DNA from: Archaeoglobales archaeon
GTDB lineage: Archaea > Halobacteriota > Archaeoglobi > Archaeoglobales > Archaeoglobaceae
Assembly: GCA_030055525.1 (NCBI GenBank)
Contig: JASFYJ010000011.1
Coordinates: 1 to 38,343 of the forward strand
Length of the DNA: 38,343 bases
Direction: 5' to 3'
Positions 1 through 38,343 of the stretch are shown here, in pieces (position 1 is the stretch's first letter; each line of letters opens with the position of its first letter). The position numbers and the translations under genes were made by a program. Below the pieces are notes generated by a model, which searched no databases, had not been told where the DNA came from, and saw nothing but the letters and a program-made list of their open reading frames with translations.

Positions 1-1153
1 CGTAAAGAGGGTTTGCATGTGTAACTGGTGAAGCCTCGCTTAATCCGTAGCCTTCAACGAGTTTTCCTCCAGTTGTTTCCTCCCATCGCTTCTTCACTTC
101 AACTGGTAAAGGTGCAGCTCCGCTTATACAAGTTCTAACACTCTTCAAGTCATATTTTGAACGTTTCGGATGGTTCAGAATGCCAACGTACATTGTCGGA
201 ACGCCGGGAAAGATGGTAACTTTATGCTTGTTGATAGCTTTTAGATAGTATTCATATTCTCTCGGGTCTGGAACTATTATGAACCTCCCTCCAAGAAGAA
301 TACCTGAATGAGCCATTGTAAATCCGTAGCTGTGGAACATCGGTAAGGCTCCAAGGTAGACATCGTTATAACTAGCCTTTGGATCCCAACTTGCAACCTG
401 ATGAGCGTTTGCGACTAGATTATAATGGGTAAGCATTGCAGCTTTTGGCAATCCAGTAGTTCCGCCAGTATACTGAAAAACGGCTACATCTTTCTTTGGA
501 TCAATTTCAGCTTCTTTATCTGTTCTTGGGTATTTCATCACGTCATCCCAATAAAGCACGTTTGGTCTATGCTCGATCTTTATATCTCCAAACTTTTTCT
601 TCTTAACAAGCTTTTTGAATAGGAAATTTACTGGAAACTTCAGAAAGTCTTCTATACGAGCAATTACAACTTTTTCGAAGAAGCCCTCTTCAATCAGTGG
701 CCTGTAATTTTTATAGTTCACATCAATGGCGAACATCAGCTTTGCTCCGCTATCTTTTGCTATGTGTTTAATTTCTCTCTCAGAATATATTGGATTGCAT
801 TGAACAAGGGTGGCTCCAGCTTTAAATATAGCATAAGCGATTAAAAAGTAGTGCGGAGTATTTGGAAGACTTACAACTACTTTGTCACCTTTCTTAACAC
901 CCATATCATAAAGGAAGGATAGGACTTTCTGCCCACCATCTATCAATTGTTTATACGTGTATGTTGTTCCAAGAAAATCACATGCAACCTTGTCCGGGTA
1001 TTTTTTAGCTGTATTTTCATATATTCTGTGCATAGGTATTTCAGGATAGTCGATGCTTGCTGGAACTCCGCTATCGTACTTCTTTAGCCAAATTTTTTGA
1101 ATTTTCGTTACATCTACCTCTCTTATGTTCTCGCCCTCAACACCAAGAGCCAT
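1..1153 (-). CDS. Acyl-CoA synthetase (AMP-forming), C-terminus cut off by window edge
   Basis: This protein activates a carboxylic acid, probably a fatty acid, to its CoA thioester through an acyl-adenylate. About 384 residues are present and the rest lies beyond position 1; full-length relatives run to about 550. The adenylate-forming signature YTGGTTGLPKAAMLTH lies near residues 228–243 and the second core motif GYGLSEASP near the cut end. The N-terminal half is typical of the long-chain fatty acyl-CoA ligase branch. The start is ATG at 1153–1151. No Shine-Dalgarno is visible, but a TATA-like run near 1174–1184 sits about 25 bases upstream, which suggests a leaderless message. It is divergent from the LSm operon. 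The exact acid substrate cannot be told from sequence; an aromatic or medium-chain acid is possible. Confidence 0.93.
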   Translation of the reverse strand, partial: MALGVEGENIREVDVTKIQKIWLKKYDSGVPASIDYPEIPMHRIYENTAKKYPDKVACDFLGTTYTYKQLIDGGQKVLSFLYDMGVKKGDKVVVSLPNTPHYFLIAYAIFKAGATLVQCNPIYSEREIKHIAKDSGAKLMFAIDVNYKNYRPLIEEGFFEKVVIARIEDFLKFPVNFLFKKLVKKKKFGDIKIEHRPNVLYWDDVMKYPRTDKEAEIDPKKDVAVFQYTGGTTGLPKAAMLTHYNLVANAHQVASWDPKASYNDVYLGALPMFHSYGFTMAHSGILLGGRFIIVPDPREYEYYLKAINKHKVTIFPGVPTMYVGILNHPKRSKYDLKSVRTCISGAAPLPVEVKKRWEETTGGKLVEGYGLSEASPVTHANPLY

Positions 1154-1372
1154 GTTATCTTACATTATCATCGAGTATTTATGCTTTTTTAAATTGAACA
1201 GAATTTTTTCTTAAAATTTTCTTGGATTCGCTGCTTGAGTGAAAAGAATGCCATCCTCTACTTTCAAAGGTATTTTTTAGAAAAACTCAAAATTTAATGT
1301 TGCGCATCGGCTTAACATAAAACGCAGAAAAAAGTCTAAATACTCGAGTTAGTAGTTGGTGCAGTCGATATA

Positions 1373-1646
<274 letters not shown>

Positions 1647-1647
<1 letters not shown>

Positions 1648-1826
1648 TGTCAGACGGAACAGCTGCAATGGGTAGAAGGAATAGAAAAAGAGTTCATGTT
1701 AGGTGCAGGCGTTGTGGAAGAAATTCCTTCCACGTAAGAAAGGGATACTGCGCAGCTTGTGGATTTGGAAGAAGCGAAAAGCTGAGAAGCTACAGCTGGG
1801 TAAACAAAAAGAAGTCTAGTGTCTAA
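1647..1826 (+). CDS. rpl37e: Large-subunit ribosomal protein L37e
   Basis: This is a 59-residue zinc-ribbon protein of the 50S subunit. Two CxxC pairs (C20/C23 and C35/C38) hold a structural zinc, and the basic tails fit rRNA binding. The ATG at 1647 overlaps the LSm stop codon as TGATG, with GGTGG about seven bases upstream; a GTG at 1644 is a possible alternative that adds one residue. The gene ends in TAATG, overlapping the purF start by one base. Translation of LSm, L37e and purF is therefore probably coupled. Confidence 0.96.
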
Positions 1827-3202
1827 TGTGTGGGATTACTGGAGTTTACTGCGATGGTGGAAGTTTAGCATCCAACTACGTATACTATTCTTTATTCTCT
1901 TTACAGCATCGCGGCCAAGAGTCCGCTGGTATAGCTAGTTTTGAAAAAGTTGTAAGGTTAAGGAAAGGAATGGGTCTAGTTTCGGAAGTAATAAAGAGCG
2001 ACGATCTTAGATATCTTCGTGGAAAAGTTGCAATTGGGCATGTAAGATATTCAACAACCGGGAACTCAAGTTTAGAGAATGCCCAACCCTTTGTAGTAAA
2101 ATCAAAGGTAGGATATATAGCAGTGGCACACAACGGAAATCTTGTGAATCATGAAAATTTAAGAGCCTATCTGGAAAATCTTGGAAACGTTTTTTCCTCT
2201 GATTCTGATTCAGAAGTAATAGCACAGCTTTTTTCGCGATACATGATGCATCTAGATCTGCTTGACGCCTTGAAAAAAATGACCGAGGTATTGATTGGTA
2301 GCTATTCGATAGTTGCTTTAATAAACGATAAACTCGTAGCCTTTAGAGATCCTCTCGGCTTCAGACCACTTTGCGTAGGCGAGATAAGCGACGGATACAT
2401 TATTGCGAGCGAAAGTTGCGCTATTGACGCTGTGGAAGGGAAGTTTATAAAAGACTTAGATCCTGGAGAGGTAGCGATAATTGAGAATGGAGATATCGAG
2501 TTTGTTAAAGTCGTTGAAACAAAAAGAAGAGCTACATGTGTCTTTGAATACATCTACTTTGCCCGTCCTGATTCAGTAATAGATGGTGTAAGTGTTTACG
2601 CAGCAAGGAAAGCTATGGGCGAAGAGCTAGCAAAAGAAAGTCCAGTTTACGCTGATGCAGTCTCAGCGGTACCCGACAGCGGTATAACGGCTGCGATAGG
2701 CTACGCTGCAGCTTCAAAAATACCATACATAGAGAGTCTAATAAAGAATAGGTACGTAGGCAGGACATTTATAATGCCCAAAAAAGAACTTAGAGAGCTT
2801 TCTGTAAAGCTGAAGATAAATACTGTAAGAGAGAACGTTTTTGGGAAAAGACTGATTTTGGTTGATGATAGCATCGTAAGGGGAACGACTTCAAGAAGGA
2901 TAGTCCAGATGCTAAGAAATGCTGGCGCTCTCGAGATACATTTAAGGATAGCAAGCCCACCCATAGTTGCTCCGTGCTATTTTGGGATAGATATGAAGAC
3001 GAGAGAAGAACTAATCGCCGCAAATCACGACCTTAAAGAAATAGCCGAGTTTTTAACCGCAGATAGTGTTTGTTATTTAAGCTTAGATGGTCTTAAAAGA
3101 GCTTTAAAGAGGTGTGGAAGGGGAGAAGGTTACTGTCTAGCCTGTTTGACATCTTTATACCCAGTTCCGGTTCCCGGAGAAAAATGCATTGTTGATAGCT
3201 AG
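1826..3202 (+). CDS. purF: Amidophosphoribosyltransferase
   Basis: PurF makes 5-phosphoribosylamine from PRPP and glutamine, the first committed step of purine synthesis. The 458-residue protein has an N-terminal class II glutaminase domain with catalytic Cys2 right after the initiator Met, so no propeptide is present, unlike the Bacillus subtilis enzyme. The C-terminal half is a phosphoribosyltransferase with the PRPP loop LILVDDSIVRGTTS near 343–356. Cysteines C238, C384, C437 and C440 match the four ligands of the [4Fe-4S] cluster in B. subtilis-type PurF, so an oxygen-sensitive cluster enzyme is expected. It is the last gene of the LSm–rpl37e–purF operon. Its stop codon directly abuts the stop of the convergent gene. 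Confidence 0.97.
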   Translation: MCGITGVYCDGGSLASNYVYYSLFSLQHRGQESAGIASFEKVVRLRKGMGLVSEVIKSDDLRYLRGKVAIGHVRYSTTGNSSLENAQPFVVKSKVGYIAVAHNGNLVNHENLRAYLENLGNVFSSDSDSEVIAQLFSRYMMHLDLLDALKKMTEVLIGSYSIVALINDKLVAFRDPLGFRPLCVGEISDGYIIASESCAIDAVEGKFIKDLDPGEVAIIENGDIEFVKVVETKRRATCVFEYIYFARPDSVIDGVSVYAARKAMGEELAKESPVYADAVSAVPDSGITAAIGYAAASKIPYIESLIKNRYVGRTFIMPKKELRELSVKLKINTVRENVFGKRLILVDDSIVRGTTSRRIVQMLRNAGALEIHLRIASPPIVAPCYFGIDMKTREELIAANHDLKEIAEFLTADSVCYLSLDGLKRALKRCGRGEGYCLACLTSLYPVPVPGEKCIVDS

Positions 3203-3391
3203 CTATCTTGGCGAGAAAAGAAGCATCATTAGCAGCAGGATAAATAGAAGGCCGAACATTGCTAAAGTAAAATTCCTCTGCCTTTTTTGTTCTCTCTTCA
3301 TAGTTTCTTCGCATTCGTTGCTGCAGAATTTCTTTTCAGGTTCTATTGCTTTTCCGCATACAATACAATGTCTGTGTGGAACAACTGGCAT
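3203..3391 (-). CDS. Small zinc-ribbon membrane protein, DUF2116-like
   Basis: The product is 62 residues long. Cysteines C9, C12, C23 and C27 (CxxC, then CxxxC) form a treble-clef or zinc-ribbon pattern seen in DUF2116 proteins. A basic helix (KREQKRQRN) follows, then one C-terminal membrane segment near residues 43–60. The likely topology puts the zinc domain in the cytoplasm, anchored by its tail. Function is unknown. It is convergent with purF with no bases between the stop codons, and divergent from the ferritin-like gene, with which it shares a 74-base upstream region. Confidence 0.8.
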   Translation of the reverse strand: MPVVPHRHCIVCGKAIEPEKKFCSNECEETMKREQKRQRNFTLAMFGLLFILLLMMLLFSPR

Positions 3392-3465
3392 GGAATCTTG
3401 AAGCCATTTGAGTTTAAAAATGTTTACTTTTGGAAAGTTTTTAATCTTCGAAGATTATATTACGC

Positions 3466-3879
3466 ATGGAGCTAGAGGTCCTTGAAGGCCTACTTAATAA
3501 GGCTTACAGAATAGAGGTCGCATTCGAAGATGAGGCTTTATTCAAAGCCTTTATAGATGTAGTCGATGCTGAGCAGAAGGATGTTATCTTTAGACTGATG
3601 ACTGATTCTGAAAGGCACAAAAAGGTACTGGAGAAAATTGCCCAAGATCTGAACTTAAAGCTTGAAAAACCTGAAAAGATACTTATCCAAAGCCAGAGAA
3701 TATTCAACGAGATCTATAAGCTCGAGCTGGATGCAAAATACATATATGAAGGGATCGTCGAAAAATTTGCTGCACATCTTAAAGAACATGCTGAAACTTT
3801 GAGACATCTCGCAAAAGAGGAGGAGATGCATGCGAAGATGGTTGAAAAGTTTGTTGATAAAACGCTAAGAATAATATAG
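3466..3879 (+). CDS. Small ferritin-like (rubrerythrin-like) four-helix protein
   Basis: The 137-residue product is almost entirely predicted helix and carries paired acidic/His motifs: SERHKKVL with E49 and H51, and EEEMHAKMVEKF with E119 and H122. An acidic stretch near residues 17–24 could supply further carboxylates. This layout resembles the diiron sites of the ferritin/rubrerythrin superfamily, in which each helix pair brings an E(x)xH. It lacks the C-terminal rubredoxin domain of true rubrerythrins. A role in iron binding or peroxide detoxification is an inference. It is transcribed away from the DUF2116-like gene and in the same direction as the arsenite-efflux pair, separated from it by 87 bases. 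Confidence 0.6.
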   Translation: MELEVLEGLLNKAYRIEVAFEDEALFKAFIDVVDAEQKDVIFRLMTDSERHKKVLEKIAQDLNLKLEKPEKILIQSQRIFNEIYKLELDAKYIYEGIVEKFAAHLKEHAETLRHLAKEEEMHAKMVEKFVDKTLRII

Positions 3880-3966
3880 ATTTTATATTTATTTTAATAA
3901 TTTTCTCGATGTCTGTTTTTTCGGTAACTTCGGATAAATTTAAAAACTCTGAAGAGACAAAAAAAT

Positions 3967-4209
3967 ATGGAATGCAAGATCTGCAAACTTGAAGCTGTTG
4001 TGAGTATAGACCAAAGAGGACAGATCGTTCTACCGAAAGAAATACGAGAAAAGACAGATCTTAAAGCTGGAGATAAACTTGCAATTCTCTCTGCATGCGA
4101 CGAAAATGGGAAAGTGTGCTGTTTGATCTTCTTGCGGGCAGAAATCATTGAAAAGCTCGCTGTAGAGAGGTTATCTCCAACGCTCAAAACGATCTTTGGA
4201 GGTGATTAA
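3967..4209 (+). CDS. Cys-rich AbrB/MazE-type DNA-binding protein, HgcC-like
   Basis: The product is 80 residues long. The core VVSIDQRGQIVLPKEIREKTDLKAGDKLAI (positions 11–40 region) is the swapped-hairpin AbrB/SpoVT DNA-binding fold. Extra cysteines C3, C6, C44 and a C51–C52 pair match the family annotated as HgcAB-associated protein HgcC. It is followed directly by ACR3, so a thiol-based As(III) or metal sensor controlling efflux is the natural inference. A TATA-like AAATTTAAAA near 3936–3945 sits about 25 bases before the ATG, consistent with a leaderless transcript. The direct repeat TTCGG(N4)TTCGG at 3920–3933 lies just upstream of it. No hgcA or hgcB gene is in the window. Confidence 0.8.
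   Translation: MECKICKLEAVVSIDQRGQIVLPKEIREKTDLKAGDKLAILSACDENGKVCCLIFLRAEIIEKLAVERLSPTLKTIFGGD
4198..4207 (+). promoter_or_regulatory. Strong Shine-Dalgarno that fixes the GTG start of ACR3
   Basis: GGAGGTGATT is a full-length match to the archaeal anti-Shine-Dalgarno. It lies inside the last codons of the upstream AbrB-type gene, two bases before the GTG at 4210. Internal genes of operons here use such sites, while first genes appear leaderless. Confidence 0.8.
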
Positions 4210-5256
4210 GTGGAAAAAAGAGAGCTGGGGCTGATTGAGAAGTATCTTACACTATGGATTTTTCTTGCAATAATCTTTGGCATAACTCTGGGCTACATCT
4301 ATCCTGAGATCTCTAAAATACTTTCATCTATGAGCATCGACACAACTTCGATTCCCATAGCGATCGGTTTGATTTTAATGATGTATCCACCGCTTGCTAA
4401 AGTAAAATACGAAGAGATGGGTAAAGTATTTAAGAATTTAAAGCTTTTGGGCTTCTCTTTAACTCAAAACTGGATTGTAGGGCCAGTAGTGATGTTCTTT
4501 TTAGCAATAACATTGCTTCGCGATATGCCTGCTTTCATGATGGGAGTAATTCTCGTCGGATTGGCGAGATGTATTGCAATGGTAATCGTCTGGAACGAGC
4601 TTGCTGAAGGAGACAGAGAACTTGCTGTGGGACTTGTAGCTTTCAATGCGATCTTTCAAATTCTGTTCTACGCTGTCTACATCTATCTCTTCATAACCCT
4701 TGCTTTGACCAATCTTGGACTTGCTGAAGGTGTGAGCGCTGAAATTAGTATAATAGATGCTGCAAAAACTGTTTTCATCTATCTCGGCATACCTTTCATT
4801 GCCGGAGTTGTAACGAGGTACACGAGCTTTAAGCTTAAAGGAAAAGAGTGGTTTGAGAAGTTCTTAGCCCCAAAGATCAGTCCGATTACGCCAATAGCTT
4901 TACTTTTCACGATAGTGGTCATGTTCTCACTCAAAGGAGAGTACATTGTAGAGCTGCCTTACAACGTTTTGAGAGTTGCAGTACCCTTAGCACTTTACTT
5001 CCTTATCATGTGGTTTGCAACGTTCTTCATAGCTTACAGGCTTGGCGTTGATTATCCCAAAACCACTGCTGTTTCTTTCACTGCAGCGAGCAACGATTTT
5101 GAGCTGGCAATAGCTGTTGCGATAGCTATTTGGGGGATAAACAGTGATCAGGCCTTTGCAACGGTTATTGGACCGCTTATTGAAGTTCCAGTGCTGATAA
5201 GTCTCGTGAACGTTGCTTTAAAGTTCAGAGAGAAGTTTTATGGTATAAAAGCTTGA
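4210..5256 (+). CDS. acr3: ACR3-family arsenite efflux permease
   Basis: This is a 348-residue integral membrane protein of the bile acid/arsenite/riboflavin transporter superfamily, with about ten membrane segments. It exports As(III), and in some relatives Sb(III), from the cytoplasm. The conserved cysteine of the family is present as C121 in [18 protein letters not shown], and the conserved acidic residue lies in [13 protein letters not shown] near residue 305. Both are needed for transport in characterised ACR3 proteins. Translation starts at GTG directly after the stop of the AbrB-type gene, with a perfect Shine-Dalgarno, so the two are one operon. No arsenate reductase or ArsR is adjacent; in an anoxic habitat arsenite is the main form, so efflux alone could suffice. 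Confidence 0.93.
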
Positions 5257-5386
5257 TTTTAGACTATAGATTTTACATTTTTTGGAAAAATTGTGCTAAT
5301 GGATTTAAAGATGCATAGATCTCTTAAAAATATAATTTTTGGTTTTTATCAAAATGCTTGAACTCGTTTTGCAAGATGGGGCAAAC

Positions 5387-5394
5387 TTTATATA
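5387..5394 (+). promoter_or_regulatory. TATA box for the symporter operon
   Basis: TTTATATA is centred about 27 bases before the ATG of the 28-residue peptide gene at 5418. The transcript would begin at or just before that ATG, so the tiny gene would be the leaderless first cistron of the operon. Confidence 0.6.
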
Positions 5395-5417
5395 CTTTAT
5401 TCCCTTTAAACAAGAAC

Positions 5418-5504
5418 ATGCTGGATCCCTGGGTATATTTAGCAGTGGTGATCATTGCAAGCATCATCCTAGCTATAGTTACGCTAGCATTTAGCAGGGT
5501 GTGA
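5418..5504 (+). CDS. 28-residue membrane peptide, probable symporter small accessory protein
   Basis: The reading frame starts ATG CTG GAT CCC TGG and encodes a short MLDPWVYLA head, a single hydrophobic helix of about 20 residues and a C-terminal SRV. It ends four bases before the symporter ATG, and its last codons carry the AGGGTG that can serve as the symporter's ribosome-binding site. Position and the DPW motif match the family annotated as symporter small accessory protein, typically about 30–35 residues and encoded just upstream of sodium:solute symporters. A properly placed TATA box at 5387 supports expression. The role (stabilising or targeting the transporter) is an inference. It is easy to miss because of its size. 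Confidence 0.7.
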   Translation: MLDPWVYLAVVIIASIILAIVTLAFSRV

Positions 5505-5508
5505 GAAC

Positions 5509-6975
5509 ATGGGCGATCTGATTTACGCAACAACCTTTACAGCGGTATTACTTGTTGCATGTTTAACAGCCGGGGTTCTTTCAAAAAAGAAAAGCGAGGT
5601 CTTCAGTGATTGGTTAGCTGGAAGTAGAAACTTCGGGCCCGTTCTGACAGGTCTAGCTTTAACTGCAACTTGGCTTAGTGGATGGGCGTGTCTTGGATCT
5701 ATGGGAATCGTTTACACTTTCGGCTGGTCTGGGATATGGCTTGCGGGGGTTTGGACACTCATAGGAATTATTCCTACAGTAACAATATTTGGGCCAAAGT
5801 TGAGAAACCGCTTTGAAGAGCTGAAAGCAACAACCGTTCCACAGCTTGTTGGAGCGATTTACAATAGCAAAAACGTCGCAATGATCTGCAGTCTCATATA
5901 CATAGCCCTGCTCATAGTCTACTCTGTTGGCCAGTACAAAGCTGCTGCAACAGCATGGTATGTAGTCACGGGAACTTCTTGGCATATATCTATACTGATT
6001 TCCGCATTTATAATGGCTTTCTACATGACCGTAGGCGGCTACACAGGAACGCAATGGGCTTTGGCGATTCAAGGTGTATTTTTGACGGTTGTCTGCTTTT
6101 TATTGGCTTTCCTTGCCTTGATACACACTGGAGGCCCAGTAGGGTTAAACGAAGCTTTAGCATCGCAGGATCCAAAGCTACTGCTACCATTAAGAAGTGA
6201 TATCACAAAACCGAATCTCCAGTTTGCTGCAGATCTGATAGGTCTTACTGCAACGCTCGGATTATTTGTTACAATGGCTGTAGGTTTTCCACACAACGTA
6301 GCACGCTTTATGGGTCTTAAGAAAATAAACAAGAGAGAGTTAGCGATAATGACCTTAGTGGTCTTTATAACTGCTGCATCACCTTGGGCAAATTTAATTA
6401 CTGGACTCTCTGCAAGAGCCATGTTTGGCACAGAACTTTTCAACATTCCAGCAGCTAAACAAGATGCTGCAGGTCCGATGGTTGCTTTAGCAATAAATCC
6501 AGCATTAGCTGGAGCTTATGTAGCAGCTGTTTTCGCAGCAGCCCTTTCAACGCTTGCAGGTATGGTTCTTGTTATGGCCGGAAGTTTGACTAGAGATGTC
6601 ATACAGAACATTAGCAAGATAAGCGACGAATCTTCGCTAAAACTGGCAAAAATATTGACGGTGTTTTTCAGCTTAATTCCGCTGATCTGGGTAGTTACAA
6701 ATCCTCCGGAACTCTTAGCCTATCTAATGGCTGGTGCAGCAGTTGGAATGGGTTGCATATTTTTCTACGTATTGGCTTTAAGCCTCTTCTGGAAACCACA
6801 TAAGCTTGGAGCAATCGCCTGTATGGTCTACGGCTTTATTATGACGATATTGGGAGGCTACTACGTATACACAGCAGCAGAGTGGGGATGGGGTAACTGG
6901 TGGTGGGCAACGTTCATTGGGTGTGGTATCGCTTATTTTGCCTTCAGCTTCATCGGAAAGAGATTGAATATCTAA
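5509..6975 (+). CDS. Sodium:solute symporter family permease
   Basis: This 488-residue protein has about 13 hydrophobic segments and the LeuT-fold layout of the SSS family (PutP/PanF/ActP group). The first segments include SDWLAGSRNFGPVLTGLAL, matching the family's N-terminal signature with its broken first helix. Later the GFPHNVARFMGLKK and AAALSTLAGMVLVMAGSLTRDV regions correspond to the conserved sodium-site helices, with S/T residues at the expected coordinating places. It should couple sodium entry to uptake of a small organic solute. The substrate cannot be read from sequence; monocarboxylates such as acetate, lactate or pyruvate would suit an organotroph. It is co-transcribed with the tiny peptide gene upstream and convergent with hisH. 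Confidence 0.92.
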   Translation: MGDLIYATTFTAVLLVACLTAGVLSKKKSEVFSDWLAGSRNFGPVLTGLALTATWLSGWACLGSMGIVYTFGWSGIWLAGVWTLIGIIPTVTIFGPKLRNRFEELKATTVPQLVGAIYNSKNVAMICSLIYIALLIVYSVGQYKAAATAWYVVTGTSWHISILISAFIMAFYMTVGGYTGTQWALAIQGVFLTVVCFLLAFLALIHTGGPVGLNEALASQDPKLLLPLRSDITKPNLQFAADLIGLTATLGLFVTMAVGFPHNVARFMGLKKINKRELAIMTLVVFITAASPWANLITGLSARAMFGTELFNIPAAKQDAAGPMVALAINPALAGAYVAAVFAAALSTLAGMVLVMAGSLTRDVIQNISKISDESSLKLAKILTVFFSLIPLIWVVTNPPELLAYLMAGAAVGMGCIFFYVLALSLFWKPHKLGAIACMVYGFIMTILGGYYVYTAAEWGWGNWWWATFIGCGIAYFAFSFIGKRLNI

Positions 6976-6997
6976 AAAATTTTTAGCTTTAATATTT

Positions 6998-7591
6998 TCA
7001 CTTCTTACAAAATCCTATAAAATTCTCCAAAACCTTTAAACCGGCTTTGCCACTCTTTTCTGGATGGAACTGAGTTCCTAAAACGTTATCTCTCGCTACA
7101 GATGACGCAAATTTTATACCGTAGTCGGTTAAGGATAACACAAAATCTTCTGAAGTTTGAAGGAAATAGGAGTGAACAAAGTAGAAGTAACAACCATTTT
7201 CTATTCCATCAAATAACTCGTGATCCCTCAAAAAGTGAACTCTATTCCAACCCATGTGAGGTATTTTTCCAACTTTTTGCGGAAATCTCACAACCTTTCC
7301 TGGTAATAAATTCAAGCCCAGATGCCTTCCACCTTCATAGCTTTCACTGGCAAGTAGCTGCATACCCAGGCAGATCCCAAGTACTGGAACGTTTAAATCA
7401 TCCAGCGAAAAATTCATACTCTTCAGCCTTTCAATCGCAGGTTTAAACGCACCAACTCCGGGTAAAATTATTCCTTCAGCTTCTTTTATGTTCTTTAAAT
7501 CTTCCGATACTATGGCTTTCCCTCCAACATATCTTATGGCATTCAAGATGCTTTTAAGATTTCCAACTCCATAGTTCAATATCACAAGCAC
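6998..7591 (-). CDS. hisH: Imidazole glycerol phosphate synthase, glutaminase subunit HisH
   Basis: HisH releases ammonia from glutamine and passes it to HisF in histidine synthesis. The triad is visible: Cys74 in GICLGMQ, and His176 and Glu178 in QFHPEKSG. The product is 197 residues with the GTG start chosen at 7591, which reads MLVILNYGVGNL and aligns with the usual MIAIVDYGVGNL start. A TATA-like TTTTTTATG near 7613–7621 lies about 26 bases upstream of this GTG, supporting a leaderless start there. The frame stays open to an ATG at 7657, but those 22 residues are not family-like. No other his gene is adjacent; hisI lies 24 kb away, so the pathway is dispersed. Confidence 0.95.
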   Translation of the reverse strand: MLVILNYGVGNLKSILNAIRYVGGKAIVSEDLKNIKEAEGIILPGVGAFKPAIERLKSMNFSLDDLNVPVLGICLGMQLLASESYEGGRHLGLNLLPGKVVRFPQKVGKIPHMGWNRVHFLRDHELFDGIENGCYFYFVHSYFLQTSEDFVLSLTDYGIKFASSVARDNVLGTQFHPEKSGKAGLKVLENFIGFCKK

Positions 7592-7659
7592 AAAAGAACT
7601 AATCCCCGGACATAAAAAACTTCGGCAAGTCTTAAAAAGATTAGATTGTAGGACCACTT

Positions 7660-8445
7660 ATGAAACTTTGTGAAAAGATAAGAGTAATTTACGGAAAAGA
7701 ATTTGGAAAATACCCGCAATGTAACTGCGTTTTAATCGGAAAGAGCTGTCTCATAGACTCGGGAGCTGAGACAGTTAAGGAGATGAAAGTAGAAACCATA
7801 TTAAATTCCCATTGGCATGAAGATCACATTGCGATGAACAAGATCGCTGACATCGTATACATCCACGAACTAGATAGAGATGCAGTTGTTAGCTATGAAG
7901 AATTTGAAAGAAGGTACGGAATCGGTGAATTTGCCCGTTTGTTTGTAAATTTTGAATTCTGTGATACTGTCGAAACTTTTGATGATGGAGATGTCTTCAA
8001 ATTTGAGGGTGTTGAGGTAGAGGTGATCCACACCCCTGGACATTCTGCTGGACATTGCTGTTTTCTTTTAGATGGAAAAATCCTCTACCTCGGAGATGTG
8101 GATCTTACACCCTTTGGTCCCTGGTACGGTTGCCTCGATTGCGATGTTTCGGACTTCGTTAAATCGATTGAAAAGCTCGAAAAAATGGCAGATGATGTAT
8201 ATTACGCTGTACCGGCACATGGAAAAGTGGTCAGCGAAGGTTTGGTGGAAAAATTAAAAAATTATAAGAGAATTATTATAGATAGAGACACAAAAATTAA
8301 GGAACTCGTTGCTAGAGGAGAAAATCCAGTGGGTAAAGGGATAATATATCGAAGATTTCCAGAACCAAAAGAAATATATGAACATTTCGAAAAGATAATG
8401 GTCGAAAAACATCTTACAGCTTCTCTTAACTCTAAAAATTTTTGA
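7660..8445 (+). CDS. Metallo-beta-lactamase fold hydrolase
   Basis: The product is 261 residues. The metal-binding HxHxDH motif is SHWHEDH (H51, H53, D55, H56), followed by HTPGHSAGH, the bridging Asp in LGDVD and a final VPAHGK histidine. Together these give a complete binuclear metal site of the glyoxalase II/lactonase-like branch. The substrate is unknown. The last 60 residues form a helical tail that ends like other MBL family hydrolases. CTTAAAAAG at about 7631–7639 is placed for a leaderless start at 7660. The gene diverges from hisH and converges with the ribonucleotide reductase gene, leaving eight bases between stops. Confidence 0.88.
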   Translation: MKLCEKIRVIYGKEFGKYPQCNCVLIGKSCLIDSGAETVKEMKVETILNSHWHEDHIAMNKIADIVYIHELDRDAVVSYEEFERRYGIGEFARLFVNFEFCDTVETFDDGDVFKFEGVEVEVIHTPGHSAGHCCFLLDGKILYLGDVDLTPFGPWYGCLDCDVSDFVKSIEKLEKMADDVYYAVPAHGKVVSEGLVEKLKNYKRIIIDRDTKIKELVARGENPVGKGIIYRRFPEPKEIYEHFEKIMVEKHLTASLNSKNF

Positions 8446-8453
8446 ATATACTT

Positions 8454-10703
8454 TTATCCACACTTCGTAAACCCGCAGAATTTACAGGTAGCGCAACCTT
8501 CTCCGTATTCAAGAACGTTACCGCATTCCGGACAGACTCCTCCAATGGACTTCGTCCTACTTTTTTCAGTTACCTCAGATACTTCAGTAAATTCTGTGAG
8601 AGGTTTGATCCCTTCAACTTCAAACTTTATCTTTCTGTACTCACCTTTCAGATATTTTTCTAGAACCTTTGCAACACCGTCGGCACAGCTTGTTATAACC
8701 TCTCCACTGTCAAAGCCTATGGATGGGCATCTAATATTTTTAAGCTGTTTTATAAGAACTTCCGGATTTATCCAGCTTCTTAAAGATATGCTCAACAACC
8801 TACCAATGGCTTCCGTCTGCGACGCTGCACATCCTCCACTTTTACCAAGCTGGACAAAAACTTCTGCAATTCCTTCGTTGTCTTCGTTTATCGTAACGTA
8901 AAGCGATCCACAGCCAGTCTTTGTTTCAATCGTCACACCCTTCGTAACTCTTGGCCTTGGACGGGGTTCGATGTATTTCGATGGTTTTACAAGCTTTTTC
9001 TTTTCCTCCTCAACCTTTTTGATCTTTAAGACTTGCTCCTCTCTGCTACCATCTCTGTAGACTGTTATTCCTTTACACTTAAGCTCGTAAGCAAGTAAAA
9101 ACGCTTTTTCAACATCCTTCTTAGTTGCAGAATTGGGCAAATTTATTGTTTTGCTTACAGCATTATCTGTATACTTCTGAAATGCTGCCTGCATCCTTAC
9201 ATGCCACTCTGGATCTATATCCAAAGCGCACTTGAAAACCTTTTTTAAATCTTCAGGAAGTTCAAGCTTCTGTATACTTCCACTTTCAGCTACCTTTGCT
9301 ACTATCTCCTCGCTGTATAAAGATCTCCTTTTAAGAGCCTCTTCAAAGATGTAGTTTATTTCGAAGAAGCTCTCTCCATCTAATATGTTCTCTCTTCTGT
9401 ATGCTAAAGCAAAAACGGGCTCTATTCCACTACTGCAGTTTGATATTATACTGATAGTCCCAGTGGGGGCTATTGTTGTCGTTGTCGCGTTTCTAATCTT
9501 TATACCCCTCTTCTCCCAAACGCTTCCTTTCCAGTTCGGGAAAACACCCCTCTCTTCAGCCAAAGCTTGCGATGCTTTGTGTGATTCTTCTTGAATAAAA
9601 TTCATAACCTTCTCAGCAAGCTGAAGTGCTTCCACACTATCGTACGGTATTTCGAGCAAAAACAACGCATCTGCCCATCCCATAACCCCTAAACCGATTT
9701 TTCTATTAGCCTTAGTCATTTTCTCTATCTCTGGAATCGGGTAACAGTTTACGTCGATCACATCGTCTAGAAACCTAACTGAAATCCAAACAACTTCTCT
9801 TAGCGTATCCCAGTCGAAATCTTTGCCCTTCACAAATTTTGCAAGATTTATGCTTCCAAGGTTGCACGACTCATAAGGCAGCAGAGGTTGCTCACCACAA
9901 GGATTCGTCGCCTCTATTATCCCAACATGTGGGGTTGGATTGTGACGATTTACTTCATCTATAAAAACCAACCCTGGTTCTCCATTTCTCCAGGCTCCCT
10001 CAACTATTAAATTAAAAATTCTTTTAGCAGATACTTTCTTCACTACTTCTCCTGTTCTTGGATTTATAAGTTCGTAATCTTCATCCCTCTTCAAAGCTTC
10101 CATGAATCTATCTGTAACTGCAACGCTTATGTTGAAGTTTCTGAGTACGCCCTCCTCCCATTTAGCCTTTATGAATTCTTCGATGTCCGGATGATCGCAA
10201 CGCAGAATACCCATGTTTGCTCCTCTTCTTCTTCCACCTTGCTTTATCTGCTCAGTAGCTGCGTCAAATATTTTCATGAAACTCACCGGACCACTCGCCA
10301 CACCCATCGTTGATTTTACAATATCTCCTTTTGGTCTTAATCTGGAAAAACTAAATCCTGTACCTCCACCGCTTTTTTGAACTTTTGCCATGTCCCAAAG
10401 TGCTTTAAAAATCCCATCTATGCTGTCTTCAACTGGTAATACAAAACATGCTGAAAGCTGACCAAGTGGGGTTCCAGCGTTCATTAATGTTGGCGAATTA
10501 GGCATAAATTCCTGATTCCACATGATTTTGAAAAATTTCTTGGCCCAATCATCTGGATTGTTGCCATAGTTTTCTTCAGCTTTTGCAATCGCCCTTGCAA
10601 CTCTCCAAACCATCTCTTCGGGAGTTTCTATTACTTCACCCTTTTCGTTTTTCAGTAGATATCTCTTTTTAAGAACAACCTCTGCCGTTCTGCTGAGCTT
10701 CAT
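8454..10703 (-). CDS. nrdJ: Adenosylcobalamin-dependent (class II) ribonucleotide reductase
   Basis: This 749-residue enzyme makes deoxyribonucleotides using a B12-derived radical and works with or without oxygen. Redox cysteine C86 (QLSACFVLP), the active-site NPCGE at 267–271 and the partner cysteine C280 (SCNLGS) are all present. A TSCPC-type domain lies near residues 610–690 (TGCGSLYVTI, GGCAASQTEA). The C-terminal tail is a cysteine-rich ribbon with C724, C727, C737, C740, C743 and C748, likely zinc-binding and carrying the reducing pair. No ATP-cone domain precedes the catalytic core, so activity control may be absent. No intein interrupts it, although such genes in archaea often carry one. 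It is a single-gene unit, divergent from alanine dehydrogenase. Confidence 0.96.
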   Translation of the reverse strand: MKLSRTAEVVLKKRYLLKNEKGEVIETPEEMVWRVARAIAKAEENYGNNPDDWAKKFFKIMWNQEFMPNSPTLMNAGTPLGQLSACFVLPVEDSIDGIFKALWDMAKVQKSGGGTGFSFSRLRPKGDIVKSTMGVASGPVSFMKIFDAATEQIKQGGRRRGANMGILRCDHPDIEEFIKAKWEEGVLRNFNISVAVTDRFMEALKRDEDYELINPRTGEVVKKVSAKRIFNLIVEGAWRNGEPGLVFIDEVNRHNPTPHVGIIEATNPCGEQPLLPYESCNLGSINLAKFVKGKDFDWDTLREVVWISVRFLDDVIDVNCYPIPEIEKMTKANRKIGLGVMGWADALFLLEIPYDSVEALQLAEKVMNFIQEESHKASQALAEERGVFPNWKGSVWEKRGIKIRNATTTTIAPTGTISIISNCSSGIEPVFALAYRRENILDGESFFEINYIFEEALKRRSLYSEEIVAKVAESGSIQKLELPEDLKKVFKCALDIDPEWHVRMQAAFQKYTDNAVSKTINLPNSATKKDVEKAFLLAYELKCKGITVYRDGSREEQVLKIKKVEEEKKKLVKPSKYIEPRPRPRVTKGVTIETKTGCGSLYVTINEDNEGIAEVFVQLGKSGGCAASQTEAIGRLLSISLRSWINPEVLIKQLKNIRCPSIGFDSGEVITSCADGVAKVLEKYLKGEYRKIKFEVEGIKPLTEFTEVSEVTEKSRTKSIGGVCPECGNVLEYGEGCATCKFCGFTKCG

Positions 10704-10867
10704 TCGACCACCATCAACTGTAGGTTCAAGATCAAAAAGTTATTTGGTAATTTACTATTGTTTCTACTGAAAACCCCGATCTTTCTAAAAATTATTTTAC
10801 TTTAAATCAAAAAAACTTGATTCAGTACAAATCAAAAAAGCTTTTAATATCATCCCTACTGATCCCT

Positions 10868-11833
10868 ATGGAAACTCTAATTCTCACAACTTCAGATATA
10901 AAAAGCCTTATAAGCATGAAAGATGCGATATCTGCTGTAGAAGATGTTTTCAAGCTACATGCAATTGGAAAAACGCAGATGCCTAAAAAGATATATTTAC
11001 AGTTTGAAGAGGGGGATCTAAGAGCTATGCCTGCATTTGCAAATGGATATGCAGCAGTAAAATGGGTAAATTCACATCCAAACAACTATCTTAAGAAACT
11101 GCCTTCAGTTATGGCTGTCCTTATACTAAGCGATCCATCAACAGGATTTCCACTTGCTATAATGGATGCTACCTACCTTACATCGCTAAGAACAGGAGCA
11201 GCAGGTGGAGTAGCAGTAAAATACCTTTCAAGAAAGGACGCAAAGATAGTTGGTTTTGTAGGCTGCGGAACTCAAGCTAGATTTCAACTTGAAGGTATTT
11301 TGAACGTTATAAACGTAGAAGGGGCGGTCGGGTACGATTTATCCAAAGAAAGCCTCGAAAAATTCAAAAAATTCTGTGAAAACTTTGGAGTTGAATTTAA
11401 AGCCAAAGAAGTCAAAGATGTTTGTGACTGTGATGTTCTCGTAACATCTACACCTTCAAGAAGGCCGATAATTAAAGAGGAGTGGATAAAATCCGGTTTG
11501 CATATAAACGCAATCGGTGCTGATGCACCCGGAAAACAGGAGCTGGATGAAAAGATTCTTCTGAAATCTAAGATATTCGTTGACGATTACGAACAAGCAA
11601 TCCACAGTGGAGAGATAAATGTCGCGATTTCTAAAGGGATTTTGAATCCAAAAAATATTCATGCAAGTTTGGGGGAAGTAATTGCAAAAATTAAAGCAGG
11701 GAGGGAGAGAGAAGATGAGATAACTCTATTCGACTCTACCGGTTTAGCGATTCAAGATGTTGCCGTCGCTAAAATTGTTTACGAAAGGGCATTAAGGGAA
11801 AATATCGGTAAAAAGGTTCGATTATTTGAATGA
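10868..11833 (+). CDS. ala: Alanine dehydrogenase, ornithine cyclodeaminase/mu-crystallin family
   Basis: The 321-residue protein belongs to the OCD/mu-crystallin family and strongly resembles the A. fulgidus enzyme characterised as NAD-dependent L-alanine dehydrogenase. Substrate-contacting residues K41 and R52 (LRAMP) and K65 (VKWVNSHP) are conserved. The Rossmann motif GFVGCGTQA lies near residues 132–140, and the GADAPGKQELD loop is retained. The likely reaction is reversible oxidative deamination of alanine to pyruvate. The frame is open upstream to 10817, but the family begins METLILT, so ATG 10868 is chosen. The gene overlaps dph6 by four bases (ATGA). Ornithine cyclodeaminase is less likely from the overall match. 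Confidence 0.88.
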   Translation: METLILTTSDIKSLISMKDAISAVEDVFKLHAIGKTQMPKKIYLQFEEGDLRAMPAFANGYAAVKWVNSHPNNYLKKLPSVMAVLILSDPSTGFPLAIMDATYLTSLRTGAAGGVAVKYLSRKDAKIVGFVGCGTQARFQLEGILNVINVEGAVGYDLSKESLEKFKKFCENFGVEFKAKEVKDVCDCDVLVTSTPSRRPIIKEEWIKSGLHINAIGADAPGKQELDEKILLKSKIFVDDYEQAIHSGEINVAISKGILNPKNIHASLGEVIAKIKAGREREDEITLFDSTGLAIQDVAVAKIVYERALRENIGKKVRLFE

Positions 11834-12498
11834 GAGTCGCTGCTTTAATTTCAGGTGGAAAAGATTCTATATTGGCATTACATAAGATTTTCGATGGAAA
11901 TGAAGTAATTTTTCTGGTATCCGCAATTCCAGAAAGAGCCGATTCATACATGTTCCACACAGCAAACATCCATATGGTCGAGGCTGTGGCAGAATGTCTT
12001 TCAATTCCACTGATAAAAATAAGGGTATCTGGAGAGGAAGAGAAGGAGGTTGAGGAGTTTGCCGAAGGTCTGAAAGATTTGGATGTCGATGCACTTTGTG
12101 TAGGTGCTATAGAGTCAAATTATCAAAGGAGAAGAGTTGAGAAGATTTGTAAAAAATTGGGATTCAAGCTGATTGCCCCTCTATGGAAATCAAACCCTGA
12201 AAATTTGCTACAAGAGGTTGCAAAAAAATTTGAAGCAATAATAACCAGCGTCTCTGCCGAAGGTTTGGGTAGGGAATTTTTAGGAAGAAAAATTGATGAA
12301 AAGCTTATCAAAGAACTTTTAACTTTAAAGAGAGAGAAGGGTATACATCCAGCCGGAGAAGGGGGAGAATACGAAACCCTTGTGCTAAATGCACCGCTTT
12401 ACAAGAAAAGAATTTTAATAAAAGATTCCGAAATAATCTGGAGAGGGGTGAGTGGGGAGCTTGTAATAAAGAACTACGAGTTAGTTCAAAAGTTCTAG
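11830..12498 (+). CDS. dph6: Diphthine–ammonia ligase
   Basis: Dph6 catalyses the ATP-dependent last step of diphthamide formation on elongation factor 2. The 222-residue protein starts with the PP-loop SGGKDSILALHK (residues 8–19), which binds ATP. The EGGEYETLVL motif near residues 177–186 is characteristic of the archaeal Dph6 group. The start overlaps the alanine dehydrogenase stop as ATGA, so the two are translationally coupled although their functions are unrelated. A second PP-loop protein of this superfamily lies at 35093–35740; this one looks like the orthologue with the classical motif. Confidence 0.87.
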   Translation: MRVAALISGGKDSILALHKIFDGNEVIFLVSAIPERADSYMFHTANIHMVEAVAECLSIPLIKIRVSGEEEKEVEEFAEGLKDLDVDALCVGAIESNYQRRRVEKICKKLGFKLIAPLWKSNPENLLQEVAKKFEAIITSVSAEGLGREFLGRKIDEKLIKELLTLKREKGIHPAGEGGEYETLVLNAPLYKKRILIKDSEIIWRGVSGELVIKNYELVQKF

Positions 12499-12532
12499 CA
12501 AAAGGTTTCTTAACCGAACTTCGACTTTCCTT

Positions 12533-13036
12533 ATGTGCGTTTTAAACAAAGATGAGATCAGAGAGATGATATTTGAATTCGGTTTGATAAAGGACTACAT
12601 AGATCTAGAAATCCAGCTTCAACCAAACGGCTTCGATTGCACACTCAGAAAAGTTTTCAAGCTAAAAAACGCTGGAAAGATAGATTTCGACAATAAAGAG
12701 AGAATTGTATCAGAAACAGAAGAGATAAGTTTTGAAAACGATTGGGCTTACCTTCCGAAGGGGTACTATAAAGCCCAGATCAACGAGATAGTAAAGCTAC
12801 CAAGAAACGTTATGGCTATTGGAAAACCGAGATCAACACTTGTTAGATGTGGAGCAAGCGTAATTTCTGCAGTATGGGATGCAGGGTACGAAGGTAGAGG
12901 AGAGATAGGTATATTCGTCGCCAATGAAGAGGGGATCTGGTTGAAGAGGAATGCAAGAATAATGCAGCTTGTATTTTTAAAGCTAGAGAAAGAAACCGAA
13001 GGTTACAGAGGTACATACTTTAAAGAGAATCTTTGA
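12533..13036 (+). CDS. dut: dUTPase / dCTP deaminase family protein
   Basis: The product is 167 residues and matches the archaeal deoxyuridine 5'-triphosphate nucleotidohydrolase group within the dCTP deaminase-like fold. Phosphate-binding GKPRSTLVRCG lies near residues 97–107, and the nucleotide-binding loop WDAGYEGRGEIG near 115–126. It should remove dUTP to dUMP, keeping uracil out of DNA and feeding dTMP synthesis. Bifunctional dCTP deaminase/dUTPase activity cannot be excluded by eye. TTTCTTAA at about 12506–12513 lies about 24 bases before the ATG and no Shine-Dalgarno is visible, consistent with a leaderless message. The copA gene follows 49 bases downstream with its own promoter. Confidence 0.85.
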   Translation: MCVLNKDEIREMIFEFGLIKDYIDLEIQLQPNGFDCTLRKVFKLKNAGKIDFDNKERIVSETEEISFENDWAYLPKGYYKAQINEIVKLPRNVMAIGKPRSTLVRCGASVISAVWDAGYEGRGEIGIFVANEEGIWLKRNARIMQLVFLKLEKETEGYRGTYFKENL

Positions 13037-13038
13037 GC

Positions 13039-13065
13039 TTTTCGACATTCGAAAAAATTTAAATT
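13039..13065 (+). promoter_or_regulatory. copA promoter: 17-base inverted repeat next to TATA box
   Basis: TTTTCGA-CAT-TCGAAAA at 13039–13055 is a perfect 7-base inverted repeat. It is followed after two bases by TTTAAATT at 13058–13065, a TATA box centred about 25 bases before the copA ATG. The palindrome therefore covers the position of the BRE and just upstream, where an activator or repressor could act. Regulation by copper is an inference from the gene it precedes. Confidence 0.5.
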
Positions 13066-13085
13066 AAAAAATCTAAACAGATTTT

Positions 13086-15095
13086 ATGGAAAAAATAGAG
13101 AGAATATCTGTAGAAGGAATGAGATGCACAGCCTGCGCTAAAGCCATAGAGAGTAGAGTCAAAAAATTGAATGGTGTTAAAGATGTTAGAGTTAATTTTG
13201 CGACAAATTCTGCAATAATTAAATATGATGATTCTAAAATTTCTATCGAAGATGTTAAAAAAGCGATCAAACAACTCGGCTATGGAGTTGTTGAAAGACC
13301 TAAAGAAATGTTCACTAAAGCTTTAACTGCTATATTTGGAGGTATTTTAATCCTTTTTGTCAGTCCAGTTGCACAGCTTATCATTTCAACACTGATCATA
13401 ATATATTCAGGATCTAATATACTAATTTCAGCATTTAAATCTTTGGTCAACCGAATTCTGAACATGGATGTGATGTACAGCATTGGAATCCTTTCTTCTT
13501 ATACTTCAAGCGTTTTTGCCTTCTTTTCAATACTTCCAAAAGATTACATCTTCTTTGAAACCCCAGCAATGCTGATAGCCTTCTTAAGCATAGGCAAGGC
13601 TATAGAAGAGAAGGCTAAAAATAGAACTGGAGATTCTCTAAGTAAGCTTGCAGCCTTACAAACCAAGAAAGCTATTGTTCTGAGAGAAAGAGAAATTGAA
13701 GTTGAAACAGACGAAATAAGAGAAGGCGACATAGTTTTAGTTAAACCGGGTGAAAGAGTACCAGTAGATGGAACTCTGATATCTGAATACGCAGAGGTGG
13801 ATGAATCAGCAATCACTGGGGAGCCAGCGATTAAATACAAAAAATTTGGAGATTGGATTTTTAGTGGTTCTATTTCAAAAAGTTTTTTGAAGATCAAAGC
13901 TGAAAGAGTCGGTAAGGATACTCTAATTTCTCAGATAGTTAGACTTGTCGAAGACGCTATGTCTAGCAAAGCTCCGATTGAAAAATATGCCGACAAAGTC
14001 GTCTCCTTATTTATACCAGCTGTTTTAACAGTAGCTCTAGCGTCTTTCATCTACTGGTACTTTCACTCCCCAATTTTAGGTCTTACAACACTGATAGCTA
14101 CCCTCGTAGTTGCCTGTCCATGTGCTTTTGGTCTTGCAACACCAACTGCAATGGCCGTTGCCTTAGGTAAAGCTGCTGAAAAGGGAATTCTCGTAAAAAA
14201 CTCCGAAGTTTTAGAGATTGCAAGCAAAGTCAAAAAAATATTTTTTGATAAGACTGGAACCATAACAAACTTGAACCCAGAAGTCGTAAACGCTGATACA
14301 GAAACCTTAAGATTTGCTGCAATTGCAGAACTTAGAAGCGAACATCCCATAGCTAAAGCGATACTCGAGAAAGCTTTAGAGTTAGGTATAAGAGTGGACG
14401 AACCAGAAGATTTCAAATATTACGAAGGTAAGGGTGTCGAAGCGCTTTATAAGGGAGAGAGGATACTCGTAGGTAGCAAGAAGTTTATGGAGGAGAACGA
14501 TATTCATGTCGAGTTTGAGGAAGGGGTTTTTGTAGCCTTAAATAAAAGACTTATCGGAGTTATAGAGGTCGCGGATAGATTAAGGGATGAGGCTAAGATA
14601 GTTGTGGATGAACTTAAAAAGATGGGTAAGGAAGTCGTAATAGTGTCAGGGGATGGAAAAAAGAACGTTGAAAGAATAGCTAAAAAGCTTGGAGTTGAAT
14701 ACTACGCTGAAATGCTTCCAAATGAAAAGGCTGAACTTATAGCTACACATGGAGGGGCTTTTGTTGGTGACGGTATAAACGATGCAGCAGCAATTGCTAA
14801 AGCTGACGTGGGTATAGCGGTTTCAAAGGCCTCAGAAATAACAATTGAAACAGCCGACGTAATATCTAAATTTGAATCGATACCCTTCTTTTTCAAATTG
14901 GCATCAAAAACAATGCGTAAAGTGAAGCAGAACATCTTCTGGGCGATAATTTACAACTTAATTCTGATCCCCATCGCTGCAGGTTTGCTTCTACCTTACG
15001 GAATATCTTTAAAACCTGAGTTCGCAGCTTTAGCTATGGTGGTGAGCAGCTTGTGCGTAGTTACGAATTCACTAAGCTTGAGGTGGTTTGAATGA
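13086..15095 (+). CDS. copA: Copper-transporting P1B-type ATPase
   Basis: CopA pumps Cu(I) out of the cytoplasm using ATP. The 669-residue protein has an N-terminal metal-binding domain (GMRCTAC, C14 and C17), then eight membrane segments. The actuator loop has TGEP near 244–247; the CPC metal site is at 344–346; the phosphorylated Asp is D388 in DKTGT; the nucleotide domain carries SEHP (418–421) and GDGINDA (561–567). Y623-N624 and M651/S654/S655 in the last two helices match the Cu(I)-selective P1B-1 signature. The CPC is followed by AFG where ALG is usual. Compared with the 804-residue A. fulgidus CopA, the C-terminal metal-binding domain is missing but is encoded by the next gene, which overlaps by four bases. 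Confidence 0.95.
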   Translation: MEKIERISVEGMRCTACAKAIESRVKKLNGVKDVRVNFATNSAIIKYDDSKISIEDVKKAIKQLGYGVVERPKEMFTKALTAIFGGILILFVSPVAQLIISTLIIIYSGSNILISAFKSLVNRILNMDVMYSIGILSSYTSSVFAFFSILPKDYIFFETPAMLIAFLSIGKAIEEKAKNRTGDSLSKLAALQTKKAIVLREREIEVETDEIREGDIVLVKPGERVPVDGTLISEYAEVDESAITGEPAIKYKKFGDWIFSGSISKSFLKIKAERVGKDTLISQIVRLVEDAMSSKAPIEKYADKVVSLFIPAVLTVALASFIYWYFHSPILGLTTLIATLVVACPCAFGLATPTAMAVALGKAAEKGILVKNSEVLEIASKVKKIFFDKTGTITNLNPEVVNADTETLRFAAIAELRSEHPIAKAILEKALELGIRVDEPEDFKYYEGKGVEALYKGERILVGSKKFMEENDIHVEFEEGVFVALNKRLIGVIEVADRLRDEAKIVVDELKKMGKEVVIVSGDGKKNVERIAKKLGVEYYAEMLPNEKAELIATHGGAFVGDGINDAAAIAKADVGIAVSKASEITIETADVISKFESIPFFFKLASKTMRKVKQNIFWAIIYNLILIPIAAGLLLPYGISLKPEFAALAMVVSSLCVVTNSLSLRWFE

Positions 15096-15307
15096 TCGTT
15101 AGGCTAGCTTTATCTGGACTCAGCTGCAAAGCTTGTTTGAAAGCAGTAAGGGTTGCACTAGAAGAAGTAGGAGCAGTTGTTAAGGAGATAAGCTTGAAGG
15201 AAGTTGTAATTGAAGTGATGGATAATGATCTCGACAAATATATAAATGCTATCAGGAATGCTGGCTATGATGCCAAACCTCTAACCACATCCAACCAGAA
15301 CTCTTAA
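15092..15307 (+). CDS. Stand-alone heavy-metal-associated domain, detached CopA C-terminal metal-binding domain
   Basis: The 71-residue product is a single HMA domain with the metal site SGLSCKACLKA (C12 and C15). It aligns from start to near its end with the C-terminal metal-binding domain of A. fulgidus CopA as I recall it (LSGLSC, ALEE, DKYI, AGY, AK). It overlaps copA as ATGA, so both are made from one message in near-equal amounts. It could deliver Cu(I) to the pump as a CopZ-like chaperone or regulate it in trans as the fused domain does in cis. Its stop codon overlaps the TATA box of the 5S rRNA gene. A reading-frame error joining the two genes is possible but less likely, since both ends are well formed. 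Confidence 0.88.
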   Translation: MIVRLALSGLSCKACLKAVRVALEEVGAVVKEISLKEVVIEVMDNDLDKYINAIRNAGYDAKPLTTSNQNS

Positions 15308-15310
15308 ATA
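15303..15310 (+). promoter_or_regulatory. TATA box of the 5S rRNA gene
   Basis: CTTAAATA is centred about 25 bases before the first paired base of the 5S rRNA at 15332. It overlaps the TAA stop of the HMA-domain gene (15305–15307), so the 5S gene has its own promoter set tightly behind the copper operon. Confidence 0.65.
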
Positions 15311-15331
15311 CCCTGTGATTGTAGACAATTC

Positions 15332-15453
15332 GCCGACGGTCAAAGAGGCGGGGGAAACACCCGGACTCATTCCGAACCCGGAAGTTAAGCCTCGCCTCGT
15401 CCCGCGTAGTACTGTGTTCCGAGAGGGCACGGGAAGCGCGGGAACTGTCGGCA
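15332..15453 (+). rRNA. rrf: 5S ribosomal RNA
   Basis: The terminal helix pairs GCCGACGG (15332–15339) with CTGTCGGC (15445–15452). The universally conserved loop region CCGAACCCGGAAGTTAAGC is present at about 15372–15390, and AGTACTG near 15408 matches the later 5S arm. The block is strongly GC-rich against an AT-rich background. No 16S or 23S gene is in the window, so this 5S gene is unlinked to the rest of the rRNA operon, as in A. fulgidus. Ends are estimated from the terminal helix. Confidence 0.95.
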
Positions 15454-15454
15454 C

Positions 15455-15925
15455 TTATTGATCTAGCTTTTTAAGAAATTCTACCATGTTCTTCCAGTGG
15501 CTACCCATCCAGTACAGCTTCTTACATTTTTCGCAGTACCACAATTCATACTTCTGGCTAATGTCTTCACATATTCCTTCCTTTACCATAACTTCCAAAG
15601 CCTCTTCTCTACTCGGTTTCCTTAGCAGACTGTTACAAACGCTGCACCTGTCCATCAATAGCTGAAAACTAACACCGATTTTTTTCAGTTCTTTCATTTG
15701 CTCTGCAACGTCATTTGAGACAATTAAAAAGGCCGCCCTTTTATTTTTTATCGCTTTTTGATAAAGTTCTCTGTCTTTTGTCAGAAGAATTCTGTCCAGA
15801 AAGTTTTTAAGCAATTCAGAGTCTTCATCTTCACATTCGAAGTCTCCTATATACAGAGTGTCATAGCCAGCGATGCGAAGCCAAACCGCAAGTTTGCCAA
15901 GCATTCGATCGCATATGAGCTTCAT
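15455..15925 (-). CDS. Mut7-C RNase-domain protein (PIN-like with zinc ribbon)
   Basis: The 156-residue product matches the Mut7-C family: an N-terminal PIN-like nuclease core (MKLICDRMLGKLAVWLRIAGYDT, with acidic residues continuing through LLTKDREL) and a C-terminal zinc ribbon (CSVC and CEKC). These proteins are predicted ribonucleases of unknown target. The ATG at 15925 is chosen because the family starts with an Asp-containing first strand; the frame is open 14 codons further but without family features. The gene sits 19 bases after an unknown helical gene. Its stop codon lies immediately next to the 3' end of the convergent 5S rRNA. Confidence 0.88.
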   Translation of the reverse strand: MKLICDRMLGKLAVWLRIAGYDTLYIGDFECEDEDSELLKNFLDRILLTKDRELYQKAIKNKRAAFLIVSNDVAEQMKELKKIGVSFQLLMDRCSVCNSLLRKPSREEALEVMVKEGICEDISQKYELWYCEKCKKLYWMGSHWKNMVEFLKKLDQ

Positions 15926-15944
15926 AAAAATAATAGCAAAAAAT

Positions 15945-16271
15945 TTAGGTTCTACTTGAGCTTTCAAGTTCCTTTTTAAGCTCCTCTATCTCTCTATCCA
16001 GCTCCTCCAAGCTCACAAAAGTGAACTCCTTTTCCTTCACTCCAGCCAACTTCCAGAAAAGTCTTGCAATTATAGGTGCTGTCTTTCCAGCATATCCTGG
16101 TGCGTGCGGTAGAAGTTTAGCTGCCAAATCACCCAACTTTTCAAGTTGCTTTTTGTTGAGCTCTTCAAGCTTTGTGCTTGCATCACCTATCAAAGATACT
16201 GCACCACCGATAACTTTCTCCCTTAGCGCATAATACTTTGCAGCTTCGCTTGTAATTCTATGGACCCCCAC
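15945..16271 (-). CDS. Conserved-looking helical protein of unknown function
   Basis: I do not recognise this family. The product of about 108 residues is mostly helical, with a central LLPHAPGYAGKTAPIIARLFWKLAG (residues about 53–77) and an acidic/basic coiled-coil-like tail (LEELDREIEELKKELES). GTG at 16271 is chosen because GGTGAT stands four bases upstream; TTG 16283 and GTG 16280 are in frame and would add three or four residues. It precedes the Mut7-C gene by 19 bases and follows a gene for a helical-repeat protein, all on the minus strand, so the three may form one transcription unit. No membrane segment or metal motif is evident. Confidence 0.65.
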   Translation of the reverse strand: MGVHRITSEAAKYYALREKVIGGAVSLIGDASTKLEELNKKQLEKLGDLAAKLLPHAPGYAGKTAPIIARLFWKLAGVKEKEFTFVSLEELDREIEELKKELESSSRT

Positions 16272-16332
16272 TTCTATCACCAATTATATCTTAACTTCCC
16301 AAGTTTATACATCTTTCCATACTTTTCTCCAC

Positions 16333-17223
16333 TTACACATAAAAATTTTCCTTTTTGTGAAAATTGCCTATCTTTATTTTCATGATCCTTCTTTCTATCT
16401 CTTCCCTCAACAAATCGTTGCTAGTCAGATTTTTAGCTTCGTAAAGCTTATCCAAATCTTTTTCAATTTCTCCCCACTCCATAAGTAGACGGGCGATTTT
16501 TTCTGCCACTCCTGGATAATTTTTCATGGAATTATAAATTGAAAGAGCTTTTTTGTACTCTCCTATGTTCTCATAAACTTCGGCTAAAGCTAACTTTGCC
16601 TCTTCAGTCTCTCTTATGCTCAAAGATTCCTCTATTTTTTTTATTCCTGCTTCAGGTATAGAGAGTGAAAGTTTTTTTCCCCACTCGAGTAATATGCTAG
16701 CTTTAACATCGAGTATATCTTCACTTTTCGGTAGCATTTCCAAGATGCGCATGGCTCTTAGATAATCTCCGTTTTCCACAACTTCAAAAACAAAAAATAA
16801 AATTTTTTTAATATAATTTTTTAGTCCAAAATCCTGAAACTCCACAGCTAATCTAGCTGCGTCTTCGTATCTACCGTTCGCCAACCTGTATTCTATAGCC
16901 TCCCTCAGTAAAGAAAATAGGTTTTGTATTATCTTTCTATCTCCACTATCTCTCAAAAGTTTCAAGGCTGAGAAGAATACTCCAAAAACGACCTCAGAGT
17001 CTTTACCCTCTAGATACCGACTCAACCTGTCAGCAGCTTTTGCAACAAGATAAACACTATTTGGATTGTCCTTAAGAAATACCAAATACCTTGCTGAATT
17101 TTCAGGCTTTTCAAAAATTTTCTTTAGGGAATGTGCCAAAACCGAGTCAGAAGAAATCGACTTTAATATCCTCACATCCTCTTCGTCGAGAAACTTCATC
17201 AGGATTTGGAAGAATTTTTCCAT
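16333..17223 (-). CDS. TPR-like helical-repeat protein of unknown function
   Basis: The product is 296 residues and consists of short antiparallel helices. The segment from about residue 130 to 250 has tetratricopeptide-like spacing (NGRYEDAARLAVE, NGDYLRAMRILEML, IGEYKKALSIYNSM), with the usual small and aromatic residues. It is likely a cytoplasmic scaffold or partner-binding protein; the partner is unknown. It starts with ATG at 17223, only eight bases after a perfect inverted repeat, suggesting a regulated leaderless promoter. It is the first gene of the minus-strand run towards Mut7-C, separated from the next gene by 61 bases. Confidence 0.7.
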   Translation of the reverse strand: MEKFFQILMKFLDEEDVRILKSISSDSVLAHSLKKIFEKPENSARYLVFLKDNPNSVYLVAKAADRLSRYLEGKDSEVVFGVFFSALKLLRDSGDRKIIQNLFSLLREAIEYRLANGRYEDAARLAVEFQDFGLKNYIKKILFFVFEVVENGDYLRAMRILEMLPKSEDILDVKASILLEWGKKLSLSIPEAGIKKIEESLSIRETEEAKLALAEVYENIGEYKKALSIYNSMKNYPGVAEKIARLLMEWGEIEKDLDKLYEAKNLTSNDLLREEIERRIMKIKIGNFHKKENFYV

Positions 17224-17230
17224 GAAGATT

Positions 17231-17247
17231 ATTTTACACTGTAAAAT
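17231..17247. promoter_or_regulatory. Perfect inverted repeat ATTTTACA-C-TGTAAAAT at a promoter
   Basis: The two 8-base arms are exact reverse complements around one central base. The repeat lies 8 to 24 bases before the ATG of the TPR-like gene, overlapping where a leaderless promoter would initiate. A third copy of the half-site, ATTTTAC, is at about 17252–17258. This is an operator-like arrangement, though the AT-richness makes chance repeats more likely. Confidence 0.4.
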
Positions 17248-17274
17248 AAAAATTTTACGTTTAAAAATTTAAGT

Positions 17275-17348
17275 GCTCCGGCCGGGATTTGAACCCGGGG
17301 CGCGGGCTCGAAAGGCCCGTATGTTTGACCGGGCTACACCACCGGAGC
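17275..17348 (-). tRNA. tRNA-Glu (anticodon TTC)
   Basis: On the minus strand the acceptor GCTCCGG pairs with CCGGAGC. The anticodon stem CGGGC/GCCCG encloses the loop CTTTCGA, giving anticodon TTC. The T arm has the standard GGGTTCAAATCCC. No intron and no encoded CCA are seen. A TATA-like ATATAAA (17373–17379) lies about 28 bases upstream and overlaps the thiC stop codon, so the tRNA can be transcribed on its own. Confidence 0.96.
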
Positions 17349-17373
17349 TTAAATAGCTGATTTCCAGATGAGT

Positions 17374-18675
17374 TTATATCTCTTTCGTTTGAAAGATACT
17401 TTCAACAAGTTTAATAGCACAAAGATCACCACACATACTGCAAGCTTCACTCGATGTTCGCCTTCTTTTCCAAATACTTTCTGCTTTTTCCGGATCAAAA
17501 GATGTTTCGAACTGTGTTTTCCAATCTAACTTTTTTCTTGCCAGAGACATCTTTAAATCTCTTTCCATAGCTTTCTCTCTTTGTCCAGGTTTGACAAGGT
17601 CGGCAGCATGTGCGGCAATTTTAGCGGCAATAACTCCCTCTTTAACATCCTCCACCGTTGGTAAGCCGAGGTGTTCCGAAGGGGTAACGTAGCATATAAA
17701 ATCCGCTCCAGCCATTCCTGCAACTGCTGCACCTATTGCGGCAGCTATATGATCATAACCAGCAGCAGCATCTGTAACGAGGGGGCCAAGTAAGTAGAGC
17801 GGAGCGTTTTCGGTAGCTATCTTCATAGCCTTCACTGAAGTTTCAATCATATCCAGCGGAACATGTCCTGGCCCTTCAACCATGCACTGCACACCGTATT
17901 CTCTACATTTGTCAACAAGTTCTCCTAAAATTACGTACTCCGTTAGCTTTACTCTATCTACATCGACCAAGCATCCTGGCCTAAAAGCATCCCCTAAGCT
18001 TATTGTCACGTCATAGGTCTTTAAAATTTCAAGAAGATAGTCGAAATCCGCATAGTATGGATTTTCTTTATCGTTGTGGATCATCCAGCCTACTATTATC
18101 GCTCCACCCCTGCTTACAACTCCGAGTAACCTTTTAGATCTTTTCAACCTTTCAACGCTCACCTTGTTTACCCCAGCATGTATCGTCATGAAGTCCACTC
18201 CGTCCTTCGCTTGCTTTTCAACCACTTTGAAAAATTCATCCTCGCGGATGTCTACAACTCTTTTACAATCTCTAGCCGCCTGATAAACCGGAACTGTTCC
18301 AAAAGGCAAACTTGTTAATTTCATCAAAGTTCTCCTTATCTCATCCAAGTTACCACCAGAAGATAGATCCATTATTGCATCGGCACCAAATTTTTCCGCC
18401 ACTTTAACCTTCTCTTTCTCCTCATCCAAGTCTACATGGTCTATTGATGTTCCTACGTTCACATTTACCTTTGTTGACGCATACATCCCTATAGGTTTTG
18501 GAATCGTATCCCTCAAAACGTTTTTAGGTATAACCACGTAACCTTTCGCAATAAGTCTGAGAAGTTTTTCAACATCCAACCCCTCATTTTTTGCAGCTAG
18601 TTTGACAAATTCATCTGCTCTGCCCTTTCTTGCATCTTCGATTAACGTCACAAATAAAATACACTCTGTGGACAT
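17374..18675 (-). CDS. thiC: Phosphomethylpyrimidine synthase ThiC
   Basis: ThiC is a radical-SAM enzyme that turns aminoimidazole ribotide into the HMP-phosphate pyrimidine of thiamine. The 433-residue product has the core VNVGTSIDHVD, TIHAGV, SRGGAIIVGWMIHN and EGPGHVPLDMI motifs. Its C-terminal cluster motif is CSMCGDLC (C412, C415, C419), with three residues before the last Cys instead of the four in Escherichia coli-type ThiC; I believe this spacing is usual in archaeal short forms. The length is that of the short archaeal form. ATG 18675 is chosen; GTG 18651 (reading MTLIEDARKG) is a good alternative. It starts seven bases after mazG. tRNA-Glu follows 25 bases downstream. Confidence 0.95.
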   Translation of the reverse strand: MSTECILFVTLIEDARKGRADEFVKLAAKNEGLDVEKLLRLIAKGYVVIPKNVLRDTIPKPIGMYASTKVNVNVGTSIDHVDLDEEKEKVKVAEKFGADAIMDLSSGGNLDEIRRTLMKLTSLPFGTVPVYQAARDCKRVVDIREDEFFKVVEKQAKDGVDFMTIHAGVNKVSVERLKRSKRLLGVVSRGGAIIVGWMIHNDKENPYYADFDYLLEILKTYDVTISLGDAFRPGCLVDVDRVKLTEYVILGELVDKCREYGVQCMVEGPGHVPLDMIETSVKAMKIATENAPLYLLGPLVTDAAAGYDHIAAAIGAAVAGMAGADFICYVTPSEHLGLPTVEDVKEGVIAAKIAAHAADLVKPGQREKAMERDLKMSLARKKLDWKTQFETSFDPEKAESIWKRRRTSSEACSMCGDLCAIKLVESIFQTKEI

Positions 18676-18682
18676 AAATACT

Positions 18683-18961
18683 TTAATCCCGCAGATCCCA
18701 CGTTTTAGATGGGTCACCTTTTATGTACTTCTCTAAAAGTCTGCTTTCAAATTCAACCCCAAAGTAGTTTGCCAAACTCAAGGTAATGAAGGTAACATCC
18801 GCTATTTCTTCCTTTATCGCATCATAGTCCCTTTTTCTAACAGCTTCAGCCAGTTCACCGACCTCCTCCATTAGAACGGACAAAAGGAATAAATCTCCAC
18901 TCCTTCGATCCAGCTCGCCATACTTTTCATAAATCTTTCTCCTCAACTCTTCGAGGTCCAT
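18683..18961 (-). CDS. MazG-type nucleotide pyrophosphohydrolase
   Basis: The 92-residue product is a single all-helical MazG domain. The magnesium-binding pattern is present: E32, E33 and E36 in MEEVGELAEA, and E52 and D55 in EEIADV. Such enzymes cleave NTPs or dNTPs to the monophosphate and pyrophosphate, cleaning damaged or excess nucleotides. It is half the length of bacterial MazG, which has two domains, and matches compact archaeal forms. It precedes thiC with a seven-base gap, an operon whose logic is unclear. Divergently, tRNA-Thr begins 53 bases away. Confidence 0.9.
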   Translation of the reverse strand: MDLEELRRKIYEKYGELDRRSGDLFLLSVLMEEVGELAEAVRKRDYDAIKEEIADVTFITLSLANYFGVEFESRLLEKYIKGDPSKTWDLRD

Positions 18962-19013
18962 ATTCGATATCCAAAAAACTTAAATTAAGAGTTTCACCAC
19001 TTAAATTCAGCAA

Positions 19014-19086
19014 GCCGCCGTGGCTCAGCTGGAAGAGCGGGTGACTTGTAATCACCAGGTCGCGGGTTCAAACCCCGCCGGCGGCT
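19014..19086 (+). tRNA. tRNA-Thr (anticodon TGT)
   Basis: The acceptor GCCGCCG pairs with CGGCGGC (19079–19085), with T at the discriminator position. The anticodon stem GGTGA/TCACC encloses CTTGTAA, giving TGT. The T arm is GCGGG-TTCAAAC-CCCGC. No intron and no encoded CCA. CTTAAATT at about 18979–18986 is placed as its TATA box. Confidence 0.96.
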
Positions 19087-19105
19087 TACTTTGTTCAAAA
19101 TCCAA

Positions 19106-19129
19106 ATCACTTTTTTAGATAAAAGTGAT
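19106..19129. repeat. Perfect 9-base inverted repeat downstream of tRNA-Thr
   Basis: ATCACTTTT and AAAAGTGAT flank a six-base loop (TTAGAT). It starts 20 bases after the tRNA and could fold as a hairpin in the trailing transcript or bind a dimeric protein. The surrounding 19087–19273 holds no gene I can support, only AT-rich sequence. Confidence 0.45.
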
Positions 19130-19273
19130 CGAACCTATATAAGCTCAGCCGGAAAAATTAGAAAAATAAAAACTCCAATGCCTTTACCGCAAATTTTTAA
19201 AAATTCTAGAATCGTCGTTAATAATTGCCCTCCTTTTTTAGAAGATTTTAGAACCAAAAAATTGTACTTTTAA

Positions 19274-19819
19274 TTAAACAATTCGAGTACCAAGCTGATA
19301 AGCTGCCTTCAACAGATCCTCCTTCTTCTTAACAGCTCCTGGTTCATTTAACCCATTTCCTCCAACGATTCCTACAAACTTCATTCCGAAATTTGAAAGT
19401 CTCGTTCCAAGTTCTTTCAATACAGTTTCTCCATCGTTTCCACGCCCTTGCGAGTATATGATAGCCAGATTTTTCCCTTTAAGTGCAGAATCTCCCTTGA
19501 AAACGTTTATCATTGCTAAAAGTCTGTCGAGGAAGGTCTTTGTCTGAGCTGTCACGTGGCCCATGTAGATCGGTGTTCCAATAACTAGGGCGTCGGCAGA
19601 TTTTATAGCCTTATATATCAGCTGCATATCGTCCTTCTGCTTGCATTCTCCGTACTGCTGGCAATAGAAACACCCCTGACACCAGTTTATATTCATGTCA
19701 TTTATTTTAAAAATTTCCACCTCCGCCCCCTTTGATTTTGCACCTTCCAGAACTTTTTGGACTAGAATTTCGGTATTACTTTCAGCCCTAGGGCTGCCGA
19801 CGATACCCACAACCTTCAT
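19274..19819 (-). CDS. Iron-sulfur flavoprotein / NADPH-dependent FMN reductase family
   Basis: The 181-residue product has a flavodoxin-like fold starting VVGIVGSPRAESNTEILV, which binds FMN phosphate. Cysteines C47, C50, C53 and C59 form the compact CxxCxxCx5C motif; the same positions bind the [4Fe-4S] cluster in the Methanosarcina thermophila iron-sulfur flavoprotein Isf. GTPIYMGHVTAQTKTFLDRL is the usual second FMN loop. It likely transfers electrons from ferredoxin to oxygen, peroxide or an unknown acceptor. It is a single gene, divergent from thpR, separated from it by 81 bases. Confidence 0.9.
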   Translation of the reverse strand: MKVVGIVGSPRAESNTEILVQKVLEGAKSKGAEVEIFKINDMNINWCQGCFYCQQYGECKQKDDMQLIYKAIKSADALVIGTPIYMGHVTAQTKTFLDRLLAMINVFKGDSALKGKNLAIIYSQGRGNDGETVLKELGTRLSNFGMKFVGIVGGNGLNEPGAVKKKEDLLKAAYQLGTRIV

Positions 19820-19900
19820 AGCTAGCGTACACTTGCTAACTTAAAAATTTTTCCATTTTTCCAACAAAAAATTTTAAAGTTCTGGTATGAGTGAAGAAGC

Positions 19901-20440
19901 ATGAGGCTGTTCGTAGCTGTGGATTTAAGCGACGAAGTTAGAGAAAAACTTTCACCCCTGCTTGCAGAACTTTCAAAAATAGGTGGTTTGAAAACTGTTG
20001 AAAAGGAAAATTTACACATCACTTTGCTTTTTTTAGGCGAAGTTCCTGAGATGAAAGTTCCCCAGATAAGGGAAGAGTTGTCTAAGATCAAATTTGAGAC
20101 TTTTAAGATTGAGTTTTCAGAAGTTGGTGCTTTTCCATCTGTTTCCAATCCTCGAGTTATCTGGATCGGCGCTAAAGATGATGGAAAATTGAAGATACTT
20201 GCAGATGAAGTCCATGAAAGACTAAAAAAACTTGGATTCAAAAGAGATAAAGATTTCGTAGCACATATAACAATAGCAAGGGTTAAGAGAAGATATGAGA
20301 ATTTAAAGAATTTTGTCAGTCTTCATGCTAAAGATAAATTTGGAGAGATGAATGTGAGTAATTTCAAGTTAAAGCAGAGCATTCTAAGACCCCAAGGACC
20401 AATATACAAAGATATTGAAGTTTTTAAAGCTTCGAAATGA
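19901..20440 (+). CDS. thpR: RNA 2',3'-cyclic phosphodiesterase
   Basis: The 179-residue protein is a 2H phosphoesterase with both histidine motifs, HITL at 39–42 and HITI at 122–125. Family members open 2',3'-cyclic phosphates on RNA ends and were first described as 2'-5' RNA ligases. It starts the plus-strand RNA-processing run that includes cca 1.6 kb downstream; thpR next to cca is a recurring archaeal arrangement, here interrupted by a PLP-enzyme gene. The ATG at 19901 gives the normal family start MRLFVAVDL. Confidence 0.93.
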   Translation: MRLFVAVDLSDEVREKLSPLLAELSKIGGLKTVEKENLHITLLFLGEVPEMKVPQIREELSKIKFETFKIEFSEVGAFPSVSNPRVIWIGAKDDGKLKILADEVHERLKKLGFKRDKDFVAHITIARVKRRYENLKNFVSLHAKDKFGEMNVSNFKLKQSILRPQGPIYKDIEVFKASK

Positions 20441-20489
20441 GCATTATTTATGACGAAAAATCTTTATATAATTAAATCAAGATTATTAC

Positions 20490-21977
20490 ATGCACCTGCA
20501 AAAGTTGAGCAGGGAGGAGATAATCAGAAAGCTGAAAGAATATGCAAGCGAAGATTTTGAACCGAAAAGCGGAAAATTATTCACAATTGCATTTGAGCCG
20601 GGAATAGAAGAACTAAAAGAGATAATTTTTGATGCTTGGAAAATGTACGCTGAAAAAAACATGTTGGACTTCACAGAATTTCCAAGCGCGATAAAACTCG
20701 AAAAAGATGTAATAGATATAGCAAGATCGCTAATGAATGGAGATAAGGATGTAGTTGGTACATACACTTTTGGAGGTACTGAAAGCGTTTTTTTGGCTGT
20801 TAAAGCTGCAAGAGATAATTTCTTGCTTAAAAAAGGCTTTACATCTCTGCCCGAGATCGTCATGCCTGTAACTGCACATCCTTGTTATGAAAAAGCTGCA
20901 GAATATATGGGTTTAAAGGTAAAAAGAGTTAGAGTAAACACTGAGACGTACAGAGCAGATCCAGATGCGATAAATGAAGCCATAACCGAGAATACAGCAA
21001 TGATTGTCGGTTCAACACCAAATTGGCCTTTTGGTACTGTAGATCCAATAGAAGAACTTGCGGAGATTGCTTTAGATAAAGATCTCTGGCTACACGTGGA
21101 TGCTTGCGTTGGGGGTTTTGTTTTGCCATTTATGAGAAAGCTTGGTGAAAAAATACCAGAATTTGATTTCAAAATAGATGGTGTAACTTCAATTTCAATG
21201 GATCCGCACAAGTATGCATACTCAGCAATAGGTGCTTCTATCGTACTTTTCAGAAAAAGTTTTTATAAAATGCTTTCACAATATGCAAACTTAAGATGGC
21301 CGGGATACCCGATAGTAAACCCAGCAGTACTTTCTTCTCGCTCTGAGGGACCCTTGGCAGCAACATGGGCAGTGTTGCACTATCTCGGAGAGGATGGCTA
21401 TACGGAACTTGCAAGAAGGATACTAAATGCTAGGAAGAAGATACTTGGTGGTTTAAAAGAACTTGGATACAAGATAATGGGAGATCCAACGGTTATAATA
21501 GCTTTTACTTCGAACGAAATAAATCTATTCAAGCTTTGCGATGAGATGGTTAAAAAAGGATGGGTTTTTCTAGCACAGAAAGGTATAGCAAATATAGATA
21601 TACCTCCAAGCGTCCACCTTACGCTAACACCAGTTCACGAGAATTTAGCTGATGATATGATAAAAGAGCTCAGCGAATGCACTGAAAATTTAAAAAGTAT
21701 CCCTAAGAGCGATTTGGAAGAATTTATAGAAACTTTCGGACTGATGATGAATTTTTTGATGCCTACTGAGATGGACTTAGCATCTATCAGCAGATTATTA
21801 AGTGAGATCGAGAGGTACATGGCTACCTATGGTCCAAAACTACTTGAAGCCCTTGGTTTTGAAAAGGGTTTGACAAGAGAGATGGCGGTAGTGAATCAGA
21901 TGTTCAACTCGTTACCTCCAGAGATAGCAGAACCTCTTGTCAACTATGTAGTAATAGAACTATTTAGGCGAGGATAA
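20490..21977 (+). CDS. PLP-dependent group II decarboxylase / sphingosine-1-phosphate-lyase-like enzyme
   Basis: The 495-residue protein is a fold-type I PLP enzyme. The PLP lysine is K241 in SMDPHKYAYS, with H130 (TAHPCYEKA) stacking on the ring, D204 (HVDACVGG) on the pyridine nitrogen, and TFGGTESV near 93–100 binding phosphate. The closest groups are archaeal aspartate/tyrosine decarboxylases and sphingosine-1-phosphate lyases. About 100 residues after the HLTLTP strand are an extra helical tail not found in the roughly 370–390-residue MfnA enzymes. Substrate is uncertain; a polyamine, CoA (beta-alanine) or lipid role are all possible. TTTATATA at 20463–20470 lies about 24 bases upstream of the ATG, indicating a leaderless start. 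Confidence 0.85.
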   Translation: MHLQKLSREEIIRKLKEYASEDFEPKSGKLFTIAFEPGIEELKEIIFDAWKMYAEKNMLDFTEFPSAIKLEKDVIDIARSLMNGDKDVVGTYTFGGTESVFLAVKAARDNFLLKKGFTSLPEIVMPVTAHPCYEKAAEYMGLKVKRVRVNTETYRADPDAINEAITENTAMIVGSTPNWPFGTVDPIEELAEIALDKDLWLHVDACVGGFVLPFMRKLGEKIPEFDFKIDGVTSISMDPHKYAYSAIGASIVLFRKSFYKMLSQYANLRWPGYPIVNPAVLSSRSEGPLAATWAVLHYLGEDGYTELARRILNARKKILGGLKELGYKIMGDPTVIIAFTSNEINLFKLCDEMVKKGWVFLAQKGIANIDIPPSVHLTLTPVHENLADDMIKELSECTENLKSIPKSDLEEFIETFGLMMNFLMPTEMDLASISRLLSEIERYMATYGPKLLEALGFEKGLTREMAVVNQMFNSLPPEIAEPLVNYVVIELFRRG

Positions 21978-22025
21978 AAACTTCGAGGATCATTTTTATA
22001 TCTCGAATTCGTACCAGAAAGGTAG

Positions 22026-23330
22026 ATGGAGAAGGTTATAGAGATAACAGAAAAAATAATTCCATTCGTGGTTCCAAGTGAGGAAGAAGTCCAACTCGGC
22101 AGAAAGGCTGAAGCTGAGATAAGAAGAAGGCTAAATGAGATAGGTGTCGAATACATCTTTGTTGGCAGTTATGCAAGAAACACCTGGCTTAAAGATAATT
22201 TGGAGATAGATGTATTTGTATTTTTCGACCCAAAAGTTTCCAGAGAATTGCTAGAGAAAGAAGGTCTAGAGATAGGTAAAAAAGTGCTCGAAAGCTATGA
22301 AGTTAGATACGCTGAACATCCTTATGTTCATGGAAGACTCTTTGGTGTTGAAGTCGAAATCGTTCCATGTTATAAAGTTAAAAGTGCCGCTGAGATAAAA
22401 TCTGCTGTAGATAGGACACCTTTTCATCATGAATGGCTGAAAGACAGGATAAAAGGCAAAGAAAACGAAGTTAGGATACTAAAAAAGTTTTTAAAGGTAA
22501 ATGGACTTTACGGAGCTGAATATAAGGTTAGAGGTTTTTCGGGGTATCTTTGTGAACTTTTAATCGTTTACTATGGCTCCTTTGCTGAATTGGTAAAAAA
22601 TGCAACCAAATGGAGCAGAAGAACTGTAATAGATGTTGGAAAAAAAGAAGAGAGAACCGGAGATGTGTTTTTTGTTGTAGATCCGGTTGATGAGAAAAGA
22701 AACGTAGCCGCAAACTTAAGTTTGGACAATCTTGCAAAATTCGTGCAGCTTTGTAGGGATTTTTTGAAAAATCCCAGTGAAGCTTTCTTTTTTGAGAGAC
22801 CTTTAAAAATACCGCCGGATGAAGAGGTTCTCAAAATCATAGAACTCAGAAGCTCTTCAATTTTTGCTGTCGAATTCCAAAAACCAGAAATAGTGGAAGA
22901 TAACTTATACCCACAACTTGAAAGAGCAGCAAAAAAGATATTCGAATTTCTGGAAAAAGAAGGTTACAAGCCCATGAGGTACAACTACTTTGCAAACGAT
23001 AAATGCTACCTAATCTTCGAATGCGAGATTTCTGAGCTTTCCAGAGTCTACAAAAAGATGGGACCAAAATTTGAAGATGAGGAAAACGTAGAAAGTTTCC
23101 TCAAGAAAAATAGAAAATTTAAACCGTTCATCGAGAACGGAAGGTGGTGGAGTTTCGAGTTACGAGAGAACACAAAACCTGAAGATTCTGTAGAGAAATT
23201 TATATCCAAGAACTGGGCTTCTCTAGGAAAAAACGTAGGCGAGATCCTCAGGAGAGATTTCAAGATATTGAAAGGGAAAGAGCTTCTTAAAGTCAAGGAA
23301 AAACTTGCTGAATTTTTAGGGGTGATATGA
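22026..23330 (+). CDS. cca: CCA-adding tRNA nucleotidyltransferase, archaeal class I
   Basis: This enzyme builds or repairs the 3' CCA end of tRNAs; both tRNA genes here lack encoded CCA, so it is needed. The nucleotidyltransferase motif is GSYARNTWLKDNLEIDVF, with catalytic E60 and D62, and a third acidic residue in VEVEIVP near 110. At 434 residues it matches the A. fulgidus enzyme (437) in length and order of head, neck, body and tail domains. The start ATG has GAAAGGTAG just upstream. Its stop overlaps the following RNase Z-like gene as TGATG. Confidence 0.96.
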   Translation: MEKVIEITEKIIPFVVPSEEEVQLGRKAEAEIRRRLNEIGVEYIFVGSYARNTWLKDNLEIDVFVFFDPKVSRELLEKEGLEIGKKVLESYEVRYAEHPYVHGRLFGVEVEIVPCYKVKSAAEIKSAVDRTPFHHEWLKDRIKGKENEVRILKKFLKVNGLYGAEYKVRGFSGYLCELLIVYYGSFAELVKNATKWSRRTVIDVGKKEERTGDVFFVVDPVDEKRNVAANLSLDNLAKFVQLCRDFLKNPSEAFFFERPLKIPPDEEVLKIIELRSSSIFAVEFQKPEIVEDNLYPQLERAAKKIFEFLEKEGYKPMRYNYFANDKCYLIFECEISELSRVYKKMGPKFEDEENVESFLKKNRKFKPFIENGRWWSFELRENTKPEDSVEKFISKNWASLGKNVGEILRRDFKILKGKELLKVKEKLAEFLGVI

Positions 23331-24034
23331 TGAAGATTACATTCCTTGGTACTGGAGTTTCGGTTCCCTTCGAAAACAGAGCGCAAAGTTCTATACTCGT
23401 TGAAGAAGATTGTAGAATTCTTATAGATGTTGGATGTGGATGTATGCTCAGACTCGAACAGGCAGGCGTGGATGTTTGCGATATAGATGCTATCTGTTTA
23501 ACTCACAACCATCTTGACCACAACGGAGATCTCTTGAATATTTTGAAGGCAAGATGGTTGAATTGTACAGAAAAATTACAGATTTATGCTCCAGAAGGTA
23601 CAAGATTCTTTCTAGAGAGTCTTTTAGAAGCGTATCCGTATCTTAGGAGCAAACTTAAATTTGATGTTTTTGAAGTTAAGAAGTTCAAAGTTGGAAATTT
23701 GAACTTCAAAGTGATGCCTACGATACATAGCATAGAGAGCCAAGCTTACATTATCGATGACACCGTGGTAGTAAGCGGGGATACAAGGGCTTTTGCGGAG
23801 TTGATCTCTTCAGAATGCAGATATATGATACACGAGCTATCTCTACCCTTTAATTACCCTTCAGACTACCATACAACTCCTGAAAATCTTAAAGAGAATT
23901 TAAAATTTTGTAGGGCTGAAAAGATATTCCTTGTGCACCTCTATCCTCAAACTCACGCTGTTAAAGAAGAGATTATCAGGTTCTTAGATTTTGATGCTGA
24001 AGTCGTCGATGATCTGCAGTCAGTAAAAGCTTAG
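23330..24034 (+). CDS. RNase Z-like metallo-beta-lactamase protein
   Basis: The 234-residue product begins MKITFLGTGVSVP, the RNase Z/arylsulfatase-type start. The metal motif is THNHLDHNGD, followed by the later histidine in PTIHSIES, the aspartate in VSGDTRA and the final VHLYPQTH. It lacks the long exosite arm of full tRNase Z, so tRNA 3'-end trimming is possible but not assured. ATG 23330 is favoured over 23327 because GGGGTGAT stands three bases upstream, the same spacing as at ACR3. The one-base overlap with cca suggests linked translation and a shared tRNA-maturation theme. Confidence 0.82.
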   Translation: MKITFLGTGVSVPFENRAQSSILVEEDCRILIDVGCGCMLRLEQAGVDVCDIDAICLTHNHLDHNGDLLNILKARWLNCTEKLQIYAPEGTRFFLESLLEAYPYLRSKLKFDVFEVKKFKVGNLNFKVMPTIHSIESQAYIIDDTVVVSGDTRAFAELISSECRYMIHELSLPFNYPSDYHTTPENLKENLKFCRAEKIFLVHLYPQTHAVKEEIIRFLDFDAEVVDDLQSVKA

Positions 24035-24077
24035 CAAAGGTTAAAATAGAGTATAACTACAAGTTCAGGTGATGTTG

Positions 24078-24533
24078 ATGGATGAGGTAAACAGAATTGT
24101 CACATTATGCGGAAAGGATTGGGCCAAGATAGGTGTGGAATTCATTTTCCTCGGTGGAAAAAGTGAATGTGAAAACTGCAAACTAAAGAAGACGTGTTTA
24201 AAGTTGAGAACTGGTGCAAAGTACAAGATAGTTGGTCTCAGAAATGGAGAAGTGCATGAATGCCCACTTCATGATGAGGGTGTGATCGCCGTGGAAGTCG
24301 TAGAATTGCCGATAATAGCTCTCGTGGAATCAAAAGTGGCTGTTGAAGGTGCCAAGTTTCAGTATGAAAGCAAAGAATGCGATTTACTAGACTGTGGAAT
24401 GTATTCACTATGCCATCCAGTAGAATTGACGAACGGAGAGAGCGTTTTAGTGGGGAAAGTTCTTGGGGAGGCACCAAACAAATGCGCGAAAGGCTATAGC
24501 GTAGTCGTTGCAGAGCTAAAAAGAGAGGTCTAG
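24078..24533 (+). CDS. UPF0179 family protein
   Basis: The 151-residue product matches the archaeal UPF0179 family of unknown function. It is cysteine-rich: CENCKLKKTC near 34–43, then CPLHDEG, and CDLLDCGMYSLCHP near 117–130, suggesting an iron-sulfur cluster or zinc. The start is set at ATG 24078 because AGGTGAT precedes it by four bases; GTG 24069 and ATG 24072 are in frame and overlap that site. It overlaps the convergent UPF0173 gene by four bases at the 3' ends. It probably ends the thpR–cca run. Confidence 0.88.
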   Translation: MDEVNRIVTLCGKDWAKIGVEFIFLGGKSECENCKLKKTCLKLRTGAKYKIVGLRNGEVHECPLHDEGVIAVEVVELPIIALVESKVAVEGAKFQYESKECDLLDCGMYSLCHPVELTNGESVLVGKVLGEAPNKCAKGYSVVVAELKREV

Positions 24534-25156
24534 AGGAGCGGTTTGATTATAACAGCGTTTTTAACTTCTTTTTTAAACTTCTCAACATCCGCCGCTGTAT
24601 TCGGAATTGCTCCATAGTGCATTGGTATAAAAAACTCAGCTTTTATGTCTTTTGTAGCAGCTATCGCCTCTTTTAAGTCCATTGTATAAGTCCCGCCTAC
24701 TGGCAAAAGGGCTATATCTACTGAGATTTCTTTCATCTCCGGAATTCTGTCGGTATCGCCTGCATGATATATTCTAACTCCATCGATATCCACTACATAT
24801 CCCACACCCATACCCTTTTTGTGGTAGGGTTTGTTTAAGTTGTAGGCAGGAACGGCCTTTACCTTAACACTTCCAAAACTTAACTCCTGGCCAATTTTTA
24901 TTGGTTGAATTTTAATTTCCTTTAGCTTACAACCCTCCGGTGCAACTAAAACAGTATCTTCTTTATATATTTGCTTTATTGAATTTAGATCTAGGTGATC
25001 GTAGTGATCGTGAGTCACCAAGATAAGATCTGCCTTTTCCATGTTTTTTGGAATCTGGTAAGGATCTAGATAAATAACTTTTGTGCCCTTCACTTTAAAA
25101 CCCGCATGTCTTATGTATTCAAGCACAACTCCACCAAATTCGAAATGACTTACCAT
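24530..25156 (-). CDS. UPF0173 metal-dependent hydrolase (MBL fold)
   Basis: The 208-residue product is a complete metallo-beta-lactamase fold protein of the UPF0173 (UlaG-like) group. THDHYDHLD holds H49, H51, D53 and H54; HAGDTDR and PMHYGA give the remaining ligands. The substrate is unknown, but related proteins hydrolyse phosphoester or lactone bonds. The first ten residues vary in this family; ATG 25156 is the only good start. It converges with UPF0179 by a four-base overlap and diverges from the ABC/PrsW gene with 50 bases between. Confidence 0.88.
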   Translation of the reverse strand: MVSHFEFGGVVLEYIRHAGFKVKGTKVIYLDPYQIPKNMEKADLILVTHDHYDHLDLNSIKQIYKEDTVLVAPEGCKLKEIKIQPIKIGQELSFGSVKVKAVPAYNLNKPYHKKGMGVGYVVDIDGVRIYHAGDTDRIPEMKEISVDIALLPVGGTYTMDLKEAIAATKDIKAEFFIPMHYGAIPNTAADVEKFKKEVKNAVIIKPLL

Positions 25157-25206
25157 GTTGTAATTTCGAAGGTAATGGATTTAACCTCTTCGGTTGAATC
25201 AATAGC

Positions 25207-26847
25207 GTGCTTCGTGTAGCATTGTTGGAGTTAGCACAAAAGAAAAAGAAGATGAGCTCAAAGTACGTTCTTTCAATTTTACTTGTCCTGCTTTTATCTT
25301 TAGCGGCATTCTATATTTCAATAACCTCCGGTTTTGAGTCAGATAAGCGACTATATACGGCAAATTTGGCAATTTCCGATTCCTTTACTACGGGAAGCAA
25401 TCCGGACATTCTTATATATGAAAAAATTATTATTATGACTTCAAAAAGTGACAGAAGTTTAGCCGCAGCGGATGAGGCTTTAGGCATTCTAAGACAACAG
25501 TATCTTGAAAAACTATCGCAAAATAGCGAAGCCTTTCCCGTGTTGGTTTCGGTTAGGTACCTAGAAAGACGAAGCGTGGCCGAAGTCGTCAACTCTTCAA
25601 AGTTACCGAACCTGCAATATAACGAATCAAAATCATCCACAAATTCTACAAAGCAAATAGATGTCTTTCCGAAGGAAACTGCAGATTCCAAGAGTGATGA
25701 CTTGAAAGACGATTTATCTGAATTTTTGAAGATTGAGAGTTTTCAAGATTCTAAACGAGAGATTAAAGATGTGGGTTCTTTTAGTACAAACGAATATGTT
25801 TATCCGGAACAGCTTTCTATAAGAACTCCCTTTGATAAACTTGTTTTGGCTATGATCTTCCTGATTCCATCTTACTTCTTTGTCCAGCTCTTTTCATCGT
25901 CATTTTTAGAGGATAAATTCTCTAGGAGGTTGGAAATCATAATTTCTATTTTTAATAATTATGAAATTGTATTTGGAAAGATGCTACCATACTTCGCTGC
26001 ATCTATTCTGGCAATGGCATCGATATCCCTATTTCTCAATTCTTCAGCGTTTTTCTTTGCTATCCCAGTTGTATTTTTACTTTTTTCCTTCCATTCAGCC
26101 ATAGTTGTGTTTTCAAGAAGTTATAGAGAAGCTACGATGCTTCTTCTCATTTTTTCATTGCTGGTTACTGTTTATGCTGTAATGCCAGTGGTATTTCCAA
26201 TTTCCGAATTTTCAAGAATTTCTCCTCTAACTGCTCTTTTAAGATGCCTCGAAAATAAAGCCACCGATCTTCAAGATTTTTTACCGGCTTTCTACGTGAT
26301 ATTTACACTTGGCGCTTTTTTGTTCTATTTGACCTGCAAACTTCTATATCCCGAATACCTGTATTCTACAGGAATTTTAGAAAAGATCTTTGCAGCTTTT
26401 TACGGAGGAAAAATAAAGTCATTTCTTTTAGGATTTTTTGGAGTTTCACTTGCGCTATTTGTAGAATTTTTTATAATTTTTATTATATTTTTAGTTCCGA
26501 AGTCTTTAGCCCTACCGCTATCTTTGATTCTCGTAGCTGGAGTCGAGGAAATTACAAAAGGATTATCAATAGCAGCAAATAGAGATCTAATCTCTAGCGT
26601 ATCTACAGCACTTGGCTTTTTTACAGCCGAAAAGCTTCTTTTGCTACTTAACATCTCCTTAGAGCTTTTGACGCCATTCTTGGCATCATTTTTATTGCTA
26701 CCCGCCATGTTGCATACGGCTACAGCTTTAATTTTTTACTTTTTTATAAAATTTGGTTTCTGGAAAGCTTGCGCAGCATCGAGCCTAATCCACTTCCTTT
26801 ACAACTACACGGTGGTGATTACCATTGCTAGTAGCCTTAATATCTAA
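25207..26847 (+). CDS. ABC-2-type permease fused to a PrsW-type intramembrane protease domain
   Basis: This 546-residue membrane protein has two parts. Residues 1–390 look like a NatB-type ABC-2 permease: a first membrane segment near 20–40, a polar external domain of about 165 residues, then several helices with EDKFSRRLEIIISIF near 235–249, the usual coupling region. Residues about 400–546 carry the four PrsW/M82 protease motifs: E447-E448-x-x-K451, F471-x3-E475, H503, and H529-x3-N533, within hydrophobic helices. An intact glutamate/histidine metalloprotease site is therefore plausible. The start is GTG 25207. The gene overlaps the next permease gene by 23 bases. No ATPase gene is adjacent. 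The external domain is rich in Ser, Lys and Asp. Confidence 0.75.
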   Translation: MLRVALLELAQKKKKMSSKYVLSILLVLLLSLAAFYISITSGFESDKRLYTANLAISDSFTTGSNPDILIYEKIIIMTSKSDRSLAAADEALGILRQQYLEKLSQNSEAFPVLVSVRYLERRSVAEVVNSSKLPNLQYNESKSSTNSTKQIDVFPKETADSKSDDLKDDLSEFLKIESFQDSKREIKDVGSFSTNEYVYPEQLSIRTPFDKLVLAMIFLIPSYFFVQLFSSSFLEDKFSRRLEIIISIFNNYEIVFGKMLPYFAASILAMASISLFLNSSAFFFAIPVVFLLFSFHSAIVVFSRSYREATMLLLIFSLLVTVYAVMPVVFPISEFSRISPLTALLRCLENKATDLQDFLPAFYVIFTLGAFLFYLTCKLLYPEYLYSTGILEKIFAAFYGGKIKSFLLGFFGVSLALFVEFFIIFIIFLVPKSLALPLSLILVAGVEEITKGLSIAANRDLISSVSTALGFFTAEKLLLLLNISLELLTPFLASFLLLPAMLHTATALIFYFFIKFGFWKACAASSLIHFLYNYTVVITIASSLNI

Positions 26848-27814
26848 GGAGATAAAAAACTCTTTAAGGGAGAGGACAATTGCAAGTGTTATTTTACTCG
26901 TTTTCTTTATTGCAGCTTTTTCCAGTGTAATAACCTATGGACTCATCTATCTCTACAACCCGGGCTATTCAAACTACCCGATTAAGATGGCTATCGTAGG
27001 TGATTGTGGGGTAGGAATAGATGGTATATGCACGACTTCAGAGAGGGCTTTTGAGATGTTTTACACCAATAAAGTGGATGCTATTGTAATAATAAAAACC
27101 ATAGAAAAGACCTATGTCGATTTAATACTTCCAGAAGATGATTATAGAGCCCCCATCGCTTTATCTAAAATAAAAAGAGATTTAATAAAAATTGAAGAAG
27201 AATTGAGAAAGAAAAACAACGCGACAATTTTCGAATACAAGGTGATTTATCAAAATCAGGAATTAAAGGTTCCTGAAGGCGTATCCATAGCTTTCAGATT
27301 CGTGTATCTTATCCTGATCCCACTTCTGTGTATAACTACAGCAATCGTAGCGGCCGGGATGGTTATAGATAGCCTAACAGAGGAGTTCGAAAGAGGAACG
27401 ATAGAAATCCTGCTAGCATCACCTTTAAGCGAAAGAATGATCTTATTTTCGAAGATAGTTTCTCCGATGCTGGTTTCAAGTGTATTAACAACTCTTTGGA
27501 TTGCTTTGTTGATTTTAAACGGAATTGAAATACACAATCCACCACTCGTATTCATAGCAGGTGTATCCTTAGCGTCAATTTTTATTTTAACTGCTTATAT
27601 AATAGCTCTAAAATTAAAAGATAGAGAAAGAAGTCAATTTCTTTTTTCAATCATAGCTACAGGAGTTTTGCCGGTTCTAATCACAAAATCTTGGAGTCCT
27701 GCAGTCATCTGTGGCAGAATTGCTGCAGGAAGTGACTTTAGATTAATTCCTACGATTTTAACTATCCTCTCTATACTACTGGTACCTACAGTGAGGTTTG
27801 TAAAAGATCAGTAG
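26825..27814 (+). CDS. ABC-2-type permease subunit
   Basis: The 329-residue protein has an N-terminal membrane segment (residues about 17–43), an external domain to about 150, then five or six helices. The sequence DSLTEEFERGTIEILLASPLSERM near 180–205 is the conserved cytoplasmic loop of NatB/COG1668-type permeases. The start is TTG 26825, supported by GGTGAT at about 26813–26818; no other usable start lies nearby. The overlap with the PrsW-fused permease suggests the two make a heterodimeric transmembrane part. The cargo and the ATPase partner are unknown. It overlaps the convergent bpsA gene by seven bases. Confidence 0.82.
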   Translation: MLVALISKEIKNSLRERTIASVILLVFFIAAFSSVITYGLIYLYNPGYSNYPIKMAIVGDCGVGIDGICTTSERAFEMFYTNKVDAIVIIKTIEKTYVDLILPEDDYRAPIALSKIKRDLIKIEEELRKKNNATIFEYKVIYQNQELKVPEGVSIAFRFVYLILIPLLCITTAIVAAGMVIDSLTEEFERGTIEILLASPLSERMILFSKIVSPMLVSSVLTTLWIALLILNGIEIHNPPLVFIAGVSLASIFILTAYIIALKLKDRERSQFLFSIIATGVLPVLITKSWSPAVICGRIAAGSDFRLIPTILTILSILLVPTVRFVKDQ

Positions 27815-28824
27815 GGAGTTGCCCAGCTCTCCTCGTCCTTGTATACTTCCTCATCTATCTTCATCTCTCCCTCCACTAGTGGCTTTGGATCTTTAACGGC
27901 CTCTATTCTAAAGAAGGTCGATTTATACCAAGGATAGTCTGACTTTACTCCAAGATTTTTTACTATCGGTAACTTCTCTTGGAAAGTAAAGAAGTTCCTT
28001 TCATCATCCGGATATACACTGAATTTTCTGATCATGTCCGTAATAACGAACCCCATATCGTATATCATCTTTTCAATCTCGTACCATTTTCTTCTCGAAG
28101 CTTCAAGAGTCGTAATCCCAAAGTATCCGGCACTTCCAACCCCCTTCAAGGTTGAAACGGCTCTTGAGAAAAACAACTTCAATCCAGGGATGGTTTCTAC
28201 AGGATCGGTCACAAATATATCGAACTTCCTTCTGAGCTCTTCTGGAAAAGCTTGCTGAACGTCATACACCATGGCCTCAATTCTTAAACCGTACTCCTTT
28301 GCAGCGTTGTTTATGAAATTTACGAGTCTCTCGTCTATATCTACAACAAATATTTTTTCAGGTAGATCTGTTAGGGCCGCGGCTATGCTGAACAGATCAT
28401 CATCTCCAACAACGAATATCTTCCCGTAGAGATCCCCACGCTCGTGTATAAACTCGACTCTTCTAATTATACCTTCCGGACTTATAAAACCTTGATCGTA
28501 AACATCCACTGCCTCGGGGCGGTTTTTAACTATTTCTCTATACCTTCTGAGTATCTCTGAAAAATGTTTATTTATAACGTATCCTGTCCCCTCGCAATTT
28601 ATGCAGCAGTAATTCCCAAAATTTCTGAGATTTTTTGCTATCTCTCTTCCAGATTTTGTAAGTTTAACCTTCCCTCTGTCAACTTCTATTATGTTCTCTC
28701 TGAGCAGTTCCTTGAATACTTCAAAAAATTCGTTAAGTGAGGCATCTTGCCTGTCTATAAGCTCGTAAACGCTTACTTCTCCTACTAGCAGAGCTTGGAG
28801 TATCTGCCTTTTTATTCTATCCAT
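27808..28824 (-). CDS. bpsA: N(4)-bis(aminopropyl)spermidine synthase (branched-chain polyamine synthase)
   Basis: BpsA adds two aminopropyl groups from decarboxylated SAM to the same nitrogen of spermidine, giving a branched polyamine found in hyperthermophiles. The 338-residue product has an N-terminal winged-helix-like part, then a Rossmann-type transferase domain. The key GDDD motif (GDDDLFSIAAA) is at 141–144 and TDPVETIPG supplies further substrate contacts; both fit the DUF43/BpsA family. The C-terminal acidic tail closes the active site in the characterised enzyme. ATG 28824 is one base after the speD stop with GGGGAT ahead of it; an open frame reaching back to 28920 lies inside speD and is not used. 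Confidence 0.93.
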   Translation of the reverse strand: MDRIKRQILQALLVGEVSVYELIDRQDASLNEFFEVFKELLRENIIEVDRGKVKLTKSGREIAKNLRNFGNYCCINCEGTGYVINKHFSEILRRYREIVKNRPEAVDVYDQGFISPEGIIRRVEFIHERGDLYGKIFVVGDDDLFSIAAALTDLPEKIFVVDIDERLVNFINNAAKEYGLRIEAMVYDVQQAFPEELRRKFDIFVTDPVETIPGLKLFFSRAVSTLKGVGSAGYFGITTLEASRRKWYEIEKMIYDMGFVITDMIRKFSVYPDDERNFFTFQEKLPIVKNLGVKSDYPWYKSTFFRIEAVKDPKPLVEGEMKIDEEVYKDEESWATPY

Positions 28825-28825
28825 T

Positions 28826-29170
28826 TTATCCCCTATCGAGCATATAATGTCTGTATGACTTCGGTTTAAACTTTTCGAGGAACAGTTTAAAAGCCTTTTC
28901 CGCCTTTGAAGGGTCTCCACAGGTAAAGATGTCCAAGTTTACAAGCTCATACTCCGGCCATGTATGCAAAGATACATGGCTCTCGGAGATTAAAACAACC
29001 CCAGTGACACCATGGGGATTGAACTGCTTATATACGCTGCCAACTTTGGTTAGCTTCGCCTCATTTACCACCTCCTCCACTATACGCCTCACAGTCTCTT
29101 CCCTCGCTATGAGCTCTGGATCTACTCCATAAAGTTCTGCAATAATATGTCGTCCAATTATCATAGTCAT
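28826..29170 (-). CDS. speD: S-adenosylmethionine decarboxylase proenzyme
   Basis: SpeD makes decarboxylated SAM, the aminopropyl donor for polyamines. The 114-residue proenzyme cleaves itself between E63 and S64 in ISESHVSLHTWPEY, turning Ser64 into the pyruvoyl group. The catalytic cysteine is C84 (IFTCG). A strong GGAGG lies five bases before the ATG at 29170; an ATG two codons later is also possible. The one-base gap to bpsA makes a two-gene operon that supplies donor and final transferase together. Confidence 0.96.
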   Translation of the reverse strand: MTMIIGRHIIAELYGVDPELIAREETVRRIVEEVVNEAKLTKVGSVYKQFNPHGVTGVVLISESHVSLHTWPEYELVNLDIFTCGDPSKAEKAFKLFLEKFKPKSYRHYMLDRG

Positions 29171-29489
29171 CCCCCTCCATCTCCTTTCTCACCTCCACTA
29201 TTTTCGGATTTAGAGCTTTTTTACAGCTTATATCTACACGCCGAAAGCTTTACCCAATATACTTCCAAACTTACACGATGCGGGCTGAACTAAACTTTAA
29301 ACGGTTTGATTTTTAAATTTTTCGCAAGAATCGATCAGCAGCTAAACGTTCAATTTAGCTTTAAACTGCTTCTTATTTACTGATTTGGAATTTTACTGAA
29401 ATATTTTGTCCTTTTTTTGGCAAAACTGTAATTTAATTTTCTTTTTTGGTGAACTGGCAAGATTAAAAATATTAGATTTTCGGATAATT
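29171..29489. other. Intergenic region between proS and speD
   Basis: This stretch of 319 bases holds no gene I can support. It must carry the speD–bpsA promoter, since both flanking genes are on the minus strand. AGCTAAA(N7)TTTAGCT at 29340–29360 is a perfect 7-base inverted repeat, and related AAACTTTAAAC/AAACTG strings recur on either side. Poly-T runs near 29402–29440 may act in termination. I see no known riboswitch shape. Confidence 0.4.
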
Positions 29490-30917
29490 TTAGTAAGACT
29501 TAGCCAAAACAGCTAAACTGCCCTTTCCTCCACAAACGATACAACTATCTACCTCTTTAACTTCGACCCACCAAGGAGTTTCTTCAAGCCAGCCAAGCAA
29601 TCTAGCTTTACTAATTTCTTCTACATATTCCCCGCACTCCCTGTTCCTACACAAAGAAATCACAGCTACATTTCTTTCAAGCTCTTTTAACCCGTCAACA
29701 TCTTTCGGATACACTAATTTCTGTTTCATCATCTCTATAGCTTTCTTTCTCATCCGTTCTCTCATCTCTGAAGCCCATCTCGAGATAACTTCACTACTGA
29801 TTTCTTCAATTTTAGCTTTAAATTTCCTCTTTTCGTCTCTGAAGGATACAACAACTTCTCCGCTTTCAACTTCTTTTGGTCCAATTTCAAATCTGATTGG
29901 TACACCTTTCAACTCCCATTTATAATACTTCGCCCCAGGTCTGTCTTCGGATTCGTCAAGTACAAATTTAATTCCAAGATCTGAAAGTTTATTTGCAAGC
30001 TTCTTGGAAGCTTCTCTAACGACCTCATCTTTACCCTTGTAGGGTATCGGAATTATCACTGCTTGGATTGGAGATACCTCAAAAGGTAACACCAAACCGT
30101 TGTCATCTCCGTGAATTCCAATCAAAGCAGCAATACAGCGTTCGCTGATACCATAGCATGTCTGATGAACGTATCTATGCTCTCCACCAACATCCTCATA
30201 CAATATACCGAAAGTTTTGGCAAAGTTATCTGCCAAGTGGTGAACTGTCCCTATTTGCAAAGTCCTGCCATCTGGCATTATCGTGTCGAACGCTATCGTG
30301 TAAGCAGCTCCAGGAAACTTGTCCCAGTCAGGTCTTCTTATCACCATGTAAGGTATCGCAAGAAAGTCGTAAAATTCCTTGTAGTATTCTATGGCTTTTT
30401 TTACTTGTATTTCTGCTTCTTCAAAACTTTTATGGGCTGTGTGTGCCTCTTTGAAGGAAGTTATCTCCCTTAATCGTATTAAAGGCCTCGTGTGTTTAGT
30501 TTCATATCTGAAAGTATTTACGATCTGGTAAACTTTCAATGGGAGATCTGCATGACTTCGAATCCATAAAGCAAACATTGGATACATCGCTGTTTCACTT
30601 GTAGGTCTCAAAGCTAGTTTTACATCCAAAGGATCATTTCCACCATGTGTCACCCAATAAACTTCATTTTCAAATCCTCTGATGTGTTCACTCTCTTTTC
30701 TAAGTTCCGTTTCTGGAATAAGAGTCGGAAAGTATACCTCATCATGCTCTCTGTCCATTATCTCTCGAAGCTTTTTGTAGACGTTGTTTCTGAGTCTAAA
30801 ACCGAAGGGATACCATACATAAAGCCCTTTTACTGGATACCTGATATCCATTATCTCAGCCTGTTGTATTATCTCGTGATACCATTCTGAGAAATTATCC
30901 TTCGATGGTAGAGACAT
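29490..30917 (-). CDS. proS: Prolyl-tRNA synthetase, archaeal/eukaryotic type
   Basis: ProS charges tRNA-Pro. The 475-residue enzyme has the class II motifs: motif 2 in RYETKHTRPLIRLREITSF near 137–155 and motif 3 in the GIHGDDNGLVLPFEV region near 268–282. An anticodon-binding domain follows (PIQAVIIPIPYKGKD). The C-terminal zinc domain has two cysteine pairs, CRNREC and CIVC. There is no bacterial INS editing insertion, so it is the archaeal form, which may also charge Cys weakly. It stands alone and is divergent from hisI. Confidence 0.97.
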   Translation of the reverse strand: MSLPSKDNFSEWYHEIIQQAEIMDIRYPVKGLYVWYPFGFRLRNNVYKKLREIMDREHDEVYFPTLIPETELRKESEHIRGFENEVYWVTHGGNDPLDVKLALRPTSETAMYPMFALWIRSHADLPLKVYQIVNTFRYETKHTRPLIRLREITSFKEAHTAHKSFEEAEIQVKKAIEYYKEFYDFLAIPYMVIRRPDWDKFPGAAYTIAFDTIMPDGRTLQIGTVHHLADNFAKTFGILYEDVGGEHRYVHQTCYGISERCIAALIGIHGDDNGLVLPFEVSPIQAVIIPIPYKGKDEVVREASKKLANKLSDLGIKFVLDESEDRPGAKYYKWELKGVPIRFEIGPKEVESGEVVVSFRDEKRKFKAKIEEISSEVISRWASEMRERMRKKAIEMMKQKLVYPKDVDGLKELERNVAVISLCRNRECGEYVEEISKARLLGWLEETPWWVEVKEVDSCIVCGGKGSLAVLAKSY

Positions 30918-31038
30918 CGAGAAGCTGAAAGCGACTCTATATTTATGCTTTATCTACCTACCAAAGTTGAAAGGTCAGTTTTAAATAATCTGAAAAAACA
31001 AGGTTAAAAATTTTTAAACTTATGATGGAGTAAATCTG

Positions 31039-31356
31039 ATGGATATATCGAACCTGAAATTTGACGAAAAAGGATTGATACCAGTTATAGCACAAGATGT
31101 AAATACGAAGGAAGTACTCATGCTAGCTTATGCAAATCTAGAAGCTTTAAAAAAGACTTTAGAGACCGGCTACGCACACTACTGGAGTAGAAGCAGAAAC
31201 GAGCTCTGGATGAAAGGTGCAACATCTGGAAACGTACAGAAAGTCGTAGAGGTTAGATACGACTGCGATGGAGATGCAATTTTATATTTAGTTGAACAGA
31301 AAGGGAACGCCTGTCATACTGGCAACAGAACTTGCTTTTTCAGGAGGTTAGAGTGA
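31039..31356 (+). CDS. hisI: Phosphoribosyl-AMP cyclohydrolase
   Basis: HisI opens the purine ring of PR-AMP in the third step of histidine synthesis. The 105-residue monofunctional protein has the magnesium/zinc motif DCDGDA (D75, C76, D77, D79), and C92 and C99 in ACHTGNRTC complete the zinc site across the dimer. [14 protein letters not shown] matches the substrate loop. GGAG lies nine bases before ATG 31039. Its stop overlaps the start of the PIN-ATPase gene as TGATG. No HisE domain is fused. Confidence 0.96.
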
Positions 31357-33122
31357 TGAAATACGTTTTTGATACAAGCGTTGTAATATCTGGCAAAGCA
31401 ACGGAAGCTATTAAGAAGGGAGAGATAGAGGGAGAGATAATAATACCCGAAGCTGTTTTAGCAGAACTTGAAGCTCAAGCTAATTTTGGGAGAATGAGTG
31501 GATTTCAAGGGCTTGCTGAAATAGAAAAAATCGTAGAGATAGCAAAAGAGAAGGGATTTGAAGTTTTCTTCGCAGGCGAAAGGCCAAAACTTGAACAGAT
31601 AAAATTAGCAAAAGGTGGAGAGATAGATAACATGATAAGAGAAATAGCAGCAAAGAATGATGCTATTCTAGTTACTTCTGATAGGGTTCAGCATTTAGTT
31701 GCAAAAGCTAAGGGTATAAAGACTATTTACTTCAGACCACAGATTATAAAACCAGAAGAGACAAAGATCATGTCTTTTTTCACACCAGATACAGCGAGCG
31801 TCCATCTGAGAGAGGGAGTACCACCATTTGCAAAAAGAGGGAGGATTGGAGAACTCAAGCTCGTTCAAATTTCAGAGAAACCTTTGAGCCACGAAGAACT
31901 TGTTGAAATAGCAAACGAGATCCTTGAAGCTGCTAGAGCTGACGAAGAAAGTAGTATAGAGATAGAACGAAATGGAGCAACCGTTGTTCAGCTAAGAGAA
32001 CTTAGAATAGCTATAGCCGAAAGACCCTTCGCAGATAAGATGGAGATAACAGCTGTAAGACCAATAGCAAAGGTCAGCTTGGAGTATTACGGGATAAGTG
32101 AGGAATTGAAACGCCGCTTCATAGAAAAACAGAGGGGAATACTGATAGCTGGCCCACCTGGTGCCGGGAAGTCAACTTTTGCTGCGAGTGTCGCTAACTA
32201 TCTCCACGATATGGGTTTTGTTGTAAAAACTATGGAGTCCCCTAGAGATCTGATGGTAAGAGAAGAGATAACCCAGTATGCACCATTGGAGAACAACATG
32301 GCCTTGACAGCTGACATACTTCTACTTGTAAGGCCCGACTACACGATCTACGATGAACTCAGGAAGACAGAGGACTTTCAAGTTTTTGCTGACATGCGTT
32401 TGGCTGGTGTGGGCATGATTGGCGTAACACATGCTACGAGGGCAATAGATGCGATTCAGAGGATGATAGGAAGAGTTGAACTTGGCATAATTCCACAGGT
32501 TGTAGATACTGTAATTTTCATAGAAGCTGGTAAGATAAAGAAAGTCTATGAACTCGAATTTACAGTTAAAGTACCAACTGGTATGCTTGAGGCAGATTTA
32601 GCCAGACCGGTTATAGAAGTGAGAGACTTCGAAAAGAAAACACTTGAGTATGAGATATACACATACGGTGAGCAGGTAGTTGTAATGCCAATTCAAAGCG
32701 ATGAAAAGATCCTAAAGATCTTAGAAGATCGTATTTCCAAGTACGTTGATGATTACGAAATCGAGCTTGTTGGTAGGAGAGCGACAATTAAAGTGCCTGA
32801 AAGTCAAATTCCAAGCCTGATAGGAAGGAAGGGTAGAAGGATAAAGAACATAGAAGATGAGTTGCAGCTCTCCATAGATGTTGTTCCAAAAGAAAGATCA
32901 GAAATCGAAGCCAAGGTTGAGGAGCAATCAAAACATTACCTAATCTTAGCCAATGGACTAGAGGGAAAAACCGTAGACGTTTACGCAGGAAATGAATATC
33001 TTTTCTCAGCTCTTGTGAGTGAAAAGGGAACTATAAAGGTGAGAAAAGATAAGGAAGGGGGCAAAAGCTTAAGGCAGGCTCTTGCGAAGGGAGAAAAGAT
33101 AATACTTAAGGTGATAGGTTGA
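31356..33122 (+). CDS. PIN-domain ribonuclease–ATPase–KH protein (COG1855-type)
   Basis: The 588-residue protein has three parts. Residues 1–130 are a PIN nuclease domain with the acidic set D6, E37, D91 and D109. Residues about 240–440 are a PilT/VirB11-like ATPase with Walker A GPPGAGKS at 266–273 and YDELRKTEDFQ near 332–342. A KH domain with the GRKG loop at 490–493 binds RNA or single-stranded DNA, followed by a small TRAM-like beta tail. This architecture is widespread in archaea, and its target is not known; an ATP-driven ribonuclease is the best guess. ATG 31356 is chosen, with GGAGGT ahead; it is coupled to hisI upstream and to the protease gene downstream. Confidence 0.92.
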   Translation: MKYVFDTSVVISGKATEAIKKGEIEGEIIIPEAVLAELEAQANFGRMSGFQGLAEIEKIVEIAKEKGFEVFFAGERPKLEQIKLAKGGEIDNMIREIAAKNDAILVTSDRVQHLVAKAKGIKTIYFRPQIIKPEETKIMSFFTPDTASVHLREGVPPFAKRGRIGELKLVQISEKPLSHEELVEIANEILEAARADEESSIEIERNGATVVQLRELRIAIAERPFADKMEITAVRPIAKVSLEYYGISEELKRRFIEKQRGILIAGPPGAGKSTFAASVANYLHDMGFVVKTMESPRDLMVREEITQYAPLENNMALTADILLLVRPDYTIYDELRKTEDFQVFADMRLAGVGMIGVTHATRAIDAIQRMIGRVELGIIPQVVDTVIFIEAGKIKKVYELEFTVKVPTGMLEADLARPVIEVRDFEKKTLEYEIYTYGEQVVVMPIQSDEKILKILEDRISKYVDDYEIELVGRRATIKVPESQIPSLIGRKGRRIKNIEDELQLSIDVVPKERSEIEAKVEEQSKHYLILANGLEGKTVDVYAGNEYLFSALVSEKGTIKVRKDKEGGKSLRQALAKGEKIILKVIG

Positions 33123-33895
33123 GGTATTTTTTCGCTATTTTTTTTATTCTGAGCGGATTCTTAGCTTTAATTTCAATACCGGTATACGAAGATGCGGGAA
33201 TGGTCATCTTTGAAAATCCATCGGAAATTTCAAACTCGATATATTATTTTTTGCTTATAATATTTTTTACGGCTTTCGTATTATTTGCAGTTAAGTACAA
33301 GAAATTTTTAACTTTCACAATCCAATTCCTCGTTTTTTTGTCAATCTTCTATGTTCTTTATCCTTTTGCAGGCATCTTTTCCTTATTTGTCGCTTTAATC
33401 ATAATGATTCTCCTACTAATAAAACCACACTGGAGTGTTATAGATTTCGCGGCGTTGATGTTGGCAGCTGGGATCTCTGCAATATTTGGTATAAGCCTAG
33501 AACCTACCCCAGTAATCGTACTGATGGTAATTTTAGCCATTTACGATGTTTTAGCTGTATACAAAACAAAACACATGATAAGACTAGCAGAGTCTGTTAC
33601 AGACTTGAGAGCGCCAATGCTTTTTGTACTCCCATCCAATGGCAAAGAAGCATACATGGGGGTAGGAGATGTTGTTATGCCCTGCATATTAGCAGTCTCA
33701 GCTCAAAAGTTTTTGAACGCAGCCACGATAAGTTTCATAAAAATACCCGCAATTGCTACGCTCCTAGGAAGTGTTATAGCCCTTATAATTTTAATCCGGA
33801 TCCTAGAGAAAAAAGGAGGGGCCTACCCAGGATTACCATTTGTAAACAGCGGAGCAATAGCAGGATACTTAGTATCTCTTCTGATCTTCACGTAA
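33119..33895 (+). CDS. Presenilin/signal-peptide-peptidase-type intramembrane aspartyl protease
   Basis: The 258-residue protein has about nine hydrophobic segments. The catalytic aspartates are D143 in the YD motif (AIYDVLAVY) and D184 in GxGD (MGVGDVVMP). The third motif, PAL in most relatives, appears here as PGLP at 237–240. These show an active-site-complete PSH family protease that cuts membrane segments such as leftover signal peptides. The start is TTG 33119, overlapping the PIN-ATPase stop as TTGA, with AGGTGAT three bases before it. The coupling with a nuclease-ATPase is notable. It is the last gene of the hisI operon. Confidence 0.9.
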   Translation: MRYFFAIFFILSGFLALISIPVYEDAGMVIFENPSEISNSIYYFLLIIFFTAFVLFAVKYKKFLTFTIQFLVFLSIFYVLYPFAGIFSLFVALIIMILLLIKPHWSVIDFAALMLAAGISAIFGISLEPTPVIVLMVILAIYDVLAVYKTKHMIRLAESVTDLRAPMLFVLPSNGKEAYMGVGDVVMPCILAVSAQKFLNAATISFIKIPAIATLLGSVIALIILIRILEKKGGAYPGLPFVNSGAIAGYLVSLLIFT

Positions 33896-34070
33896 TTTAT
33901 AAGGCTAATTTTTGCTGAATAATAAAACATTCATAAGTAAGATGAAAAATTCCCCAAACTCTCCACCTTCACAATCTTCAAGTTTTGCCAACATCTCCTC
34001 TATTTGTAGCATCTGGGAATATTGTAGTCTGAATTTTTAAAACTTTCTAAATGTATTTTGTTACTAAATT

Positions 34071-35015
34071 TCATTCGAATTCGATAGTTGCAGGAGGTTT
34101 GTCGGTTACATCGTAAAGTACTCTCGAAATCTGCGGAACCTCTGCAATAATTCTTTTTGAAATTCTTCTTAACCTCTCAAAGGGTATCTCAACGAACTTT
34201 GCTTCAATAGCATCCGTCGACTCAACAACTCTCAACACTACAATATATCCATAACTTCTCTTCCCATCCTTTATACCTGTCGCCTTTAAATCAAGAAGCA
34301 CAGCAAAGCTCTGAAATGCCTCAATATCTTTCGTTTCCTCCTCCACTATCTCAGTTACCTCTCTAAGTATTTCCAGTTTTTCCCAAGTAACCTCTCCAAC
34401 GATCCTAATTGCAAACCCAGGACCAGGAAAAGCTTTTCTTTCAGATATATCCTTTGGAAGTCCAAGTTCTCTTGCGACCATTCTCACTTGTGGCTTGTAC
34501 AGATCTTTTATTGGTTCTACAACTTTGAACCCATATTTTGCAGTATCTATTCCCAGCTGCTCCAAAACATTGTGCTGTGTTTTTATACCACCGACGGTCT
34601 CAACAACGTCTGCTGCAATTGTGCCTTGGACGAGGTATTTAGCATCCATCTCTTTTATAATATTTCCTAAAACGGTATAGAACGCTTCTCTAAAAGCTTT
34701 TCTTTTTTCTTCTGCATCTTTTAACCCTTTAAGAGCCTGAAGAACTTCTTTCTTAGCATCATAGATAAAAGCATCCAAACCGAGATTTCTAAGAACCTTT
34801 ACAACGTAACTACCTTCTCCTTTTCTCCTTAACCCATCATCTATATATACAGCCTTTATAGGTCTCCCCAAAGCTTTTGATACTAAAACTGCTGCTACAG
34901 TGCTATCTACTCCACCAGAACATGCAGCAAGCACTTTTTCGCTATCTTCAAGTCTAATTAATTTTCTTATCTCTTCTACACTTTTCTCAATGTACTTTTT
35001 TGGATCAAAATCCAT
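34071..35015 (-). CDS. guaAB: GMP synthase, ATP-pyrophosphatase subunit B
   Basis: This 314-residue subunit adenylates XMP and aminates it to GMP, using ammonia from a separate glutaminase subunit (GuaAA), which is not in the window. The PP-loop SGGVDSTV is at 33–40; QGTIAADVVE and the GPGFAIRIVGEVT stretch match the family, and the C-terminal dimerisation domain ends in PPATIEFE. A separate subunit B is the archaeal arrangement. A TATA-like TTTTTAAT at about 35037–35045 lies about 26 bases before the ATG and is flanked by ACCACA/TGTGGT arms. Confidence 0.95.
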   Translation of the reverse strand: MDFDPKKYIEKSVEEIRKLIRLEDSEKVLAACSGGVDSTVAAVLVSKALGRPIKAVYIDDGLRRKGEGSYVVKVLRNLGLDAFIYDAKKEVLQALKGLKDAEEKRKAFREAFYTVLGNIIKEMDAKYLVQGTIAADVVETVGGIKTQHNVLEQLGIDTAKYGFKVVEPIKDLYKPQVRMVARELGLPKDISERKAFPGPGFAIRIVGEVTWEKLEILREVTEIVEEETKDIEAFQSFAVLLDLKATGIKDGKRSYGYIVVLRVVESTDAIEAKFVEIPFERLRRISKRIIAEVPQISRVLYDVTDKPPATIEFE

Positions 35016-35092
35016 GCGAAAGAGCGCACCACATAGATTAAAAAGCTTGTGGTATGATTAAGTGTATCAATAAAAAGATATGTATGGATATG

Positions 35093-35740
35093 TCAAGCTA
35101 AAGAGATCTCCAAAAAGTAGTATCCTTTCCTGTAAAGTACTCTACCGAACTTCAACTTTAGCCCATGGTTGAATATAGGACCGTCGTAAACAAACGTATG
35201 GTACTCCCCATTCTCCCCACAAACATCCAAGCCTTCTTTTTTGATATCTTCAATAAAACTTTCATTTAGCTCTCTACCGAGCCACTCTTTGCCAAGTACT
35301 CCCTCTTTCACTGAGCATACAACAGCCTTAAAACCTAAATCTAAAAATTCCCTAACAATTTTTTCGCTATCCATCTTCCAGAGAGGGAACACAGGCTTAA
35401 TTCCTACTTCGCTACAAACTCTTTCAATCCATTCTCTATGTTCTTCTACATATATATCTCCGAAAACACCGAATTCGATGCCTTCGGCTTTTATTTTTTG
35501 AATGGTATCTTTGAAATTTTTCTCATAGTCTTGCCAAGATGTGCTTACCTGTATTATTTCTTTACCTATGGCTTCTGCCTGCTTTTTTAAAACCTCTGCT
35601 CTAATACCATGCGATCTTGAGTAACTTCCATCTTCGTTTATTGTATTTAGAAGTTTATCCACGTTGTAGCCAAAGCTTATTGCTTTAAAAAGTGCTAGAG
35701 TGCTATCTTTTCCACCACTCCACGATGCAAAAGCTTTCAT
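35093..35740 (-). CDS. Dph6-related ATP pyrophosphatase
   Basis: The 215-residue PP-loop protein has the ATP motif SGGKDSTLALFKA (8–20) and the later GENGEYHTFVYDGP near 175–188, where classical Dph6 has EGGEYET. It belongs to the MJ0570-related branch of the diphthine–ammonia ligase superfamily. The function may be diphthamide amidation or a separate ATP-dependent amidation. ATG 35740 is chosen because the family starts MKxFxSWSGGKDS; the open frame extends 18 codons further without family features. The paralogue at 11830–12498 has the classical motif, so this copy probably does something else. It lies 77 bases upstream of guaAB on the same strand. Confidence 0.85.
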   Translation of the reverse strand: MKAFASWSGGKDSTLALFKAISFGYNVDKLLNTINEDGSYSRSHGIRAEVLKKQAEAIGKEIIQVSTSWQDYEKNFKDTIQKIKAEGIEFGVFGDIYVEEHREWIERVCSEVGIKPVFPLWKMDSEKIVREFLDLGFKAVVCSVKEGVLGKEWLGRELNESFIEDIKKEGLDVCGENGEYHTFVYDGPIFNHGLKLKFGRVLYRKGYYFLEISLA

Positions 35741-35835
35741 GTGTAGAAGTCCATCTAGATGCTTAAATATTTTACCAACAAAGAGAAGATTCAAAAATCA
35801 CAAAATTAAAAAATTCAGTCCATAAATATTCACAA

Positions 35836-36615
35836 TTAAACCAGACCCTGCCATATGAAGCGTAGTGAAACGTAAAGAAAAACGAAGCCAAAGAGTGCTT
35901 TTATAGTCCATGAAGGAACAAATTTGACGAGCCTCGCTCCGATTTGAGCACCAATGACCGCCCCGATGCCTATGCTTAATGCAGCAACCACATCCACGAG
36001 ACCCTGATAAAGCTTGAAAGCTCCGCTAACAACCGCCATGCTTATGAATGAAGCCAGCGAAGTTCCAACCGCGATTTTAACTGCTGAACCGAGCAAATAG
36101 ATAAACGAAGGAACGAGAGCGTATCCACCACCAAGCCCTACGATTCCAGTGATTATGCCTATAAAGAACCCTATTGTGCCCTTTGAAGCTTTACTTCCCG
36201 GAACGGTGTTACCAGTCCTTTCAGGCATCTTTCTCTTTATTATCCCCTCATAGACCATTCTTAAAGCCACGTATAGGAAAGCAAAGCCCAAAATTAAGTT
36301 CAGAAGCCAGACTTCGCTTGCGATGTAGAAGAAGATCAGCGAACCAACCATGGCGCCGATTGCTCCACTAACTGCAACGATCTTCGCAGTTGCGAAGTCA
36401 ACATTTTTCATTCTTAAATGCCCAATCGCTCCCGAGCTTGCGGTCAAAATCACAGCGGTGATCGTCGTTCCAATCGCCACTGGCAAGGGATAGTTGAATA
36501 TGAAGCTAAGCGAGGGTAGCATTATAACGCAACCACCTATGCCGAGCAAACCGCCAAGGGTTCCTGCTATGAGACCAGTGATGAAGAGCGATAATGCAGT
36601 TAAGGCGTCGATCAT
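35836..36615 (-). CDS. TauE/SafE family membrane permease
   Basis: The 259-residue protein has eight hydrophobic segments in two similar halves. Each half contains the family's glycine motif: GGLLGIGGCVIMLPSL near 22–37 and GIVGLGGGYALVPSF near 155–170. TauE/SafE proteins export or import sulfur-containing anions such as sulfite, sulfoacetate or thiosulfate. The sequence cannot say which. It overlaps the preceding AhpD-like gene by four bases, so the two are co-translated, pointing to a sulfur or redox role. The start is ATG 36615 within ATGA. Confidence 0.9.
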   Translation of the reverse strand: MIDALTALSLFITGLIAGTLGGLLGIGGCVIMLPSLSFIFNYPLPVAIGTTITAVILTASSGAIGHLRMKNVDFATAKIVAVSGAIGAMVGSLIFFYIASEVWLLNLILGFAFLYVALRMVYEGIIKRKMPERTGNTVPGSKASKGTIGFFIGIITGIVGLGGGYALVPSFIYLLGSAVKIAVGTSLASFISMAVVSGAFKLYQGLVDVVAALSIGIGAVIGAQIGARLVKFVPSWTIKALFGFVFLYVSLRFIWQGLV

Positions 36616-36962
36616 TTATCCTCACCCACAAGCCATTTTAAAGCATTTGTAGCTGTTGCAAAAATCGTAGAAGCCATTGCAAACCTCGCTGTAAGAATTG
36701 CCTCCGCAATTTCTCTATCGCTGACTCCTCTTCTTTTTGCAATCTTAACAAACACCTCAGTGCACATTTCGCACTGTAAAGCAGCAGAGACCGCAATCAT
36801 TATAAGATGTTTGTATTTCTCTGGAATTTCTGGAAGATCCATTACGAACTTTCTTTCCTCTATTTGCCTTGGAATCCATTCAGGGCAGATCTTGGAAAAC
36901 AGAACTTGTGGCATCGGCTTTTCGCCGATCATCTCTTCCATTTTCTTAAGAATCTCTTCCAT
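36612..36962 (-). CDS. AhpD-like carboxymuconolactone decarboxylase family protein
   Basis: The 116-residue helical protein carries the AhpD active-site pattern CEMCTEVFVKIAKRRG, with C64 and C67 plus a glutamate and a basic residue nearby. This marks the peroxidase/disulfide-relay branch rather than the true decarboxylase branch. It may reduce peroxides or organosulfur disulfides. A further Cys (C26) lies in the N-terminal part. It is the first gene of the pair with TauE/SafE (ATGA overlap). Confidence 0.88.
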   Translation of the reverse strand: MEEILKKMEEMIGEKPMPQVLFSKICPEWIPRQIEERKFVMDLPEIPEKYKHLIMIAVSAALQCEMCTEVFVKIAKRRGVSDREIAEAILTARFAMASTIFATATNALKWLVGEDK

Positions 36963-37304
36963 GGAGGTTTATAACTTAATCGAGATATAAACCTTTGGTT
37001 TAAAAATTAAACTTAAGTCGCTAATGCCAAGAGAGAGCCTATAAAAATGTAGAGCAGGGGATATTTTTTAGATCTCGCAATTTTCATGGATTTTGCGAAA
37101 AAGACCAAAAATTGAGTAAATCGCTGAAACTCCGGGTTGCGGTCTCAACGGGTGCTGGTCATAGTTTGGCATTTTCAGAAAAAGCCTTGAAGAGCTAAAA
37201 ATCTAACTCTGCTTCGCAAGCAGTAAATTTCATAGAGAATTTAAAATCTAAATTGATCCCGTTTTGTTGGTTAAATTTTTAAACTCAAAAAATTAGAGCA
37301 GTTG
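36963..37304. other. Intergenic region with hairpins and a GC-rich island
   Basis: No gene is supported here between the divergent AhpD-like and AsnC-type genes. It contains three inverted repeats: TCGCAA(N12)TTGCGA at 37075–37098, CTGAAA/TTTCAG at 37124–37129 and 37173–37178, and CTGCTT-CGC-AAGCAG at 37209–37223. Between the second pair lies a GC-rich patch of about 30 bases (37131–37160) that stands out against the AT-rich surroundings. TTTAAATTTTTAAA-like runs near 37272–37286 likely form the AsnC gene promoter. Confidence 0.45.
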
Positions 37305-37868
37305 ATGGACAAAAAAGACAGGAAGATCATTTCAATGCTCCAGAGGGCAAAACGTCCAAATCTCTCTGAGATCGGAAAAGAAGTTGGAATCTCCGCAATG
37401 GGTGCGAAAAAGAGGATAGATCGGCTTGAGAGAGAGAATAAAATCAAATCAACTGCTTTGCTTAATGTCGAAAAGCTTGGAATCATCGTTGCACTATTGG
37501 CAATGGAAGTAGAAAGCTCGGAGACGCTCGAAAATTTGCTTAGAAGGTTTGAAAAGTGCCCGAGAATAATCAAATTCTTTGTGACCATTGGTGGCTACAA
37601 TCTATTTGCACTTGTTTGGGCTGAAGATTTGCACTCGCTTGAAAGTATCACTCTTGAAAAATGCTCCTTAAGGGCACAACCCGGAATAAGAAGGTATGAG
37701 GTTTATCCGATAAGAGAGATTCAATATGATCCTTTTTTAGATCTTAAAGTCGTTGCAGAGAAAATCGATCCTGCTCCGTGCGGTGTAGACTGTGGAAGTT
37801 GTAGCAGATACAATGCTGAGAAATGCTTAGGCTGTCCTGCAACTTCTTTCTACAGGGGAAGACTTTAG
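37305..37868 (+). CDS. Lrp/AsnC-type regulator with a C-terminal cysteine cluster
   Basis: The 187-residue product has an N-terminal AsnC helix-turn-helix (DRKIISMLQRAKRPNLSEIGKEVGIS), followed by a RAM-like effector domain to about residue 145. The C-terminal tail adds C159, C163, C166, C174 and C177 (CGVDCGSC, then CLGCPAT), similar to the motif of DUF3795 proteins and likely to bind zinc or an iron-sulfur cluster. A redox or metal signal could thus control DNA binding. The start is ATG 37305; TTG 37302 is in frame. It is divergent from the AhpD–TauE operon, which is its most obvious target besides itself. Confidence 0.85.
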   Translation: MDKKDRKIISMLQRAKRPNLSEIGKEVGISAMGAKKRIDRLERENKIKSTALLNVEKLGIIVALLAMEVESSETLENLLRRFEKCPRIIKFFVTIGGYNLFALVWAEDLHSLESITLEKCSLRAQPGIRRYEVYPIREIQYDPFLDLKVVAEKIDPAPCGVDCGSCSRYNAEKCLGCPATSFYRGRL

Positions 37869-38130
37869 CTTAAATTTTAAACTAAAAGAAGAATTTCAGG
37901 GAAATAAAGGTAGAAATTTAATCCAATTAGAGCTCAACTGAAGATGCGCTTGGATTTACTTGAATATGGTTTTGTTCCTGCAAACCCCCTCAGCACCTTT
38001 TCCTCAGCTTTAGCATTAGCAAAAGGATTGCCAAAAGAAGGAATGCCCATCAGAGTAACTCCTGAAATATCGAAACTTCGTATCCTTCTACTGAAGCGAA
38101 GAGTAAAATTCCGCTCAAAAAATGAATACG

Positions 38131-38343
38131 CTAGTGAGCAGATTCTGTGCTTAAGCGTTTTCCCACCATTTTTTTGAGTTTTAAAAGTCTATATAAAATC
38201 TCTGTAAGAGCTGAAAGACCTACAATTCCGATTAAAAGCCTGTAGAAAAAGCGAAACTCGAAAAGTAAAAGCAATGCAAAGCTAATCGCGGTAATTGCTG
38301 ATAAATAAGCAAAAAGAATTTTTTCATTTGGACTGCGAATGAA
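38131..38343 (-). CDS. Membrane protein C-terminus, cut off by window edge
   Basis: The minus strand is open for 70 codons from the window edge to a TAG at 38133–38131. The translation has two strongly hydrophobic segments (AYLSAITAISFALLLLF and LLIGIVGLSALTEILY) followed by a basic cytoplasmic tail RLLKLKKMVGKRLSTESAH. The inside-positive pattern and lack of stops suggest a real membrane protein of unknown family. The rest of the gene lies outside the window. The 262 bases between 37869 and 38130 hold no gene I can support. Confidence 0.45.
   Translation of the reverse strand, partial: FIRSPNEKILFAYLSAITAISFALLLLFEFRFFYRLLIGIVGLSALTEILYRLLKLKKMVGKRLSTESAH

Follow-up and report, generated by a model that had tools for sequence, protein, structure and literature searches.

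A single reading frame in a 38,343-nucleotide stretch of Archaeoglobales DNA, analysed whole and called the window here, encodes a fusion of an ABC-2 permease with a PrsW-type domain, a putative intramembrane protease. The fusion supplies one permease half of a heteromeric ABC-2 transporter; a second permease (perm2), encoded downstream, supplies the other, and the apparent ATPase partner is encoded by an unlinked gene. A first-pass annotation had proposed the fusion and its motifs and missed the heteromeric transporter. The reading frame that it gave is exact (25207-26847, plus strand), the strand opposite is full of stops, and E447, E448, K451, F471, E475, H503, H529 and N533 are all where it placed them. 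Conservation, profiles and predicted fold together support the reading of two domains with an intact PrsW-type set.

25207..26847, plus strand: fusion of ABC-2 permease and PrsW-type intramembrane protease, 546 aa, GTG start
25207..26361, plus strand: ABC-2 permease half, residues 1-385; six TM helices predicted by AlphaFold2, positive-inside pattern, ABC2_membrane_3 in relatives
26362..26844, plus strand: PrsW-type domain, residues 386-546; five predicted TM helices, catalytic-motif residues in TM8-TM11
26545..26559, plus strand: motif 1, EExxK (E447, E448, K451), TM8; 106/106 relatives
26617..26634, plus strand: motif 2, FxxxEK (F471, E475, K476), TM9; 106/106 relatives
26713..26715, plus strand: motif 3, H503, the PrsW-specific histidine, TM10; 104/104 relatives
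26791..26805, plus strand: motif 4, HxxYN (H529, Y532, N533), TM11; H and Y in 104/104 relatives, the last position N in 90 and D in 14

Conservation counts come from an alignment of 106 distinct relatives spanning two domains of life, 104 of which have letters at H503, H529 and Y532. No relative has a substitution at E447, E448, K451, F471, E475, K476, H503, H529 or Y532, so the glutamates and histidines on whose conservation among orthologues the first reading depended are kept throughout. Because these residues are invariant, we reject a chance constellation or a pseudogene. The permease half has invariant residues of its own (R304, Y323, P327, S339 and P340, among others). In a tree of 75 sequences no end branch is longer than that of the window protein, which shares at most about 40% identity with any relative included, yet it retains all nine invariant motif residues. 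Given this divergence, we took the evidence for family assignment from the family. The spacing between EE and FxxxE is 34-35 residues in stand-alone archaeal PrsW proteins and in most fusions, and 24 in the window protein.

Scanned alone against Pfam and NCBIfam, the window protein matches no PrsW or ABC-2 model, which we attribute to its divergence since its relatives do match. ABC2_membrane_3 is matched by 23 of 43 family members (best E 4.3e-14) and the PrsW-protease model PF13367 by 15 of 79 C-terminal domains (best E 1e-8); several relatives exceed the Pfam cut-off of 23.5 bits for PF13367, for example with 33.2 bits in genome G092. In profile-profile comparisons, where E-values are pairwise and carry no database correction, the C-terminal domain aligns with 27 stand-alone archaeal PrsW (PF13367) proteins at E 2.7e-9 (hhalign) and the N-terminal part aligns with the neighbouring perm2 at E 6e-13; controls with the two parts exchanged are not significant (E 0.35 and 0.06). 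At the level of the family, and not of the single sequence, the C-terminal domain can be placed in the PrsW family (PF13367/M82), and the N-terminal part, through its relatives and perm2, is an ABC-2 permease (PF12698/PF12679). The profile matches foreseen for both halves are thus found in the family, and the window sequence by itself lacks them.

Membership in the CPBP/Rce1 family (PF02517) was considered and rejected. The domain has EExxK and FxxxE instead of EExxxR, FxxxH and HxxxN, and just 1 of 79 C-terminal domains matched PF02517 (E 0.019). Both the order of the motifs and the additional histidine in the penultimate core helix match the description of PrsW and not that of the Rce1-type CAAX proteases (PMC4602095).

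AlphaFold2 models the whole fusion protein with a mean pLDDT of 80 and the C-terminal domain with 91.8. The single low-confidence stretch, residues 121-194 (window 25567-25788), is rich in Ser, Lys and Asp, is weakly conserved across the family and lies inside a large predicted extracytoplasmic loop (residues 42-207) of the permease half. Eleven TM helices with the N-terminus inside are predicted; the helix count agrees with the charge alternation over 106 sequences, in which mean net charge is +3.2 at the N-terminus, -7.2 in the TM1-2 loop, +1.5 in TM8-9 and +2.3 in TM10-11. The prediction includes an ABC-2 layout of six TM helices, a cytoplasmic N-terminus and a large TM1-TM2 loop. The motif-bearing helices (432-457, 461-482, 485-516 and 518-543) follow the order of TMH3-6 of the PrsW model, as do their motifs (PMC4602095).

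A PDB sequence search with the family profiles found no relative. Foldseek results for the full-length model are mostly noise, and the only sensible matches are ABC transporters (7o0y_E of NosDFY, TMt 0.49, and 8k1p). Against the PDB, the C-terminal domain best matches two APH-1B chains of gamma-secretase (probability 1.00, TM-score 0.62-0.66, but E 0.19-0.29); APH-1 itself is considered a non-catalytic part of that enzyme. Given these E-values and a non-catalytic relative, an APH-1-like fold alone does not show catalysis. APH-1 and PrsW belong to one superfamily (PMC4602095). The nearest solved fold being non-catalytic, the domain could be a dead, APH-1-like scaffold that stabilises the transporter; we consider this improbable, as every glutamate and histidine of the PrsW set is unsubstituted in 106 divergent relatives.

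In the predicted topology, E447, E448, F471, E475, H503, H529 and N533 are spread over four successive helices, each of them 9-15 residues away from the cytoplasmic helix end, and K451 is 6 residues away from its own. The motif residues would thus sit in the cytoplasmic half of the membrane, at matching depths compatible with a single site. This depth bears on whether the domain removes C-terminal TM sorting signals from surface proteins while the transporter feeds or clears the products. Halobacteriota, the main host phylum, include surface-layer archaea. Myxosortase, a CPBP relative, sorts proteins with C-terminal tripartite tags (PMC11980579). With the predicted active site placed towards the cytoplasm, we give surface-protein processing little chance.

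The fusion gene has company. Its 3' end overlaps perm2 by 23 bases, and the usual order in relatives is ATPase (mostly divergent), fusion and second permease. Across 81 loci, perm2 lies downstream in 76, an ABC_tran ATPase upstream in 63, and both are present in 60. In the window genome, a metallo-beta-lactamase-fold gene lies next to the fusion on its upstream side, and the apparent partner ATPase is unlinked.

26825..27814, plus strand: second ABC-2 permease (perm2), 329 aa, TTG start; Pfam ABC2_membrane_2, 1.8e-13
G000:C14:85880-86692 (L154:7881-8696): ABC ATPase, apparent fusion partner, unlinked; closest ATPase in the genome

This ATPase clearly tops the other ABC ATPases of the genome (5e-74 versus 3e-47). 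Within the Archaeoglobaceae, perm2 is distributed exactly as the fusion, in the same 12 of 30 genomes, and relatives of the ATPase, mostly unlinked, occur in 11 of these 12 genomes and in 1 of the 18 without the fusion (Fisher p 2.5e-6, ignoring kinship of genomes). Both genomes that break this pattern are incomplete assemblies (G054, 54%; G050, 89%). No ORF of at least 80 aa beside the ATPase matches the second-permease profile. By family score, the ATPase is nearest to the drug-exporter types DrrA and GldA, though far below their cut-offs, which speaks against the peptide-clearing role preferred below; its matches in PADLOC are generic only.

Two minus-strand genes (370 and 114 aa; window 27808-29170), whose products may resemble a branched polyamine synthase and a SAM decarboxylase, follow perm2 and keep this place in eight Archaeoglobi loci, including the window. 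The kept gene order makes the locus look ancestral, with the ATPase moved or displaced. In G085 (L063/L038), where the ATPase is co-directional, the fusion gene looks split or frameshifted into ORFs of 363 and 354 aa; this could be a sequencing error or a genuine split.

A survey of archaeal genomes for the same fusion, suggested at the outset, finds it widespread. In a protein search of 99 genomes, 50 have the fusion gene, mostly as one reading frame over both domains, and a pattern search of public genomes adds 78 loci in Archaeoglobi, Methanomicrobia, Methanophagales, Halobacteria and Chloroflexota. Among 295 Halobacteriota genomes the family occurs in 147, nearly always as a single copy; for good genomes the count is 140 of 234, and for genera 61 of 107. 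The cassette is not essential, since half of the Halobacteriota genomes sampled are without it; none of the nine further genomes in the window's genus has it. Occurrence in Chloroflexota is sporadic (2 of 201 genomes). The Chloroflexota fusions form one supported clade in the tree, so transfer between Halobacteriota and Chloroflexota is likely. A 169-aa frame elsewhere (G044:C39:12813-13265) covers residues 374-515 of the fusion and nothing else (E 3e-10); it may be a fragment or an independent copy of the protease domain.

So, what might a protease built into a transporter do? The first-pass annotation suggested that the transporter exports and cuts at once, the thing cut being its cargo, a signal peptide or a regulator. 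Both domains hold up; the coupling between them stays an inference. We clustered 755 genes around 92 fusions, considering ORFs of at least 80 aa, and found lineage-specific synteny only, with no shared cargo or regulator gene around the cassette. This counts against a dedicated cargo.

Our preferred reading, a tentative one that may well prove wrong, is that the fusion makes up half of an exporter or extractor of the heteromeric ABC-2 kind and has an active intramembrane protease domain, so that membrane peptides are cut and cleared in one machine. The complex would consist of two permease halves, the fusion and perm2, and the ATPase encoded on contig C14. The PrsW-type domain, acting as a glutamyl or metallo-type intramembrane protease, would work close to the cytoplasmic leaflet and cut hydrophobic peptides or single TM segments, such as signal-peptide remnants or stuck segments of tails or lipoproteins, and the ATP-driven permease pair would then move the fragments out of the bilayer. 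Joining cutting and clearing in this way would be a housekeeping role. The nearly single-copy occurrence and the lack of a recurrent cargo gene fit a general substrate pool and, with the cytoplasm-proximal predicted site, are the reason that we favour general clearing of membrane peptides.

PptAB has been linked to Eep processing, and the proposed machine would join in one what the PptAB-Eep and Ecs-RasP pairs keep separate. In Firmicutes, EcsAB with RasP and PptAB with Eep are likewise functional pairs of ABC transporter and intramembrane protease (for Ecs and RasP, PMC2996298; for PptAB, PMC7564271). When Ecs is lost, RasP proteolysis is inhibited, and a role in ridding the membrane of peptides has been proposed for Ecs (PMC2996298); PptAB is an exporter of Rgg quorum-sensing peptides (PMC7564271). 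RasP and Eep are separate site-2 (M50) proteins, whereas here a PrsW-type protease is built into the permease.

Almost as good as general clearing is regulated proteolysis gated by ATP. The ABC part would act mainly as a sensor, or as the power stroke, and would either open the protease or bring it a particular membrane protein, with transport secondary; the target might be an anti-sigma-like regulator or a surface protein, in parallel to the FtsEX-type ABC proteins that gate hydrolases. On its own we rate this possible, though we would sooner expect it to be wrong than right. The conserved large extracytoplasmic loop, in which D67, P111 and P200 are invariant in the family alignment, could sense the state of the envelope, and the low-copy, cargo-less distribution suits a regulatory system. 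Site-1 cleavage in B. subtilis is extracytoplasmic, unlike what the predicted position of the motif residues in the cytoplasmic half suggests for the fusion. In favour of a regulatory role, PrsW of B. subtilis is a site-1 protease of anti-sigma W (PMC4602095). Against gating, the cassette has no conserved regulator gene adjoining it, and the ABC-2 fold with two permease halves suits a true transporter.

A dedicated cargo, like the dead scaffold, is less likely than either general clearing or regulated proteolysis. Peptidase-containing ABC transporters (C39/PCAT) resemble the fusion in joining protease and exporter in one polypeptide. Their peptidase is a soluble cysteine enzyme, the exporter is of type IV and the cargo is a dedicated leader peptide; the fusion has an intramembrane domain, an ABC-2 permease and no conserved cargo gene. 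On the cargo model, the domain would act as the C39 peptidase does and cut the leader or precursor of a dedicated exported peptide, and PrsW domains have indeed been tied to the processing and export of polymorphic toxins (PMC3482391). With no gene of at least 80 aa conserved around the cassette across lineages and no PADLOC match for the fusion, cargo maturation seems unlikely.

Intramembrane proteases are usually thought to be ATP-independent. A more speculative and frankly doubtful extension is that the fusions form a class of ATP-driven intramembrane proteolysis, in which an ABC transporter would pull segments out of the membrane and pass them directly to a PrsW-type site in the same polypeptide; such a class, across Halobacteriota and some Chloroflexota, would be uncharacterised.

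An ABC permease and an intramembrane protease in one chain are already known from the curated family NF041647 (NCBIfam, ABC_perm_CPBP), which by model name and length is also a single chain, of about 636 aa, with an ABC-type permease and a CPBP-type protease. The permease-protease fusion is therefore a known kind of protein, and the PrsW-type version is a variant. The two protease parts belong to the same superfamily; the fusion has the PrsW set with FxxxE and the extra TM10 histidine, not the CPBP set. None of the 43 fusion members matches NF041647 (cut-off 435 bits) at E<=1, and loci L144, L118, L114 and L042 likewise gave no match. In the window genome (G000) the model picks up just one protein, a different permease on contig C11 (33.8 bits), and no protein in the 201 Chloroflexota genomes exceeds the cut-off. 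Stand-alone PrsW (PF13367, M82) shares EExxK, FxxxE, H and HxxxN/D in four successive TM helices. The fusion differs in that the domain sits behind an ABC-2 permease and FxxxEK replaces FxxxEN, and Archaeoglobi fusions have a shorter loop between motifs 1 and 2.

In the open-access literature we found no paper on the PrsW-type fusion, and so far a protease has been proposed to hand over to an ABC transporter only where the two are separate proteins (Ecs/RasP, PptAB/Eep). With the two joined permanently and the catalytic residues intact, in about half of the sampled Halobacteriota genomes, haloarchaea included, the coupling can be put to a direct test. The one annotated haloarchaeal record that we inspected names the fusion only 'ABC transporter permease subunit', and its protease part therefore goes unseen.
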